From Bdellovibrionales bacterium Ga0074139 (GTDB lineage: Bacteria; Bdellovibrionota; Bdellovibrionia; Bdellovibrionales; Bdellovibrionaceae), in assembly GCA_001464795.1 (NCBI GenBank), contig LNEB01000011.1, forward strand, positions 62,001 to 126,000: a stretch of DNA of 64,000 nt, in the 5' to 3' direction. The notes below the pieces were generated by a model that saw only the letters and a program-made list of their open reading frames with translations, was not told the origin of the DNA and ran no database searches. The position numbers and the translations under genes are program-made. Positions 1 through 64,000 of this stretch are shown here, piece by piece. Position 1 is the stretch's first letter; each line of letters starts with the position of its first letter.

Positions 1-24
1 AGTAGTTTTAAAGGTGAGGTCATT

Positions 25-1071
25 ATGTCTTTTGATGCAACTACAACGGTCTCTGCAGAGTTTGGAATTTTTGGCATTCCGCTGACCGAAGAGCAAAGCC
101 GAGTCATCCTTTTACCAGTGCCTTGGGAAGTCACAACATCCTATGGTTCGGGCGCCTCGTGGGGACCTTCATTAATTCGCGAAGCCAGTGCCCAGATCGA
201 CCTTTATGACTTAGAATTGGGTAAGTCTTACGAACAGGGCTATCACATGCTTCCCCATCCTGTTGAAATTAAAAACCTCAATGACAAAATGAAACTGAAA
301 GCCCAAGAGCTCATCGAACTTGTTACAAATCAAAGTTCAGATCAAGCCCGAATGGATCAACTCCGGGCCGAAGTGAATCAGGCCAGTCACACTTTAAATG
401 AATGGGTTTATGCTCAATCCACAAGAATTTTAGAAAACGGAAAGTTACTGGGCCTTGTCGGAGGTGATCACTCCTCACCTTACGGTGCCATTCGTGCTGT
501 GTGCGAAAAAAACTCCAGCGACATTGGAATTTTACATATCGATGCCCATTCAGACACTCGAAAAGCCTATCATGGCTTCACTCATTCCCATGCATCTATC
601 ATGTACAATGTGATGACAGCTCCATGGAAACCAAAAAAATTAGTGCAAATTGGAATTCGTGATTTCTGCGAAGAAGAATACGAATTTATTAAATCACGAA
701 ATGATATTAAGACATTTTTTGACCTGGATTTAAAACGTAGACTTATGAACGGTGAAGCTTGGGCCCGCGTGGTTCAAGACATCATTAAAGAATTGCCAGA
801 AAAAGTTTATATTTCATTTGATATAGATGGTTTGGATCCGGCCTTTTGCCCTCATACCGGAACTCCTGTATCAGGTGGATATTCAACAGATCAGATTCAT
901 TATTTGCTTTATGAACTGGGTTCCAGTGGTAAAAAAATCGTGGGTTTTGATTTAAATGAAGTTTCAACTGGTGGGGTCACGCCCGATCAGGCAGACCCAT
1001 GGGATGGAAATGTGGGGGCCAGAATGTTGTTCAAACTTTGTGGCTGGAGTGTCTTAACTAATAAAGTCTAA
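25..1071 (+). CDS. speB: Agmatinase/arginase-family ureohydrolase
   Basis: Manganese ureohydrolase that would hydrolyse a guanidino substrate, most likely agmatine, to urea and putrescine in the cytoplasm. The family metal-binding motifs are all visible: GGDHS near residues 146-150, DAHSD near 173-177 and SFDIDGLDP near 264-272. At 348 aa it is somewhat longer than typical agmatinases; the extra length is a charged helical stretch around residues 65-125. The ATG is preceded by GAGG at a good distance. A fused AdoMet decarboxylase-spermidine synthase lies at the other end of the window, which fits a polyamine role. The exact substrate (agmatine, arginine or another guanidino acid) is inferred, not shown. 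It ends convergently with the DksA-like gene, overlapping by four bases. Confidence 0.85.
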   Translation: MSFDATTTVSAEFGIFGIPLTEEQSRVILLPVPWEVTTSYGSGASWGPSLIREASAQIDLYDLELGKSYEQGYHMLPHPVEIKNLNDKMKLKAQELIELVTNQSSDQARMDQLRAEVNQASHTLNEWVYAQSTRILENGKLLGLVGGDHSSPYGAIRAVCEKNSSDIGILHIDAHSDTRKAYHGFTHSHASIMYNVMTAPWKPKKLVQIGIRDFCEEEYEFIKSRNDIKTFFDLDLKRRLMNGEAWARVVQDIIKELPEKVYISFDIDGLDPAFCPHTGTPVSGGYSTDQIHYLLYELGSSGKKIVGFDLNEVSTGGVTPDQADPWDGNVGARMLFKLCGWSVLTNKV

Positions 1072-1448
1072 ACGCCCTTAGCAAATCTGCGATTCACAGA
1101 CTCACGCAGTTCGGCACCTTCAATGCTCAGACGTGTCCACGGGATCGCCTTCAAGCGGTCCGCTTCGATGACTTCTTCCGTTTCTTCACAAAAGCCGAAG
1201 CTTCCATTTTCAATTCTAGCTAAAGCGCTTTCGATTTCCATCAACTGGTTGCGCAAACGATCAGTCATGTTTAAAAATTCTTGTTCGGCTAGGACACGAA
1301 CGGTTTGATCCGCTTCATCGCCACCACGATCGTCATTGTCAAAATTGGATTTAGCTTCTTTTACTCGGTTCAGAAGCTCCATTTTAGATTGCAAGAGCTT
1401 AGACTTGCACTCTTTCACTAGCTTTTCAGAAACTTTATCTTGAGCCAT
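1068..1448 (-). CDS. DksA/TraR-family protein with degenerate zinc finger
   Basis: 126-aa DksA-like protein. DksA proteins insert a coiled coil into the RNA polymerase secondary channel and adjust initiation together with ppGpp. The N-terminal two thirds is helical and charged and carries GGDEADQT at the expected coiled-coil tip, matching the DxxDxA motif needed for DksA activity. The C-terminal part keeps the family frame (SFGFCEE, then RLKAIPWT), but only one of the four zinc cysteines remains; the second is replaced by acidic/Thr residues and the last pair reads SIEG. The start has a strong SD (GAGGGGGAATA before ATG). It could act as a zinc-independent DksA or as a competitor of one. Confidence 0.85.
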   Translation of the reverse strand: MAQDKVSEKLVKECKSKLLQSKMELLNRVKEAKSNFDNDDRGGDEADQTVRVLAEQEFLNMTDRLRNQLMEIESALARIENGSFGFCEETEEVIEADRLKAIPWTRLSIEGAELRESVNRRFAKGV

Positions 1449-1473
1449 TATTCCCCCTCAAACATTTCGATTT

Positions 1474-1509
1474 GCAGTTCCCCATTAGCAAGTGCCAATT
1501 TGGAACTGC
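1474..1509 (-). promoter_or_regulatory. Inverted repeat in leader of DksA-like gene
   Basis: GCAGTTCC at 1474-1481 and GGAACTGC at 1502-1509 form a perfect 8-bp inverted repeat with a 20-base spacer, about 25 bases upstream of the DksA-like start codon. It may form an mRNA hairpin or be an operator. No function is demonstrated. Confidence 0.3.
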
Positions 1510-1670
1510 TCCATTAAGAAGGAGTTGTGAAATTTTTGCAAGAGAAAATCTTAAATCGCCTTAAAATGATACAAACTATTGAAAATATTGAGTTTTAATC
1601 TAATTACGCATGATGCAAAAATGCATCAAAATCAAAATCTGACGAGTTCTTAACTTGGATAATTGAATAA

Positions 1671-2024
1671 TTACTTTAGACAGCTTTTGAGGCGTTTAAT
1701 GAGATCAGCGGTCGAGGCATCAAGATTGTCAGCGGTCTCAAAAGCCTTCTGGGCGCGCTTTCTGTAGGCTTCTGCTGACTTTTCCATGGCAACCAAGGCT
1801 TTGGTCGGGACTGTTTTTTTATAGATCGACAGCTCAAACGAGAGATCTGAAAGTTGATCAGCAAAAACGTCGTGATTTCTTGCAAGCGAGGTCACAATTT
1901 GATTTTGAGCCGTTCTGAGAAGCTCGAGCTCTTGGTAGACTTGTGAGCATCTTGGCTGAGCCCCAAAAGTATAGACCGGTATAGATACTAGACCCATGAA
2001 TAGAACCTTAGAGAATGAAAACAT
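1671..2024 (-). CDS. Small secreted protein of unknown function
   Basis: About 117 aa, not recognised. The N-terminus is a typical signal peptide (MFSFSK, a hydrophobic run ending VYTFGA, then QPRCSQ). The mature part is predicted helical and charged, with only two cysteines, one near each end, which could form a disulphide. I chose the ATG at 2024, preceded by a G-rich SD-like stretch; a GTG five codons upstream (2039) is also in frame. It lies head-to-tail behind the TetR regulator gene, but the spacing of about 70 bases does not prove an operon. Confidence 0.65.
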   Translation of the reverse strand: MFSFSKVLFMGLVSIPVYTFGAQPRCSQVYQELELLRTAQNQIVTSLARNHDVFADQLSDLSFELSIYKKTVPTKALVAMEKSAEAYRKRAQKAFETADNLDASTADLIKRLKSCLK

Positions 2025-2095
2025 AGCAAGAACCCCCACCGAAGATGGAGCAAGTCCAGGGCCACTTAAGCCTAAGGTCTAGGCGATCTGATCGA

Positions 2096-2707
2096 CTAAT
2101 TTTTGAAATATTTATCGAAAGCGTCGCGAGTTTCGCCAATTGTGAAAGGGTACAACATTCGAGAAACATGCTTACGACCGCGGTCCAAAGCCAGCTTCGA
2201 CGGAGACTTATCAGCACTTTCAAAAAACTGCAGATAAGTGGTCGACATAGCTAAAAGGGATTCCGCAATGTAAGTCATTTCATTGGTGTTATTCAAAGGA
2301 GCTAAAATACCTTTACGGACCCAAACCTTGTAAAGGCCCTTCATCAGTCCCATCATTTTGAAAATATGTTTTTTCCATTGCAGGGCCAACACAGGATCCC
2401 GTCTTCTTAGGGTGTACATTTCCCTATGAAAGAATCGGTATTTCCAATAAATTTCAAAATTGAAATCGATAAATTCAAGTGGAGTCATAGAGCCAGAACT
2501 TTTTGATTTCCAAATTTGGTAAGTTTCCTTACACATTCTTTTGAAAAGCTCTTGCAGAATTTCTTCTTTGTTATGGTAGTGAAAATAAAGATTGCCCGGA
2601 CTCATCTTTAAAGATTTAGCGATATGATTTGTGGTAATGGCTTGAACGCCGCTACGGTTAAACAAATCATTGGAAACAAGAAGAATTCTCTCTTTAGTTT
2701 TGACCAT
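2096..2707 (-). CDS. TetR-family transcriptional regulator
   Basis: N-terminal helix-turn-helix of TetR type: KTKERIL, then a helix-turn-helix containing TTNHIAKSLKMSPGNLYFHY, the classical recognition region in which tyrosine/phenylalanine/histidine follow the GNLY turn. The remaining 150 residues are an all-helical ligand/dimerisation domain without an obvious ligand signature. The ATG at 2707 (MVKTKER) is preferred because the domain starts there; the longest frame would need a TTG 12 codons upstream. It is divergent from the penicillin-binding protein gene at 2793, so it may control that gene and itself; this is inference from position only. Confidence 0.85.
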   Translation of the reverse strand: MVKTKERILLVSNDLFNRSGVQAITTNHIAKSLKMSPGNLYFHYHNKEEILQELFKRMCKETYQIWKSKSSGSMTPLEFIDFNFEIYWKYRFFHREMYTLRRRDPVLALQWKKHIFKMMGLMKGLYKVWVRKGILAPLNNTNEMTYIAESLLAMSTTYLQFFESADKSPSKLALDRGRKHVSRMLYPFTIGETRDAFDKYFKN

Positions 2708-2792
2708 CGCGGTTTTTATGACATGACCAAAGCACCTTGGCAACTCTTAGTCCCTTGTCGAATCTTAATTTTCGGGTCACAATTTAAGGACT

Positions 2793-4079
2793 ATGCGATT
2801 TAGACACAAATTTAAAATACTTTGGATTGGCGTCGGCCTATTAATAGCCGGCAGTTTTTATTTCTCAGCAGGCTTATTTGAGGATCAAACAGATCCTGTG
2901 GCCAAGAAGTTAGGGGAAACCCTTGAAGCTCGGTTCATGGTTGCTAAAATGGTCGAAGACAAGGTTCAGGCCCATGATTGGTCCAGCTCATTGGAAGCTG
3001 AGGTGGACGGTGACATTGAAAAGTTTAATGTGAAATGGACCCTGGATGAAAACCTTCAAAAATACGCTGACAGCATTTTTAAAAGTTACAAACCTGATTA
3101 CGGGGCTGTTTTTCTGTTTGATGCCACCAACGGTCGGGTTTTAGCCCTCTCTAGCTTTGAAAAAGGCAAACCCACCTCGAAAAGCTTAGCCCTCAGAGCC
3201 ACCTACCCGGCAGCCTCCATTTTTAAAGTGATCACAGCCACTGCAGCTGTTGATCAGGCAGGACTGAAACCAGGCCACACCATTCGCTTTAATGGTGGCA
3301 ACTACACTTTATACCGTAAAAACGTCATGAGTGATCAAATCAATCGATGGACCCGAACAGTGACTTTGAAAGATGCTTTTTCCAAGTCTTTGAATACGGC
3401 TTTTGGCAGACTGGCTTTAGAAAAGCTAGAGCCCGAAGTGATCAATGAATACGCCAATCGATTTATGTTTAATCAAGACTTGGCCACTGACTTTCCGGTT
3501 GAAAAAAGTATTGCCCTTGTGCCTTCCGAGAAAAACTATGAACTGACTCAAGTGGCTTCTGGTTTTAATAAGTTTAACCGTTTAAGCCCCGTCGCCGGAG
3601 CCATGATTGCCTCTGCCATTGTAAATAACGGGCGGGTTGTTGTGCCCTACCTGGTGGATCAAATTACTGATTTTGAAGATAAGGTGATTTACTCAGGTGA
3701 AACCTTAGAAAAAGGCCAAATCATGGCCGAGGAATCAGCATCGAAGATGCGCACACTGATGGAAGAAACTGTATTATCAGGAACCAGTCGCAAAAGCTTT
3801 CGCAGCCTTGTTCGCAGCAAAAAATTTCGTGAAGTGCAAATGGGTGGAAAAACCGGCCATCTCACTGGAGATAACCCAAAAGGCCGCACGGACTGGTTTG
3901 TGGGTTACGCATTTGACGAAGATAAAAAGTTAGCGGTGGCAGCTATTACTGTTAATGAAAAGTACTGGACCATTAAATCATCCCAGGTCGCTCAGATGTT
4001 ATTTAAAAGATATTTTGAGCCCGTTATTGCACAAAGAACTGCAGCTTCAGAAGCACGCGAACAAAAAGGCAGACCTTAA
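2793..4079 (+). CDS. Penicillin-binding transpeptidase-domain protein
   Basis: Membrane-anchored D,D-transpeptidase-like protein of 428 aa. One N-terminal transmembrane segment (residues about 9-28) is followed by a periplasmic transpeptidase domain. The active-site triad motifs are visible in order: SIFK (SxxK, about residue 145), SLN (SxN, about residue 202) and KTG (GGKTGH, about residue 354). It lacks the large N-terminal pedestal of PBP2/PBP3 and a glycosyltransferase domain, so it is a compact monofunctional enzyme for peptidoglycan cross-linking or remodelling. The start has a good SD (TAAGGA). It is divergent from the TetR gene and followed by a hairpin terminator. Confidence 0.88.
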   Translation: MRFRHKFKILWIGVGLLIAGSFYFSAGLFEDQTDPVAKKLGETLEARFMVAKMVEDKVQAHDWSSSLEAEVDGDIEKFNVKWTLDENLQKYADSIFKSYKPDYGAVFLFDATNGRVLALSSFEKGKPTSKSLALRATYPAASIFKVITATAAVDQAGLKPGHTIRFNGGNYTLYRKNVMSDQINRWTRTVTLKDAFSKSLNTAFGRLALEKLEPEVINEYANRFMFNQDLATDFPVEKSIALVPSEKNYELTQVASGFNKFNRLSPVAGAMIASAIVNNGRVVVPYLVDQITDFEDKVIYSGETLEKGQIMAEESASKMRTLMEETVLSGTSRKSFRSLVRSKKFREVQMGGKTGHLTGDNPKGRTDWFVGYAFDEDKKLAVAAITVNEKYWTIKSSQVAQMLFKRYFEPVIAQRTAASEAREQKGRP

Positions 4080-4085
4080 AAACTC

Positions 4086-4120
4086 AAAAAGCGCACTTCA
4101 TCAGTGCGCTTTTCTATTTT
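4086..4120 (+). terminator. Rho-independent terminator after PBP gene
   Basis: AAAAGCGCAC and GTGCGCTTTT form a near-perfect stem around a seven-base loop, followed by TCTATTTT, a few bases after the PBP stop codon. Confidence 0.75.
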
Positions 4121-4326
4121 ACCGAAGTTAATCTCGATAACTTTAGCTTACTTTGGGGGTCCCCTCTCGGGTAGGTCGATAAGCTCCAAAAAATGTAGTC
4201 TTCGGTGAGATTTCAATACCACACGTTCCTCCTGTTAATTAGCCATCCGAGTTTCGAACCTCTTGAACAAGTTCCCCTTTAATTTATGACCAGGGATTCT
4301 TGCGACGACATACTAGACTTTCGGCC
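4120..4326 (+). ncRNA. ssrS: Structured RNA, probable 6S RNA (ssrS-like)
   Basis: A non-coding stretch of about 205 bases that can fold into one long interrupted rod. Visible pairings are CCGAAGT (4122-4128) with ACTTTCGG (4317-4324), GGGTCCC (4157-4163) with GGGATTC (4293-4299), and GGTCGATAA (4174-4182) with TTATGACC (4284-4291). Segments resemble enterobacterial 6S RNA: a TTTCAATACCACA block, a small CTTGAACAAG hairpin on the 3' side, and TTGCGACGACAT near the 3' end. 6S RNA mimics an open promoter and binds the housekeeping RNA polymerase. Size and rod shape fit. The assignment rests on remembered similarity and hand-made pairing. A weak hairpin plus T-run near 4341-4365 could end it. Confidence 0.5.
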
Positions 4327-4383
4327 GTATTTTGAAAAAACTTGAGCCCTAAAACTCATTTTTTTAAGAACTTTTGCTGAATC

Positions 4384-5145
4384 TTAAATTGAGACACTGA
4401 CAGGGCAGTGATCCGAGCCCTCGACCGTATCAAGAATATCCGCTTTCTTAAGTTGAGCCGCAAGTCCTTGAGATACACATATGTAATCGATTCTCCAACC
4501 TCGGTTCGAGATTCTAGCGAGCTCTCGGTAACTCCACCAACTGTAGCGCTTGGTAGCTTCGGGATGAAAATGCCTAAAGCTATCAACGAATCCCAATTGT
4601 AGAAATTGATCCATCCAGGCCCGCTCTTCAGGCAAAAATCCGCTTTCCTTTGATAGCCTTACGGGGTCATGAACATCCATTTCTTTATGAGCCACATTGT
4701 AGTCACCGACCACGATAATATTTTTTCCCAATTGAAGCTGAGCTTTGAGATGTTGATTAAGGTCTTTTAAAAACTTTTGCTTAAAATGATGTCTGTCATC
4801 CCCAGAGCCACCATTAGGAAAATAGATATTGTACAAATCAAAGCCCGCATGTTCGCTCCATAATATGCGCCCTTCATCGGTGTATTCGGATTGGCCCCAA
4901 CCATCTTGAACTTTTTTGGGTGGCACCTTACAAAACGTGGCGACTCCCGAATAACCTTTTTTCTTTGCTGAAGACCATTGATGAAATTGAAAACCTAAAG
5001 ATTGTAATTCAGGCTCAACTTGTTCGATGTGAGCCTTTGTTTCTTGTAAACATAAAATATCGGGGTTTTCGTCTTTAATAAACTGAGTCAGTCCTTTTTT
5101 TGCACAAGCCCTGATTCCGTTGACATTCCAAGTGATGATTTTCAT
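4384..5145 (-). CDS. xth: Exodeoxyribonuclease III
   Basis: Mg-dependent 3'-5' exonuclease and AP endonuclease for base excision repair, 253 aa, the normal length. EEP-fold catalytic motifs are intact: WNVNG (Asn7 region), LQETK (catalytic Glu35), GDYN (Asp/Asn in mid-protein), WRIDY and the C-terminal GSDHCPV with the catalytic Asp-His. The start codon has a GAGG SD. It is divergent from the ATP-grasp-like gene with only 12 bases between start codons, so their promoters overlap the neighbouring coding regions. Confidence 0.96.
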   Translation of the reverse strand: MKIITWNVNGIRACAKKGLTQFIKDENPDILCLQETKAHIEQVEPELQSLGFQFHQWSSAKKKGYSGVATFCKVPPKKVQDGWGQSEYTDEGRILWSEHAGFDLYNIYFPNGGSGDDRHHFKQKFLKDLNQHLKAQLQLGKNIIVVGDYNVAHKEMDVHDPVRLSKESGFLPEERAWMDQFLQLGFVDSFRHFHPEATKRYSWWSYRELARISNRGWRIDYICVSQGLAAQLKKADILDTVEGSDHCPVSVSI

Positions 5146-5157
5146 GATGAACCTCGC

Positions 5158-6294
5158 ATGAACTTAGCTTCTCTCTTTTACCAGCATTTGTGTCAACATT
5201 ACCCTGGCTTAAAAAACGATTTGCCGATGGACGCAATATCTCCACAGCTCCTGTCGCCACACAAAGTCGAACTCTCAGACAGCCATTTTAAAAAAATAGA
5301 ATCTATCATTGATGCTTTTGAAACCCTAAGATCTCAACCCTCTTACCTTTCTTGGTTAGAAAAAACCTATGGGCCCCTGTTTATCCCAGGGAACCGTGGT
5401 GTATTTATGAGTTATGACTTTCATGTTACAAATGAAAATGAATTAAAATTAATTGAGATCAATACCAATGCCTCATTTTTAGGACTGGGCTACGAGTTCG
5501 CAAAAATGCAAAATATTCCATGGAATCAAAATTTTAAACTCACAGACTTAAAAAAATGTTTTGAAAATGAACTTCTTTTAGCGGGCCATTCCACAGAATT
5601 GAAATCCATTCATATTGTAGATGAAAATCCTGCTGAGCAAAAACTTTATGCTGAATTTTTGTTGTACCGTGAAGCTTTTAAACAAATGGGAATTTCTTGT
5701 GAAATTCAAGATGTCTCAGGTGTTACAGCAGCTGACATCATTTACAATAGAAGCACTGATTTTTATTTAAAAGAGCAAAAATCAAATACCTTAAAAGATC
5801 TTTATCAAAATAAAAAAAGCGTTTTAAGCCCTCACCCATTTGAATACCAAGCCCTAGCAGATAAGGAAAATTTCATCCATTGGACTCAAGCTTCGTTTTG
5901 GGAAACTGTAACTATTGATTCTGATACAAAAAGTTTAATTCTGGGATGTTTACCAAAAACAACTTTGCTGACTACAGAAAACAAGGAAGAGATTTGGGCT
6001 CAAAGAAAAAATTTATTTTTTAAACCTAAGAATTCCTTTGGCTCTAAGATGAGTTACAAAGGTGCATCGATTTCCAAAAAAGTTTTTGAAGACTTACTAA
6101 GCGTAGAAGCTTTGGCACAAGAACTTGTAACTCCAGCCGAAGTTCAAACCACTCAGCAAAGTTACAAATATGATTTACGTTGCTATGCTTACAAAAATCA
6201 ATTTCAAGGTTGTATGGCTAGGCTTTATCAAGGACAAGTCACTAATTTAAGAACTGAGGGTGGCGGATTTGCCACGGTGATTAGGGCCCCTTAG
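5158..6294 (+). CDS. ATP-grasp-like protein of unknown substrate
   Basis: 378-aa soluble protein without signal peptide. Features suggest an ATP-grasp or glutathionylspermidine-synthase-like fold. KLIEINTNASFLGLG lies near residue 100. A nucleotide-clamp-like stretch, FFKPKNSFGSKMSYKG, lies near residue 290. The C-terminal block has YDLRCYAYKN, then LRTEGGGFATV, resembling the metal/ATP site of carboxylate-amine ligases. The substrate is unknown. No convincing SD precedes the ATG; an internal Met at codon 24 is an alternative. Its 3' end overlaps the convergent small secreted protein gene by 14 bases. The fold call is by eye and could be wrong. Confidence 0.6.
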   Translation: MNLASLFYQHLCQHYPGLKNDLPMDAISPQLLSPHKVELSDSHFKKIESIIDAFETLRSQPSYLSWLEKTYGPLFIPGNRGVFMSYDFHVTNENELKLIEINTNASFLGLGYEFAKMQNIPWNQNFKLTDLKKCFENELLLAGHSTELKSIHIVDENPAEQKLYAEFLLYREAFKQMGISCEIQDVSGVTAADIIYNRSTDFYLKEQKSNTLKDLYQNKKSVLSPHPFEYQALADKENFIHWTQASFWETVTIDSDTKSLILGCLPKTTLLTTENKEEIWAQRKNLFFKPKNSFGSKMSYKGASISKKVFEDLLSVEALAQELVTPAEVQTTQQSYKYDLRCYAYKNQFQGCMARLYQGQVTNLRTEGGGFATVIRAP

Positions 6295-6862
6295 ATTTTC
6301 TATCATACAAAACAATATAGGACTCAGTGGATTGCTGATTGGATCTTTTTAAGCGTAATTCAAATTCATCATGACTGAGTTGTACTTTTTCAATATCAAA
6401 ACCCTGCTGAAGCAATCGATCTTGAAACACATTGGCCTGAACTAAGCTTCTTTGTGAAACCACTGACCCCACTTGATTTTCAATATCTAAAGAAAATTTC
6501 CAGTAAGCGTGCCCCACATTCTGAAGTTCAGTCAAATCGATCATCACCGGCAAAAAAGCTTGGGATTTAAAGTTAAGTAAGGGTTTACCAAAGAAGCAAG
6601 TCTCTGTCTCAGAGCTTGTCACTTCCAGCATTTTTTTATGAGTTTTATAAATCAAATCTCCGTTTGATTGAACGGTATGTACCACTTCACGTGCAAGAAA
6701 AAGTCCCTTAGGAAACTCGAGCAGCTTTTGATAGCTTTGAGTCATTGTATTTGATCCGAAGCCAGATTCAGATCCGCAACTGGAAAGTCTTTTTAAAATC
6801 ACGGCTTCTGAAGAAAGCGAAAAGAAAAGACTCAAAATTAAAAATTTCAACATAGTGATCAT
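6281..6862 (-). CDS. Secreted hypothetical protein
   Basis: Unrecognised exported protein of about 190 aa. Starting at MITMLKF it has a clean signal peptide (hydrophobic LILSLFFSLSSEA). Four cysteines lie in the mature region, one in an RLSSCGSESGFGSN segment right after cleavage and one in TCFFGKP. The rest looks beta-rich. The start is uncertain: ATGs at 6862 and 6853 both give a signal peptide and neither has a strong SD, while the longest frame (from 6913) places 17 polar residues before the signal. It may sit in the periplasm or outer membrane. Confidence 0.65.
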   Translation of the reverse strand: MITMLKFLILSLFFSLSSEAVILKRLSSCGSESGFGSNTMTQSYQKLLEFPKGLFLAREVVHTVQSNGDLIYKTHKKMLEVTSSETETCFFGKPLLNFKSQAFLPVMIDLTELQNVGHAYWKFSLDIENQVGSVVSQRSLVQANVFQDRLLQQGFDIEKVQLSHDEFELRLKRSNQQSTESYIVLYDRKSKGP

Positions 6863-6948
6863 CACTTCGGGAAAAATGAAACTAGACTTGAGACTAAATT
6901 TGCTATGTCTCATTTAAGGACTTGTGTCTAAAAGCCGATGCTTAGCAC

Positions 6949-8778
6949 ATGAGTTTGAAAACCGCCTTGAAATCAAAGAGTCAGGATCCCATTTATCGTA
7001 AATTTGATACGATCAACGGCGAGCATCCTTGGCTTAAAGCTGTGCCCTCTGGAGCCGTCACTTACCGAGTCAGAGAATTGAATCAAGGACAGGTCGTCTA
7101 TTTCAATTACATTTTAGCTAAAGAAATGGGTTTGATCAGCGACACTCATCCCCATCAAATGAATCCGAACCTCGAGCAGCGATTACTACAAACATTTAGC
7201 TTACAAATTATTAATGAATACGATGAGCTTAGTAAAAAAAGATTTGATCAATCAACAATAAAGCCCCATCGCTACATGGCCACTCGTTATTTGCAACTTC
7301 AGCATTCGAATAAGCAAGGAAAGACATCGGGTGATGGCCGAGGTATTTGGAATGGTACGGTAACCCACCGTGGGCATATTTGGGATATTTCAAGTCGTGG
7401 GACTGGGGTCACTTGTTTAGCCCCAGGATCAGTGGAGGCCCAGAAGCCACTAAAAACAGGAGCTACAGAGTTTGGCTACGGTTGTGGACTGGCTGAAATT
7501 GATGAACTTCTTGGTGCTGCCATTATGGCCGAAGCCTTTCATTTACAAGGAATTCCCACAGAAAGAGTTCTTTGTGTCATTGATCTTGGAAAAGGAATTG
7601 GTATCGGAGTTCGGTCTGCACAAAACTTAATTCGCCCAGCCCATTTATTTCGCTTACTTAAAATGGAAAATCATTCTGAACTAAAAGCCGCCTTCGATTA
7701 TCTGATTGAAAGACAAATTCAAAATCAACGTTGGGTTTTTACTGAAAAAGGCGATCCTTACGAACAATCATTAAAAAAAATATCCCAGTCTTTTGCTGAC
7801 TTCACAGCACAATTGGACCGTGATTATATTTTTGCTTGGTTGGATTGGGACGGCGATAATGTTTTAGCTGATGCAGGAATCATTGATTATGGAAGTGTCA
7901 GGCAATTTGGAGCTCGGCATGACCAGTACCGTTATGATGACATTGAAAGATTCTCAACCAACCTGAACGAGCAAAAAACCAAAGCGAAGGCCATCATTCA
8001 AGTTTTTGCACAATTGACAGATTTTGTAAAAACAGGGCGAAAAAAACCACTTAAAGATTTTTCTCAGCACCCCATGGTTGCAAGTTTCAATAAGAAGTTT
8101 GAACAGTCACGCAGTGAAAGACTTCTTTATAGAATCGGCTTTGATTCAGGACAAAGAAAAAAAATTATTACTCAAAAGGCTCATTTTGAAGAATTTGAAA
8201 AGCTTTTCTCTTATTTCGAAAAAGCTAAAATATCAGGATCACCAATAAAAGTATCTGACGGAATTAACCACCCTCCCCTTTTTAATATGCGAACATTTTT
8301 GCGGCAGATTCCTGAGATTTTACTTAAAGGTTCAGAACTGAATGAAGATGTCATGATAAAAAATTGCCTCTCGAGCTTCATCAAGACAAAAAATTATAAA
8401 ACGGTAAGGAAGCACCAATCTAAACTCAAAAAATTGATTGAAGTTTATCAAAGTATGATCGGTTTGGTTTCTTCTCCAACCACTCAAAAACAAATTCTAT
8501 CAAAGATCTCTACGAACTCGGCTATTTTAAATAGCGAGAAAAGAATCACTGGCAACGCTCTTATTAACATTGTTAATTTTATACTTGATGAAAAGAAAAA
8601 AGGCCTAGCAGCCACTGGAATTCAAAAAGTCATAGACAAGTTAATCCTCGAGCATACCGATATTCCAGAGGTGCGTGTCAGCCGATTTTATAAAAAAGAA
8701 ATCCGAAAGCCACTTTTACCAGCGGACATCAACCGTCAACTTCTTAAGCTTGTTCTTGAATTTAAAGATGACATCTGA
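6949..8778 (+). CDS. Divergent SelO/YdiU-like pseudokinase
   Basis: 609 aa with the landmarks of the SelO (YdiU, UPF0061) protein AMPylase family, in order. GDGRGI lies near residue 127, followed by WDISSRGTG (family WDIQLKGAG). Next come AEAFHLQGIPTERVL (family EAMHxLGIPTTRAL) and WLDWDGDNVLADAGIIDYG ending near residue 315 (family HGVMNTDNMSILGLTIDYG). Known members transfer AMP from ATP to Ser/Thr/Tyr of redox proteins. Here the lysine of the LKGAG motif is Arg and the Asn of HGxxN is Asp, while the DYG aspartate is kept. About 200 extra C-terminal residues are helical and lysine-rich. Activity cannot be assumed. The 3' end overlaps the convergent esterase gene by 43 bases. Confidence 0.72.
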   Translation: MSLKTALKSKSQDPIYRKFDTINGEHPWLKAVPSGAVTYRVRELNQGQVVYFNYILAKEMGLISDTHPHQMNPNLEQRLLQTFSLQIINEYDELSKKRFDQSTIKPHRYMATRYLQLQHSNKQGKTSGDGRGIWNGTVTHRGHIWDISSRGTGVTCLAPGSVEAQKPLKTGATEFGYGCGLAEIDELLGAAIMAEAFHLQGIPTERVLCVIDLGKGIGIGVRSAQNLIRPAHLFRLLKMENHSELKAAFDYLIERQIQNQRWVFTEKGDPYEQSLKKISQSFADFTAQLDRDYIFAWLDWDGDNVLADAGIIDYGSVRQFGARHDQYRYDDIERFSTNLNEQKTKAKAIIQVFAQLTDFVKTGRKKPLKDFSQHPMVASFNKKFEQSRSERLLYRIGFDSGQRKKIITQKAHFEEFEKLFSYFEKAKISGSPIKVSDGINHPPLFNMRTFLRQIPEILLKGSELNEDVMIKNCLSSFIKTKNYKTVRKHQSKLKKLIEVYQSMIGLVSSPTTQKQILSKISTNSAILNSEKRITGNALINIVNFILDEKKKGLAATGIQKVIDKLILEHTDIPEVRVSRFYKKEIRKPLLPADINRQLLKLVLEFKDDI

Positions 8779-9395
8779 GTTTTTACCCAGTTTCTGATAA
8801 CAGGATAATCTTCATCGCTAAAGACATGCTTTTTTTCACTGCCGACCCAGGAAACTTTTAGGCCTGCACTTTTTAATTTTTCCACACCAAACTGGGTATC
8901 ATCATACTTTAAAATGTCGTCTTTTGTTCCATGGGTAAAAAGCCAAGGTGTTTTTAAGGTTTCTTGAGTGATGGAGCTTCTCCAACGAGGAAAAAAATGA
9001 AGATATCCGCTGACTCCCACAACTCCACCCAGTTTTTTCCCATAATTAAGCGCCACATCAGCGCTCACTAAGCAGCCTTGGGAAAATCCAAGTAGAAAAA
9101 TGTCTTTGGCTTTCCAACCTGCTAGCTCTAGATCGCTTAATAATTGAAACACTTTTTCACGGATTCGTAAAACTCCACTTCTTTCAAACGGTGGTTCACC
9201 GTACCAAGAAAATCCATTCAGGAATTTTCTTGGCGCATTCAAAAGTAGGAAGTTAATATCTTTTAATTTAAGTTCATTTTGGAAATCTTTGAAGGGATGA
9301 AGGCTGTCCCCACGACCATGAAAAACAATCATTAATTTTTTAGAGGGTTTTTTTGAGGCTATAAAATGAGAGCGAAATAAAGTAGTTTTAATCAA
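8736..9395 (-). CDS. Alpha/beta hydrolase (phospholipase/carboxylesterase type)
   Basis: 219-aa serine hydrolase of the PF02230-like carboxylesterase group. FHGRGD forms the oxyanion-hole region, GFSQG carries the nucleophilic serine, GTKDDI the aspartate and EKKHVFS the histidine. No signal peptide is present, so it is probably cytoplasmic. Translation starts at TTG: it lies one base after the stop of the upstream S41 peptidase gene and has an excellent SD (AAGGAGGG, 8 bases). This indicates translational coupling with the peptidase gene. The substrate is unknown. Confidence 0.85.
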   Translation of the reverse strand: MIKTTLFRSHFIASKKPSKKLMIVFHGRGDSLHPFKDFQNELKLKDINFLLLNAPRKFLNGFSWYGEPPFERSGVLRIREKVFQLLSDLELAGWKAKDIFLLGFSQGCLVSADVALNYGKKLGGVVGVSGYLHFFPRWRSSITQETLKTPWLFTHGTKDDILKYDDTQFGVEKLKSAGLKVSWVGSEKKHVFSDEDYPVIRNWVKTQMSSLNSRTSLRS

Positions 9396-9396
9396 T

Positions 9397-10974
9397 TTAG
9401 AACCCTCCTTCAGCCGTTGCCAACCCCCAACAATTAAAAGCTAATTCAGCTTGTATCAGTTCGGGATCATCAGTGGCAATCAATGGTGACTTGCTAGTAT
9501 TACACCTTTCAATTTTAAGACCACGCCCTAACTTTCTTTTAACAGTGGAAACCCCTGAATCTAGAGGCTGCCAATACTGATCCTCTTCACGGCTGCCGAT
9601 AATGGGCGCTAAACCTGAAAACTGGTTAGGCGACTCGATTTGAAAATCAGGTTCTAACCCTACTTTTTGTGGTGTAAAGCCCGAGGGTAAGTAATAAAAA
9701 CCCTTTGTCTCAAATAGAGCCAATTTTTTATTTTGTTTCCAGATATCACCTTCTTGGAAGGATCCTTTACCAAAGGTTCTCTCGCCCACTAACAGAGCTT
9801 TATTGTATTCACGTAATGCCCCGGCCAGTATTTCAGCCGCACTGGCTGTTCCGCGATTGACCAGCACTACAATCTTACCTTTAAAAATTTGTTGCTCTTC
9901 AGAGTAATAGGAATCCGGTCTTAATTTTTTATCTTGGTACCGTACACTAAATATTCTTCGGTCTGGTCCTGTGAACAGGCTGGCAATACAACCTGTTTCG
10001 TCCATTTGACCACCGGGATTATCTCTAAGATCAATAATTAAATTTTTAATGTTTTTAGAATTTAAATCTAACAGAACAGTCTTCACTTTTTCACAGCTAC
10101 TGCGCGCAAAGCGATCAATGGTCAGAAGGGCTGTTTGAGATTCTGCAGAAATAATTTCCGCATGCACAGTGGATTGTTTCTCACTGGATTTAATTAAGTC
10201 ATAATCTTTTATTTTTTGATTTTTTGAATTCACAACTTTGAGTGCCAGCTTTTTTGCTTTTTGATCCCGCAGGATTTCATTTAATTCAACAAGTGTCATT
10301 TTTTCAGTGCTTTGCTTTTGAATTTTCAAAAGTCTGTCACCTTTTCTAAGACCAACTTGAAAGGCAAGGGATCCTTTTATCACTTTTTTCACATAAAATT
10401 TTTCACCCACCTGGGCCACAAAAAATCCATAATTTGAGCTCTTATGTTCCGAGCTCGCAATCACTTGTTTGTAATATTCAACAGGAACTAAGTAAGTGTG
10501 GGGATCTCTAAAAATAGATAGAAATCCGTTCAGTGCAGTTCCTAGCATAATCCCACGACGTTTTTCATTTGCGAATTGATTATTCAGTAACTGCCAGTGA
10601 CTTTCAAAATCAATTGGGTTTTTAAGGCCTTTTTCAAACAGGCTGTAAAACTCTTTCCAAGGCTTTAATAAAGTGATTTCACTAATGACAGAATCTGCAT
10701 CTTTTTTAATCGGATTGAGTCCACTTTCAGGTAAAAAGATTTTTCCGTAGCGGATGGACACTTGCTGTAAAGAATTGGCACAGGATAAAAAATAACGCTC
10801 AGAAGTATGACAAAAGTCATTATCCAAAAAATCGAATAAATCCTTTTCTGATAGTTCTGCTTGATTCCAATAATCCTCAACACTGGGTGCTTCGTTGCGA
10901 GTTTCGATTGATCGACCCGCTAAAACACTGAATGCAAATGACACCAGGATCAACCCCTTGATCCAATTCCCCAT
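9397..10974 (-). CDS. S41-family PDZ protease (C-terminal processing type)
   Basis: Exported tail-specific protease, 525 aa from the chosen start. Order: signal peptide (MGNWIKG then a hydrophobic run to VLAG), an N-terminal helical domain, a PDZ domain (GSLAFQVGLRKGDRLL), then the S41 catalytic core with LRDNPGG, the nucleophile serine in GTASAAE and the general-base lysine in GERTFGKGS. It would cleave periplasmic proteins near exposed C-termini. The ATG at 10974 is preferred because GGGGAG lies six bases upstream; the longest frame adds 18 non-signal residues. It forms a two-gene unit with the downstream esterase. Confidence 0.9.
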   Translation of the reverse strand: MGNWIKGLILVSFAFSVLAGRSIETRNEAPSVEDYWNQAELSEKDLFDFLDNDFCHTSERYFLSCANSLQQVSIRYGKIFLPESGLNPIKKDADSVISEITLLKPWKEFYSLFEKGLKNPIDFESHWQLLNNQFANEKRRGIMLGTALNGFLSIFRDPHTYLVPVEYYKQVIASSEHKSSNYGFFVAQVGEKFYVKKVIKGSLAFQVGLRKGDRLLKIQKQSTEKMTLVELNEILRDQKAKKLALKVVNSKNQKIKDYDLIKSSEKQSTVHAEIISAESQTALLTIDRFARSSCEKVKTVLLDLNSKNIKNLIIDLRDNPGGQMDETGCIASLFTGPDRRIFSVRYQDKKLRPDSYYSEEQQIFKGKIVVLVNRGTASAAEILAGALREYNKALLVGERTFGKGSFQEGDIWKQNKKLALFETKGFYYLPSGFTPQKVGLEPDFQIESPNQFSGLAPIIGSREEDQYWQPLDSGVSTVKRKLGRGLKIERCNTSKSPLIATDDPELIQAELAFNCWGLATAEGGF

Positions 10975-11074
10975 AGATTCTCCCCTACAATATACACATA
11001 GCAACACATATGCCGGTTCCAATGACACTGATTGAAGATGAAAGGTGGAATGTAGAAAAATTTACTGGATTGTC

Positions 11075-11080
11075 TATAAT
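11075..11080 (+). promoter_or_regulatory. Probable -10 element for hldD
   Basis: A perfect TATAAT with TG three bases upstream lies 20 bases before the hldD start, which would give a leader of roughly 12 bases. No good -35 hexamer is present at 16-18 bases, so it is at best an extended -10 type promoter. Confidence 0.4.
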
Positions 11081-11099
11081 CCCATGATAAGTTGACCCC

Positions 11100-12065
11100 A
11101 TGATTATCGTAACAGGTGCCAATGGATTTATCGGAAGTGCATTGATTTGGGAGCTCAACCAAAGGGGTTATTCTCATATAATAGCTGTGGATACTGTGCC
11201 CCTCAGCCAACGTAACTTACTTCAAAATAAGGCTTATTCAGAATTCTTATTAAAAGATCAATTATGGGAGTTCCTAAAGTCTCCCCAGGCCCACGAAGTG
11301 GCGGGCGTGTTTCACATGGGAGCTTGCTCGACCACGACAGAAAGAAACTGGGAATTTTTAAAAGAAAATAACTTAGAATACTCTCAGAAGCTTTTCCAGT
11401 GGTGCACGAAGGAACAAAAGCCTCTTATTTATGCTAGCTCTGCCGCTACCTACGGCGATGGTAAAAAAGGCTTTGATGATGAAAGTTCTTCATTTGATTT
11501 TGAACCTCTCAATCTTTACGGAAAATCCAAGATTCTTATGGATCAATGGGCTTTAGAGCAAACCCAATGTCCCCATGACTGGTACGGAGTTCGCTTTTTT
11601 AATGTCTTTGGTCCCAATGAATATCATAAGAATGATCAAAGCAGCGTGGCCTTCAAAGCCTATCATCAGATTCAAAAAACAGGTTCATTAGGTCTATTTA
11701 AAAGCTATCACCCTGACTTTAAAGACGGCGAACAAAAGCGTGATTTCATTTACGTTAAAGATGTCACTTCTTGGATGATCGATCTGTATGAAAAAAAGCC
11801 GAAAAGTGGAATCTATAATATGGGCACGGGTAAGGCCCGTTCATGGCTGGATCTTGCAAAAGCCGTTTTTAAATCAATGAATAAAGAGGTCCAAATTCAA
11901 TGGCTAGAAATGCCACCTGAATTAAAAGATCAGTATCAGTACTTCACTGAGGCAAAAATGCAGAAGTGGCAAGCCCAAGGATTGGACGAATCCCAATGGC
12001 CTTTGGAAAAAGCAGTGGATGATTACGTACAAAATTATCTGCAAAAAAATAATGCCTTACTTTAA
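11100..12065 (+). CDS. hldD: ADP-L-glycero-D-manno-heptose 6-epimerase
   Basis: Short-chain dehydrogenase-type epimerase that makes the L,D-heptose precursor of the LPS inner core. The N-terminal Rossmann motif is TGANGFIGS; the active site shows YASSAATYGDG and YGKSK (Tyr/Lys pair). The C-terminal DFIYVKDV and YNMGTGKARSW blocks match the HldD/RfaD family. The length (321 aa) is normal. It shows that the organism builds a heptose-containing LPS. Nine bases separate it from the aromatic hydroxylase gene, so the genes are probably co-transcribed. Confidence 0.95.
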   Translation: MIIVTGANGFIGSALIWELNQRGYSHIIAVDTVPLSQRNLLQNKAYSEFLLKDQLWEFLKSPQAHEVAGVFHMGACSTTTERNWEFLKENNLEYSQKLFQWCTKEQKPLIYASSAATYGDGKKGFDDESSSFDFEPLNLYGKSKILMDQWALEQTQCPHDWYGVRFFNVFGPNEYHKNDQSSVAFKAYHQIQKTGSLGLFKSYHPDFKDGEQKRDFIYVKDVTSWMIDLYEKKPKSGIYNMGTGKARSWLDLAKAVFKSMNKEVQIQWLEMPPELKDQYQYFTEAKMQKWQAQGLDESQWPLEKAVDDYVQNYLQKNNALL

Positions 12066-12074
12066 AAGGTCTTA

Positions 12075-13805
12075 ATGAAAAATCTGGATCAGCATCTTCA
12101 TAAATATATCGTAGACTCAACAGACCGAATTTATAATCCTCAGGAAAATGCTGTTTGGCGATATATCCTTAGGCAATTGAAAAGTTTTTTATCTAAAAAC
12201 GCTCACTCGTCTTATTTAGATGGCTTGAAAAGTACTGGAATTACTTTAGAAGAAATTCCTAAAATAGAATATATTTCGCAACATTTATCTCGGTTCGGAT
12301 GGTCCGCACAACCCGTCAGTGGATTCATTCCACCGGCTGTGTTTATGGAAATGCAAGCTGCCAATATTTTACCTATCGCCAGTGACATGCGATCCTTTGA
12401 TCAGATTCTTTATACCCCTGCACCTGACATTGTTCACGAAGCTGCAGGGCATGCACCGATGCTAGCTTGTCAGCCCTACTCTGATTACTTAAAAAAATAT
12501 GCTGCTGTTGCTAAGAAAGCCATTGTTAGTCATGAAGACATTGAAATTTATAAAGCGATCCGAAAGCTTTCAGATCTCAAAAGTCAAAGTGATGTGACTC
12601 AAGAAGAAATCCAAGCCGTTCAAAATCACCTCGATCATGTCAGTTCTAATATTTCTTATTTATCGGAAGCGGCATTGCTATCAAGAATGAACTGGTGGAC
12701 AGCTGAATATGGGCTGATTGGTAGCCTCGATGATCCGAAAATTTTTGGTGCAGGATTATTGTCTTCTATTGCTGAGGCCAAACACTGCCTCAGTCCTGAG
12801 GTCAAAAAATTACCTCTGACAATTGATTGTATTAATTATTCCTACGACATCACTGAGCAGCAACCTCAGCTATTTGTGACACCTGATTTTTCCCATTTGG
12901 GTGTGGTTCTTGATGAGCTCTCCAAACAAATGGCCTATCAGGTTGGTGGATTAACAGGCTTAGAAAAGGCTGCTAAAGCCCAGGCCACTTGCACAGCAGA
13001 ACTGAATTCAGGATTGCAGATTTCAGGTCGAGTTGTGGAATACATCCGAGATTCTTTATCGGAAGTTGGTTTTTTAAAATTTGCAGGTCCTTGTCAACTT
13101 TCCATCAAAGGACAACAGCTACCCAGCCACTCCACTGATTTACATCCCAATGGTTACAGCACACCCCTAGGGTACTTAAAAGCATTTCCAAACAAATGCC
13201 CTTCGATGTTAACAGAAAAAGAATGGCAGCAAATTCAAATTAATTTGAACCAAAAATCTAAAATCAAATTGGAATTTACAAACGGTGTTGTTATCACAGG
13301 CGAGCTTCACTCTTCACTCAAAGAGGGCTCTCAAACACTTCTTCTTACATTAGATCACGCTCACGTCAGTTTCGAAGGCCGAGATCTTTATTTACCCGAA
13401 TGGGGACGCTTTGATTTAGCTTTAGGCACCAAAGTGACTTCTGTTTTCGGCGGACCTGCCGACCGAATTGCCTACGGTGAGTTCGAAGAATTTGAAGTCA
13501 CTCGAATTCCAAAAAGAAAATACTCAGCAAAAGATTATAAAATATTTGGCTACTATGAAATCCTACGAGACCTCAGGCATGGTAAAAAAACACCCTATGA
13601 TTTAGAAACCTGTGTCAGACTAGCCAAAGATGAGCTGCCCCATGAATGGCTGATTTTTATCGAAAGCCTTGAAATTGCAAAAGCCAACAGCTTCAAAAAT
13701 ATTGAAGAGCTTTGCCTTCAGCACCTACGATCCATTGAAAGTCATCCGGATGTCAAAAGCTGCATTCAAGATGGAATTCAGCTTTCACATTTAATGGAAG
13801 TTTAA
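12075..13805 (+). CDS. phhA: Aromatic amino acid hydroxylase (phenylalanine 4-hydroxylase type)
   Basis: Pterin- and iron-dependent hydroxylase. The iron ligands are visible in DIVHEAAGHAP (His121, His126) and WWTAEYG (Glu near 211). Conserved QPVSGFIPPAVFMEMQA and YTPAPDI blocks precede them. It would convert phenylalanine to tyrosine, feeding the Hpd-HmgA route encoded 5 kb downstream. At 576 aa it is far longer than the roughly 270-300-aa bacterial enzymes; the catalytic domain occupies about the first 340 residues and the remainder is a beta-rich plus helical extension of unknown role. An SD (AAAAGG) precedes the ATG. The TAA is followed two bases later by the TrmJ start. Confidence 0.88.
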   Translation: MKNLDQHLHKYIVDSTDRIYNPQENAVWRYILRQLKSFLSKNAHSSYLDGLKSTGITLEEIPKIEYISQHLSRFGWSAQPVSGFIPPAVFMEMQAANILPIASDMRSFDQILYTPAPDIVHEAAGHAPMLACQPYSDYLKKYAAVAKKAIVSHEDIEIYKAIRKLSDLKSQSDVTQEEIQAVQNHLDHVSSNISYLSEAALLSRMNWWTAEYGLIGSLDDPKIFGAGLLSSIAEAKHCLSPEVKKLPLTIDCINYSYDITEQQPQLFVTPDFSHLGVVLDELSKQMAYQVGGLTGLEKAAKAQATCTAELNSGLQISGRVVEYIRDSLSEVGFLKFAGPCQLSIKGQQLPSHSTDLHPNGYSTPLGYLKAFPNKCPSMLTEKEWQQIQINLNQKSKIKLEFTNGVVITGELHSSLKEGSQTLLLTLDHAHVSFEGRDLYLPEWGRFDLALGTKVTSVFGGPADRIAYGEFEEFEVTRIPKRKYSAKDYKIFGYYEILRDLRHGKKTPYDLETCVRLAKDELPHEWLIFIESLEIAKANSFKNIEELCLQHLRSIESHPDVKSCIQDGIQLSHLMEV

Positions 13806-13807
13806 TT

Positions 13808-14581
13808 TTGGAATATGAACTACGAGTCGTTTTAGCTCAACCCATCTATGAAAGAAATATTGGGGCAGTTTCAAGAGCCATGAGCAACATGGGATTTTCC
13901 GAACTTATATTGGTGAACCCCCTATGTGAAATTACGTTTGATGCTCAGCAAGCCGCTGCCACTGGCCAATTTGCCTTGCAAAACCGAAAAACTTATTTAA
14001 GTTGGGAAGAATTTGAAAAAAATGAGCCTGATTCTATTCGTATCGGTTTCACCACCAAAGATGGTCGCGCCAGACAAGTTCGAGATCTGGACCCCACTTT
14101 GGATTGGATCAAAGAAAATACGTCACAGTTTCAAAGAGCCAGTGAAAAAAAACCGGTCATCCATTTTATTTTTGGCCGAGAAGATTGGGGGCTTAGCACT
14201 GAAGATCTAGAAGATGTGAACTACGCCTGCTGCTTGCCTACATACGGTGAAAACGTAAGCATGAATCTAGCCCAAGCTGTTTTGATTGCACTTTTTATGA
14301 TTCGTCAACGATGGGGTGGAACACGAACAGCTTTAGAAAATAATCTTCCGATACGTGAATTTAAAGGCAAACCAAGAAGTTTTCCAGATCAAGCCCTCAG
14401 GGACTGGCTTGTTTCCTTAGGCTTTTCCATCGAGCGAGGTAAGGTCAATGCCTATACTGTCATGAAAAGAATCCTGCTACAAAATACTCCCAATGCTAAA
14501 GAGATGCGAATTCTAGAAGTGGTGATTCAACAATCAGCTCGAAAACTCAAAGAGTGGAAGACATTCCAGAAAAAAAATTAG
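13808..14581 (+). CDS. trmJ: TrmJ-type tRNA 2'-O-methyltransferase
   Basis: SPOUT methyltransferase of the TrmH/SpoU superfamily. The N-terminus RVVLAQPIYERNIGAVSRAMSN is the family motif 1 region (R-E/Y-x-x-NIGAxARAM). FIFGREDWGL and YGENVSMNLAQAV are motifs 2 and 3 of the trefoil-knot SAM site. The length (257 aa) and C-terminal extension fit TrmJ, which modifies the anticodon-loop position 32 of tRNAs. The start must be the TTG at 13808, because the next in-frame ATG would remove the conserved motif. It is likely coupled to phhA two bases upstream and overlaps hrpB convergently by four bases. Confidence 0.88.
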   Translation: MEYELRVVLAQPIYERNIGAVSRAMSNMGFSELILVNPLCEITFDAQQAAATGQFALQNRKTYLSWEEFEKNEPDSIRIGFTTKDGRARQVRDLDPTLDWIKENTSQFQRASEKKPVIHFIFGREDWGLSTEDLEDVNYACCLPTYGENVSMNLAQAVLIALFMIRQRWGGTRTALENNLPIREFKGKPRSFPDQALRDWLVSLGFSIERGKVNAYTVMKRILLQNTPNAKEMRILEVVIQQSARKLKEWKTFQKKN

Positions 14582-17016
14582 CTTTTTTTTGCTCGAGGTT
14601 CAGGCCAATCATGCTTTGGATATCTGGCCTTCAACTCTTTTCTAACATCCGCATAGGATCCACTCCAAAAGCCCTCTAAATCCTTCGTCACTTGGGTCGG
14701 CCGCATATTGGGAGCTAATAAATAAATCGTTAAAAGAATTCCTTCACCCACCGTCGGTGTTTGATTCCAAATAAAAGCATCCTGAATCCTGACCTCTATA
14801 TAAGGAGCATGATCCCCCGAATAATGAATCGGTAAAACTTTTCCACGACCGGCTTGAATGGTCGAAGGTAATAGTTTGTGAAATTTTTTAAGTAATTCGG
14901 GATCAAGTGAAGACTCAAAATAATAAATCAGATTCTCTTTTAATAGATCATTCAAAGTGCGACTTGTTAAACAGGCTTGAGCTAAGGATTTTCGAATCAG
15001 GCCTTCTTGATCCAAAGCAGGCCAATCCATTTTTTCAACATGAGTTTTATAAAATTGCAGTTTGGTCCACCAATTAGCCAATTCTTCATGATTTTTTAAA
15101 ATCCATGAAAAATTTTGCAACGCAATTTCAGGCAAATGTTCACTGATATATTTTTGATCAGGTTTTTCAATCGTGCTTTTACCAATTTTAAGACCCCAAA
15201 GATTTTTTTCAATGTGCAATTGAAATTCTTTTTTTTCATCGCTCCAAAGCATTTTTTTTGTCGTCACAATTGCAGAAGCATAGTTTTGAAATAAAAAATC
15301 TTCATCAAAACCGCTAGCCTTTGCCACCTTAGATTCCTGGGATGAATCTGTGTCAAAAGCCTCCAAAGCCACAAAGTAAGGACTTTTCTTCACTCGACTT
15401 TGAGGATGCAATTGCACACCTCTACCTTTAGCAAGTAAAGCTCGATCAGATCCTTCTGATCTTCGTTTTGCAATTTGATCTGCAAAACTCAAAACCAGAA
15501 TTTTTTTAAGCTCAGCTTCATCTTCAAAAGTAAATCGATAATTTTTAGCTCTCGGACTTAATTGCAGCGCTACTTTTTGTACTTTGTCTAACTGAAACTG
15601 GGGCCCCATTAACAACGTTGTAAGATCACACTCATAATCATCATGCCCTGCTGGCAGATTCATTTTTTCTGATAACAAAGCTGTGACCCAGGCACCAAGA
15701 GCTTCTTTTTTCAGTGCCTTAAAATTCTCGAATAGAACAGCTAATCTGACAGGTAAAGGATGTTTTTGAACTTGAATTCCAAGATCTGTAATTTGATTGT
15801 TTTTGATCAAATTTAAAACTTCAAGTTGTTGCAAAGACTGCTTCAGATTCGCCTCTGATGGCATTTCAAACCATGAAAACTGACTGAAATTATTGATACC
15901 CATTTGCATCAAAAACAATAAGGTCTCTGATAAGTTTTGAGTTTTAATTTCAGCCATGGAAAATTCTGAGAAAGATCTTTCATCATGGCTCATCCACAAT
16001 TTATAACAAAAGCCATTTTTTTGCCTTGCACCTCTTCCCGCACGCTGAGTAGCAGAAGCCAGGCTGGTTCGATGAGTTGACAGTTTTTCAAATCCAGATG
16101 TGTATTGATAAACACTAGATCTTTCTAGGCCCGTATCTATGACACAATCTAATCCATCCACCGTCACCGATGATTCAGCCAGATTGGTAGAAAAAATAAT
16201 TTTTCTTATTTTATTTTTTTCAAGAGCTAGTTTCTGTTGCTCTAAGTTAAGTCTACCGTGCAAAGGCAAACACATAAAAGATTTCATGAACTCAAGTTCT
16301 TGAGATTTTCTTAAGCACTGCTCAATTTCAAAAACGCCTGGTAAAAAAACCAGTATGTCGTTTTCACACTCTTGAAGGGCTAGTTTAATTTTATCAAAAA
16401 CTTTTTGCAAAAGCTCAGGGCCCCAGACTAGTGTTTGCGGCTTTTGATCATAAATAATCTTCAATGGAAATAGCAGCCCAGGCACAACCAACACGGGGGC
16501 ATCATCCAAAAAGGTGGATATTTTCTCTGCATCTAGGGTAGCTGACATCACCACAAGTTTAAGATCTGGACGATCAAGTAATTGAAGCTCTTTAATAAAA
16601 CCAATGGCTAAATCTGTGTAAATAGATCTTTCATGGAACTCATCGATAATAATCAAACCAAACTCTGAAAGTGTGGGATCACTGGCCAATTTTTTTAACA
16701 ATAGGGCCTCGGTTATGAAAACAATTTTTGAAGACTCTGATATTTTTCTATCAAAACGGACTTCATAACCGACTTCTTGACCCAATTTCCAATTGTTTTC
16801 AGTCGCTATTCTGTCAGCAGCCGCCAAGGCTGCAATTCTTCTAGGCTCAAGAACAAGAATTTTTTTTGAAGATCCAGAAACCAACCCGGGTGGAACCCGT
16901 GTTGTTTTTCCAGCTCCTGGAGCCGCCGTCACAACAATTGAAGAATGCACTTTTAGTTTCTCAATCATCTGAGGGATAAAGGCATCGATAGGAAGCACGA
17001 TTTTTTGAAAGCTCAT
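14578..17016 (-). CDS. hrpB: ATP-dependent RNA helicase HrpB
   Basis: DEAH-type helicase of 812 aa, the usual HrpB length. Motif I is AAPGAGKTT (residues 31-39), motif Ia PRRIAALAAADR, motif II DEFH, motif III MSATLDA, motif VI QRAGRGAR; the C-terminal third carries the HrpB-specific ending (LAPNMRPTQVTKDLEGFW and YPKHDWPEPRA). Family members act on RNA; precise substrates are unclear. It starts 13 bases after the small coiled-coil gene and is part of the minus-strand run from hpd. Confidence 0.94.
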   Translation of the reverse strand: MSFQKIVLPIDAFIPQMIEKLKVHSSIVVTAAPGAGKTTRVPPGLVSGSSKKILVLEPRRIAALAAADRIATENNWKLGQEVGYEVRFDRKISESSKIVFITEALLLKKLASDPTLSEFGLIIIDEFHERSIYTDLAIGFIKELQLLDRPDLKLVVMSATLDAEKISTFLDDAPVLVVPGLLFPLKIIYDQKPQTLVWGPELLQKVFDKIKLALQECENDILVFLPGVFEIEQCLRKSQELEFMKSFMCLPLHGRLNLEQQKLALEKNKIRKIIFSTNLAESSVTVDGLDCVIDTGLERSSVYQYTSGFEKLSTHRTSLASATQRAGRGARQKNGFCYKLWMSHDERSFSEFSMAEIKTQNLSETLLFLMQMGINNFSQFSWFEMPSEANLKQSLQQLEVLNLIKNNQITDLGIQVQKHPLPVRLAVLFENFKALKKEALGAWVTALLSEKMNLPAGHDDYECDLTTLLMGPQFQLDKVQKVALQLSPRAKNYRFTFEDEAELKKILVLSFADQIAKRRSEGSDRALLAKGRGVQLHPQSRVKKSPYFVALEAFDTDSSQESKVAKASGFDEDFLFQNYASAIVTTKKMLWSDEKKEFQLHIEKNLWGLKIGKSTIEKPDQKYISEHLPEIALQNFSWILKNHEELANWWTKLQFYKTHVEKMDWPALDQEGLIRKSLAQACLTSRTLNDLLKENLIYYFESSLDPELLKKFHKLLPSTIQAGRGKVLPIHYSGDHAPYIEVRIQDAFIWNQTPTVGEGILLTIYLLAPNMRPTQVTKDLEGFWSGSYADVRKELKARYPKHDWPEPRAKKS

Positions 17017-17029
17017 CTAGAGCTGGATT

Positions 17030-17410
17030 CTAGACCCAGTCCTTTTCATGCTCACGAACTATCTGAAGTTTTTGATTTAATTTTTCAAGTTTTTCACTGA
17101 GTTCAGATCCACGATCAGATAACTCGTTGATACGCGCTAGCGTGTCTTCTGTTTCACCACCCACAAGCTGTAAGCTTTCTAGCTTTAATGTGTTCAGCTC
17201 GAGCTCTTTATTGAGAGTCTCAAGCTGCTTGTGCAGTTGTTTTCTTTGCGTTGAAAGATCTTTGGAAATCTCTTTCAATTTGTCTTTAGTGATGGGCTGG
17301 GCAGGCTTAAGTTCTTGGTCGTTTTCGTCTTCGCCAAAAAGTCCTTCCCAAAAAAGTGCCCATTCAATTTTTAGTGGGTTTTGCTTTGAATTTGATCCGT
17401 CAGGGTCCAT
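17030..17410 (-). CDS. Small coiled-coil protein
   Basis: About 126 aa, not recognised. From residue 45 to the end it is a strongly charged heptad-like coiled coil rich in Leu, Lys and Glu; the N-terminal part is acidic and has aromatic residues (WALFWEGLFG). No signal peptide or motif is present. Two in-frame ATGs (17428 and 17410) are possible and neither has a good SD. It sits directly upstream of hrpB with a 13-base gap, so it may be co-expressed with the helicase. Confidence 0.6.
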   Translation of the reverse strand: MDPDGSNSKQNPLKIEWALFWEGLFGEDENDQELKPAQPITKDKLKEISKDLSTQRKQLHKQLETLNKELELNTLKLESLQLVGGETEDTLARINELSDRGSELSEKLEKLNQKLQIVREHEKDWV

Positions 17411-17565
17411 ATTGAGACAATATAACATGAAAAGTGTATCAAAAGGGTCCAGTCTTCAAAATGAACCAATGAACTCTTTTAAATCTACTTTAAGCCATTG
17501 AAATTTATGATATAAATCAAAATATGATAAAAATTCTAATTTTAATATGGAGTGCTAAAAACCGT

Positions 17566-18591
17566 CTATTTAAGCTTAAATGAAGTATAAATATCAGGAC
17601 CAAAGACCTGAGTATCTATTTTTTTTGCACGCGGGGCTATTTCTAAATTTGGATAGCTTAAGGACTGCGACCAGGATTTACCTTGGCCCATTATTACAGG
17701 TGCAGTGAAGACATGCATTCGGTCCACTAGACCTTGTCTTAAAAACTCAGAAAAAGTAAAAGCTCCCCCTTCGACAAGGATACTGCGAAGACCCTTGTCA
17801 TACAGGCTTTGCAACACAAGCTTAAGATCTCCGCTTACAGTTAATACCTTTTCATGAGGCCTGACTTGAAACACTTTTAAGTCCTCTGATAATTTTTGAT
17901 TAGTCAAAATCACAGCCCAATTTTCTTTATTAATATCAGCTAAACGAATATTCAGGGATGGATTATCTTTAATTATGGTTTCATAACCTACTAGAACTGC
18001 ATCGTAGTAAGATCTAATTTTTTGCACGTGCATCCGTGACTCAGGCCCTGTGATCCACTGGCTAACACCATTACTTAATGCCACCTGACCGTCTATTGAC
18101 TGAGCCACTTTCATCGCAACAAAAATTCTTTTTTCTCGAAAGTTCACTAAGAACTCTTCGCATACGTTCTCAAGTGCTTCTGTTAAATCACCTCTGTAAA
18201 TTTCGACTTCAATGCCTGCATCAGATAATATTTGATGACCTTGGCCAGCCACTAAGGGATTGGGATCCATCAAACCATAAGTGACTTTTTTAATGGGAAG
18301 ACTTGCCAATTTTTTTGCACAACTGGGTGTTTTTCCCTGGTGAGCACAAGGCTCAAGAGTCACAATCACATGAGCCTCGATCAGATCTTCATGTTTTAAA
18401 TTTTGTAGTGCTTCGATTTCTGCGTGAGGGCCACCAAATTTTTTATGATGTCCTTTAGAAATTAACTGCCCTTTTGAGTTTAAGATAACACAACCCACTT
18501 TGGGATTGGGCGAAACCTGAGCAGCGCCTTTATAGGCCTCATCAATGGCCATTTGCATGGCCTGATCGAGGGTCACTATTTGCTCATCCAT
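17566..18591 (-). CDS. ribD: Bifunctional riboflavin deaminase/reductase RibD
   Basis: Two-domain enzyme of riboflavin synthesis. The N-terminal deaminase has the zinc motif HAEIEAL and the distal TLEPCAHQGKTPSC. The C-terminal reductase has the NADPH-binding region KVAQSIDGQVAL and VEGGAFTFSEFL. It converts the GTP-derived pyrimidine to the ribitylamino-uracil precursor. I chose the ATG at 18591 with GGA just upstream; a TTG three codons earlier is the alternative. The start overlaps the end of hmgA by 16 bases, so ribD is read with tyrosine catabolism rather than with other rib genes. Product length is about 341 aa, close to the usual 350-370. Confidence 0.95.
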   Translation of the reverse strand: MDEQIVTLDQAMQMAIDEAYKGAAQVSPNPKVGCVILNSKGQLISKGHHKKFGGPHAEIEALQNLKHEDLIEAHVIVTLEPCAHQGKTPSCAKKLASLPIKKVTYGLMDPNPLVAGQGHQILSDAGIEVEIYRGDLTEALENVCEEFLVNFREKRIFVAMKVAQSIDGQVALSNGVSQWITGPESRMHVQKIRSYYDAVLVGYETIIKDNPSLNIRLADINKENWAVILTNQKLSEDLKVFQVRPHEKVLTVSGDLKLVLQSLYDKGLRSILVEGGAFTFSEFLRQGLVDRMHVFTAPVIMGQGKSWSQSLSYPNLEIAPRAKKIDTQVFGPDIYTSFKLK

Positions 18592-19685
18592 GATTTCCAA
18601 TAATCAGGCTTATCAACTTTCATAAATTCAGGATCAATATTTAAATTTTGCCAAGTATCGATCATCACAGCCACTTCGTCCGTATGAGTTTTAGTGGCTA
18701 TTCCTTTGACCGCTTTGGGGTGAGGTCCGTGAGGAAAACCGGCAGGATGCAAAGTCATCATTCCCGCATGCAGGTTGTCCCGAGAAAAGAAATTTCCATC
18801 ATGATAAAATAGTACTTCATCGTAATCGATATTCTGATGATAAAAGGGAACTTTTAATGCATCCGCATCTGATTCCAATGGACGTGGTAAAAACGTACAA
18901 ACAACGAAACCATTGGCAACAAAGGTCGTGTGCGCCGACGGAGGCAAATGAACACGAGCACTGATCAGCGGCATCAAATCACTAATATGCAATGTCAGTG
19001 GCCAAAAATCACCCTTCCATCCCACTGTATCGAAATAACAATTGGTGTAGGTAAAAGTTGTGATTTCACTATTTCGTTTCGCTAATATTTTTAAAATCTC
19101 TAAATTATTTTTTTTCTTAAACTCATGAAGTTGTTCTAAATTGGGTTTACCAAAAGCAGCAGGATCATAAAAAGCATTTTTACCAACCATTCCACGGTCG
19201 GGTTCACGGTAAGCACCAGTTTTGGATTCAATCACTAGAAATTGTGATTCTGACTGGCAGACAATGGTGTGAGTGACACATTTGGGAATGGAAATGTAAC
19301 TACCTTTTTTAAACTCTAATAAACCGTACTCAGTCAAAACATGACCTTCACCTATATGACAGAAGTACAAGGTATCACCGTCAGCATTTCTAAAGGCATT
19401 CATATCATTTGCGGAAAAAGGCTTTAACCAAACGTTGTAAAGACTGACATCGGAATTAAAAACCATTCGTTGCCATACACCGTAGTTTTTTTTCATTTCC
19501 ACAATGTCAAAAAGATGTGGCTTTAGATTACCTTCAATATTCACCCACCTGGTACTGGGCTCAGGTTTTATCAGATGGGACACCTGACCAAAAAAACCTT
19601 TACGACCTTGCTCTTCTTCGAAATGGTTTTCAGGTATAGCTTTGTGGCCCTGAGTGGTGTGTCGACCTTGAGAATATTGAAACAT
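18576..19685 (-). CDS. hmgA: Homogentisate 1,2-dioxygenase
   Basis: Cupin-type non-haem iron dioxygenase that opens homogentisate to maleylacetoacetate. Recognisable family blocks include KSYISIPKCVTHT-like metal/cupin sequence, PDRGMVGKNAFYDP, and the C-terminal LHPAGFPHGPHP with iron-ligand histidines. At 369 aa it belongs to a shorter branch than the 430-450-aa enzymes of pseudomonads and humans. The ATG has a GAGG SD. It follows hpd by nine bases and is clearly in the same operon. Confidence 0.9.
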   Translation of the reverse strand: MFQYSQGRHTTQGHKAIPENHFEEEQGRKGFFGQVSHLIKPEPSTRWVNIEGNLKPHLFDIVEMKKNYGVWQRMVFNSDVSLYNVWLKPFSANDMNAFRNADGDTLYFCHIGEGHVLTEYGLLEFKKGSYISIPKCVTHTIVCQSESQFLVIESKTGAYREPDRGMVGKNAFYDPAAFGKPNLEQLHEFKKKNNLEILKILAKRNSEITTFTYTNCYFDTVGWKGDFWPLTLHISDLMPLISARVHLPPSAHTTFVANGFVVCTFLPRPLESDADALKVPFYHQNIDYDEVLFYHDGNFFSRDNLHAGMMTLHPAGFPHGPHPKAVKGIATKTHTDEVAVMIDTWQNLNIDPEFMKVDKPDYWKSWMSK

Positions 19686-19694
19686 ATGAACCTC

Positions 19695-20747
19695 TTATAA
19701 ATATCCACGCTCTTTTTGATCACGTTCGATGGCATCAAACAGAGCCTGAAAATTACCTTCACCAAATCCAGAATGGTTTTTTCTTTGAATCACTTCGTAA
19801 AAAATGGGACCGATCACATTTTTTGTAAAAATTTGTAGTAAATAACCCTCTTGATCTCCGTCCACAAGGATCGCGTTTTTTTCTAAGCGATTCACATCTT
19901 CGATCACATTGGGAACGCGGTCTTTCAACATGGCATAGTAGGAATTAGGTGGTGGTGATAAAAACTCTATTTTAGAAACTTTCATTGTTTCTAATGTTTT
20001 CACAATATCATCTGTTGTTAATGCCAGATGTTGAATTCCAGAGCCTTTATATTCATCCAAGTACTCTTGAATTTGTGATTTCTTATCCGTTGGCTCGTTG
20101 ATAGGAACTGAAAATTGACCACAAGGAGACCGCATCACTTTAGATTCAAGACCTGTGGATTTTCCTTGGATATTGAAATAGCGGGTTTCTCGGAAGTGAA
20201 ATACTTGAGTATAAAAGTCACACCACTTTGCCATTTCGCCGCGTGGAACGTTGTTCGTGAAGTGATCCACAACTTTGAGGCCAAACCCATAGGGAGCTTG
20301 ATCTTCAGTTTGAATCTTAAAAATTTCTGCAAATAACTTTGTTTTATTTTTTTCGTCGACAAAATAAATCAGACTATCTCCGATTCCATAAACGGCTGGA
20401 AACGGTGTCGCTGCTTTTTCTGATACTGTTCCAGCATAAGGCTTGGCACCTCTTTGGACCGCCACTTGAAAGGCTTTTTCTGCATCAAAAACTTGAAAAC
20501 CAGTTGAACAAATTCCAGGTCCATGAAGATTTGCAAAATGAGTCGCAAAAGATCCGGGCTGTTGATTCAGTAGAAAATTAATATTTCCCTGTCTGTACAA
20601 ATCTACTGCCCCGGAGGTGGACGTACTGATTTTTTTAAAACCCATTTTATTAAATAATTCGGGTAAGTGATTTTTTCCTTCGGGTGCCGAGTACTCAATA
20701 AAACTAACGCCGTTAAGGCCTACAGGGTTTTGATCATTCATAGTCAT
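19695..20747 (-). CDS. hpd: 4-hydroxyphenylpyruvate dioxygenase
   Basis: Vicinal-oxygen-chelate iron dioxygenase, 350 aa, converting 4-hydroxyphenylpyruvate to homogentisate. Iron-ligand regions are visible: VVDHFTNNV (first His), GIQHLALTTDDI (second His) and GYLLQIFTK region (Glu is expected near here; I see EGYLLQ). The start ATG has an AAGGAG SD. It works with hmgA immediately downstream and the phenylalanine hydroxylase at 12 kb. Fumarylacetoacetate hydrolase and the isomerase are not in the window. Confidence 0.94.
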   Translation of the reverse strand: MTMNDQNPVGLNGVSFIEYSAPEGKNHLPELFNKMGFKKISTSTSGAVDLYRQGNINFLLNQQPGSFATHFANLHGPGICSTGFQVFDAEKAFQVAVQRGAKPYAGTVSEKAATPFPAVYGIGDSLIYFVDEKNKTKLFAEIFKIQTEDQAPYGFGLKVVDHFTNNVPRGEMAKWCDFYTQVFHFRETRYFNIQGKSTGLESKVMRSPCGQFSVPINEPTDKKSQIQEYLDEYKGSGIQHLALTTDDIVKTLETMKVSKIEFLSPPPNSYYAMLKDRVPNVIEDVNRLEKNAILVDGDQEGYLLQIFTKNVIGPIFYEVIQRKNHSGFGEGNFQALFDAIERDQKERGYL

Positions 20748-20756
20748 GGGAGCTCC

Positions 20757-21152
20757 TTAGTTAACGCGGACTTTTAATTTGTAAGTGGCTTTGGAACTAC
20801 AAACAGTTTCCATCGCCTCTGTGGTGCAACTTTGCTTACCACAATTCATGCTTAAAATTTGATTCAGCTTATTCATGTCTTTGAATTCTTTTTTCCAATC
20901 ATTGCAGGTCTTTTTCCAATTATTACGTGCTTCTTTTAAAAGGGGAGCTCCATCACCGCTTAAATCTTCTTCACCTTGAGTGATTTCGAATAAGGGTTCA
21001 TTGGGCTTCACGATAGCCCCGTAAGCATCCCCATTATTTTTTTTAATTTCGATGGTGGTGCTTTCATTAGCATTCACATCGTTGATATTCACACCCACTG
21101 TCTGGGCCTGAGCAAAAGAAAAAAGCAGTATAAATGAGAGGAAAAGTTTCAT
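20757..21152 (-). CDS. Small secreted cysteine-containing protein
   Basis: 131 aa, unrecognised. Clear signal peptide (MKLFLSFILLFSFAQAQ). The mature part is acidic and then helical, with five cysteines in the C-terminal half (TCNDW, MNCGKQSC, TVCSS), suggesting periplasmic disulphides. The SD GGAG is strong. It lies nine bases upstream of hpd, so it is the first gene of that transcription unit, although no functional link is evident. Confidence 0.7.
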   Translation of the reverse strand: MKLFLSFILLFSFAQAQTVGVNINDVNANESTTIEIKKNNGDAYGAIVKPNEPLFEITQGEEDLSGDGAPLLKEARNNWKKTCNDWKKEFKDMNKLNQILSMNCGKQSCTTEAMETVCSSKATYKLKVRVN

Positions 21153-21181
21153 GAAATCTCCTTGAAGAAGTGATGCTTCTT

Positions 21182-22447
21182 TTATTCCATGTCCCTATAA
21201 AATTGTCTAACAAAAGGGTCGATCTTGATGGAATTAGGGCTCCATCGTAAGACTTTCAATCCCTTGGCATAACGCAATCGGCTGAGTGCCACATAGGCCT
21301 GACCAGGCTCCCATAAATTTGACAAATCACACCACAGCTCATCTAAAGTAGCCCCTTGGGATTTATGGATTGTTGTTGCGTAAGCCAAAGTCAAAGGAAA
21401 CTGAATCACTGAAGCCACAATATTGCCGTCAGCATCCAAGTAACTAAATTGTTGTTTTTCAACTGTGACGTCTCGGCCTTGGCGCTTTTCCACAGTGATT
21501 TTATCATCTTCGATGACAACTATTGTTCCACGGGTTCCATTGACCCATCTTTTTTGGGGATCATTTTGAATAAACATGACTTCTGCGCCCACTTTTAAAT
21601 TGAGCTTCACTGGCACAGGCCCTTGTTTCATCATCATCTCTTGATGTTTTTCGGAGCCAAAATAAATGGAAGGTATTTGAATTTCTTCTTTGTCAATTTC
21701 AGCCAGCCTTGCCAGGTTGTATTCCAATGATTGATCTCTTCTTGAAAAAAGACGAGTCGCTAAATCAGAATCATCATGTTCAAATTGATGGGCGTCTAAA
21801 AAATCTCGAACCTCGTTATCCACAACACCAATTCGAACTTTGTTTAAAACGGATAAATAATTTTCGTCTTGAACCCTTTCATTTTGCGTTAAAACGTAGG
21901 GCATAAAGCCCGATTGATCCCAAGTTTGTGACTGAAAGGCCCAGTCTCTTTTTCCAGTGCGGGTCACAGGTGGTAATTGCGCAAAATCACCTACCGCAAT
22001 CATTCGCATTCCACCCCATGGTAATTCCGACTGTCTGGCTAACCTGGATAAATTTTCTGCAAGCTTTAGCGCTTCTCCAGGAATCATAGACACTTCATCC
22101 AGGATGACACCTTCGACTTCACTTAATCTTTTCATCAGCCTTCGATCTTTAGAGGCTCTTTGAAAGCTGGCTTCAAAGCCACCCTCCATAATGCCAAGAC
22201 CAAAAAAACTATGAAAAGTTCGACCACCTAGTAAAACGGCTGCGGCTCCGGTGCTAGCTAGAATCGGCATAATTTTGTGTGATAGATCCTTCATGAAATG
22301 TCTGACTACAAAGGACTTCCCACAACCAGCACCGCCGGTTAAAAACACATTTTCGCCTGAATTGAGTAGATCGAGCGCCTGTATTTGATCAGGATTCAGG
22401 GCGTCGAGTGCTTCCTTCTTGTTAGCCATACCTTTTGGACATATCAT
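21182..22447 (-). CDS. PIF1-like DNA helicase
   Basis: Superfamily 1B helicase of 421 aa. Walker A is GGAGCGKS, followed by STGAAAVLLGGRTFHSFFG (motif Ia), ILDEVSM (Walker B), GDFAQLPPV (motif III), and the C-terminal HKSQGATLD and YVALSRLR blocks typical of PIF1/RecD-type helicases. It would unwind DNA, for example at structured or recombination intermediates. Two start ATGs are possible (22447 or 22429); GGGAAAG precedes the first and AAAGG the second. It is divergent from the nucleotidase gene. Confidence 0.88.
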   Translation of the reverse strand: MICPKGMANKKEALDALNPDQIQALDLLNSGENVFLTGGAGCGKSFVVRHFMKDLSHKIMPILASTGAAAVLLGGRTFHSFFGLGIMEGGFEASFQRASKDRRLMKRLSEVEGVILDEVSMIPGEALKLAENLSRLARQSELPWGGMRMIAVGDFAQLPPVTRTGKRDWAFQSQTWDQSGFMPYVLTQNERVQDENYLSVLNKVRIGVVDNEVRDFLDAHQFEHDDSDLATRLFSRRDQSLEYNLARLAEIDKEEIQIPSIYFGSEKHQEMMMKQGPVPVKLNLKVGAEVMFIQNDPQKRWVNGTRGTIVVIEDDKITVEKRQGRDVTVEKQQFSYLDADGNIVASVIQFPLTLAYATTIHKSQGATLDELWCDLSNLWEPGQAYVALSRLRYAKGLKVLRWSPNSIKIDPFVRQFYRDME

Positions 22448-22480
22448 AGAAGTCTTTCCCTAAGCGAGGTTTAAAATATT

Positions 22481-23854
22481 ATGTCGCAAAAAGTTTATGT
22501 GAACCGCACTCTTAATTTAAAAAGAATTAAATATATCGGTCTTGATATGGACCACACCCTGGTGCGCTACAATTCTGAAAATTTCGAAAGACTTTCCCAC
22601 TCCATTATCATTAACAAATTGATCAAAAATAAATCCTACCCAGATACTTTAAAAAAGTTAGTCTTTGATTATAATTATGCCATTCGTGGCCTCGTGATTG
22701 ATCGAGAAAAAGGCAATCTTTTAAAATTAAATCGCTACACAGCCATCCGAGCTTCTCACCATGGAATGAAGCCCATCGACTTCAAAGCTCATCAAAAACT
22801 TTACCGCTCGACTTACATTGATCTTAGCACTGGTGGTTATTTAGCCATTGATACTTTCTTTTCATTGTCACTGGCCGTTTTATTTTCTCAAATCGTGGAA
22901 CTCAAAGATTCTGATACTGCTAACACTTATCCTGATTACGCTAAAATTGCAGATGACGTACTAGATTCTTTAGATGAAGCCCACCGTGATGGTTCTTTAA
23001 AGGATGAAGTCAGAAAAAATTTAGAAAAATATATTATCAAAGATGCCACTGTTGTTCAGGGATTAGAAAAATATAAAAAGCATGGAAAGAAAATTTTCAT
23101 CCTAACAAATTCTGATTTTTATTACTCTAAACTATTACTTGATTATGCCATTAATCCCTTCCTAAAAGACCATAAGTCTTGGGAAGAGCTTTTTGAAATT
23201 ACAATTACCTTTGCTTCAAAACCTAAATTCTTTTATGAAAACAATAAGTATTTGCGAGTGAATACAGCCGATGGCTCTATGACAAACTGGAACGATAAGC
23301 TTTCACCCGGCGTGTATCAGGGTGGTAATGCCAAGCAATTCACTGATGATCTGGGTCTCGACGGAGATGACATTCTTTACATCGGTGATCATATTTACGG
23401 TGATATTTTGCGACTCAAAAAAGAATGCAATTGGCGCACAGCCATGGTGATCGAAGAAATAGCCGATGAAGTTGAAAAAAATAAGACGGCTCAGCCTTTG
23501 ATTCTTGAGATCGAAGATCTGATGCGAAAAAAAGAACCCTTGGAAGATGAGCTAACAGAAATCATGACCCGCAGAATTGAAAAACCAAAAGTGGATGATG
23601 AAAAGGCAGATCAACTGCAAAAAAAGATCACTGAAATTGATACTACCATTTCAGGATTAATTAAAAAGCAACAAGCTCTTTACAATCCACAATGGGGTCA
23701 GTTGATGCGTGCAGGAAACGAAGAAAGTTACTTGGCCTATCAAATAGATCGCTATGCTTGTGTTTATATGGCGACGCTTAATCACTTGCTGGAGTTATCA
23801 CCCAGAACTTATTTCCGGGCTCCACGAAGACCCCTCAGTCACGAGACAATTTAG
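22481..23854 (+). CDS. HAD-family 5'-nucleotidase (IMP/GMP type)
   Basis: 457-aa haloacid-dehalogenase phosphatase related to cytosolic purine 5'-nucleotidase II. Motif I is GLDMDHTLV (both catalytic Asp), motif II ILTNSDFYY, and motif IV is YIGDHIYGDIL; the C-terminus ends with SPRTYFRAPRRPLSHE as in the HAD-IG nucleotidase family. It would remove phosphate from IMP/GMP, so it may serve nucleotide salvage, which would matter to a predator that takes up prey nucleotides (inference). It is followed by a strong terminator. Confidence 0.88.
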   Translation: MSQKVYVNRTLNLKRIKYIGLDMDHTLVRYNSENFERLSHSIIINKLIKNKSYPDTLKKLVFDYNYAIRGLVIDREKGNLLKLNRYTAIRASHHGMKPIDFKAHQKLYRSTYIDLSTGGYLAIDTFFSLSLAVLFSQIVELKDSDTANTYPDYAKIADDVLDSLDEAHRDGSLKDEVRKNLEKYIIKDATVVQGLEKYKKHGKKIFILTNSDFYYSKLLLDYAINPFLKDHKSWEELFEITITFASKPKFFYENNKYLRVNTADGSMTNWNDKLSPGVYQGGNAKQFTDDLGLDGDDILYIGDHIYGDILRLKKECNWRTAMVIEEIADEVEKNKTAQPLILEIEDLMRKKEPLEDELTEIMTRRIEKPKVDDEKADQLQKKITEIDTTISGLIKKQQALYNPQWGQLMRAGNEESYLAYQIDRYACVYMATLNHLLELSPRTYFRAPRRPLSHETI

Positions 23855-23885
23855 GCCTCCCTTGTCAGCCCATAAACACTCTCTG

Positions 23886-23925
23886 ACACTCAAATCCAAC
23901 CCTTTGGATTTGAGTGTTTCATTTT
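23886..23925 (+). terminator. Terminator after nucleotidase gene
   Basis: ACACTCAAATCC (23886-23897) and GGATTTGAGTGT (23906-23917) form a perfect 12-bp stem with an 8-base loop, followed by TTCATTTT. Confidence 0.85.
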
Positions 23926-23976
23926 GATAAATCTCTTCGTCTCAGATTTGCACTAGATCCCTAGGATGGAGAACTT

Positions 23977-24480
23977 ATGATGCAATTCTCGGTTTTTATG
24001 ATTGTTTTTAGCCTAGCCGTTATCACCATGGCGAACACGTTTACGGCTCAGGTTCATTTGATTGATGGAGAAAAAAGACTGGTTCCTGATTGTGTCGTTT
24101 TCATGCCTTATTTAGGATCTGAAACGGATCAAGTGGTTAGTAATTTAGAAAAGATCGGTTACAGCGCACAAGTCACTAGCGATATGTCTATCGAAAAGAC
24201 TTTGTTTATGGATTCCGATGGTCACCAAGTGAACGGATTTGCAACATCTTCCAAAAAACGTGTTGGCCACTACGGTTATGGAACTTTGCTACTAACGATG
24301 GATGGTTACGAACTCATCAAAAAGAAAAAGAGAATTTTTATTTTAAAAATGCATCGACTTGGAATCAAAGAAAGTAATGATAAGAGTGAATTAGCTTCTT
24401 CGACTCACTCTTCTTTTATTGGCGATAAAAAACAGAGGCAGTTCAGTGTGAATGATCTGCCTCGATGCTCTTCTTTATAA
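23977..24480 (+). CDS. Exported protein of unknown function
   Basis: 167 aa, not recognised. Signal peptide from MMQFSVFMIVF to about residue 20, followed by a beta-rich region with VPDCVVFMPYLGSE and a YGYGTLLLTMDGYE stretch, then a lysine-rich segment and a Ser-rich tail with a terminal cysteine. The ATG has a GGAG SD. It resembles small extracytoplasmic beta-sandwich proteins, but I cannot place it. Convergent with the nuclease-like gene, with seven bases between. Confidence 0.65.
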   Translation: MMQFSVFMIVFSLAVITMANTFTAQVHLIDGEKRLVPDCVVFMPYLGSETDQVVSNLEKIGYSAQVTSDMSIEKTLFMDSDGHQVNGFATSSKKRVGHYGYGTLLLTMDGYELIKKKKRIFILKMHRLGIKESNDKSELASSTHSSFIGDKKQRQFSVNDLPRCSSL

Positions 24481-24487
24481 AATTAAA

Positions 24488-25063
24488 TTACTTGGATCCA
24501 GCTGCGCACTGACGTGATGCTTGGCAATCCATCATCATTTTACGTAACTGCATGAGCTCACGAAGTTCGTAACCAAGCTCAAAATCAAAGCCTGCTTGCT
24601 TTGTGCCGTTTTGAGCAACTGCCACTTGCTGTGGGTTTGATAAAAAGTTTTCGCGACGGAATTGAATATTAGAATTCAATGACCTGAAACGAATTGTTCG
24701 GCCCGATTTAACTGTTTTTACAAAGCGTTGACGTTGATCAAGGGCTTTACGGATCGCACCTTGAGGATCTTTCCAACATTTAACTTCAGCCACTCGAATG
24801 ACTTTATTTGTTAAAGCTTCGAAAACCACAACATCAAGTTCACCGATGGTTCTGTTACCATCACCGTACTCGACACCTGTAACAACACCGTATCTTGGAG
24901 CTGGGAATTCTTCTTGAAAGCGCAAGCGAGCCACTTCCTCACATACTGCACCGACAACTTCATAGTTGATGCCTGTGTTTTTGAGTTGAGCGAAATCCTC
25001 ACCTAGACCAGCAAAAGAGCTGATGGCGATAAGTAATGTACCGAGAACTGCTGTTAATTTCAT
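24488..25063 (-). CDS. Secreted PD-(D/E)XK nuclease-like protein
   Basis: 191 aa with a signal peptide (MKLTAVLGTLLIAISSFAG). The mature domain has the sequence logic of a restriction-endonuclease-like fold: an early glutamate (CEEVARLRF), then GELDVVVFEAL (Asp), ten residues later VAEVKCW (the ExK signature), then a Gln/Arg-rich helix (ALDQRQRF). This suggests an exported DNA-degrading enzyme, which would suit a predator or scavenger of nucleic acids. Two cysteines near the C-terminus could form a disulphide. SD GGAGG is strong. The nuclease call rests on the motif only. Confidence 0.6.
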   Translation of the reverse strand: MKLTAVLGTLLIAISSFAGLGEDFAQLKNTGINYEVVGAVCEEVARLRFQEEFPAPRYGVVTGVEYGDGNRTIGELDVVVFEALTNKVIRVAEVKCWKDPQGAIRKALDQRQRFVKTVKSGRTIRFRSLNSNIQFRRENFLSNPQQVAVAQNGTKQAGFDFELGYELRELMQLRKMMMDCQASRQCAAGSK

Positions 25064-25227
25064 TTTTCCTCCATAGATAGGCCTTTACGGAGCCTAGTAG
25101 AAACACCGCACCTTATCAGCGGCATATATGGTTCTTGTTAATTTGGAATTGGTTTCGCCTATTTATCTAAGCCTTGTCACCCAAAGTTTTTGTGCCTGAC
25201 AGAATCACGACAATATAATGCGGGGCG

Positions 25228-25248
25228 AAAAGGTGCCTGGTACCCTTT
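25228..25248. repeat. GGTGCC/GGTACC imperfect palindrome
   Basis: An imperfect inverted repeat built on AAAGGTGCC and GGTACCCTTT at the 3' end of the gene at 25247, with a partial related TGTGCCTGACAG 40 bases upstream. It could form a short hairpin that ends transcription of that gene; there is no clear T-run. Confidence 0.3.
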
Positions 25249-25927
25249 AGAGAAGGAAAAGTGAGAATTCCGTTGAATTGTACTTCAATAAAAAACCTGC
25301 GGGCGTGGGTAAGGTTGATAGAACTTTATAATGAGGCCTGGATTGCTGACGAATAAAACATCCCAATTCGGATGGACCTGTTTTTAGATCCCTGGATTCT
25401 GAACAAGGTAGAAAAAATTGAGCTTCATCTTCCCGAGACTTGGGATAAGAGAAAAAACTCAAAGTTCGAAATTTTTTAATATCGCTTTTTAATAATATAG
25501 AATCGGAAACCACTTGAGTGATGGCAATGTTAGGCAAAATCACGACCCGTTTTTCATTGGGAAAATGGGCCTGAATTTGATTAAAAAAAGAATCTCTGTT
25601 TTGTAAAAGTCCCAGTTGAAGATCGCCTGAATATTGCATCTGCTCGGCGAAGTAAGGATCCACAATAATTTTCCAGCCCTGGGCTTGAAGTGCTTGGCTG
25701 ACTTTCAGTGTAAAATTCCAATGCACTTGATTTTGTGGTTCAGGTGCAAGAAAAAACCAATCCAAGGAATCCGTTCTATCAAAAACAAAAGGCTTAACAA
25801 TTTCTAAATTTTCGATTTGTTGCGGAAGGAGCAATAAACTGTTTTGACTTTGGTTCGCTAAATACCAAGAGGCTGATAAACCACCTACCAAAACGAATAT
25901 AACACCTAACCAATAAGCTTTTCCCAT
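25247..25927 (-). CDS. Membrane-anchored protein of unknown function
   Basis: 226 aa. One N-terminal transmembrane/signal-anchor segment (residues about 6-24), then a soluble domain with VPYF-like alternating hydrophobic strands (WKIIVDPYF, KRVVILPNIAI) suggesting an alpha/beta fold in the periplasm. Two cysteines occur near the C-terminus (LPCSES, LGCFIR). No family recognised. It is divergent from the CoA operon, sharing a 120-base upstream region that contains a perfect 14-bp palindrome. Confidence 0.6.
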   Translation of the reverse strand: MGKAYWLGVIFVLVGGLSASWYLANQSQNSLLLLPQQIENLEIVKPFVFDRTDSLDWFFLAPEPQNQVHWNFTLKVSQALQAQGWKIIVDPYFAEQMQYSGDLQLGLLQNRDSFFNQIQAHFPNEKRVVILPNIAITQVVSDSILLKSDIKKFRTLSFFSYPKSREDEAQFFLPCSESRDLKTGPSELGCFIRQQSRPHYKVLSTLPTPAGFLLKYNSTEFSLFLL

Positions 25928-25991
25928 TCCTTGGGACTAACACTGTCTCAGATGGCTTAATATGATCGACATCCTGCATCTTGAGGGTGTA

Positions 25992-26005
25992 AACTTTTAA
26001 AAGTT
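25992..26005. promoter_or_regulatory. Perfect palindrome upstream of CoA operon
   Basis: AACTTTTAAAAGTT is a perfect 14-bp palindrome lying between the divergent starts at 25927 and 26048, about 42 bases from the CoA operon start. It is a candidate operator for either gene. It is AT-rich, so chance occurrence is possible. Confidence 0.3.
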
Positions 26006-26047
26006 AGAAACACATTTTTTGGACTTGATCCCAAAGGACAGGTACCC

Positions 26048-26734
26048 GTGACTGATGACAAAATTCTTCTTATTGGCTCTGGCCGCTTGGCCAAGCATTT
26101 CATTTTCTACTTCCAACACCTAGGTGTCTCTTTTTCCACATGGTCACGTCATGATGGCCCAGATTTATTAAAAGAAAAAATTAAAAATGCCAACTTTGTG
26201 GGCCTTGCGGTTTCAGATGCAAGCATTGGTGAGCTCTTTGAGCAATATTTAAAAAATTCTAATGTAAAAGCCTTTCATTTTTCTGGAGCTTTCCATCACC
26301 CCGAAATCTTAAGCTTTCATCCTTTGATGACTTTTTCTGATGAACTGTATGATTTGGAATTTTACAAAAAAATTCATTTTGCAGTGTCTGATTCATCTGC
26401 ATTTAAAAAAATTTTTCCCCTACTTTCTAATCCTTATTTTACCTTGTCGAATGAAGACAAAGGTCTTTACCATGCCTGGGCCGTACTTTTAGGTGCAGGT
26501 ACACAAAATCACTTAAAATCAGGACTTCAGGCTTTTGCAAAAATAGGCGTGCCAGAATCTGCCACTTTAGTTTATTTAGAAAAAATATTTCAGCAATTTA
26601 TCAATCATAAGGGTCAATCGATTACAGGGCCTTGGGTCAGAAATGATCAGTCCACAATTGAAAAAAATTTGAATGCACTTAGTCTGCCGGATCAAAACCT
26701 TTATAAAAATTTAATGGAGCGAACATCCAAATGA
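26048..26734 (+). CDS. panG: PanG-type (Rossmann/DUF2520) candidate ketopantoate reductase
   Basis: 228-aa dinucleotide-binding protein. The N-terminus has a Rossmann motif LLIGSGRLAKHF; mid-protein SGAFHHPEILSFHPLMTF and the helical C-terminal half (HAWAVLLGAGTQNHL, GPWVRND) match the Rossmann-like plus DUF2520 architecture. It is the first gene of an operon that supplies every pantothenate step except the NADPH reduction of ketopantoate, normally done by PanE. The family includes PanG, a ketopantoate reductase described in Francisella. GTG start with AAAGGA SD; its end overlaps panB by four bases. The function is inferred from family and context. Confidence 0.7.
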   Translation: MTDDKILLIGSGRLAKHFIFYFQHLGVSFSTWSRHDGPDLLKEKIKNANFVGLAVSDASIGELFEQYLKNSNVKAFHFSGAFHHPEILSFHPLMTFSDELYDLEFYKKIHFAVSDSSAFKKIFPLLSNPYFTLSNEDKGLYHAWAVLLGAGTQNHLKSGLQAFAKIGVPESATLVYLEKIFQQFINHKGQSITGPWVRNDQSTIEKNLNALSLPDQNLYKNLMERTSK

Positions 26735-27519
26735 AAATTCAAGACTTCAAACTTAAAAAAGAAAAGAACCAAAAAATATCGATGATCACATGCTATGATT
26801 ATTCATTTGCAAAAATTTTAAACTCGACAAATATTGATGCCATTCTTGTAGGCGATTCTGCTGCCATGGTCATGCATGGGGAATCTTCCACATTAAATAT
26901 TTCAACGTCACAGCTTGCTCAACATGTGAAATCAGTTGTTCGTGGAGCTCCTCAGAAAATTGTGATCGCTGACATGCCATTTTTAAGTTACCGAAAAGGA
27001 CTTCGTGCAGCCATGGAGGCAGTGGAAAAGCTGATGAAAGCAGGAGCTCATGCAGTTAAACTAGAAGGAGCGTCAGGACATTTAGAAATCGTCAAACACA
27101 TCGTTGAATCTGGAGTCCCTGTTATGGGTCACTTAGGACTTACTCCACAGTCTGTTCACGCACTTGGTGGATTTAAAGTACAAGGTCGCTTACCAGAAGA
27201 ATTTAAAAAAATTGTTGAGGATGCCAAACTGCTTGAGCAAGCCGGGTGTTTTTCCATTGTACTGGAATGCGTTCCCAAAAAACTAGCAGCAACGATCACA
27301 CAAAATTTAAAAATTCCCACCATTGGAATTGGTGCTGGGGTTGATGTCGATGGTCAAGTTCTTGTTCTTCAAGACATGCTTGGAATGAACTCTGAATTTA
27401 AGCCTAAATTCTTGAGATATTACTTGAATGGCTTTGATCATATCCAAAAGGCCATCAATGAGTACCATGCTGATGTTTTGGAAAACGCATTTCCCAATGA
27501 TAATGAAAGTTACTCATGA
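26731..27519 (+). CDS. panB: 3-methyl-2-oxobutanoate hydroxymethyltransferase
   Basis: TIM-barrel enzyme, 262 aa, adding a hydroxymethyl group from methylene-THF to ketoisovalerate to give ketopantoate. Family blocks: MITCYDYSFAKIL, VGDSAAMVMHG (metal-ligand Asp), VKLEGA, VMGHLGLTPQS and IGIGAG near the C-terminus. Overlaps the upstream PanG-like gene and the downstream panC each by the four bases ATGA, indicating translational coupling. Confidence 0.97.
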   Translation: MKIQDFKLKKEKNQKISMITCYDYSFAKILNSTNIDAILVGDSAAMVMHGESSTLNISTSQLAQHVKSVVRGAPQKIVIADMPFLSYRKGLRAAMEAVEKLMKAGAHAVKLEGASGHLEIVKHIVESGVPVMGHLGLTPQSVHALGGFKVQGRLPEEFKKIVEDAKLLEQAGCFSIVLECVPKKLAATITQNLKIPTIGIGAGVDVDGQVLVLQDMLGMNSEFKPKFLRYYLNGFDHIQKAINEYHADVLENAFPNDNESYS

Positions 27520-28274
27520 CGAAGCTGATTCAAAGCCGCGAACAGGCTCTCAGCATTAGAAAAGAAAATCCAAATCAAAAAATGGGTTTTGTTCCCACCA
27601 TGGGAGCCTTGCATGCTGGGCACGCAGAGCTATTAAAAAAAGCAAGTGCAGAAAATGACATCGTTGTTTTAAGTGTGTTTGTGAATCCCACACAGTTTAA
27701 TAATTCTGACGACTTCAAAAACTATCCGATCACTTTTGATCAGGATCAAAAAATAGCCCAAGCCGAACAAGTGGATTATTTGTGGACGCCTAGTTACCAA
27801 GATCTTTATCCTGATCAGTACCGCTTCCAAGTCAGTGAAAATCAATTCTCAAAAATGCTTTGTGGCCAACATCGCCCCGGCCACTTCGACGGGGTTCTGA
27901 CCGTGGTCATGAGATTACTCAATATTTTAAAACCCCATCAAGCTTACTTTGGCCTTAAAGATTACCAACAGTATCAACTTGTAAAGGATATGACAGAATC
28001 CTTTGCCATGGATGTCAAAATCTTGGGTGTCCCCACTGTCAGGGAAGCCAGTGGTTTAGCTTTAAGTTCTAGAAACTTAAGACTCACGGAAGCACACAAA
28101 ACTTTAGCACCACTTCTTTATAAGACAATCACTCAGTCTTCATCTGCACAACAGGCCATTTCAAAATTAACAGAACTGGGTTTTAAAGTTGATTACGTCG
28201 AAGACTATAAAAATCGAAGATTTGCTGCCGCCTTTTTAGGTGACGTGAGGTTAATTGATAATGTCGAAATCTAA
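27516..28274 (+). CDS. panC: Pantothenate synthetase
   Basis: Cytidylyltransferase-superfamily ligase joining pantoate and beta-alanine. The nucleotide-binding HIGH-type motif is in TMGALHAGHAELL; GHFDGVLTVVMRLLNI and YFGLKDYQQ follow, and SSRNLRL is the KMSKS-like loop. At 252 aa it is slightly shorter than the roughly 280-aa enzymes because the C-terminal domain is abbreviated. Start overlaps panB by ATGA; end overlaps coaBC by 14 bases. Confidence 0.97.
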   Translation: MTKLIQSREQALSIRKENPNQKMGFVPTMGALHAGHAELLKKASAENDIVVLSVFVNPTQFNNSDDFKNYPITFDQDQKIAQAEQVDYLWTPSYQDLYPDQYRFQVSENQFSKMLCGQHRPGHFDGVLTVVMRLLNILKPHQAYFGLKDYQQYQLVKDMTESFAMDVKILGVPTVREASGLALSSRNLRLTEAHKTLAPLLYKTITQSSSAQQAISKLTELGFKVDYVEDYKNRRFAAAFLGDVRLIDNVEI

Positions 28275-29472
28275 AATTCTCATTCTTATGTCAGGATCCA
28301 TTGCATGCTACAAAATTTGCTATTTGATTTCGCTTTTAAGAAAAAATAACTTTGAAGTCAAAGTGGCGGCTTCTGAATCGGCATTGAAGTTTGTTGGTCA
28401 AGCCTCTCTAGAAGCCCTGTCAGGGAACCCGGTCACTTCCGATCTGTGGCAGCCTGGCGCCTCAATGGATCATATTTATCTGGAACGTTGGGCTGATCTT
28501 ATCATTGCAGCTCCTGCAACAGCTCACTTGATTAACCGAATGGCTAGTGGAATCGGTGATGACTTACTTTCAACACTTTTCATCGCCCACGAATTCAAAA
28601 AACCGTTTCTTGTGGCTCCTGCTATGAATACTTCCATGTATTTACATCCTTCGACTCAATCTTCATTGGAAACTTTAAAAAAGTGGAAGGTGCAAATCCT
28701 AGAGGCGGCCTCTGGTGTTTTAGCTTGCGGCGAAACAGGATACGGGAAACTTCTGGAACCTGACTTACTAATGGCTGAAATCCAAAAAGCTTTAAAAATT
28801 CAATTTCATCAATCACAGGTTGTTAGACCCCAGCATAAAATAGCAAAAATTTTAGTGACAGCTGGTGGCACTCAGGAACCCATCGATGATGTTCGCTCGA
28901 TTTCGAATAATAGCACAGGCAGAACCGGTGAAGCCTTAGCCAGATACTTTTCTGAGCTAGGCTTCGATGTCACTTTAAACTTAGCAAAAAGTGCCCAAGT
29001 GATACCTCAGGATAGTTATGATCTTTACCGCTTTGATTCAGCACTTTCCTTACAACAATTGATACAAAAGCAACTGACAGAAAAGCAGTACGATTTTATT
29101 TTTCATGCGGCTGCTGTCAGTGATTACACTGTGGACAAAGCTGTGGGAAAGATCGATTCCAATCAAGAACTTCAGCTTGTGCTAAAAAAGACACCTAAAA
29201 TTGTAAATGAAATTAAAAAGTGGTCGCCTCAATCCAAACTGATTGCCTTTAAACTGACATCGAAAGCGAATGCATCCGAAGTTGAAAATAAAATTCAAAA
29301 ACTTCAATCCAGTTCAAAAGCTGACTTTGTTGTGCAAAACGATTTTCATCAGCTTCAAGACCGGAAGCAGCACCAATTTAATATTTATGATTCAACATTA
29401 AAATCTGAGATTGCTATTGGTCCCGATCATCTTGCTCAGTACTTTTCAAACCTGATAGGAGATACCAAATGA
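28261..29472 (+). CDS. coaBC: Bifunctional CoaBC (Dfp)
   Basis: Fusion of phosphopantothenoylcysteine decarboxylase (N-terminal flavoprotein domain; SGSIACYK start, APAMNTSMY, and [10 protein letters not shown] substrate-clamp cysteine) and phosphopantothenate-cysteine ligase (C-terminal; [38 protein letters not shown]). Length of 404 aa is normal. I start it at the ATG at 28261; a TTG two codons earlier is possible with the GAGG upstream. Its stop overlaps coaX by ATGA. Confidence 0.96.
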
Positions 29473-30239
29473 TTCTAGCTCTCGATGTGGGTAACAGCCA
29501 AATTTACGGCGGTGTTTATGATAATAATAAAATGCTTCTTAGTTTTCGCAGAAATTCCAAACAAGGCTCTTCTTCTGACGAAGTGGGAATCTTTTTAAGA
29601 TCTGTACTTAAAGAAAATGGAATTGATCCACAACTGATCAAACAAATCGCTTTTTGTTCGGTGGTTCCTGACGTTATTTATTCCCTCAAAGGGGCTTGCA
29701 CAAAATATTTTAAAATTAATCCCTTCGTACTTCAGGCCGGTGTAAAAACAGGCCTTAACATTAAATATAAAAATCCCACTGAAGTGGGTGCCGACCGAAT
29801 AGCCAACTCCATCGCAGTTTCGAAGCTCTATCCTAACAAAAACGCCATCATTGTGGATTTAGGAACAGCGACTACATTTGATGTTTTAACAATTGAAAAA
29901 GACTATTTAGGCGGGGCGATTATTCCAGGTCTTAAAATTTCCATGGAATCCTTAGAAAGTCGCACTTCGAAACTTCCGACTGTGGAAATTATCGGAACCA
30001 AAGTGGCCCTTGGAAAAACCACCATCGAAAGCATTCAATCAGGTCTTTATTATGGACAATTAGGTGCAATGAAAGAAATTTGCCGCAAATTAAGCCTCGA
30101 ATGCTTCAAAGGAGAAAAGCCTTTAGTTGTTGGCACGGGGGGATTTTCATCTTTGTTTGAATCAGAAGGCATTTTTGATCACATCATTCCTGATCTTGTA
30201 CTTAAGGGCTTACTTCACTCTCTACAATTAAATGCGTAA
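29469..30239 (+). CDS. coaX: Type III pantothenate kinase
   Basis: ASKHA-fold kinase, 256 aa, that phosphorylates pantothenate and is not feedback-inhibited by CoA. The phosphate-binding loop is [13 protein letters not shown], the catalytic/phosphate-2 region is [11 protein letters not shown] and [12 protein letters not shown], and the C-terminal [11 protein letters not shown] is the adenosine loop. It supplies the kinase step between panC and coaBC in the same operon. Overlaps coaBC by four bases. Confidence 0.96.
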
Positions 30240-30249
30240 AGGATAAAAT

Positions 30250-30624
30250 ATGAAAGTCGAAATGATGAAATCCAAAATTCACAGAGCCACTGTCACAGAT
30301 GCTGATCTGAATTACGAAGGATCCATTTCTTTGGGGCCTGAACTGATCAAAGGTTGTGGGTTTTTAATTAATGAAAAAGTAGATGTGCTAAATTGTAACA
30401 ACGGCCAGCGATTCACCACCTATGTCATTCTTGGAAAAAAGGGTGAGGTCACTTTGAATGGAGCCGCTGCAAGGCTAGTACAAAAGGGTGATATTGTAAT
30501 CGTCGTTTCCTACTGCCAACTGGACATCAATGAAGCCAAAAAACACAAACCTCAGGTGATTTTTGTGGATCATAAGAACAGAATCACGGGAACTCATGCT
30601 GAAAAAGCAAATAGTTTAAAGTGA
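30250..30624 (+). CDS. panD: Aspartate 1-decarboxylase proenzyme
   Basis: 124-aa pyruvoyl enzyme making beta-alanine from aspartate. Self-cleavage occurs between Gly and Ser in NYEGSIS (about residue 24-25), and the typical RATVTDADL upstream and [11 protein letters not shown] with YCQLD downstream are present. The last gene of the CoA operon, ten bases after coaX, with an AAAGGAT SD. Its end overlaps the convergent TIGR02147 gene by nine bases. Confidence 0.97.
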
Positions 30625-31389
30625 GGATTTGATCTTAGTAACAGGGATAAGTTGCACATTTAATTCGTAAACTTCATCCTTGTGACCGTCTTCCAAAAGT
30701 GCACTTAAGTTTTTTCGAAACTCACGAATTAATTTTTTAGCTTTTGGCAAGTTCTTAACATCAATGGCCATCGTTGTTGATGTCACATCCCGAAGCTCCA
30801 AAGGAACAGACTCTAATTTATCAATGGCCGATCTTAAACTTTTTCGGTGTGATTCCCTTAGAGCTTGGCTAAGCGAATCAGTCGTTGTTTCTAACGCTTG
30901 ATCAAGGGTTAATCGGATAAAGTTTCCATCGAAGGCTACATACTGTAGCTGCTTTAAATTTTGTAGTGCCAGTTCGACTTCAAGTTTTGGCTTTTCCAAC
31001 CGAGCAGCCATCCACTCAATCTGAATGGCTAAAACATTATTTTTTTTATTATGCGTGAGTTTCTCAAAGCCCTTTGTTTCAAGTAAACATAGTAATGCAA
31101 AGTGAATGGGATCTGCTATCAAACAAAACTGTGATTCAGTCAATGCTTGTGAACCTGAAGGAACACCCGAAATGGCATTTTGCCACTTTTGTCGCTCAAC
31201 CAAATCAAGTCTTAAATTATTCAAAATTTTTCCAGCATAGGTTTTTGTCAACCTGCGCTTGCCATTTAAAATTTCAGACAGTCTTCCGCTGGGAATTCCA
31301 ATGGACTGAGAAAATGCACGTAAAGAGTAAGAGGGATTCTTACTCTTTCTGCGAATAAATTCTTTTTTTAATAAGCTTTCTGTTTGCAT
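30616..31389 (-). CDS. TIGR02147/DUF4423-family regulator
   Basis: 257 aa with an N-terminal XRE-like helix-turn-helix ([27 protein letters not shown]) and a long helical C-terminal domain of the type found in TIGR02147 proteins, which are abundant in Bdellovibrio and Fibrobacter. The C-terminal block [18 protein letters not shown] and the [13 protein letters not shown] helix fit this family. Function is unknown but the HTH suggests transcriptional control. It follows a secreted-protein gene by five bases; such regulator/secreted-protein pairs recur in these genomes (from general knowledge), so the partner may be its target. Confidence 0.78.
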
Positions 31390-31394
31390 GGGGG

Positions 31395-32762
31395 TTATTG
31401 GACTTTAATAAGACGAAAATTGCGATCAACAAGCACTCGCTTGCCAGCTCGCACTCGAGTGAATTTTTCATTTTCGTACTGCCTAAGTTCGGCATCACGA
31501 TCGAGAACACACGATAGGCTGTTTGTTTGACCATATTTGAATTCAAAAATTAATTTAGTACTTTTACGGCAATTTAAATAATCAACATTACCTGTCAGTA
31601 TAAATGAAACTTTTGCGATTTCTTCTGCTTTGAATTCAACCTGCAAACCTGTCAATTCACTAAACTTCCATCCAGACCAAGCATAGGATAATTCAATGAG
31701 CTTTTGGGATTTATACTTAAGTGTGAATCCACTTGATGAAGTTTCCCAAACTTCATCTCTCCTCAGCAAAAAATAATCTGATTTGATACTATAAGCTGAT
31801 AATATACTAAATTGACCCCCCAAATAAAGAGTTCCGTTTGAATTAAAAACGACTTGTTGAACGGATCCACTCCCCAAAAAAGTGGGAAGTTCTAATTGTG
31901 TTAAATCAGCAGGAACTAGGTTAACAGAATATCTGCACTGACCAGAATGATATACTGCTGTACAGTATCCATTATCATTGCTGATTTTTCCAGGGAATTG
32001 TAATTCAGGTATACTAAAATTAAAATTCAGGCCATCTAATTGTAATTCCCAAATTAATTTTTTAATGTAGTAAGAATTAAAAAATGGAATCCCTTCAGCT
32101 GTCGTTAACAATAGTAAATTCAGATCATCTATTATTAATTTTCTGTAATCTAATAAAGACAGTTGATTCAATTGATCGGCCCAAAACAGTCCGTTTAAAT
32201 ACCGAACAGCCTGTGATGATCTATGTTCCTTAGCTCGTGCCTCACGAAAAATAAGCTCGTGAATGATCGTCGCCACTTTTGAGTTATCATCTAACAAATT
32301 CCAAAGATCCTGGCTAAAAGTGTGCCGGTAAGGATTCAACGGGGGCTTCACATCTGTTTGAACGACAAGTTGTTTGATTTTGCAGTTGACCGGCCAAAGT
32401 GCATCACCTTGATCAGGTATGTCACCCAGTTCAACTCCAGGAATAAATTTAGACTCTTGAAAAAAGCTTTTGTACCAAACCCGAAACGCCCAAGCTCGGC
32501 TTGGATCAATTTTTTCTACGCGTGAAATGATCGAGTCTACTTTTTCATCAAGTGTGTTTCCTTGTGGTGGAATCAGTGTCATTCCGAATTTAACTTCGGC
32601 TTCAAATAGGTCGTAAAATTTTGCAGAAGTGATTTTTCCTGCTGAGTCGTAACAAACTAAAACATCGCCTCCGTTACCACGGTCATGACCACCCAAAAAT
32701 TGGGCCTGCACGGCTAATGTAGTCATTGTAATTAGGATTACGATTAAACTTCTCATCTTCAC
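31395..32762 (-). CDS. Secreted protein with HExxxREA segment
   Basis: 455 aa. Signal peptide (MKMRSLIVILITMTTLAVQA), then GGHDRGNGGDVLVC at the mature N-terminus, a motif shared by a family of exported Bdellovibrio proteins in my recollection. Around residue 170 lies VATIIHELIFREARAKEH, which resembles a zinc-peptidase helix but has HELIFREA rather than HExxH. The C-terminal half is beta-rich with cysteines. Co-directional with the TIGR02147 gene, five bases apart. Function not known; a degenerate metalloprotease is one possibility. Confidence 0.68.
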   Translation of the reverse strand: MKMRSLIVILITMTTLAVQAQFLGGHDRGNGGDVLVCYDSAGKITSAKFYDLFEAEVKFGMTLIPPQGNTLDEKVDSIISRVEKIDPSRAWAFRVWYKSFFQESKFIPGVELGDIPDQGDALWPVNCKIKQLVVQTDVKPPLNPYRHTFSQDLWNLLDDNSKVATIIHELIFREARAKEHRSSQAVRYLNGLFWADQLNQLSLLDYRKLIIDDLNLLLLTTAEGIPFFNSYYIKKLIWELQLDGLNFNFSIPELQFPGKISNDNGYCTAVYHSGQCRYSVNLVPADLTQLELPTFLGSGSVQQVVFNSNGTLYLGGQFSILSAYSIKSDYFLLRRDEVWETSSSGFTLKYKSQKLIELSYAWSGWKFSELTGLQVEFKAEEIAKVSFILTGNVDYLNCRKSTKLIFEFKYGQTNSLSCVLDRDAELRQYENEKFTRVRAGKRVLVDRNFRLIKVQ

Positions 32763-32820
32763 CTCGATGAAATGGATATATCCAACAGATTGGCGGGATT
32801 CAAGGAATTTGGGAACAATG

Positions 32821-32841
32821 TGCTCCCAAGGTGTGGGAGCA
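32821..32841. terminator. Hairpin between two minus-strand genes
   Basis: TGCTCCCA (32821-32828) and TGGGAGCA (32834-32841) form a perfect 8-bp stem with a five-base loop directly after the stop of the gene at 32846. No T-run follows on the minus strand, so termination is only possible. Confidence 0.45.
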
Positions 32842-32845
32842 TGAA

Positions 32846-34135
32846 TTAAAAAACTCGAAATGATTCCACTGAATCCACATAGGACTCAGCTTTGATGATA
32901 TTTAAGCTTTTATTATGTTGAATGGACTGCCATCCCATATCTTTAAGTAAATCAGCATACTTCTTTTGATGAATCATAAGATCAAAGACTTTGATTTCAG
33001 TTTTAAGCACATTTTTTTGGGATTCTAGTGATGGAAGATCTAACAGCACAAAGTGGACCTCGGGCTGGCTGGCGGCAAAGGTTTCGATTCCCCCACGAAT
33101 GTAGGATCCATACACTTGAGCCTGTTTCTGTGCACAATTCTTCACTAACAATACTTTCCTGACTTGAGCGGGGATTTTAAAAAGCTCCTGCATCTGCACG
33201 TCCTCGCACATCTCCCAAATGTAGTGCTGAGCTTTGATTTCTTGAAAGGATTTGGCAGCTAAATAACTTTTTGAAGGTACGTGGTAAAGACTCTCCCCGT
33301 TCCAAACACCAATTTCTTTTCCAGGGAAGCGGCTTTGTAACAGATCAAACTGTTTTAAAGTTTCAGTATTGATTTCCTGATTAAGAATTAAATAATCAAA
33401 CTGAGCCTTTAACAAGAAGGGCTGAAGACCCCCTTGAGAATCAATTAACTTTTGAAACGGTAACGGTTGCAAATCCTTTTGAAGCTGAGTCAGTTGAATC
33501 ACCAGATCAAAGGTATTCAAAATTTCACTGGAATTCTTTTTTAAATGAAGTGGTAGCTGCTTTAAAAAAACATACTGATCTTGCATGTTCATTTTGGAAT
33601 AAGCTAACCACCAACGGTGGGAAAGAAACGAATTAATATCTCCGTAACCCTTTTGTTGATCTTGATTCCATACTCGCACGTAAAAATCAGAAACAAATAA
33701 TCGAAGTCTTTCGTTAGCAATCTGAGTTTTTAAAACATCCATCATGACCGCTTTTTGAAAGGCCCACGAAGAGTAAAACTCTTTGTCCCAAATCTTGATC
33801 ATACCATTCAAAGTTTGTGTAACTTGAGGTTTTTGGTAAAGCTGAACGTGCAAATTTGTTTGGCTTGGACCCCAAAAAAGTGTGACCCATTTTTCAAAAG
33901 GAAGAATTTCATTTTCAATTAGAACTTGCTTGCGGTGAAAGTCTTTTGAGAAAGGCACATCTTCTTTGTTTTCGCAGCGAAAAATAGAGGATTGATCAGG
34001 AAAAGTGATTTTTTCAATCAGCTTAGAATTTATACATTGGGGTGATTGAGAAACTTGCGCCAAAAGCAATACAATGAATGCAAAAGTGATAAGAAAGAAG
34101 TTTCCCGCCCAAGTAGATATCATGCGAAAATACAT
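32846..34135 (-). CDS. Membrane-anchored or secreted protein, unknown
   Basis: About 425-429 aa, not recognised. An N-terminal hydrophobic segment (NFFLITFAFIVLLLAQV) acts as signal or anchor. The remainder contains many aromatic residues, is mostly helical, and includes cysteines (QCINSK, FRCEN, MCEDVQ, NCAQK). The start could be the ATG at 34135 or 34123; neither has a clear SD. Upstream lies the toxin gene in the same direction, separated by 27 bases, but composition and content differ, so they are probably unrelated. Confidence 0.6.
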   Translation of the reverse strand: MYFRMISTWAGNFFLITFAFIVLLLAQVSQSPQCINSKLIEKITFPDQSSIFRCENKEDVPFSKDFHRKQVLIENEILPFEKWVTLFWGPSQTNLHVQLYQKPQVTQTLNGMIKIWDKEFYSSWAFQKAVMMDVLKTQIANERLRLFVSDFYVRVWNQDQQKGYGDINSFLSHRWWLAYSKMNMQDQYVFLKQLPLHLKKNSSEILNTFDLVIQLTQLQKDLQPLPFQKLIDSQGGLQPFLLKAQFDYLILNQEINTETLKQFDLLQSRFPGKEIGVWNGESLYHVPSKSYLAAKSFQEIKAQHYIWEMCEDVQMQELFKIPAQVRKVLLVKNCAQKQAQVYGSYIRGGIETFAASQPEVHFVLLDLPSLESQKNVLKTEIKVFDLMIHQKKYADLLKDMGWQSIQHNKSLNIIKAESYVDSVESFRVF

Positions 34136-34162
34136 GGCAACTTCGGTGCCAGGAGTTGTTTG

Positions 34163-34855
34163 CTATTTAACGAGACTTCGGATGCGCTGCCAAAGCTGCG
34201 CTTTTGGAATTTCATCGATTTTTAATGAGTCCATACATTGCTCAAGACGCCCTTTGCGAGTAGCTAAAGTAGCAATCGCTTTTTTAAGATCGCGCTCGAC
34301 ACTTTCGCCATACGCAGTAGCAGCTTTTTGAATGGCTGCTTGAAGTGAGTTCCGACTTAGCCCCACCATGGCTAGGTCAATTAAATCTCGACTGTTTACA
34401 GCATCGTCGCTCCAGCGGTCTGAATTTGCTAAAAGTTTTGTTGTCGCCATATCTAGCGAAGTCAATGTAGAGATGCCGCAGATTTTTTCATTGAGCGTGG
34501 GAGTTTCCAATTGAACCCGCCCTTCAAAAACGATTTCAAATTTTATTTCAACATTGTTGACAAGAATCATAGTGCGAATGCCGTATTGGTCGGTACGAAT
34601 TTCGCGGGTTGTATAAAGCGGCATTCCAGGGCGAGTTATGGAGCTAATGCCTTCTTTTTTAAGTAGGCTTCGCAAAGTGGAATAACCAGTAGAATTAGAA
34701 ACCAAGAAGTCGATATCGGCAGACTCACGATATTCGTCTCGAGCCAAAACAATGGCGGTTCCGCCACCAAAGAGGCAAAAGTTTTGATCTAAAAGATCTG
34801 CATTCAGTGATTGCAAAACTGAAGCGATGCGGTTGTGGTGCTCACGTCTAAACAA
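34163..34855 (-). CDS. AbiEii/AbiGii-type nucleotidyltransferase (toxin)
   Basis: About 230-aa nucleotidyltransferase of the AbiEii/AbiGii group, the toxin of type IV-like toxin-antitoxin or abortive-infection pairs. The active-site region reads LFGGGTAIVL, then SADIDFLVS (two metal-binding aspartates), and further down KFEIVFEGR. I place the start at the TTG at 34855 (giving MFRREHHNRIASVLQSLN, the usual family N-terminus), because GGGAG lies seven bases upstream; it overlaps the end of the antitoxin by eight bases. The longer frame from a TTG at 34885 is less likely. Translationally coupled to the XRE gene. It may protect against phage. Confidence 0.82.
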   Translation of the reverse strand: MFRREHHNRIASVLQSLNADLLDQNFCLFGGGTAIVLARDEYRESADIDFLVSNSTGYSTLRSLLKKEGISSITRPGMPLYTTREIRTDQYGIRTMILVNNVEIKFEIVFEGRVQLETPTLNEKICGISTLTSLDMATTKLLANSDRWSDDAVNSRDLIDLAMVGLSRNSLQAAIQKAATAYGESVERDLKKAIATLATRKGRLEQCMDSLKIDEIPKAQLWQRIRSLVK

Positions 34856-35333
34856 GCAGGCGCTCCCGGCCAAAGGCAGCCACAAGCATGTCTATCAATT
34901 TTCTTTCTCGCTGACTCAAAGAGCTCTGATCCACATGCCGCCAATTACGTTCGTAAAGATCCAGAGCTTCTTTCGGAGTCAATTGTGTCGTGTCCTTAAG
35001 CTGCCAAGCAAGTCGTTTAAGCTCCTTGTAATTTGCGATCGGAATTTTCTTTGGAAGCTTTCCTCGGGCAACATTCTCAGAAGGTCTTTTTGCTCGAGGA
35101 TCGCTGAGATCGATCTGGAGTCCTAGTGCTGAAATAACGCTTTGGTAAGCGCCCATTGTGACGGACGGTTCGCCTTTTTCAATGCGGAAAAGAGTGACTC
35201 GAGAGATTTCAGCAGCCTCCGCAGCTACATTGGCATTGATCCCGAGGTCTTTTCTGCGCTCACGTAGAAGGCGGCCAAGAGTGCGTAAGGCTTCAAGGGG
35301 TTTTTTATTAAGGGTAGGTGCTTTAGCAGGCAT
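34848..35333 (-). CDS. XRE-family antitoxin/regulator
   Basis: 161 aa. Residues about 20-75 form an XRE/Cro helix-turn-helix (LLRERRKDLGINANVAAEAA then ISRVTLFRIEKGEPSVTMGAY). The C-terminal half is helical and contains SQRERKLIDML. It is placed as the antitoxin partner of the AbiEii protein through the overlap of the two genes. A consensus-like promoter and a perfect 12-bp inverted repeat lie directly upstream and suggest self-repression. The ATG is preceded by only a weak GAGA; predicted leader length is very short. Confidence 0.82.
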   Translation of the reverse strand: MPAKAPTLNKKPLEALRTLGRLLRERRKDLGINANVAAEAAEISRVTLFRIEKGEPSVTMGAYQSVISALGLQIDLSDPRAKRPSENVARGKLPKKIPIANYKELKRLAWQLKDTTQLTPKEALDLYERNWRHVDQSSLSQRERKLIDMLVAAFGRERLLV

Positions 35334-35383
35334 ATGTTTCTCATTATATACTATTTTTAATATTTGTACAGAATGAGAAACAT
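35334..35383 (-). promoter_or_regulatory. Promoter and operator of XRE-AbiEii pair
   Basis: On the minus strand TGTACA and TATAAT are separated by 16 bases, ending just before the XRE start codon. ATGTTTCTCATT (35334-35345) and AATGAGAAACAT (35372-35383) form a perfect 12-bp inverted repeat that brackets this promoter, with 26 bases between the arms. This is the geometry expected for an autoregulatory operator of the XRE protein. Confidence 0.65.
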
Positions 35384-35722
35384 TTCAATGAGATTATTCA
35401 GTAAGTTATCGAAAGTATTGGGGTAAATTACCTTATTTAGGTCTGGTTTTTTGGAAACAGGTTGGTCAAGCAATTATGGCTGAAGGAAATCCTCAAGGTT
35501 GATACCAGGGATTAGAATGGGTTGAGTCCAGTTGTCTCAATGCGAATTGAGATCAATTTTTCTGGGAAATATGTAGCGCCAAGCTGTAACGCAAGGATTG
35601 GGTTTTTAAAGCACTTGTTCATTTTTACTTAAACCGGTCTGATGGAATTTGCAAATCTGGTATTTAGTTTGACCGTTAGGCTTGTGGATTCTAATTTTAT
35701 ACTATTCTGCGGAGGCTTCTTT
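35384..35722. other. Intergenic region without recognisable gene
   Basis: About 340 bases between the toxin-antitoxin operator and the LRR gene. I see no open frame of note, no hairpin terminator and no strong promoter. A TTGACC at about 35670 lies 17 bases before a poor -10 and could serve the LRR gene. Confidence 0.5.
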
Positions 35723-37054
35723 TTGAGAAAATTCATTGCATTGATTTTATTAATAAATATTTATGTTAGCTCGACCTTTGCCTCCGCTATCGACATCTGC
35801 GATCGCGGCGTGCTCGGCGACCATATAGCTCAACAGCTAAATGCCCCTAGTTGTCATGAAGTTTCCAAAGAGGCCTTAGCAAAGCTTCAGACCTTAATTA
35901 TCCGTGATTCTAGTTTAACAGAAATTCCTTCTAATGCATTTCACGGAATGAGCTCCTTGCTCAATATTTTCATCTCCGGAGGTCAAATTAAGACCATTTC
36001 CCCTGAAGCTTTTCAAAATCTACATTCACTATGGCAATTGGATCTTTCATCTAATCAAATCGAAAATATCCCTGATTTTCTTTTCCAGAATCTTCATTCA
36101 TTAGCATGGCTAGATCTAGGAATGAATCATCTTACAAATGTCTCTGACTCTACTTTTACAGGACTGCGTTCGGTTAAATACATCAGCCTCAGTTATAATA
36201 AAATCAATAAAATTTCACCTCGAGCACTTGAAGATTTAGGCTATTTAGAGAATATTAGTTTTTCTGAAAATTCTTTAACTTCAATACCTGAAGATCTTTT
36301 CAAAAATCTTTCTTCTTTGCGTTTTGTTGGATTTGAAAATGCAGGTCTTGAATTTCTACCTTCGAAAATATTTCAAGATCTTACTTCGTTAGAAGAGTTA
36401 TATTTAAGAAAAAATAACCTGAAAGAAATTAGTGATGATACTTTCAAAACGCTTTCAAAACTAAAAATACTTGATCTGAGTGTCAATAATATCAGCGCGA
36501 TTTCACCACGAACCTTTGCCGGTCTAAGCTCCCTTGAAAATCTTAATTTGTCAGTGAACTATGTGCAGACAATTTCAGATAATGCTTTTTCCGACTGCCA
36601 AAAACTTAAAATCCTAAGAATAACCAATAACGAACTTCGAGAAGTATCCTTTCAAAATCTTTTAAGTCTTGAAGATCTGAATCTGTCTAGCAGTCGGCAA
36701 TTGCGACAAGTATTTTTAGGAGCTGGCCTTCCTAAATTAAAAAATCTCGATTTAAGCTCTAGCGATCTACACGGGAAAGAATTGTTTTTGAGCGAATTAC
36801 CACGTTTAGAATTTTTGAATCTTGGCTTTAATCAAATCAGCAAAATCCCTACAGGATTTCTTTCGAATCTTTCAAATTTGCAGATACTTCATCTACACAG
36901 CAATAACATTTTCGAGATTCAACTTGGAGCTTTTAAAGAGCTGTCTTCTTTGAAATCGCTTTCTTTGGCGAATAATAGAATTAAGGGCATTTCAAAAGTG
37001 GATGCTGGATTAAGTAAAGATGTAGAGGTGTTTGGCGTTCAGGTGAATCCTTAA
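35723..37054 (+). CDS. Secreted leucine-rich-repeat protein
   Basis: 443 aa from a TTG start with an excellent SD (GGAGG, 7 bases upstream); the longer frame from 35642 adds unlikely residues before the signal peptide. Signal peptide: LRKFIALILLINIYVSSTFASA. After a short cysteine-containing cap (two to three Cys) there are about 16 tandem 24-residue repeats of the pattern LxxLxLxxNxIxxIxxxxFxxLxx, the 'typical' LRR class otherwise common in eukaryotic cell-surface proteins. It forms a solenoid for protein binding, likely extracellular or periplasmic. No C-terminal anchor or cap is evident. It may be acquired by transfer and could act in cell-cell recognition, which is inference. Confidence 0.88.
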   Translation: MRKFIALILLINIYVSSTFASAIDICDRGVLGDHIAQQLNAPSCHEVSKEALAKLQTLIIRDSSLTEIPSNAFHGMSSLLNIFISGGQIKTISPEAFQNLHSLWQLDLSSNQIENIPDFLFQNLHSLAWLDLGMNHLTNVSDSTFTGLRSVKYISLSYNKINKISPRALEDLGYLENISFSENSLTSIPEDLFKNLSSLRFVGFENAGLEFLPSKIFQDLTSLEELYLRKNNLKEISDDTFKTLSKLKILDLSVNNISAISPRTFAGLSSLENLNLSVNYVQTISDNAFSDCQKLKILRITNNELREVSFQNLLSLEDLNLSSSRQLRQVFLGAGLPKLKNLDLSSSDLHGKELFLSELPRLEFLNLGFNQISKIPTGFLSNLSNLQILHLHSNNIFEIQLGAFKELSSLKSLSLANNRIKGISKVDAGLSKDVEVFGVQVNP

Positions 37055-37108
37055 CCTCAATTTAAACCAATGAGTTTTAACCACAGACACGATCAAAAGC
37101 ACGAACCA

Positions 37109-38023
37109 CTAAACCTTCAACAACCCAGCCCGTGAAACCTGTGAAGGTAAGCTTTTCGACATCCAATTACCAATCTGATGATTCAGCTCAATCAATGGCT
37201 GAATTTCAACACCCGTTTTCGCTTTTAAACCATTCATCAGGTACAAAACATTTTCGGTTGAAACATTTCCCGTCGCACCGGGTGCGTAAGGACATCCCCC
37301 AAGACCGCCAATACTGGAATCAAATATTCTGACCCCTAAATCATAGGCGGCCATAATGTTAACAAGTGCTTGCCCGCGAGTATCGTGAAAATGTCCAGCT
37401 AGCTTTTTTATGGGATGTTTGTTTTTTAATTTTTTAAATAAACTTTTGACCTGTCCTGCATCAGCCACACCAATGGTATCACCAATGGAAACCTCATCGA
37501 CTTTCATTTTAAACATTTGATCCACAAGCTTGATGACATTTTTTTCTGGAACTTTACCTTCAAAGGGACAACCAAAACAAACAGACAGATACCCGCGAAC
37601 TTTTATTTTTTTCTTTTTTGCTTTTGCAATGACAGGTGCAAAGCGCTCAAGACTTTCTTGAATGGAACAATTAATGTTTTTTTGCGAAAAGGATTCCGTG
37701 CTGGAAGCAAATAAAGCCACTTCGTCGGGATTTAAATTTTCTGCCTCTTCCCAACCTCTAAGGTTAGGCACAAGCACCGAGTATTTAAGATCACGAAACT
37801 TTTTGTTCTCTTTTTTAAACTTTTGAGCGAGTTCCAAAAGTTCGGCAGTCCCTGCCATCTGTGGAACCTTGTCTGATCTAACGAAAGCACCCACTTCAAT
37901 TCTTTTGAGTCCTGCGTGGGCAAGGGATTTTAAAATCTCAAATCTTTGATCCACTGACAGGTGGACAGATTCATTTTGTAATCCATCCCTTAAGCCAACT
38001 TCAACGATTTGGACTTGGCTCAC
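37109..38023 (-). CDS. liuE: Hydroxymethylglutaryl-CoA lyase
   Basis: TIM-barrel lyase, 304 aa, cleaving HMG-CoA to acetoacetate and acetyl-CoA, the last step of leucine degradation. Motifs: EVGLRDGLQNE (metal and catalytic Arg/Asp), SVCFGCPFEGKV with the conserved Cys, HFHDTRGQAL (metal His pair) and GGLGGCPYAPGATGN with the catalytic Cys loop. It starts at GTG overlapping the BCCP stop as GTGA, with a GAGG SD. Last gene of the liu-type operon. Confidence 0.95.
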   Translation of the reverse strand: MSQVQIVEVGLRDGLQNESVHLSVDQRFEILKSLAHAGLKRIEVGAFVRSDKVPQMAGTAELLELAQKFKKENKKFRDLKYSVLVPNLRGWEEAENLNPDEVALFASSTESFSQKNINCSIQESLERFAPVIAKAKKKKIKVRGYLSVCFGCPFEGKVPEKNVIKLVDQMFKMKVDEVSIGDTIGVADAGQVKSLFKKLKNKHPIKKLAGHFHDTRGQALVNIMAAYDLGVRIFDSSIGGLGGCPYAPGATGNVSTENVLYLMNGLKAKTGVEIQPLIELNHQIGNWMSKSLPSQVSRAGLLKV

Positions 38024-38394
38024 TTTTTATCCTCTGAGAGTTCGACTAATAGTTGGCCCAAAGTGACTTGTTGCCCAACGGATGCATGAATAGATTTAAT
38101 TTCACCATTCATTTCTGCTTTTAAAGTGTATTCCATTTTCATGGCTTCCATCACAATAACAGAATCTCCTTTTTTAATTGCAGCACCGTCAGTGACTAAC
38201 AACTTAGTAATCTTACCAGGCATTGGTGCAAAAAGTTGATGACCACTGGACTGACTGGAAGCTTTTCTGGATTTAAGTCCTTGAGGCTTTTGATCAATGC
38301 ATAAAGTTCGACCATTCACATAGATCCATTGTTGACCCAAAAAAGACTTTTCCAAGTAAGAGATTTTTTTGTTTTTAAAATCAAAGGATTTCAT
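38020..38394 (-). CDS. Biotin carboxyl carrier subunit of acyl-CoA carboxylase
   Basis: About 124-aa stand-alone biotinyl-domain protein. MEAMKMEYTL is the biotinylation motif with the acceptor lysine; the preceding PMPGKITKLLV and following GQQVTLGQLLVEL complete the beta-barrel. It carries carboxybiotin between the biotin carboxylase upstream and the carboxyltransferase encoded by liuB. The start ATG overlaps the biotin carboxylase stop by ATGA, with GGAGAG upstream. In most bacteria this domain is fused to the carboxylase as one MCC alpha chain; here it is a separate protein. Confidence 0.93.
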   Translation of the reverse strand: MKSFDFKNKKISYLEKSFLGQQWIYVNGRTLCIDQKPQGLKSRKASSQSSGHQLFAPMPGKITKLLVTDGAAIKKGDSVIVMEAMKMEYTLKAEMNGEIKSIHASVGQQVTLGQLLVELSEDKK

Positions 38395-39872
38395 GTTTGT
38401 GCTCTCCACGTGCCCTGAAAAGGAGAATCAAATTCACGCTCGGTTTGGATAGAGCTTTTTTTATTCTTTGCTATTAAATACTGAACCAGAGCTTTTTCAT
38501 CATCAGTGAGTTCAGGCTCTTTGATAGGGTCTTGAAAGTATTTATCAATAAACTGAGTGGTCATTTTTCCATTCACAAATTCGGGATGACTTAAGATTTC
38601 AATCAAGTAGGGAATATTTGTTCTGACTCCGAAAATAACGGAGTCTTTTAAAACTTTTTTCATTTTTTCAATGGCTCGAGGTCTATTATCATCCCACACA
38701 ATCACTTTTGCGATCATAGGATCATAGTAACTGGTGATTTCATCACCTTCATCAAAACCATATTCAAAACGCCTACCGGGCCCCTCAGGCCATTTCACAA
38801 GACCCAATAATCCCGTGCTGGGTATGCCACCCTTGAACGGGTCTTCAGCATAAATGCGGCACTCAATGGCATGGCCGTGGGGTTTTTGTGTTCCAGAATC
38901 AAAAAATATAAATTGGCCTTCAGCTGTCAGGATCTGAGCCTTCACAAGATCGATTCCTAAAACCATTTCTGTAACAGGATGCTCGACTTGTAATCTTGTG
39001 TTCACTTCCAATAAATAAAACTGTGAGCCATCTAATAAAAACTCAACAGTGCCTGCACCTTTATAACCAACACTTTGTAAAAGTAGACATGCCGCTTCTC
39101 CCATTTTTCTTCTGAGATCAGGTGTCAGTGATGGTGACAATGCTTCTTCAATAATTTTTTGATGCCTTCTTTGTACTGAACATTCACGTTCTAAAAAATG
39201 CACCACTTGCCCTGAACTGTCTCCAAAGGCTTGAAACTCAATATGCTTAGCAGATTCTAAATACTTTTCTAGAAATAAAGTGGGATTACCAAAAGCGGCT
39301 TCCGCTTCACGTCTGGCAGATTCTAAAAGTTCCTTTGCATCTGCTGACTTCCTGATGACTTTCATGCCCCGGCCACCACCACCGGCGGCCGCTTTTGCCA
39401 AAACGGGATAACCCATTTTGTCAGCTTCACGAATTAAATTTTCAATGGACTGATCTTCACCTTGGTATCCTGGGATCAATGGAAGTCCCAATTTTTTGGC
39501 TAAATTTTTACAGTTTACTTTATCACCAACTGCAAGCATTGCCTCGGCGCTAGGACCCACAAATATCAGCCCTGCCTTTTCAACAGCTTTAACAAATTCT
39601 GAATTTTCAGATAAAAATCCAAAGCCAGGATGAATGGCATCTGCACCCCCAGCTAATGCCCCTTGAATATTAGCCTCAATGTTAAGATAACTTTCTGCTG
39701 TCGTTGAGCCACCGATACAAATGGTTTTATCTGCCAAGCGAAAAGCTCTGGAGTTTTGATCCACATCAGAATGCAGCAGCAGAGTTTCAATGCCCATTTC
39801 GTGACAAGCATGAATGATTCGCACTGCCACTTCGCCACGATTGGCTATGGCTAAACGTTTAATCTTTTTCAT
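38391..39872 (-). CDS. liuD: Biotin carboxylase subunit of methylcrotonyl-CoA carboxylase
   Basis: ATP-grasp biotin carboxylase, about 493 aa. Blocks: IANRGEVAVRII at the N-terminus, HPGFGFLSEN, the glycine-rich ATP loop AAAGGGGRGMKV, EVNTRLQVEHPVTE and the C-terminal KMKKVLKDS helix. It carboxylates the biotin of the separate BCCP for the MCC reaction. The start is taken at the ATG at 39872, which overlaps the preceding liuC stop by ATGA; a TTG four codons upstream is the alternative. A propionyl- or acetyl-CoA role is possible in principle, but the operon favours methylcrotonyl-CoA. Confidence 0.93.
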   Translation of the reverse strand: MKKIKRLAIANRGEVAVRIIHACHEMGIETLLLHSDVDQNSRAFRLADKTICIGGSTTAESYLNIEANIQGALAGGADAIHPGFGFLSENSEFVKAVEKAGLIFVGPSAEAMLAVGDKVNCKNLAKKLGLPLIPGYQGEDQSIENLIREADKMGYPVLAKAAAGGGGRGMKVIRKSADAKELLESARREAEAAFGNPTLFLEKYLESAKHIEFQAFGDSSGQVVHFLERECSVQRRHQKIIEEALSPSLTPDLRRKMGEAACLLLQSVGYKGAGTVEFLLDGSQFYLLEVNTRLQVEHPVTEMVLGIDLVKAQILTAEGQFIFFDSGTQKPHGHAIECRIYAEDPFKGGIPSTGLLGLVKWPEGPGRRFEYGFDEGDEITSYYDPMIAKVIVWDDNRPRAIEKMKKVLKDSVIFGVRTNIPYLIEILSHPEFVNGKMTTQFIDKYFQDPIKEPELTDDEKALVQYLIAKNKKSSIQTEREFDSPFQGTWRAQT

Positions 39873-40642
39873 TTTTGTATCCAATTGGGCTTTCTTTTTT
39901 CTAGGAAACTTTTGATTCCTTCTTGGCCTTCATTGCTGACTCGAAGCCTAGCAATTAAAGCTGTAGTCAAATCTTTCACTTTAGATCTTTCTGTTCCTTC
40001 CAGATCACGAATTAACTTCTTTGTTGCACGTACTGCTTCAGGGCCAGAATCACAAACCGATTTTACATATTTATCAGCGACTTCGTTCATCTCTTCCATT
40101 TTTACAACTTTATGAACCAGTCCCGAGTGATAGGCATCATGGGCTGTGAAAATATGCCCTGACATCATCCAACTGGCCACCACACTGGGAATATTTTTTC
40201 GCATCACAAATTCAGAAATAACAGAGGGAGCGATTCCTAGTTTGACTTCACTGAAAGACATTTTAACACTTTCTTCTGCAATAACATAATCACTGCAAGC
40301 CATCAGGCCTAAAGCTCCACCAAATGCAGAGCCTTGAACTTTACAAACCACAGGAACGGGACAATCCCAAATGGATTGAAACATTCCATGTAAAAGTTCA
40401 GCATCCTTTTGATTATGATGAAAATCAGTTTCAATCAAAGATTGCATCCAATTCAGATCGGCTCCTGCACAGAACACAGGCCCAGCGGCTTCAATGATGA
40501 CACACCTAACATCTGATACGGGGCCGTAACTTTGAAAAGCTTTTGTAATCTCACCAATCATTTTAGGGTTAAAAGCATTTTTCACTTCGGGACGATTCAA
40601 CCGAATTATAGCTTTAGAATTATCATTAATTTGCTCGATCAT
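39869..40642 (-). CDS. liuC: Methylglutaconyl-CoA hydratase (enoyl-CoA hydratase family)
   Basis: Crotonase-fold hydratase, 257 aa. AGPVFCAGADLNWM is the oxyanion-hole loop and GSAFGGALGLMACSDYVIA the second; SEVKLGIAPSV carries the catalytic-loop region. In this operon it would hydrate methylglutaconyl-CoA to HMG-CoA between the carboxylase and the lyase. It sits 30 bases after liuB and overlaps the biotin carboxylase gene by four bases. Confidence 0.92.
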   Translation of the reverse strand: MIEQINDNSKAIIRLNRPEVKNAFNPKMIGEITKAFQSYGPVSDVRCVIIEAAGPVFCAGADLNWMQSLIETDFHHNQKDAELLHGMFQSIWDCPVPVVCKVQGSAFGGALGLMACSDYVIAEESVKMSFSEVKLGIAPSVISEFVMRKNIPSVVASWMMSGHIFTAHDAYHSGLVHKVVKMEEMNEVADKYVKSVCDSGPEAVRATKKLIRDLEGTERSKVKDLTTALIARLRVSNEGQEGIKSFLEKRKPNWIQK

Positions 40643-40672
40643 AAAAAACCTCTTTCCTTAGTTGTTGGTGGA

Positions 40673-42280
40673 TTACATTCTGAATACGCCCTGTTTTTTT
40701 TCTCCCCAGGACTTGTAAAGACTGGCTGCAATTCCCATTGCAACCACTCTGCGTGTGTCAATTGGATCAATAATGCCATCATCCCATAGCCTTGCTGTGG
40801 AAAAATAGGCAGAACTTTCTTTTTCGTATTTTTCTAAAATTGGTTTTTTAAATTCTTTTTGTTCAGCCTCAGACATTGTTTGTCCTTTAGCTGCTAATTG
40901 CTCGAGCTTAACTGTTAATAAAACATTAGCGGCTTGCTCACCGCCCATAACTGAAATTTTGGCATTCGGCCACATCCACAATTGACGGGGCTGATAGGCC
41001 CTGCCACACATTCCATAATTTCCAGCACCGTAGGATCCGCCGATGATAACCGTGAACTTGGGAACATGGGCATTAGACACTGCCATCACCATTTTAGCTC
41101 CGTGTTTGGCTATTCCTTCATTTTCATATTTTTTTCCCACCATGAAGCCTGTGATGTTTTGTAAGAAAAGGAGAGGAATGTTTCTTTGTTCACACATTTC
41201 AATAAAATGGGCACCCTTCATGGCACTTTCAGAAAATAAAACTCCGTTGTTAGCAATGATTCCCACTGGAAATCCCCAAATATGAGAAAAACCTGTGACA
41301 AGGGTAGAACCATAGCGAGCTTTGAATTCATGAAATTCACTACCGTCCACAAGGCGAGCAATGATTTCTCGAATATCAAAAGGGATCCTCGCATCCTTAG
41401 GAATAATTCCATACATTTCTTCAGCTTTATACAAAGGCTCAATTCTTGTTCGAGTCTTTAATTTCACAACTCGAGACTTATTTAAATGCGCTACAATACT
41501 GCGAGTGATTTCGATGGCATGATCATCATCCTCTGCAAAATGATCTGTCACACCACTAAGCTCACAATGGGCATGAGCTCCACCTAATTCTTGAGCTGTT
41601 ACGATTTCTCCGGTTGCGGCCTTTACTAGCGGTGGTCCACCTAAAAATATTGTTCCTGTGTCTTTAACAATGACATTTTCATCACTCATTGCAGGAACGT
41701 AAGCCCCACCTGCCGTGCAAGATCCCATGACGACTGCAATTTGAGGAATACCTTCTGCTGACATGCGCGCCTGATTGTAAAACACTCGTCCGAAGTGATC
41801 ACGGTCAGGAAAAACTTCTGACTGCAACGGTAGAAAAGCACCACCAGAATCCACAATGTAAATACAGGGTAAACCATTTTCCATTGCGACTTCTTGAGCC
41901 CGTAAATGTTTTTTAGCTGTAAGCGGATAATAAGTTCCACCTTTAACAGTGGCATCGTTGGAAATAATCACGCACTCGGTGCCTTCAACAGTTCCAATAC
42001 CTGTCACAATTCCTGCCGACGGAGCTTGTCCTTCATAAATTTCCCATGCGGCTAGGCTTGAAAATTCTAAGAATGAAGTGTCGGCATCAACTAAAGCTTG
42101 AATGCGTTCTCGGGCTGTTAACTTTCCTCGGGCTTTGTGTTTTTTTATGGCTTCTTCGCCACCACCTTTTCGGCACTGCTCTTGCCTTGCTAAAAACTGC
42201 TGAACCGTGTCCAACATGGCTACTTTATTTTCTTTAAAATCAGAGGACTGAGAATTAATTTGAGTTTCAATGATCGACAT
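40673..42280 (-). CDS. liuB: Methylcrotonyl-CoA carboxylase beta subunit
   Basis: Carboxyltransferase subunit, 535 aa. The crotonase-type carboxyltransferase fold shows [26 protein letters not shown]-region, [18 protein letters not shown] and, in the C-terminal half, [16 protein letters not shown] and [16 protein letters not shown]; the last block is typical of MCC/PCC beta chains. It transfers carboxyl from biotin to 3-methylcrotonyl-CoA. Its ATG follows the upstream hotdog-like gene's stop directly. Confidence 0.95.
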
Positions 42281-42805
42281 TTAATTTTCTCTTTTTTTTG
42301 ATGATGACTTTTCTGGAATCTGCTGAGGCACTGTGATTTTCAATTGCATTTCAATTTCAGCACATTTTTTTTCTGAAGAATCTTGAAGTTGCCAAAAAAA
42401 AGTAGGCTCTAGAATTTGTTTCTGACGAATTTCTCTTAAAAAGATTTCCACTTCATGGGGCTCAAAGGAAAATTGAGCTCGAGCTTCACCGATGATGGGT
42501 TGTATCAATCGAAGCTGATAACTCATGACTTCAAAATGAACTCCAAGACCAAGCAATCTTTGAAGCCAAAGTCTTTGTCCTTCTTTAGCTGCTGTTAAAT
42601 AAGTGGCCTCATGAAGAGGGCCTTCATCTTGATTGCGCAGCCAATAAGGAATCACGATTTCCACACTCAATGGACCCAATTGCGAAATTCTTAAACCCAT
42701 ACCTGCAGAAAAGGGGCGCACAACATTGATGACGAAGCTCCACATTGCATTGAAACCAGGCTTAGAATATTCTTCCACAAAATCGATGACTTGCTTGATT
42801 TTCAT
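42281..42805 (-). CDS. Hotdog-fold thioesterase-like protein (DUF4442 type)
   Basis: 174 aa. VRPFSAGMGLRISQLGPL, EVVIPYWLRN-like strand and LHEATYLTAAKEGQRLWLQ helix followed by the RAQFSF strand resemble the DUF4442/hotdog thioesterase fold, in which a long helix is wrapped by a beta sheet. The C-terminal tail is Lys/Ser rich. It is the first gene of the leucine-degradation operon (zero to one base before liuB), so it might hydrolyse or bind an acyl-CoA intermediate. The fold call is by eye. Confidence 0.6.
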   Translation of the reverse strand: MKIKQVIDFVEEYSKPGFNAMWSFVINVVRPFSAGMGLRISQLGPLSVEIVIPYWLRNQDEGPLHEATYLTAAKEGQRLWLQRLLGLGVHFEVMSYQLRLIQPIIGEARAQFSFEPHEVEIFLREIRQKQILEPTFFWQLQDSSEKKCAEIEMQLKITVPQQIPEKSSSKKREN

Positions 42806-42841
42806 AGGTTATAAAGAATCATATCTAAGAGGGCAGAATCA

Positions 42842-43306
42842 ATGAAGAAAATTATAAGTCCACTGGTGTTAGCTGTTCTGATGTTATGGTCTTGGAATGT
42901 GGTTCACACACCCTCAGCCATTGGGTTCGAGACGCACTCCGGCGTTCAGCTTAAGTTAGCTGAATTAATTGGAAATACATTAATTGCAAAAAAGCCAGAA
43001 GCTGAAAATCTTGAGATCGTAAAAATATGGACGGCCCCATTGGGTGAAAATAAAATCAGAGCTGTTTTCACTTACAAATTCACTGAAAAATCCGTAGATG
43101 CTACCGATACAGAAACCGCTGATAAATTAATTCAAGGCGAAGCTGTTCTATACCGTGAACCTTCGGAAGATCCCACGTTGGATAAATGGGTTCTACAATC
43201 CGTGCGCACGCAATTGGAAGCCCTTAATTTTAATGAAGGTAGCACTGTTTTACCAGAATCTGAAACGCCACCTGCAGTTGTTCCTACTGAAGAAACTGAA
43301 AAGTGA
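42842..43306 (+). CDS. Exported protein of unknown function
   Basis: 154 aa. The N-terminus is a signal peptide or anchor (MKKIISPLVLAVLMLWSWNVV). The rest is acidic with a Pro/Glu/Thr-rich tail, and includes a beta-rich centre (IWTAPLGENKIRAVFTYKF). No recognised motif. A GAGGG SD lies eight bases upstream. It is divergent from the leucine operon and overlaps the methyltransferase gene by four bases. Confidence 0.65.
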   Translation: MKKIISPLVLAVLMLWSWNVVHTPSAIGFETHSGVQLKLAELIGNTLIAKKPEAENLEIVKIWTAPLGENKIRAVFTYKFTEKSVDATDTETADKLIQGEAVLYREPSEDPTLDKWVLQSVRTQLEALNFNEGSTVLPESETPPAVVPTEETEK

Positions 43307-44331
43307 TTCCGACTTCAATTCTTTCCATCGACGAACATGGCCGTGTTCTAGTTGATGAAAAAAATTTAGATGATCAATCTCAGTTGGAAATTTTTTTTGA
43401 TCACTTAAAAATAAATGATTCCCATGCCATCGAATCTTTCTATGAAGGTGAATCCGTCATTGTTGAAGCCTTTGATGCTCCTTGGGTTATTTTAGATCTT
43501 AAAATGAATGATCAGCAAATTATAGGAATTAACACCTATGGTTTTGAAATCGAACTCCATCTTCAAACTTGTTTTTTTGATGCCTTCGATCGACTTGGCG
43601 GAGAACTTTCCTCAAAAATTCCCTGGGTGATGTCTCGAAATGCCCAAGAAAAATTTTTTGATCAACTGGATGAATTTGATGACGACAGCTTCACTTGGCA
43701 AGGCACCACTTACCAAGTTCGCTCTCAGTTTGAAGAAATAATTGAAGTCAAAAATCCTGATTGGTGGACCAAAACTTATCAAGATGGAAAAGCCGGTTGG
43801 GATTTAAAATCTCCCCACCCAGCCATTCAAGATATGCTGCCGAGGCTTAAACTTCCTAGGTCACGCATTTTGATTTTAGGTTGCGGTGAAGGTCATGATG
43901 CTGCTTATTTTGCTCAAGAAGGTCACGTGGTCACGGCCGTGGATTTTTCTGAAGAAGCCCTCAACCGAGCGAAATCTCAATATGGATCTTTTCCCATTCA
44001 ATTCATTCAAAAAGATGTTTTCGAACTGTCCAGATCCTTTGATAAATCTTTTGATTTCGTCCTCGAACACACTTTGTATTGCGCCGTATCACCCAGCAAA
44101 AGATCAGAGCTTGTACGAATCTGGAACCGATCTTTGGTCCAGGGTGGTTATTTTATGGGAATCTTTTTTACTATGGAAAAACGCACAGGCCCACCTTTTG
44201 GCGCGCGTGAGTGGGAAATTCGCCAACTGCTACAGAAGGACTATCACATGCTTTTTTGGGGTCGTTGGAAAAACTCTCCGGGCTGGCGCCAAGGGAAAGA
44301 GTTATTCATGTTGGGTCAGAAAAAAACCTAA
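43303..44331 (+). CDS. TPMT-like SAM methyltransferase with N-terminal extension
   Basis: 342 aa. Residues about 145-342 form a thiopurine-methyltransferase-like class I domain: WWTKTYQDGKAGWDLKSPHPA, then the SAM loop LILGCGEGHDAAYFAQEGHVVTAVDFS, and the EHTLYCAVSP motif. The first 140 residues are an acidic domain found in front of this kind of methyltransferase only in some bacteria; its role is not clear to me. GTG start, overlapping the previous stop (GTGA). Substrate unknown, possibly small thiols, selenium or halide-type acceptors. Confidence 0.78.
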   Translation: MIPTSILSIDEHGRVLVDEKNLDDQSQLEIFFDHLKINDSHAIESFYEGESVIVEAFDAPWVILDLKMNDQQIIGINTYGFEIELHLQTCFFDAFDRLGGELSSKIPWVMSRNAQEKFFDQLDEFDDDSFTWQGTTYQVRSQFEEIIEVKNPDWWTKTYQDGKAGWDLKSPHPAIQDMLPRLKLPRSRILILGCGEGHDAAYFAQEGHVVTAVDFSEEALNRAKSQYGSFPIQFIQKDVFELSRSFDKSFDFVLEHTLYCAVSPSKRSELVRIWNRSLVQGGYFMGIFFTMEKRTGPPFGAREWEIRQLLQKDYHMLFWGRWKNSPGWRQGKELFMLGQKKT

Positions 44332-44408
44332 AAGCTATACATATTATGCATATCAAATGTCTTCCTCTGCATTTTCTATTTCACTCACTGTGACTTACTA
44401 ATAGACCC

Positions 44409-44933
44409 ATGAAAACAACTGCGATTTTATTAATAACACTTTTTAGCTTTTTTTCTTTGGCTCAACAAAGTCAAAACTCACAAAGAGCTCGTCAAGTTGC
44501 AGTGGCTTTTAGCACCACAGGTTGCCTTAAAATCAATTCTGGCAACTGCCAAAATGGACACAAAGTACAAAGTTATGTGGGTTCACAAATCGGGCAACTT
44601 CCGCAAGCCATTCAAAAAGCACTTTATGAAATTGCTTACCACCAATCTCAAATTTGGGGTGATACAATTCTTGAAGGTGATTTTTTTGCTGATGGAAAAG
44701 TAGAAATCAATAAAGTTAAAATTTTAAGTCTTCAAAATAAAGTTGTAGGTTTTCAAATTACTTACTTCGAAAAGGCTTGGTACACAGGCAATTGCACTTT
44801 TCATCACAATAGACCTGAAACTTTAAATGCTTGCCGTCCAGGACGCATATTTGAAGCTTCTTTTGTGACTGGCGATGCTAAAGAAGCTCAAGTCGATGAA
44901 AATCAGTTTGCGAAATTTGTTCCTCAAGACTAG
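44409..44933 (+). CDS. Secreted hypothetical protein
   Basis: 174 aa. Signal peptide MKTTAILLITLFSFFSLAQ. The mature part has four cysteines (TGCLKI, GNCQNG, NCTFHH, NACRPG) and a predicted beta core; it may be periplasmic with two disulphides. Not recognised. It precedes the ABC exporter by 11 bases, so could be co-transcribed with it. Confidence 0.65.
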   Translation: MKTTAILLITLFSFFSLAQQSQNSQRARQVAVAFSTTGCLKINSGNCQNGHKVQSYVGSQIGQLPQAIQKALYEIAYHQSQIWGDTILEGDFFADGKVEINKVKILSLQNKVVGFQITYFEKAWYTGNCTFHHNRPETLNACRPGRIFEASFVTGDAKEAQVDENQFAKFVPQD

Positions 44934-44944
44934 TTTCAGTCTCT

Positions 44945-45895
44945 ATGTCAGATAAATTCCAGTACGTCATCGAAACAGAAGATTTAGGCCGCTCATTTCT
45001 GACTTATAAAAAATCAGAAGGTTTAATAAATTCCATTAAAGGCTTTTGGAACCGCGAAACCATTGAAAAAGTGGCTTTACATAAAACCAATTTAAAAATT
45101 GAACCTGGTCAAATTGTAGGACTTGTCGGAGCCAACGGAGCAGGCAAAACAACATTACTGAAATTACTTTCAGGGCTTATCTCGCCCACGACTGGTTATG
45201 CAAAAGTTTTAGGATACGAACCTTTTCAGCGCAACCCTCAGTACTTGAAAAGAATTTCTTTGCTACTTGGGCAAAAAAATCAACTTTGGTGGGATATCAC
45301 ACCTCTCGACAGTTACGCTTTACTCGCCAAAATCTATGATCTTGATGAAATGAAAGCCGCATCAAGAGTTCAAGATCTCGCAAAAATATTAGATTGTACC
45401 CATGTTCTTGAAACACAACTCAGACGCCTCAGCCTTGGTGAGCGCATGAAAATGGAAATCATTGGCTCACTTTTACATGAACCCGATGTTTTGTTCCTCG
45501 ATGAACCCACCATCGGTCTTGATATTGTGGCTCAGGAAACAATCAGGCATTTTCTTAGTTCTTATGTGAAAAATAAAGGTCCTACGGTTATTCTGACTTC
45601 CCATTATATGGATGATATTACAAGCCTGGCCGCCCGCTTACTTCTGATTTCTAAAGGCTCCCTTGTTTATGATGGAACAGTTCCTGGCTTTATCGCAAAA
45701 ACAGAATTGATTCAGACTGTGACTTATAAAATTAAAGATGCTCCAGAAATGAAAGAAGAAGTTAAGAAATCTCAACTCAATGAGTTTTTGGTTCAACTTT
45801 CTAGCATGGGCCAGATTGAAAATATTAAAATAGAGGAAACCGATTTCGAAGATGTCATTCACAGCTTTTTACAAAAGGAATCTCGGCTTTTATAA
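44945..45895 (+). CDS. ABC-2 type exporter ATPase
   Basis: 316-aa nucleotide-binding subunit. Walker A GANGAGKTT, Q-loop LGQKNQLWW, signature LSLGERMKME, Walker B VLFLDEPTIGLD, H-loop TSHY. An extra 40 N-terminal residues are present before the ABC core, as in the ABC-2 ATPases that pair with DUF990 permeases. The cargo is unknown. Its 3' end overlaps the first permease gene by 44 bases, so the three genes form an obligate unit. Confidence 0.9.
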   Translation: MSDKFQYVIETEDLGRSFLTYKKSEGLINSIKGFWNRETIEKVALHKTNLKIEPGQIVGLVGANGAGKTTLLKLLSGLISPTTGYAKVLGYEPFQRNPQYLKRISLLLGQKNQLWWDITPLDSYALLAKIYDLDEMKAASRVQDLAKILDCTHVLETQLRRLSLGERMKMEIIGSLLHEPDVLFLDEPTIGLDIVAQETIRHFLSSYVKNKGPTVILTSHYMDDITSLAARLLLISKGSLVYDGTVPGFIAKTELIQTVTYKIKDAPEMKEEVKKSQLNEFLVQLSSMGQIENIKIEETDFEDVIHSFLQKESRLL

Positions 45896-46664
45896 GCTAG
45901 CGATTGCTTCTAATCTTGAATACCGACTGAATTTTTTCATGGATGCCATGTTGCAACCAAGTATTACTTCCATTGTGGAAATGGTTTTATGGATGGCTAT
46001 TTTTAAAGGTGCACAAGCCACAACCATTGGTGGTTTTGAACAAAATTATTACTTAGCCTATGCCCTGTGGGCCACTTTCATTGCAAGGGCCACCGTCAAT
46101 TGGACTTATGAATTTAAAATGATCGAAGAGATCGATCAAGGCACTATCAATGGTCTTCTGGTTCGCCCTATGAATTATTACGAATATTACCTCAGCCAAT
46201 TGTTAGGTTATAAATCCATTACCACTGGATTTTCACTTTTATTTCCTGTGGTGATTATTTTATCCACTCAACTTCCTACTGATTGGTCACGGTTTCCAGC
46301 CGCCATGCTGCTTGTTTTTTATTATTTATTTTTTGTTTATAGTATTAGCTTTTGTATCGCATCTTTGGCTTTCTTTTTTAATAAAGTAAATTCGCTAACA
46401 GTTACAAAAAATTTAGCCATGTGGCTTCTCACAGGCGAGCTTTTTCCCTTGGATCTGATGCCAGAAGCGATACGAAAAGTATTTTTATTGATGCCCTTTA
46501 GTTCGGGCGTTTACGTGCCAGTGGGTTTTTTAACAGGGCGAATTGGTTGGGATGCTTTGTGGCAGGGGTTTATCAGCGTCACACTGGGTATTTTATTTTT
46601 CTCAGTATTGGGTGCACTACTGTGGAGAAAAGGAATGAAGGCTTATGTTGGTACAGGTGCTTAA
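45852..46664 (+). CDS. ABC-2 (DUF990-type) permease subunit 1
   Basis: 270-aa integral membrane protein with six predicted transmembrane segments. NLEYRLNFFMDA near the start, MIEEIDQGTINGLLVRPMNYYEYY between helices, and GELFPLDLMPE before the last pair are typical of DUF990 ABC-2 permeases. Starts within the ATPase gene (44-base overlap) and overlaps the second permease by 20 bases. Confidence 0.88.
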   Translation: MSFTAFYKRNLGFYKLAIASNLEYRLNFFMDAMLQPSITSIVEMVLWMAIFKGAQATTIGGFEQNYYLAYALWATFIARATVNWTYEFKMIEEIDQGTINGLLVRPMNYYEYYLSQLLGYKSITTGFSLLFPVVIILSTQLPTDWSRFPAAMLLVFYYLFFVYSISFCIASLAFFFNKVNSLTVTKNLAMWLLTGELFPLDLMPEAIRKVFLLMPFSSGVYVPVGFLTGRIGWDALWQGFISVTLGILFFSVLGALLWRKGMKAYVGTGA

Positions 46665-47445
46665 AAAATACGGCGGTATCTTTTGGGCCATTACAAAGGC
46701 CAGTGCCATTGCAGAAATTGAATTTCGCCTTAATTTTGTCATGAAAATTATCAATGATATTTTTTGGTATGCAGCACAAATTTTTACCTTTGAAGTTTTG
46801 TTTCGTCACACCAACCTTATTGGGGATTGGAATCTTCAACAAACTCGAGTGTTTTTAGGTGTTCTGTTTATTGTCGACGCTTTTTATATGACCTTCATTC
46901 AAGAAAACCTTGATCGCTTCTCAGAAAAAGTTCGTAAGGGCGAATTAGATTTATTGCTCACAAAACCCGTGAACTCTCAGTTCATGATCACTTTTGCAAG
47001 AATCTCAGTTTCATGTATTGGAAATCTTATCATCGCAAGTTCCTGGTTCATCTGGAGTCTTTCTCAGTTGCCTGATTTTAATTGGACAAAAGCTTTGTGG
47101 ATCTTTTTACTGGTGCCTGCAGGTTTTTCTGTGATGTACGGAATTAGATTCTCGATTGCAGCCCTGGCCGTGGTATTTGTCCGAGTGGATAGCATGCAGT
47201 ACGTTTGGTACCAAATCTACAGATTAGGCATGCGGCCCGATTCGATTTATATGCCATGGCTGAAATTTATTTTGCTAACCATAATTCCAGTGGGACTAAT
47301 TGCAAGCGTGCCCGCAAGAGCTGTTCTAGACCCACCGGAATTTTGGGTAATTGCGTGGTCCGTGACTGCGGGTCCCTTGATCGTTTGGTTTTCGACATGG
47401 TTTTGGAAACAATGTTTGTTACGATACCAATCTTCCAGTTCTTAA
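46645..47445 (+). CDS. ABC-2 (DUF990-type) permease subunit 2
   Basis: 266-aa membrane protein paralogous to subunit 1: EIEFRLNFVMKIINDIFWYAAQIFTFEVLF start, KVRKGELDLLLTKPVNSQFM loop (compare the equivalent loop LVRPMNYYEYY), and six predicted helices. The heterodimer would export an unknown substrate. It lies nine bases before the convergent small gene. Confidence 0.88.
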   Translation: MLVQVLKKYGGIFWAITKASAIAEIEFRLNFVMKIINDIFWYAAQIFTFEVLFRHTNLIGDWNLQQTRVFLGVLFIVDAFYMTFIQENLDRFSEKVRKGELDLLLTKPVNSQFMITFARISVSCIGNLIIASSWFIWSLSQLPDFNWTKALWIFLLVPAGFSVMYGIRFSIAALAVVFVRVDSMQYVWYQIYRLGMRPDSIYMPWLKFILLTIIPVGLIASVPARAVLDPPEFWVIAWSVTAGPLIVWFSTWFWKQCLLRYQSSSS

Positions 47446-47453
47446 AAAGAACT

Positions 47454-47816
47454 TTACTTTCTGATCTTGCATTTGAGCTCAGCCAATGGGGGAACGTTTT
47501 CACCTGAGCTGGCATGATAGATTTTCATTACACCAAATAATCCATCATTTTCGTATGTTTCAAAAATCTGATAACGAAATTTAGACGATACGAACTGAGA
47601 CTCAACACCGTTATAAGATAAATAGAGTGCACGTTGAGAGGGAGATTGAAATCGACCTTTTGTGTAAATACCAAGAGTTCCGGAATTGCCTATGCCATGA
47701 GAAATAATTTGCACAGCATAACTATCATGATCACCACAAAAAACTTCTTTTATAGGTTTGAGATCAGTTCCATAGGATTGGGACGCAAAAAATATGACTA
47801 AAATCAAAAACTTCAT
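47454..47816 (-). CDS. Small secreted hypothetical protein
   Basis: 120 aa. Signal peptide MKFLILVIFFASQSYG; mature part beta-rich with two cysteines (VFCGDHD near the start and ELKCKIRK at the end) that could bridge the termini. No family recognised. It lies downstream of rnpB on the same strand, separated by a hairpin and about 60 bases. Confidence 0.65.
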   Translation of the reverse strand: MKFLILVIFFASQSYGTDLKPIKEVFCGDHDSYAVQIISHGIGNSGTLGIYTKGRFQSPSQRALYLSYNGVESQFVSSKFRYQIFETYENDGLFGVMKIYHASSGENVPPLAELKCKIRK

Positions 47817-47845
47817 TTTAACTCCTATTTAAGTTCATTAAGGTC

Positions 47846-47869
47846 GGGGCCCCTATTGCTAGAGGCCCC
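47846..47869. terminator. GC-rich hairpin after rnpB
   Basis: GGGGCC (47846-47851) and GGCCCC (47864-47869) pair perfectly around a 12-base loop, shortly after the RNase P RNA 3' end. There is no T-run, so it may be a 3' processing or stabilising hairpin rather than a complete terminator. Confidence 0.5.
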
Positions 47870-47875
47870 TCAACG

Positions 47876-48238
47876 ATTCACCTGGCTAAGTCTATAAGCC
47901 GGATTCTGTCTTTTTGCTTAAGCGAACCATTTAAGCAAAAGAGATTGTCATTTCTCTGGGATCTTAATCTCTTAAGACCTCAAGCGATCTGACCCGGGGG
48001 CACGCGCGGGCCACACTTAAAAGCCCCCCTATTTGATCTTGCTCCCTGTAGAGTTTGACTGTTTTCACTCCAGCAGCTCCCCTTTGATCTCCCGTTCCCG
48101 AAAAAAGGATCAATGCCCTGGACATTCTCTCTGTTTCACTGTTCCTCGCCTCACGACGGAGGGGCGTTAGCCCTTACAGCGCCCAATGGAGTCCGGACTT
48201 TCCTCTGATTTTCACCAGCGACAATCCAACTTAGCATG
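47876..48238 (-). ncRNA. rnpB: RNase P RNA (class A)
   Basis: Catalytic RNA that trims tRNA 5' leaders. Conserved blocks on the minus strand are GAGGAAAGTCCGGACTCC near the 5' end (CR I), AGGGTG-like GTAAGGGCTAACGCCC, the GAGGCGAGGAACAGTGAAACAGAGA region (CR II/III), and the 3' pairing ACAGAATCCGGCTTATAG (CR V and P4 partner). About 363 bases, normal for class A. Ends are estimated from the conserved blocks. The 3' end is TAGCCAGGTGA-like. Confidence 0.93.
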
Positions 48239-48243
48239 GCAAG

Positions 48244-48272
48244 CTATTAACACATGGGGTTAAGAATCTCAA
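48244..48272 (-). promoter_or_regulatory. Putative rnpB promoter
   Basis: On the minus strand TTGAGA (48267-48272) and TAATAG (48244-48249) are spaced by 17 bases, placing a start a few bases upstream of the estimated rnpB 5' end. Confidence 0.5.
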
Positions 48273-48331
48273 CCAATAGTCTTTCAATGAGCTTTGTTCT
48301 AATAATAGGAATTCATTCTCAGGGAGTTTTC

Positions 48332-48769
48332 ATGAAAATTATGTCAATTTTGTTATCTCTATTTGTTTCTACTACCTTACTCGCTGCCGGTGGCGGCAAA
48401 GAAGGTGGCAAAGCTCATCATGATTGGAATAAGGTTTCTCCTCAGCCTGTCGCTGATACGACTAAGTCTGTAATACCTTCATCTACTAAATTAATTTCTC
48501 CCGAGTTCTTACAAAAAATTCAAGGGACCGAAGCGACTTTAAAATGGGAAGAAGTTTCAGGCACCGAGTATTATCTTCAAGTCGCAACCGATCCTGTTTT
48601 CAAATGGATGATCGTCGATTCACCCAATATGAAAACAACAGAGTACACAGTTAAAGGTTTAGAGGCTGGCAAGCAGTACTTTTGGAGAGTTTATACTCAA
48701 AAACCTGACAACTGGGTGGGTTACACAAAAGGAAATTCAGTCAAATCCTCTTTCGAGGTTGTTCAGTAA
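48332..48769 (+). CDS. Small exported FN3-like protein
   Basis: 145 aa from the ATG at 48332, chosen because GGGAG lies eight bases upstream and a signal peptide follows (MKIMSILLSLFVSTTLLAAG). After a Gly/Lys/His-rich linker there is a single fibronectin-III-like beta domain: LKWEEVSGTEYYLQVATD, then YTVKGLEAGKQYFWRVYT. Such domains bind surfaces or other proteins. No catalytic residues. The longer frame from 48254 has no SD. Confidence 0.78.
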   Translation: MKIMSILLSLFVSTTLLAAGGGKEGGKAHHDWNKVSPQPVADTTKSVIPSSTKLISPEFLQKIQGTEATLKWEEVSGTEYYLQVATDPVFKWMIVDSPNMKTTEYTVKGLEAGKQYFWRVYTQKPDNWVGYTKGNSVKSSFEVVQ

Positions 48770-48786
48770 TTGACAGCCTAAGGGTC

Positions 48787-48829
48787 CCATGATTTAAATG
48801 TAACTATAATAGGAGCATTTAAATCATGG
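48787..48829 (+). promoter_or_regulatory. Perfect inverted repeat over nitroreductase SD and start
   Basis: CCATGATTTAAATG (48787-48800) and CATTTAAATCATGG (48816-48829) form a perfect 14-bp inverted repeat. Its 15-base loop contains TATAAT and the Shine-Dalgarno AGGAG, and the start codon lies in the right arm. As RNA it would trap the start codon in a stem; as DNA it is a palindromic operator. TTGACA at 48770 with an AT-rich -10 inside the left arm could be the promoter. Confidence 0.6.
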
Positions 48830-49473
48830 AACAAAATCAAATTATCGATAGCCTTAACTGGCGTTACGCGACTAAAAAATTCGATGCAAATAAGAAAATC
48901 TCGGCACCTGACTGGAAAGTTTTGTCAGAAAGCCTGCACTTGGCACCCTCTTCTTACGGCTTACAGCCATGGAAGTTTTTGGTCGTACAGAATAAAGAAA
49001 CACTAAAGAAATTAACACCTTTGTCTTGGAATCAAACTCAAGTTGAAGATTGTTCTCACTACATTGTTTTCACAACTTTAAATAAAGTCACTGAAGACCA
49101 CGTTAAAAAATTCATCGCAAAAACAGCAGAAGTTCGCGGCCAACAGCCTAATGATCAGGGTTTAATGGCTTACCAGGACATGATGATTGGTGATGTTGTT
49201 AAAGGTCCAAGATCTGAAATTGGCAAATGGTGGTCTCAAAGACAATCCTACATTGCCATGGGTTTTTTGATGCAAACGGCAGCACTTCTAAAAATCGATA
49301 CTTGTGCAATGGAAGGTATTGATCCCAAGGGTTATGATGATGTTTTGGGTTTAACCGGAACAGGTTATGAAACTGTGGCTGCTGTGGCTTGTGGCTACCG
49401 ACACAGTGATGACAAGTACCAAACTATGAAAAAAGTCAGATTTGATACTTCTGACGTGATCAAATTCGTTTAA
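48826..49473 (+). CDS. Nitroreductase-family FMN oxidoreductase
   Basis: 215 aa. FMN-binding residues: NWRYATKKFD at the N-terminus, APSSYGLQPWKFLVV, and the C-terminal GYRHSDDKYQ. Uses NAD(P)H to reduce quinones or nitro compounds, as NfsB-type enzymes do; the true substrate is unknown. Expression is likely controlled by the inverted repeat around its start. Followed 19 bases later by the photolyase. Confidence 0.9.
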   Translation: MEQNQIIDSLNWRYATKKFDANKKISAPDWKVLSESLHLAPSSYGLQPWKFLVVQNKETLKKLTPLSWNQTQVEDCSHYIVFTTLNKVTEDHVKKFIAKTAEVRGQQPNDQGLMAYQDMMIGDVVKGPRSEIGKWWSQRQSYIAMGFLMQTAALLKIDTCAMEGIDPKGYDDVLGLTGTGYETVAAVACGYRHSDDKYQTMKKVRFDTSDVIKFV

Positions 49474-49491
49474 TCTTTTAAACTCTGGCCC

Positions 49492-50805
49492 ATGCAAAGA
49501 ATACTTTACTGGGCCAGAAAAGATTTAAGACTCCATGATAATCGCTGCCTTGAATATGCTAGTCGAACACCGGCTGAGATTTTAATAGTCTACACACCCA
49601 GTAAAGAACACCTAAGGTCTGAATCCTTCAGACAAAACTTTCAAAACGAATCCGTCATAGAATTTCAAAAAAATCTGCAAGCCAAAGGTTTAAATCTTTT
49701 CATCGCCAATGAACCGGCAGAAAAATTAATTCCAAAATTAATCGAACAGCATCATATTGACGAGCTGATTTATCAAAAGGAAATTAGCTCTGAAGAAGTG
49801 GACGTTGAATCACAACTGCAAAATCTGAAGTGCAAAATTAAATCTATTTGGCAATCCAGCCTAATATTAAAACAAGACCTACCGTTCCCTTTCGAAAAAT
49901 TTCCCAACGGCTTCACCGAATTTCGAAAAAAAGTGGAGTATGATTTAAAAATACAAAATTTAGTTGAAGCTCGCTGGGCCAACTTAAAACCCATCATGAC
50001 TGAATCACAAGCTAGACTCACCACCACTGAAAATAAAAACTTTGTGGGCGGCGAAACAGCTGCACTTGATAGGCTTCGGCATTATTTTTGGGACACAGAT
50101 GCCATTGCGGAATACAAAGAAACCAGAAATGGAATGTTACGCTTTGATGATTCGTCAAAGTTCTCGCTTTGGTTAGCCAATGGTTGTTTGTCTCCAAGAA
50201 AAATTTACTTTGAAATATTACGTTACGAAGAAGAACGAACTCAAAACGATTCCACCTATTGGATGTTTTTTGAACTTTTATGGCGGGATTATTTTAAATT
50301 TTACGCCCACAAATTTGGTAGCAAAATTTTTCAATACTCTGGCGTTGGTAAACCAAAAAAAAGACACTTACTGGAAGATGAAGAACTCAGACGTTTTGAG
50401 ATTTGGCAACAAGGTCAAACGGGTTATCCACTGGTGGATGCCTGCATGCGCGAACTATCAACCACAGGATGGATGAGCAACCGTGGAAGACAAAACGCCG
50501 CAAGCTTTCTAGCTAAGACATTACAGGTGGACTGGCGCTGGGGGGCTCAGCATTTTGAAAAGTATTTACTGGATCACGATGTGGAAAGTAACTGGGGAAA
50601 TTGGAATTATGTAGCAGGCGTTGGTACTGATCCCAGGGACCGCGTGTTTAATGTGGTCAAACAATCTTATGATTATGATCCCAGCGGAGACTACATCAGA
50701 GCATGGGTTCCTGAACTTTCTGAATTTCAAGGCTCAAGTATTATCGAACCTTGGAACAATTTAAAAAAGTTAGAAGCCAGTGGTTATCCAGAAAGAATAT
50801 TGTGA
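49492..50805 (+). CDS. DASH-type cryptochrome/photolyase
   Basis: 437-aa flavoprotein that repairs UV pyrimidine dimers using light. N-terminal photolyase domain (YWARKDLRLHDNRCL), then the FAD-binding domain with TYWMFFELLWRDYFKF, GYPLVDACMREL, SNRGRQNAASFLAK and NWGNWNYVAGVGTDPRDR; the last two blocks are DASH signatures. Length and motifs are complete. Start has no strong SD. The downstream DUF429 gene overlaps by four bases. Confidence 0.93.
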   Translation: MQRILYWARKDLRLHDNRCLEYASRTPAEILIVYTPSKEHLRSESFRQNFQNESVIEFQKNLQAKGLNLFIANEPAEKLIPKLIEQHHIDELIYQKEISSEEVDVESQLQNLKCKIKSIWQSSLILKQDLPFPFEKFPNGFTEFRKKVEYDLKIQNLVEARWANLKPIMTESQARLTTTENKNFVGGETAALDRLRHYFWDTDAIAEYKETRNGMLRFDDSSKFSLWLANGCLSPRKIYFEILRYEEERTQNDSTYWMFFELLWRDYFKFYAHKFGSKIFQYSGVGKPKKRHLLEDEELRRFEIWQQGQTGYPLVDACMRELSTTGWMSNRGRQNAASFLAKTLQVDWRWGAQHFEKYLLDHDVESNWGNWNYVAGVGTDPRDRVFNVVKQSYDYDPSGDYIRAWVPELSEFQGSSIIEPWNNLKKLEASGYPERIL

Positions 50806-51551
50806 TTTTTATTGGCATTGATCAAACAGGAGCTGTGGACACAAAGGGTAGACCTAAAAAACTTCACGCTGCACGCTTGAATGGCAACCATATCGAAGTT
50901 TTTAAAGTTTCAAAGCTAACAGATCTGGATTTGAAAGATGTTAAGATTATTGCGATCGATTCGGTGCTCGGGCTTCCCGTATCCGCATTCCCCAAAAGTA
51001 AATCGATTCGTGATCTGTTTCAGGAAGCAGCCAAGTATCAATTTAAAAAAAAAGAATTTGGCATGGAAACAGCCTATCAATATTTTCAGAGGTACTTAGA
51101 TAAAAGATCTGACTTTCCAAAACGCCAATGTGAAGAACTGGCTCAAGCCAATTCTGTTTTTCAAAAGCACCCATTTCAAAAAAATATCGGCTGTGGAACC
51201 TTTCGAATCTGGAAAGAATTGGGTGCTGATCCAAATTGGTTTTATTTATGGCCCCATGATGATGATTATAAAAATTTAAAAACAAAGCCTGTTATCATCG
51301 AAGGTTATCCAAGTCTTATTTGGAAAAAGTTGATTCAGTCACCGACAAGAAAACTAGAGAATCTAATTAATTATCTTAAGGTGAATAAAATCACAGTAAG
51401 TGAAAAGAATTTAGACCCAGATTCTGCTGATGCCGTAGTTCTGGCAATAGCAGCCAAGCAATTTCATTTAAAACCACAAACAAGAGATTTTAAAAATTAT
51501 GAACAAGAAGGTTGGATTATGGGGTTAATTGATTCAGACTCGAGTACTTGA
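50802..51551 (+). CDS. DUF429-family protein
   Basis: About 249 aa. GIDQTGAVDTKGRP at the N-terminus and IAIDSVLGLP with DSADAVVLAIAA at the end give the RNase-H-like pattern of DUF429 proteins. No function is established. The start is the GTG at 50802, overlapping the photolyase stop (GTGA); the longest frame from 50751 would add residues inside the photolyase. Co-expression with the photolyase is therefore likely. 3' end overlaps the convergent small gene by 35 bases. Confidence 0.72.
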   Translation: MIFIGIDQTGAVDTKGRPKKLHAARLNGNHIEVFKVSKLTDLDLKDVKIIAIDSVLGLPVSAFPKSKSIRDLFQEAAKYQFKKKEFGMETAYQYFQRYLDKRSDFPKRQCEELAQANSVFQKHPFQKNIGCGTFRIWKELGADPNWFYLWPHDDDYKNLKTKPVIIEGYPSLIWKKLIQSPTRKLENLINYLKVNKITVSEKNLDPDSADAVVLAIAAKQFHLKPQTRDFKNYEQEGWIMGLIDSDSST

Positions 51552-51843
51552 TCATAAGTTCTGATAATTCACCCGATTGATAGCTAGCGTATTTTTTTTC
51601 AATGGTTAAAACATCTGTACCCATAACGATATCCTTAAACAACTGAGCTTTTGCTTGCTCACCAATCTCAGCGATCAATTTGTCTTGGGACTTTTTAGAA
51701 ACAACAAGTGAGTGTTTCATATTGATCATAAGCACAGTTCCACCAATATCTGCCGCAGTTAAGTAGGCAGTTGGTAAATTAATCACCACCGGTGGAGTCG
51801 GTGATAAAAACTGTAAGAGTGCGGTAAGAGCCATGATTCTCAT
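51517..51843 (-). CDS. Small exported protein
   Basis: About 108 aa. N-terminal hydrophobic stretch MRIMALTALLQFLSP then a helical, charged domain (SKKSQDKLIAEIGEQAKAQLF). Unrecognised. The ATG at 51843 follows an AAAGGAT at a slightly long distance; a start at 51879 is the longest frame. It diverges from the duplicated secreted-protein module and so may share its upstream control region. Confidence 0.55.
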   Translation of the reverse strand: MRIMALTALLQFLSPTPPVVINLPTAYLTAADIGGTVLMINMKHSLVVSKKSQDKLIAEIGEQAKAQLFKDIVMGTDVLTIEKKYASYQSGELSELMIKYSSLNQLTP

Positions 51844-51912
51844 TATGATTTCATCCTTTTGAAGGTCTTCAGCAAACATTCATGCGAAATTGAAGCCAAA
51901 ACATTGGTCGAA

Positions 51913-52047
51913 TCGCGCCACTTGTGCGCCAAAATGAGACAATAAACCACGCCTTTTCGCGCCAATGAGGCTGACGTGAAACCAATTTCTAAAGCATTTC
52001 AATATCTTACAAATCACAGACTCTGTTTGTGGAGGTATCCCACAAAC
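51913..52047 (+). promoter_or_regulatory. Control region copy 1 with phased GCGCCA repeats
   Basis: GCGCCA occurs at 51915, 51926 and 51959, that is with spacings of 11 and 33 bases, so all three lie on the same helix face. This block and the element TATCTTACAAAT (about 51999-52010, possible -10) followed by CAGAC and CTGT are shared with copy 2. In copy 1 the leader also contains GTTTGTGG (52025-52032) pairing with CCACAAAC (52040-52047). Likely binding site for the TPR/winged-helix regulator encoded downstream. Confidence 0.6.
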
Positions 52048-52091
52048 ACCTTTAAAACCAGTTCAACAAACAAACTTAAAGGAGTTTAAAA

Positions 52092-52820
52092 ATGAAAACA
52101 CTATTGATGACATTAATTATGATGATGGGCCTCAGTGCACAATCTCAAATAACAATCGAGGAAATTGCACCTCGGTGGAAAACAGGAAGTTACTCAACTG
52201 GAAGCACGCTCGCTCACAGATTTGATAATCCGACTTATGTAGAAAGAATGTTGATCTCTGCAGAAGGCTATCGGGATTTCTCGAAGGTATATGTTTATGC
52301 TGATGGTGACTTAGTATCAGTACTAGGAGTTCCAGGCCGTGATCCTGAATACCCAGTGATTGTAAGAAAAACAATTTCATCGATCGTAATGAAATTCGAA
52401 GGACACGTACGAATCTTAGATTTCAGACTTTATATTGGAGAAACCTATTCAAATGAAAACTTCTACAGCCAAGAGTACGCCAACCTTGATACACCTGCAG
52501 AGCTTGGAAAAGCAGTACTAAAAGTCGTAGGTGATTTACAGAATTATGTCAGTGATAAAGAATTTAAAACTTACCTTCTTCCACTACGAAAAAGTGCACT
52601 TGTTTTAGCTGCAAAAGGCATGGGTCGCCCCCTACTTTCTGACAATACTCAAAGACAAGCCAGAATTATGGTTTTTCAAATTCACCAAGCTGAAAATTTT
52701 ATTTTAGGTCGATTATCTGAGAGTCAGTACTTTACTCAGCAAGTACAAACTCTACTTTTTGTTAAAGAAAAATTAGAGTCCGTTTATGAACTTCCCCGCG
52801 CCCCCCAAAACAGAGAATAA
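52092..52820 (+). CDS. Secreted first-slot protein of module copy 1
   Basis: 242 aa. Signal peptide MKTLLMTLIMMMGLSAQS. Residues about 25-130 look like a beta-sandwich (HRFDNPTYVERMLISAEGY, VYVYADGDLVSVLGVPG). Residues about 135-240 are helical and share with the long paralogues a segment reading GRPLLSDNTQRQARIMVFQ here and GKPLLPITHRKITENLRMIMV there. SD AAAGGAG. It is expressed from control region copy 1 and followed by a 14-bp hairpin. No known family recognised. Its counterpart in copy 2 is a different, shorter protein. Confidence 0.75.
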   Translation: MKTLLMTLIMMMGLSAQSQITIEEIAPRWKTGSYSTGSTLAHRFDNPTYVERMLISAEGYRDFSKVYVYADGDLVSVLGVPGRDPEYPVIVRKTISSIVMKFEGHVRILDFRLYIGETYSNENFYSQEYANLDTPAELGKAVLKVVGDLQNYVSDKEFKTYLLPLRKSALVLAAKGMGRPLLSDNTQRQARIMVFQIHQAENFILGRLSESQYFTQQVQTLLFVKEKLESVYELPRAPQNRE

Positions 52821-52828
52821 CAATCCAT

Positions 52829-52869
52829 CCAAGAATCACGCCATCCCCCGCCTTTGGCGTGATTCTTGG
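52829..52869 (+). promoter_or_regulatory. Intercistronic hairpin, copy 1
   Basis: CCAAGAATCACGCC (52829-52842) and GGCGTGATTCTTGG (52856-52869) form a perfect 14-bp stem with a 13-base loop between the stop of the first gene and the SD of the long gene. No T-run follows. It may stabilise the upstream mRNA, act as a partial terminator or set the ratio of the two proteins. Confidence 0.75.
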
Positions 52870-52905
52870 ACCCCTAATTAACGAATCAACCCCAGGAGCT
52901 ATAAA

Positions 52906-54201
52906 ATGAAAAATAAGAACTTTACCAATAAACTTATGATGCCCCTTTTTGTCCTAGTGAATATCTTTTCGACAGTTGCACTTAGCCAAACCAGTCCCGA
53001 AGGACACTATCGAGATGAAAATGGAAATATTGTTTTTGATTTGAAAACATGCAGTGAGATTCCATGCACTTTAAGTTACAAATCAGCAAAAATTGAGATT
53101 TTACATGGAGGCATTTACAAACCTCAGGGTACTACTATTTTAGTTGCTAACAGTGCAAATCCAATTACGGTTAAATCTTCACTGCCCATCAGCTATGTCA
53201 AAATGCTTACTGATCACACTCGGCTGCAAACCAATACAACCTCTAACAGAACATCATTAATTAAAACATGTGAATATAACGGACCTACAAGCAAATGGGT
53301 TGTTACAAAAAATGACAATGTAGTAATAAACCGTGTTGAGATAGAAGTATCTAATAGCTGCTCTGGTTCTGCACAATTGCAATTTGTTGCAGTAATGGCT
53401 GGAAATACCGACACAATTGTTGAAGACATGAAAAATGCGTCAAGTCCTCTGATCCTTACTTACACATCAATTGGTGAACACTTAAGTGACTTTAGACAAA
53501 TAGTTTCTAAAAACAGTTCTGATGCACGCCATCTTAATCGATTAGAATCACAAATTAAAAACACATTAAAACTAATGGTCGATGAAAAAGGAAATGCCCT
53601 ACTACCCGTTACCCACAGAAAAATAACTGAAAGTTCTAGAATGATAATGGTACTTGCAACAGTATTAGAAGAAATAACTGACAGCTATGATTTCACTTCA
53701 AGATTCTTGGAACCACTAGAACCTGCAAAAAAGTCACTCAATAAGCTATCTCAACAAATTCGTACACTTTATGGATGGGACGATGGATTGGCTGGTTCAG
53801 GCTCAAAAGCTTTAGCAGCCTTAGGAACCATATTAGATTCAGAGCTACGAAGTCTTTATTCATTAACCGCCACGTTTAATAATGACGCAAAGACAGCACA
53901 AGCCTTCAACGCCATTTTCAGAGCTAATTCTGTTTTAGTGGCCAAAGTAAATGCTTCTAACGCAGGTGATATCGCAGGTACAGATGCAGCAAAAACTGTG
54001 ATTCAAAATTGGAACTCAGCTGAGTTTCAAAATATTCTGCAATTAGCAATGAGTGCACCTAAAGATGCGCAATCACAGATTCAAAATAGAATTCTTATGG
54101 CCCTGACTGCAATTGAATCAATCAAAGACTATGTGGACCCTAAAGATGAACTTAAATCAGCCATTGATTTGCCCACATCTGTTCGTTCAAAGTTAAAATA
54201 A
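52906..54201 (+). CDS. Secreted paralogue A of the module
   Basis: 431 aa. Signal peptide (NKLMMPLFVLVNIFSTVALSQ). The N-terminal mature part has GHYRDENGNIVFDLKTCSEIPC with a cysteine pair; the middle is divergent; the C-terminal 230 residues form a helical domain (RHLNRLESQIKNTL, RMIMVLATVLEEITD, YGWDDGLAGSGSKALAALGT, RANSVLVAKVNAS) ending SVRSKLK. The closest relative in the window is the 449-aa protein at 55003, with the C-terminal part strongly alike. Function unknown; helical repeats suggest a structural or binding role outside the cytoplasm. SD AGGAGC. Confidence 0.78.
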   Translation: MKNKNFTNKLMMPLFVLVNIFSTVALSQTSPEGHYRDENGNIVFDLKTCSEIPCTLSYKSAKIEILHGGIYKPQGTTILVANSANPITVKSSLPISYVKMLTDHTRLQTNTTSNRTSLIKTCEYNGPTSKWVVTKNDNVVINRVEIEVSNSCSGSAQLQFVAVMAGNTDTIVEDMKNASSPLILTYTSIGEHLSDFRQIVSKNSSDARHLNRLESQIKNTLKLMVDEKGNALLPVTHRKITESSRMIMVLATVLEEITDSYDFTSRFLEPLEPAKKSLNKLSQQIRTLYGWDDGLAGSGSKALAALGTILDSELRSLYSLTATFNNDAKTAQAFNAIFRANSVLVAKVNASNAGDIAGTDAAKTVIQNWNSAEFQNILQLAMSAPKDAQSQIQNRILMALTAIESIKDYVDPKDELKSAIDLPTSVRSKLK

Positions 54202-54340
54202 AAAAGGGGACTACCTAATTATATTTAGTAGTCCCTTCTTCAAATTCGAAACCTATCACTTATTTCTATAAAAAATGAAATGGCCATTCAACTCGGCTGT
54301 TCTAATTCTTTGTTACAATTCAATGCTTAAAAATTTCTAT
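54202..54340 (+). pseudogene. Remnant of the module regulator gene
   Basis: Two blocks match the beginning of the regulator gene at 56370 at nucleotide level. The first, about 54204-54250, resembles 56400-56450 (shared GGGACTACC and CTTCTT). The second, about 54260-54325, resembles 56525-56590 (shared TGGCCATTCA, CGGCTGTTC-like and TTTGTTACA). Roughly 80 bases between them are deleted, frames are broken, and the rest of the gene is gone. The GGGACTAC/GTAGTCCC inverted repeat at 54207-54235 is a by-product or may now act as terminator. Confidence 0.75.
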
Positions 54341-54410
54341 TCCAGATGATCATTTCAATAAACTCAGTAGTTGGTTTAGTTTATTTTTTCGAGTCAAAAC
54401 GTTAGTCAAA

Positions 54411-54540
54411 ACGCGCCACTTGTGCGCCAAAATGAGACATTAAACCATATCTTTTCACGCCAATTTTGCTAATGCGTAGCTAAATTCTCAGTCCTTTCAG
54501 TATCTTACAAATTGCAGACACTGTATGTGGTGGAATCAAG
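54411..54540 (+). promoter_or_regulatory. Control region copy 2 with phased GCGCCA repeats
   Basis: GCGCCA at 54413 and 54424 and ACGCCA at 54457 keep the 11- and 33-base spacings of copy 1. The block TATCTTACAAAT and CAGACACTGTATGTGGTGG downstream also matches copy 1. Its conservation in both copies, unlike the first genes, supports a functional role as promoter and operator. Confidence 0.6.
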
Positions 54541-54589
54541 TCAACACCTTTAAAACTAGATCAGAAATAACAACACAAAAGGAGATAAA

Positions 54590-54919
54590 ATGAAAAAATT
54601 TAATATGATTCTGATTTTCACAGCACTAACAAGCTCTCAACAAGCATTCGCACAACTAGGTGATTCGATTCTAGGAGCTACTTTTTCACCGCTGCTAACA
54701 TCAAAAGTTGTATTCAGTGATGGTGGAGTAATTCGACAAAATGACTTTATCATGGTCAGTGATGACGCAATGATCGCAATTGAAACTGGTGAAATAACTG
54801 ATGCCCTAGCATCCGTTATGGAAAAAATGAAAACAACAGATTCAATCTATTCAACAATGAATGAAGAACAACTGATTCATGAAATCATTGGTTTCACTAA
54901 CCAAGGTACAAAAGAATAA
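54590..54919 (+). CDS. Secreted first-slot protein of module copy 2
   Basis: 109 aa. Signal peptide MKKFNMILIFTALTSSQQAFAQ. The mature domain has a beta part (TSKVVFSDGGVIRQNDFIMVSDD) and a helical part (EITDALASVMEKMKTTDSIY). Not the same family as the 242-aa first-slot protein of copy 1, although both stand at the same position between the same control region and hairpin. SD AAAGGAG. Function unknown. Confidence 0.7.
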   Translation: MKKFNMILIFTALTSSQQAFAQLGDSILGATFSPLLTSKVVFSDGGVIRQNDFIMVSDDAMIAIETGEITDALASVMEKMKTTDSIYSTMNEEQLIHEIIGFTNQGTKE

Positions 54920-54927
54920 CAACCAAT

Positions 54928-54968
54928 CCAAGAATCACGCCTTCCACCGCTTTTGGCGTGATTCTTGG
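54928..54968 (+). promoter_or_regulatory. Intercistronic hairpin, copy 2
   Basis: CCAAGAATCACGCC (54928-54941) and GGCGTGATTCTTGG (54955-54968): the same two arms as copy 1, with only the loop differing. The arms are completely conserved between copies. Confidence 0.75.
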
Positions 54969-55002
54969 ACTCTAAATAACTAATACTTTAAGGAGCTATT
55001 CA

Positions 55003-56352
55003 ATGAAGAACAACCAACTAAAAAACAGCTTTCTGATGCCGATTTTTGTCCTAGTGAATATCTTTTCGACACTTGCATTTGGACAAAACTTATTGGAACC
55101 AAAGCCAAATGGTCATTTTACAGATAACAATGGCAATCTCGTTTTCAACTTGAATGAGTGTAAAGAAATTCCGTGTAAGCTTAGATATAAATTTGCAACA
55201 GTTGAGGTCACTAGCGGACGTTTGATGAGAACCGAAAGTGGAATTAATAAAGTTTATTCAGATGAGAATAGTTCATTTATTAAGATCCAATCAGATCAAT
55301 CGATAATATCAGCAAATGTTTTTGCAATTGAAAAAGTACTTAAATCTCATTCAAAATATAATGATAAATTTAGAGTTGCTTTTGCTTACTGCTCATCTGT
55401 TAGTCAAACGAAATCTCCATATTTAAATGAAAATCGCAATCTCGACACCACTAATGATGATACGACTACTAAACGGATAGAAGTGAGTCAGATAGCTGGA
55501 TGCATAGGTAGTATTGCTGTTAACTATGTCGTAATTGATGGGCGATTAGAAGTACCAACTGATTCTGCAGTAGAGGAAATGGATTTGTCTTCATTACCAC
55601 TTATTTCTATGTTAACAGCCGCAAATCAAAATCTAGTAAAATTCAAACAGATACTTCCTAAAGATAGTTCAGATTTACGTCACCTCAATCGACTAGAAAA
55701 ACAAATAGCAATAGCTATAAAGACTATGAATGGAGAATCTGGAAAGCCATTGCTTCCAATAACACATAGAAAAATAACTGAAAATCTACGAATGATTATG
55801 GTTTTATCGACAGTCCTTGAAGAAATCACTGATCGATACGATTTTGATACAGACTTACTGCGTCCGCTTTATACTTCAAAGCTTGTTCTTAACAAATTAT
55901 CTCGGCAAATTCGCAAGATGTATGGCTGGGATGAAGGACTAGCCGGATCTGGCTCTAAAGCCTTAGCTGCTTTAGGTACAGTACTTGATTCTGAGCTTAG
56001 AAGTCTTTATTCAATTTCAGCAGCATTTAATAACGATGCAAAAACAGCACAAGCTTTTAATGCACTTTTCAGAGCTAACTCAATTTTAGTTGCTAAAGTA
56101 AATGCATCGAATTCTGGAGATATTGCTGGCACGGACGCAGCAAAGGAAGTTATTAAGCAGTGGAACTCGACTGCTTTTCAAAGTATTTTGCAGATTTTAC
56201 TTAATGCACCTAAAGATGCTCAACCACAGGTTCAAAACAGAATTCTAATGGCATTGACTGCGATTGAATCAATCAAAGACTATGTCGATCCAAAAGGTGA
56301 TTTAAAGTCATCAATTGATGTACCGACATCTGTAAGATCAAAGCTAAAATAA
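55003..56352 (+). CDS. Secreted paralogue B of the module
   Basis: 449 aa. The signal peptide (SFLMPIFVLVNIFSTLAFGQ) is almost the same as in paralogue A, as are GHFTDNNGNLVF and the EIPCKL cysteine motif. The middle (about residues 70-200) has diverged or recombined. The C-terminal domain (RHLNRLEKQIAIAI, PLLPITHRKITENLRMIMV, YGWDEGLAGSGSKALAALGT, RANSILVAKVNAS) is strongly conserved. Intact, with SD AAGGAG. It is followed after 17 bases by the regulator gene, which is thus co-transcribed or closely linked. Confidence 0.78.
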   Translation: MKNNQLKNSFLMPIFVLVNIFSTLAFGQNLLEPKPNGHFTDNNGNLVFNLNECKEIPCKLRYKFATVEVTSGRLMRTESGINKVYSDENSSFIKIQSDQSIISANVFAIEKVLKSHSKYNDKFRVAFAYCSSVSQTKSPYLNENRNLDTTNDDTTTKRIEVSQIAGCIGSIAVNYVVIDGRLEVPTDSAVEEMDLSSLPLISMLTAANQNLVKFKQILPKDSSDLRHLNRLEKQIAIAIKTMNGESGKPLLPITHRKITENLRMIMVLSTVLEEITDRYDFDTDLLRPLYTSKLVLNKLSRQIRKMYGWDEGLAGSGSKALAALGTVLDSELRSLYSISAAFNNDAKTAQAFNALFRANSILVAKVNASNSGDIAGTDAAKEVIKQWNSTAFQSILQILLNAPKDAQPQVQNRILMALTAIESIKDYVDPKGDLKSSIDVPTSVRSKLK

Positions 56353-56369
56353 GAAAAGAAAACAAGAAG

Positions 56370-58382
56370 ATGAACACACTGGAAACACTTGAAAATTTTG
56401 AAAAGAAGGGACTACCAAATAATGTTTGGCAGTCTCTTCTTAATGAATTTCAAGCCAGTGAAGATCCCAACCAATGGCTACAAAATATTCAGTCACAATT
56501 TCCAAAGCTAGCTGACCTTGCACTGATTTCTGGAAAGTATGAACTGGCCATTCACTTAGGCTGCTCGAACCCTTTGTTACAGTTCAAAGCGCTTTATCTA
56601 GCTGGACAAAAAAAATCAGCTGAGCAACTTCTTAATCAGCAACCTGGGATCTTGGATTTAATGTGGCTACGAATTAACAATGAATCATTATTGGCCTTTG
56701 AAAAATATCATAACCAAATTTCTACTATGTGTAGTGACCTATCGAATGAAATTAAACTTGAAGTCTTGATGCAGTGGTCACTGGTTTTGTACAGTCTTGG
56801 AAAATGGACCGAGGTCATTGACACTTATAAATTAATATTTAATGAAGCTGAAAAAAATGATTCAAAATTCTACCAAGTGATTGCCGCTTTTAATTTAGCA
56901 ACAGCCTTTCAAAATTTGAATCAGAAACTTGAATCCAAAACCTGGCTTTGGGTTTGCCAAAATAAAATAGAAAATTTGAATTTCGATCATTTAAAAAATT
57001 CCATGCAGCTGTTTGAATTACAATCAGCCTTAAAAGAATCCGAATTTGAACAAGTCAGCCTTTTATCAAAAAAGTATTTAGCTAGTCAGGATCTCAATGT
57101 TTTGCAAAAAATTAAGGCCTTGCATGCCCTTGCAGAAAGCCAATCAGAATTAGGTGAAGTCTTTGAAGCCGAAATGACTTTAAGCCAATCCAGACAATTT
57201 TTATTAAGTTCTAGAATCGAACAATTTATGCCTGAACAAGAGATTCTGGAATTGAATTTAATTTCTTTGCAGCATCGACCTTCGAGATTTCAAATTAAGA
57301 AAGTTCTAGAAAACCCCAATTTAAAACTAGAGTATAAAGCAGCAGTGGCAAGATGGGCTTTTAAAACCAATGATATGTCGAAGACCATAAAGTTATCTCT
57401 TGAGATTCAAAAGCAAGATCCAGAAAACTTTGAAGATTTGTATGTTTTATTGTCTAATCGCCTTGAGCATCCGGGCAAAAAACCAAGAACAATTGAACAT
57501 CAGATTTTTAAATGCTGGCTATCTAAACAATGGAAAGGTTTAGATTATTTACAAACCTATTTGGAGATTGAAAAATCCATCTCACCTTGGAAAAAGGCTC
57601 TTTTTCACCTGACAGCTGGAATTGGCTTTTCCTTGCAGCAAGATCGTCCACAGGCAATTTTTGAATGGTCAGCTGGTCTTGATATAGCTAAATCCTCAGG
57701 CCTTGAAAGACTAGAAACTCTATTTTGCTTTCTATTACAAAATAATCCCGATCGCTTCACACTGAGTCCTGAAGAAGTCGCTTTTTATGAATCATTAGTG
57801 AACAAGATCAATATTCAACCAATTAAAATTTCAAAAAATGAAAAAGGCCATTTGAACGCCAATTCAGAGCTATCAGATCTTATTTTCGATGAAAATAAGA
57901 ATGAAGTTTTATGGCAAGAAAAGTCTATCTCTTTTCAACAGCAGCCCTTGTTAAAAAGAATACTGATTCAACTGTTTGAAAAACCGTCTGGTGTTACGAA
58001 AGAAGAATTAATCGCCAATGTATGGGGGCTTGAGTATCACCCTCTTCATCATGATCCCATGATCTATTCTGCTATTTCAAGGCTGAGGGATTTAGTTCCA
58101 ATCGAAAAAAATGATTTAGTTTATAAAATTCCAGCTACAATTAAATGGACATTTATTAGTACAAAAAAAGAAAACACTTTGTCTTTATCTGTCAGACAAA
58201 AATCAATTTTACAATTACTTGAAATCAATGAAGTCATTAGCCGCCGCGAAGTTGTTGAGTCTTTAAAAGTATCCGACCGCACAGCTCTTCGGGAACTGAC
58301 TTCATTGGTCAGAATGGGTTTGTTGAATCAAAGTGGTGCAGGCCGCGGTGTTCACTATTTAAAATGGAATCAAGGAGCTTAA
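56370..58382 (+). CDS. TPR-rich double winged-helix regulator
   Basis: 670 aa, cytoplasmic. Residues about 40-480 are helical, TPR-like (SGKYELAIHLGCSNP, VLYSLGKWTEVIDTYKLIF, IAAFNLATAFQNLN, ALAESQSELGEVFEAE). Near residue 535 lies an OmpR-like wing-helix domain: QPLLKRILIQLFEKPSGVTKEEL, then YSAISRLRDLV. The end (about 605-665) is a second HTH: LSVRQKSILQLLEINEVISRREVVESL. This suggests a transcription factor that senses a partner with its TPRs. Most probable target is the phased-repeat region upstream. It is intact, unlike the remnant at 54202. No SD is strong. Confidence 0.75.
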   Translation: MNTLETLENFEKKGLPNNVWQSLLNEFQASEDPNQWLQNIQSQFPKLADLALISGKYELAIHLGCSNPLLQFKALYLAGQKKSAEQLLNQQPGILDLMWLRINNESLLAFEKYHNQISTMCSDLSNEIKLEVLMQWSLVLYSLGKWTEVIDTYKLIFNEAEKNDSKFYQVIAAFNLATAFQNLNQKLESKTWLWVCQNKIENLNFDHLKNSMQLFELQSALKESEFEQVSLLSKKYLASQDLNVLQKIKALHALAESQSELGEVFEAEMTLSQSRQFLLSSRIEQFMPEQEILELNLISLQHRPSRFQIKKVLENPNLKLEYKAAVARWAFKTNDMSKTIKLSLEIQKQDPENFEDLYVLLSNRLEHPGKKPRTIEHQIFKCWLSKQWKGLDYLQTYLEIEKSISPWKKALFHLTAGIGFSLQQDRPQAIFEWSAGLDIAKSSGLERLETLFCFLLQNNPDRFTLSPEEVAFYESLVNKINIQPIKISKNEKGHLNANSELSDLIFDENKNEVLWQEKSISFQQQPLLKRILIQLFEKPSGVTKEELIANVWGLEYHPLHHDPMIYSAISRLRDLVPIEKNDLVYKIPATIKWTFISTKKENTLSLSVRQKSILQLLEINEVISRREVVESLKVSDRTALRELTSLVRMGLLNQSGAGRGVHYLKWNQGA

Positions 58383-58383
58383 T

Positions 58384-59658
58384 ATGAAAAAGCTAATCTA
58401 TTTAACAATTACTATTTTCAGTTCATTTGCAATGGCACAGAATTGCGATGTTTTTCAGATTGAGTCTCAAAATTCGGATTCAAAATCGACACGCCTTGGT
58501 AACGGGTTTGCCATTTCTGAAGATACAGTTGTTATTAATGATCACAGTCTCAGTGATAGTGCTACAGTCACATCGTCAGTGACTTTAAGACAGGGCCATT
58601 CAACTTTCCAAGGACAAGTTTTAAAAAGAGATTTCCATACCGATTTGGCTATCATCAAGGTTTCTCAGAAAAGTCTTAATGCCTGCAAACTTGGCACTAT
58701 CACAAACACAAATCTTACCATTCGTGGTTATGATAAAAATGATTCTACAATTTCCTTTATCCCTGCCATAGTGAAAACTTTAGAATCTAAGAAAATGACA
58801 GTCCCAGGTGTATTTCACTCCCTTGAAGTTGTTGCGGGTGGTAATTCGGAATTAAGAAAATCTCAATCGGGAAGTGTTTTGGAAAATAATGGTCATGTGG
58901 TTGGATTAATCACTCAAAAAACTTCTGAGGGAACGGCTCTTGCCATTTCCTCAAAGGATTTAAATCTCATTACAAAGCAAATGCTTAACAACCAATTACC
59001 AAAAAGAAATTATGAAGTGGACCGAAAGAACAAAAAAATCTATTTTGACGGACTTTTGCTAGAGCTTGATAACAAAAATAAAAGCGGCATTGGCGGCGTA
59101 AGTCCCCATGAAGGTCGAACGACTCCTATTTCCTTGGATGACTACGATTTAGGAGCTGTTCTTGTTGTCCTTCATGATATTTCTATTCTTCAAGTTAAAC
59201 AGCCTGCTTTAGCCAAAGCCTTACGTGAAGCACAGACGAAAAGAATATTTATTTCATCTATTGATGGAATTAAAATTTCCAATCAGCTTGATTTATTAAG
59301 AGTCCTAGGAAGTTGCAGCAGCTGTAAAATAGATAATTTTTGGGTTGAAATTCAAGATCCTGCACAAGTTCAAGATCCCACTTTAAAATTAATGGGAGCC
59401 CTATCCCTGTTAATTCTTGAACTTGAAAAATCAAATCAACCCGTGAAGGTTCAAAAAGTAGTTAATTCCATCCAAACCTTTAATCCTTTGCTTGCTAAAA
59501 GATTACAAGCCGCTGAGAAATCACAAGATGATATTCAATCTAAAATGATCATCCAAAAGCGCTGGAACAATGTGGAAGATGAACTCTCAAGTTTATGGCA
59601 TTCAGAAAGAACCTTGGACCTTTTAACCACCATTCGAGAGCTGATGATTAATCAATAA
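58384..59658 (+). CDS. Secreted trypsin-like serine protease with C-terminal helical domain
   Basis: 424 aa. Signal peptide MKKLIYLTITIFSSFAMAQ. Residues about 35-200 form a chymotrypsin-fold domain with all three triad elements: VINDHSL (His), HTDLAIIKV (Asp), and SQSGSVLENNGHVVGLI (Ser in SGS). The usual GNSGGP is GS-modified. Then comes a beta/helical region resembling a PDZ (IFISSIDGIKISNQLDLLRVLG) and a C-terminal helical end. One base after the regulator stop, SD AGGAGC: it belongs to the same operon and may process module proteins. 3' end overlaps the radical SAM gene by 11 bases. Confidence 0.72.
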   Translation: MKKLIYLTITIFSSFAMAQNCDVFQIESQNSDSKSTRLGNGFAISEDTVVINDHSLSDSATVTSSVTLRQGHSTFQGQVLKRDFHTDLAIIKVSQKSLNACKLGTITNTNLTIRGYDKNDSTISFIPAIVKTLESKKMTVPGVFHSLEVVAGGNSELRKSQSGSVLENNGHVVGLITQKTSEGTALAISSKDLNLITKQMLNNQLPKRNYEVDRKNKKIYFDGLLLELDNKNKSGIGGVSPHEGRTTPISLDDYDLGAVLVVLHDISILQVKQPALAKALREAQTKRIFISSIDGIKISNQLDLLRVLGSCSSCKIDNFWVEIQDPAQVQDPTLKLMGALSLLILELEKSNQPVKVQKVVNSIQTFNPLLAKRLQAAEKSQDDIQSKMIIQKRWNNVEDELSSLWHSERTLDLLTTIRELMINQ

Positions 59659-61531
59659 TGGTTAGGGATTTTGCGACAAAGTTTTTGCTAACCCTGGTTT
59701 TGGGCACTTTGTGTTCAAACCAAAATTGCATGGATTCTTCTAGACCCACTCCGTGCATAAAATTGTAAAGGGCTTTCTTTAAACCGTAGCCCATTTGATC
59801 ATGGTGGGCCACAGTAGGATCCTGAAAGGGAACTTCATATTCGGCAAACAAGCCTTCCTCGGGGGCTTCCCTGGGGTGAAGTGTCACTCCGAAGGCTTCG
59901 GGATTTTTTCCAACTGGTGAATGAACGGTAGCTAGAAAACGATGCCAGAAGCCTGAATCAATGCATTCGTTTTCAAATAACTGACGAACCATTTCTAAAC
60001 TATCAATAGTATCTTGATCCGTTTGAGTGGGAAATCCATACATCAAATAGGCATGGACATAAATGCCTGCTTTTTTAAAAGATTTTGTCACTTGAGCTAC
60101 TTTATCAAAATCAATTCCCTTGTTAATTAACTTTAAAAGCCTAGGGGTTGCAACTTCCAAACCTCCGGTGACTGCCACACAGCCAGCGTCAGCCATTAAT
60201 TGGGCCAGCTTTTCATCAAAGTGAGTATCAAAGCGTAAATTGCCCCACCAGCTGACTTTTAAGCCTCGCTTGAGGATTTCTTCGCTGACTTGTTTGAGAA
60301 GTGCGGGTGGTCCCGCTTCATCGACAAAATGAAATCCAGTGGACCCCGTTTGCAGAATCATTTTTTCCATATGATCCACAATCCGGCTGGCTTTTTGAGG
60401 CTCGAACCTTCCGATATAATCCAAGTTCACATCACAAAAAGCACATTTTTTCCAATAACAACCATGGGCTAAAATCAATTTATTCCAACGAAAATCAGAC
60501 CACATTCGGTGCATGGGATTTGGCATTTCCACCATGGAAATATAATCATTCAACGGTAAACCTTCATAATCCGGAGTCAAAACTTCTTTAAATGGTGCAT
60601 CTTTTATTTTTGGGTCTGAGATCTCAAGAACCTGATTATTTTTTAAAATTTTTGTTCTTAACAATTCTGATTGCTGACGTTGACCTTGTAAAAATTCAAT
60701 CAGGCACTTCAGTGGCATTTCACCATCATCAAAAATCAGAAAGTCCGTGTATTTAAAAATTCTTGGGTCCTGCATTTTTCGAAGCTCTGTGTTAACATAA
60801 CCTCCACCCATCACAATTTTGACTGTTGGATTTTGTAATTTCAAAATCTCGGCTGATCTGAGTGCACCATAAACATTTCCAGGAAAAGGCATGGTAAAGC
60901 CTACAAGCTCAGGCTTAAAATCTACGGTTGCTTCCGCTAAAACCTCGGCCATCATTTGATCAAGGAGGCCCATGGGTTGATCCAATTTTTTCTGTAAGGA
61001 TGAAAAAGATGACATCGAAGACGCTAAACTTTCACCATACCGGGAAAATTCAAAATCAGGATCCAGTCCATTTTTAATTACGTCAGCGATATCATCTAAG
61101 TATAACGAACCAATATACTTCGCTTGGTCCTGTAAACCCATTTCACCAAACTTTGATAGCAGCAGATCATCGTGTTCTTGCAGACTTACAAATCTGGGTC
61201 CTTCAGGTACCAGTTGCCGTCTTGCGAGCCTTAAAGCCATTGAAGAATCTTGGCCCTTTAAAAACCGAATCACAGGATCAATGGTATTTTGATAATCTTC
61301 AAAGGCCTCTAGAAAAAATAGGACTGAATCATGATGATGATCTTTTTTTAAAAGTTCAGTCTTCAAACGAGCCAACCCTGATTTTGAAAGCATTTTCAAA
61401 ATCACCAAGAGCCCTAAATCAATTTGTTTCACCTGTTGATTCAGGCTTTTCAAATAGGCTGTCAGATAAGGAGTCGCCGGATAGGGCGAGTTCATCTGAG
61501 TCATGGGGGGTGTAATAAGTAAAACTCTCAT
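59648..61531 (-). CDS. B12-binding-type radical SAM protein
   Basis: 627 aa. N-terminal cobalamin-binding-like region (MRVLLITPPMTQMNSPYP ... VGFTMPFPGNVYGAL, VMGGGYVNTELRK). The Fe-S motif is GCYWKKCAFCDV, Cys358-x4-Cys-x2-Cys, one residue longer than the usual CxxxCxxC. Then come FHFVDEAGP and TGGLEVATPRLLKLINKG, family blocks of B12/radical SAM proteins. Reaction unknown; relatives modify methyl groups or sulphur. Divergent from rlmK. Confidence 0.85.
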   Translation of the reverse strand: MRVLLITPPMTQMNSPYPATPYLTAYLKSLNQQVKQIDLGLLVILKMLSKSGLARLKTELLKKDHHHDSVLFFLEAFEDYQNTIDPVIRFLKGQDSSMALRLARRQLVPEGPRFVSLQEHDDLLLSKFGEMGLQDQAKYIGSLYLDDIADVIKNGLDPDFEFSRYGESLASSMSSFSSLQKKLDQPMGLLDQMMAEVLAEATVDFKPELVGFTMPFPGNVYGALRSAEILKLQNPTVKIVMGGGYVNTELRKMQDPRIFKYTDFLIFDDGEMPLKCLIEFLQGQRQQSELLRTKILKNNQVLEISDPKIKDAPFKEVLTPDYEGLPLNDYISMVEMPNPMHRMWSDFRWNKLILAHGCYWKKCAFCDVNLDYIGRFEPQKASRIVDHMEKMILQTGSTGFHFVDEAGPPALLKQVSEEILKRGLKVSWWGNLRFDTHFDEKLAQLMADAGCVAVTGGLEVATPRLLKLINKGIDFDKVAQVTKSFKKAGIYVHAYLMYGFPTQTDQDTIDSLEMVRQLFENECIDSGFWHRFLATVHSPVGKNPEAFGVTLHPREAPEEGLFAEYEVPFQDPTVAHHDQMGYGLKKALYNFMHGVGLEESMQFWFEHKVPKTRVSKNFVAKSLTIID

Positions 61532-61588
61532 AGGTGGTTGTCGAATTTAGTACCACATACTCGAAAGCTTGTCTAAATTCCTGCTTCC

Positions 61589-62509
61589 ATGTCAGACATT
61601 CGCAATCGAATTGAAAAGAATTACAGAAAATTAAAACCTTGGAGTGATCGCAATCACTTTGAGGCCTTTAGACTTTACGACCGTGATATTCCAGAATTTC
61701 CTTACATTATCGACATCTATAAAAATTATGCAGTCATGTATGATAAATCAGACTCATTTTTAGATGCTGGCAAAAATCATTTGCTACCCACACAAGACGC
61801 TATTCAAAGTGTGATGAGTGATAAAGTTCAAGAAATCATTCTTAAAAAACGAATCCGCCAAGAAGGTGAGCAGCAGTACGAACGTCTTTCCACTGTTGAA
61901 AAAGAGATCCTCATCAAAGAAAATCAATTTCAATTTCGAGTCAATTTATGGGATTTTTTAGATACAGGGCTATTTCTGGACCACAGACCCAGCCGCTATA
62001 AAGTTTTTAAAATGTCTAAAGGTAAGCAAATTTTAAACCTGTTTAGTTATACGGGATCTGTCAGCGTTGCTGCTGCCCTGGGTGGTGGACAGGTTACAAG
62101 TGTTGATTTATCCAATACCTATCTAGATTGGTCGAAAAGAAATTTTGAATCCAATTCGATAGCTCTTAGTAAACACGATTTTTTGCACTCAGATGTTTTG
62201 CAATATCTAGAAGAATCCGATGAAAATGAACGCTTTGACCTTATATTTTTAGATCCACCGACCTTTTCCAACTCCAAAAGAATGAAAAATGTACTCGATA
62301 CGCAAAAAGATCATGTCTTCATGATTCAAAATTGTATGCGCCTACTGAAGCCAAAAGGTCTTTTAATTTTCTCTACGAACAAGAGGAAATTCAGACTAGA
62401 GCCAGAACTCAAGAATGAGTTTAAAATAATTGAAACAACTTCACAGACGATTCCTCAAGATTTTCATGACCAACAAATTCACACAAGTTTCGAAATTCGA
62501 AAAATATAA
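61589..62509 (+). CDS. rlmK: RlmK-like 23S rRNA methyltransferase
   Basis: 306 aa, corresponding to the C-terminal RlmK half of enterobacterial RlmKL, which makes m7G2069 in 23S rRNA. NRIEKNYRKLKPW, AFRLYDRDIPEFP, DTGLFLDHRPSRYKV, NLFSYTGSVSVAAALGGG (SAM site), and FLDPPTFSNSKRMKN follow the family order. The RlmL half is absent, so it is a stand-alone enzyme. Start lacks an SD. IR GAATTTAG/CTAAATTC (61543-61580) lies in the upstream region shared with the radical SAM gene. Confidence 0.9.
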   Translation: MSDIRNRIEKNYRKLKPWSDRNHFEAFRLYDRDIPEFPYIIDIYKNYAVMYDKSDSFLDAGKNHLLPTQDAIQSVMSDKVQEIILKKRIRQEGEQQYERLSTVEKEILIKENQFQFRVNLWDFLDTGLFLDHRPSRYKVFKMSKGKQILNLFSYTGSVSVAAALGGGQVTSVDLSNTYLDWSKRNFESNSIALSKHDFLHSDVLQYLEESDENERFDLIFLDPPTFSNSKRMKNVLDTQKDHVFMIQNCMRLLKPKGLLIFSTNKRKFRLEPELKNEFKIIETTSQTIPQDFHDQQIHTSFEIRKI

Positions 62510-62544
62510 TTGATCCTTAAGACAAATGGCCCTAAAAGGGGTCT

Positions 62545-63828
62545 ATGAATTCATTAGGACGACATATATTAGTAGAATTTACTGACTGTAACTCTGACAT
62601 TCTGAACGACGTCGAGACAGTTGAAAAAGCAATGGTTGAAGCGGCTAAAACGGCAGGTGCCACTGTTATCAACTCAACCTTTCACCATTTTTCTCCTTGG
62701 GGGATATCTGGTGTTGTCGTCATTCAAGAAAGCCACTTGGCGATCCATACTTGGCCCGAATATCGCTATGCTGCAGTTGATTTGTTTACTTGCGGTGAAA
62801 CCGTTGACCCTTGGGTGTCTTTTGAATTTTTGAAAAAAGCATTTCAATCTAATAAATACTCAGCTTTGGAAATGAATCGTGGATCTCTACACGTTATGAA
62901 ACGTGAAGATTTTCATCCCAAAAAACGTAATGATACAGCTCCCATTGCACCCAATGCAGCTCACAAAATCGCCCGTAATGTTTGGTTCACTGACAAAGAC
63001 GAGCACCAAGCTCTAAGCCTCCGTTACAATGAAGTTCTTTTTAATGAAACCAATGAATTCCAACAGGTTCGTATTTTTGATACCCCTGCATTTGGAAAAA
63101 TGCTTAGCATTAACAACATGGTCATGTGCACCGAGCGTGATGAAGCTCATTACCATGAAATGATCGTTCATCCGGCCATGCAGCTTTTAGAAAAAGCAGA
63201 AAATATTTTAGTTATTGGTGGTGGTGATGGCGGAACCGCTCGGGAACTTTTGAAGTATCCATCCATTAAAAAAGTAACTTTGGTCGAAATCGACGAAGCT
63301 GTTGTACGCGCAAGCCGAGCCCATTTACCTACTATGGCCAGTGCCTTTGATAACCCCAAGCTCGAGTTAATCATTGGTGATGGCATCGAATTCGTAAAAA
63401 AAGCAGCAGAAGCTTCTTACGACCTCGTCATTATCGATGGCTCTGACCCTGTTGGGCCAGCTGAAGGGCTTTTTACAGCTGAATTTTATAAAAACTGTGC
63501 AAGATCTTTAAAATCCCATGGAATGCTAGTTTCACAGGGTGAATCACCCTTATTTCATCAAAAGACCTTCGTTGATCTTCACCGCTGTTTAAAAGGTGTT
63601 TTCGGCTCACAAAATGTGAACACACTACTTTTTTATGCCTCTTCTTATCCAACTGGCATGTGGAGTTTTCAAGTGGCATCGAAGAAAGCAATGAATCCAG
63701 TCAAAGATTTGAATACCGAAAAGGCTGCACAGTTCAGCGCCGGTAATAAACTTCATTATTACAATGAAGGAATTCATGCAGGCGCATTTGCCGTTCCTAA
63801 CTTTGTTAAAAAGATGTTGGAGCTGTAA
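62545..63828 (+). CDS. speDE: Fused S-adenosylmethionine decarboxylase-spermidine synthase
   Basis: 427 aa, two enzymes in one chain. Residues about 1-125 form a SpeH-type AdoMet decarboxylase proenzyme: self-cleavage at Glu62-Ser63 in [12 protein letters not shown] creates the pyruvoyl group, and [10 protein letters not shown] carries the active-site Cys. From about 150 on, spermidine synthase: [14 protein letters not shown] (225-236), [12 protein letters not shown], and [15 protein letters not shown] with the catalytic Asp. The product aminopropylates putrescine to spermidine, so both the donor and the transfer step are fused. SD AGGGG. The fusion reads straight through without frameshift. 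Confidence 0.93.
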
Positions 63829-64000
63829 ATCCCCATACGCCAGAAGTCACTTTCTGTAGATCATAGGGGCTGAAAACAGCTGAACCATTAGCCCCAAAAT
63901 CAGAACCCCAAGTGTTTTTCATTTTTATAGATACCACTTGGCCTTTAGAATCATACTCGTAACCTTCGGCCACCAATACATGGTAACTTTGCCCCCACTT
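63806..64000 (-). CDS. Papain-like cysteine peptidase, C-terminal part (partial)
   Basis: Open minus-strand frame of 64 residues that enters from the right window edge and stops inside the end of the spermidine synthase gene (23-base overlap). It contains [17 protein letters not shown], then [16 protein letters not shown], corresponding to the catalytic His and Asn (KNTWG; family KNSWG) blocks of C1 peptidases; the Cys part lies outside the window. It ends [12 protein letters not shown]. Start, signal peptide and activity cannot be seen. Confidence 0.7.

Follow-up and report, generated by a model that had tools for sequence, protein, structure and literature searches.

The window (the whole stretch of DNA analyzed, 64,000 nucleotides) contains two collinear modules in which a control region, an intercistronic hairpin and a gene for a putative exported protein, F1, all occur twice (BLAST E about 1e-38 to 1e-110; Table 1). 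The duplicated module reported in the first-pass annotation is therefore real, and its end, placed there at 58400, lies at 59658. Three blastn blocks align module 1 with module 2, namely the control region (51894-52098 / 54392-54596, 76% identity, E 7e-38), the hairpin with the start of the paralogue (52814-52990 / 54913-55087, 79%) and the C-terminal part of the paralogue (53496-54205 / 55647-56356, 72%, E 4e-110). The first genes of the modules (slot 1) differ, as had been annotated, and encode proteins of 242 and 109 aa that are unrelated to each other. Because the flanks are kept while the first genes differ, the difference coincides with the open reading frame (ORF): similarity reaches the start codon and picks up again at the last codons. 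In copy 2 a regulator gene follows, and the ATG of a protease gene (58384) stands one base after the regulator stop (58382), again as annotated. A convergent B12-binding radical SAM gene (59648-61531, minus strand) overlaps the protease stop by 11 bases.

Table 1. Features of the duplicated locus (positions are those of the window)
Feature	Position	Strand	Description
Control region 1	51894..52091	+	Half-sites GCGCCA at 51915, 51926 and 51959 (spacing 11 and 33 bases); ATCGCGCCA begins at 51912
F0, 242 aa	52092..52820	+	Signal-peptide-like N-terminus; predicted CBM-like beta-sandwich (about 20-117) and four-helix bundle (131-233)
Intercistronic hairpin 1	52828..52870	+	16-bp perfect stem; ATCACGCCA in both arms
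F1 copy A, 431 aa	52906..54201	+	Putative exported; variable N-terminal beta-rich domain, conserved helical C-terminal part
Regulator remnant, copy 1	54207..54326	+	From the 5' coding part, without start codon; opens with a stable hairpin immediately behind F1 copy A
Control region 2	54392..54589	+	Half-sites likewise phased: 54413, 54424 and ACGCCA at about 54457
109-aa protein, copy 2 slot 1	54590..54919	+	Putative exported; distinct from F0; a tandem pair of relatives lies elsewhere in the genome (L111)
Intercistronic hairpin 2	54927..54969	+	Arms identical to hairpin 1 over 15 + 15 bases
F1 copy B, 449 aa	55003..56352	+	Putative exported paralogue
Regulator	56370..58382	+	Putative cytoplasmic; repeats in the N-terminal region, then a predicted OmpR-like winged helix (about 500-580) and a DeoR-like HTH (about 609-652)
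Hairpin in regulator 5' coding part	56403..56441	+	z -6.2; counterpart of the copy 1 remnant hairpin
Trypsin-like serine protease (PF13365)	58384..59658	+	Putative exported; C-terminal half of uncharacterised type

The two F1 proteins are 58% identical overall. Their C-terminal two thirds are conserved, at 72% identity (dN 0.22), and the N-terminal domain is not, at 32% (dN 0.74). Both reading frames are intact, and synonymous sites between the genes are saturated (pS about 0.72). Against this saturation, all 30 of the 30 bases in the hairpin arms (15 + 15) are identical between the copies, and the phased repeats are conserved in both without insertions or deletions. At the level of the DNA, arm identity and repeat conservation point to selection on regulatory sequence, although local gene conversion may instead be responsible. 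Copies A and B are sisters in the F1 tree (support 100/99), although long branches meet there; the duplication thus probably arose in the lineage of the window.

Copy 1 retains a remnant of the regulator, and the duplicated unit thus included this gene. Two stretches of the remnant (54207-54240 and 54251-54326) match the intact regulator gene at 56408-56441 (E 3e-4) and 56515-56590 (E 8e-12). Over 72 bases the differences fall 6/1/10 on codon positions 1/2/3, a bias indicating that the stretch remained coding until well after the duplication. If the protease gene was also copied, copy 1 lost it along with the regulator. The observation that the regulator is confined to copy 2 consequently holds for the intact gene but overlooked the remnant in copy 1. 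The hairpin that now lies after F1 copy A derives from the 5' coding region of the regulator itself; its counterpart in the intact gene, kept even in the decayed copy, is a possible attenuator of regulator expression.

Such losses raise the question of whether the locus is an ordinary segmental duplication in slow decay, with copy 1 degenerating, the 109-aa gene filling a broken slot and the whole amounting to redundancy only. Copy 1 has neither regulator nor protease and keeps just a remnant, the 109-aa gene has only two relatives, both in the same genome, and close relatives are without the locus altogether, F1 being missing in all 65 further genomes of the family. The saturated synonymous sites weigh the other way, since F1 frames that are still intact, a low C-terminal dN and conserved hairpin and phased repeats require long selection on both copies; we consider mere decay unlikely.

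The control regions are 78% identical over 51894-52065 / 54392-54563. In both copies the third half-site lies 33 bases past the second, so that the spacing of 11 + 33 is kept. GCGCCACTTGTGCGCCA occurs at 51915 and 54413 and at no other place in the 2.9 Mb genome, where the phased repeat GCGCCA-N5-GCGCCA is likewise found at exactly two places, both at this locus. All four loci of the same type (type I, described below) carry the motif ATC[GA]CGCCA, in forward orientation 5' of slot 1 and in reverse orientation immediately ahead of F1; in control region 2, AAACGCGCCA stands in its place. The control regions and gaps, 1,971 bp in all, hold 10 sites, against one in the other 107 kb and five in 463 kb of other loci, all five within predicted ORFs. 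The motif was derived by inspecting the same control regions, so that an enrichment p-value is too small to be taken literally, and what counts as evidence is that the motif recurs at both positions in each of four distant loci.

OmpR-like winged helices bind direct repeats, and PhoB boxes are direct repeats with an 11-base period. Weak winged-helix matches (Trans_reg_C, 14.8 bits against a cut-off of 26.2; NF040689 (MtrA) over 495-576) and a putative direct-repeat operator with an 11-base period may liken the regulator to the OmpR/PhoB type. The regulator differs from that type in having a long N-terminal repeat-like region and an extra C-terminal DeoR-like HTH, while no receiver domain was found up to E 1. 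Full-length matches (E below 1e-250) occur only in the genome of the window and in three type I genomes; the next match (1.5e-29) covers the DNA-binding end only.

Both intercistronic hairpins are far more stable than shuffled sequences (z -6.5 and -7.1), and in the window the second, reversed motif site falls within the hairpin. Hairpins of unrelated sequence recur directly 3' of F0, at p 0.01 or less, in both window copies and at L119, L120, L121, L122, L123, L125, L126 and L051; a significant hairpin after F0 was not found at L124, L114, L115, L116 and L118. Intercistronic hairpins are known from export operons, for example the REP elements of malE-malF. The window hairpin is similar in being stable, lacking a clean T-run and following a leading gene for a putative exported protein, but its sequence is unique to its locus rather than a dispersed repeat, and a putative regulator site lies inside it. 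A dispersed REP-like element was rejected by a whole-genome pattern search, in which the hairpin proved unique to the locus.

The finding that control region and hairpin are common to both copies, first made from the sequence alone, was confirmed, and neither occurs elsewhere in the genome. It had led to the proposal of a cassette system with one secreted partner swapped under common control. Over evolution this is apt, as partners do differ between copies and lineages; switching within the genome found no support, the 2.9 Mb pattern search revealed no silent copy of control region or hairpin, and no sign of a switch was seen. In its strong form, the proposal would have the exported partner exchanged by recombination between a fixed control region and a fixed hairpin, akin to antigenic variation. 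The coincidence of the slot-1 difference with the ORF, the far greater variability of the F1 N-terminal domain and the repeated duplication of F1 at other loci would all suit such exchange. Silent cassettes with shared flanks are nevertheless ruled against by the uniqueness of both patterns, the relatives of the 109-aa gene have neither control region nor hairpin beside them, related genomes have one fixed F0-F1 unit, and the divergence is ancient rather than a product of recent shuffling. We therefore hold this reading to be quite improbable.

The polarity of the proposal was also wrong, in that the first gene is not the variable partner. F0, the 242-aa protein, is the most widely conserved exported component (30/369 genomes), and it is mainly the next slot that varies between lineages. 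The F0 model (mean pLDDT 80.5) shows a beta-sandwich followed by a four-helix bundle. Residues 18-117 have a predicted fold similar to CBM6/36/29 (Z 9-10.5 over about 93 residues, 3-16% identity), the galactose-binding-like jelly roll; F0 differs from these modules in being fused to a helical bundle and in having no catalytic partner. A Pfam CBM match was not found, and the CBM-like fold predicted by the model does not by itself show sugar binding. F0 has no relative among viral contigs, and a phage origin was rejected.

The 109-aa protein at the F0 position of copy 2 appears from sequence comparison to be a local oddity, with a family confined to the genome of the window. Its relatives are two tandem small exported proteins (L111:7342-8013, contig C13), encoded downstream of a DUF7844/Lnb_N protein and found in no other genome searched. 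The idea that the 109-aa protein is an F0 or F1 that has diverged was rejected, as hhalign similarity was limited to the signal peptide.

Neither F0 nor F1 has a Pfam or NCBIfam entry. In the Pfam and NCBIfam searches, hits to CHASE3, WBS28, DUF2785, MCE and similar families were all below cut-offs and were rejected. The F1 model is poor (mean pLDDT 61.9), with a helical C-terminal half that gives generic helical-bundle matches only. The window F1 aligns with a distant type I F1 at an hhalign probability of 92.7 (E 4e-7). Two further ideas were rejected for want of support, that the helical halves of F1 form an internal repeat and that the helical part of F1 is the bundle domain of F0 (A2 against A3, only 49% probability).

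The protease matches PF13365 Trypsin_2 over residues 39-175 (E 6e-8, 33.9 bits, cut-off 27.6), and reading of the alignments shows the triad His and Asp as well as a Ser in SGS context. Trypsin_2 domain, triad residues and predicted export liken it to HtrA/DegP-type proteases. In contrast to these, it has no PDZ domain detectable by Pfam search, it scores far below the NCBIfam subfamily cut-offs (39.7 against 450 bits and 37.1 against 416 bits), and it has a C-terminal half of its own with a GGxxPxGIGG-type motif that is shared only with relatives from the operon.

Relatives were sought in 300-369 Bdellovibrionota genomes. Type I loci, with F0, F1, regulator and Trypsin_2 protease in that order on one strand, were found in a distant third family (L121, L123 and L124), and the window holds the same gene set when both of its copies are counted together. 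L123 has two F1 copies. At L121 the radical-SAM/B12 gene is 51% identical to that of the window and has the same place and orientation, which suggests either an ancestral position or joint transfer. A two-sequence F1 profile detected ten genomes of another family (Bacteriovoracaceae/Halobacteriovorax types), and a wider profile 14 of 359 genomes. All 14 F1-bearing genomes also have F0, and in the loci inspected the two share an operon. In Bacteriovoracaceae-type loci two F0 genes precede F1 (F0-F0-F1), and in some a second F1 or an extra gene, F2, follows; F2 has no similarity to the protease, F0 or F1 and was rejected as the missing protease and as a relative of F0 or F1. Because the ten Bacteriovoracaceae-type genomes use regulators of other kinds, TIGR02147-type beside some, regulator and protease are not obligatory partners. 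In type II loci F0 occurs with a distant repeat-plus-HTH regulator, with a Trypsin_2 protease in two (L114 and L126); in the type II proteases checked, the triad Asp is missing by reading of the alignments. Two putative exported proteins fill the middle of these loci, one helical and 250 aa long, the other an RCC1 propeller or related to one; at L117 and L119 the middle proteins are present, and no regulator was seen in the locus DNA examined. Across the phylum, judged by sequence, the middle of the operon is thus variable and F0 more constant.

The comparison proposed with the first-pass annotation turned out mixed. Repeated F1 genes do recur (L051, L052 and L123), but related loci are otherwise fixed and normally single-copy (L121, L124), once with the same flanking gene. 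No such operon was found in libraries or literature (open-licence papers), which agrees with the initial statement that no described system of this composition was recognised.

This distribution also bears on a possible role in predation, by which F0 and F1 would be delivered to the surface or the interior of prey, and the protease would digest the prey or activate the two proteins. In favor of this, predators occur in the phylum, the structural products have the look of exported proteins, and the operon includes a trypsin-like protease. A core predatory function is nevertheless hard to reconcile with occurrence in a minority of the phylum and absence from the 65 other family genomes, and Pfam and NCBIfam searches revealed neither a toxin nor a known effector domain. 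We judge this role highly improbable.

Several observations were made in passing. F0 operons at L114:6341-7702 and L117:475-2271 encode RCC1-propeller proteins whose N-termini resemble signal peptides and which have an additional C-terminal part; by these sequence features, this is an unusual, exported use of the RCC1 repeat. Regulators with a matching C-terminal DNA-binding part adjoin exported proteins with an RHxYxNCxACH-type motif at L057, L061, L062, L063 and L118, which, L118 aside, belong to the family of the window, and YceI-like proteins are present where checked (L062, L118). This suggests a wider use of the regulator type for exported-protein operons. Within the window itself, a protein encoded at 30616-34135 (minus strand) is similar to an ORF of L120, resembles TIGR02147-type regulators by eye, and adjoins two neighbouring ORFs of 429-455 aa with signal-peptide-like starts.

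From sequence comparison, we regard the locus as an old tandem duplicate of a conserved Bdellovibrionota operon, F0-F1-regulator-protease, that is carried by scattered members of the phylum. It has been reciprocally trimmed, each copy later losing different genes: regulator and protease in copy 1, and in copy 2 F0, whose position is held by the unrelated 109-aa ORF. The explanation we favor as a whole, and find somewhat more probable than all others together, adds that this duplicate regulates itself and acts in trans through the repeats, is tuned by the hairpin and makes an exported complex. The anatomy, homology, co-occurrence and site conservation are set out above; from them we infer binding, trans action, hairpin effect, complex formation and a role for the protease, the functions of the operon proteins being deduced only in this manner. 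With its OmpR-like winged helix, the cytoplasmic regulator would bind the GCGCCA repeats in their 11-base phasing, acting from both sides of the slot-1 gene, and would govern the operon it belongs to and, in trans, copy 1, which has no regulator. The hairpin that follows slot 1 may serve as a messenger stabiliser or a partial stop, yielding slot-1 protein in excess of F1. F0, with its sugar-binding-like head and helical bundle, and F1, with its variable head and helical scaffold, would form an exported envelope or extracellular complex, which the co-expressed protease may mature or police. The duplication would then equip the cell with two forms of the complex that differ in their heads and answer to a single regulator.

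More tentatively, and with considerable doubt, the operon may represent an undescribed exported apparatus built of helical-bundle proteins with exchangeable heads (CBM-like in F0, variable beta in F1, RCC1 propellers in type II). A dedicated operon would encode it, along with a protease of its own and a regulator binding to either side of the first gene; in this regulator, repeats, an OmpR-like winged helix and a DeoR-like HTH would follow one another in an uncommon order. If true, the duplicated locus makes two versions of this apparatus per cell. F0 and F1 are putative exported families outside Pfam and NCBIfam, F1 was never found without F0, and full loci add a protease and a regulator, so that the product of their assembly can be asked about directly. 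The conserved putative operator is a ready starting point for work on regulation, and the reciprocal trimming of the two copies amounts to a natural experiment in what the operon can lose.
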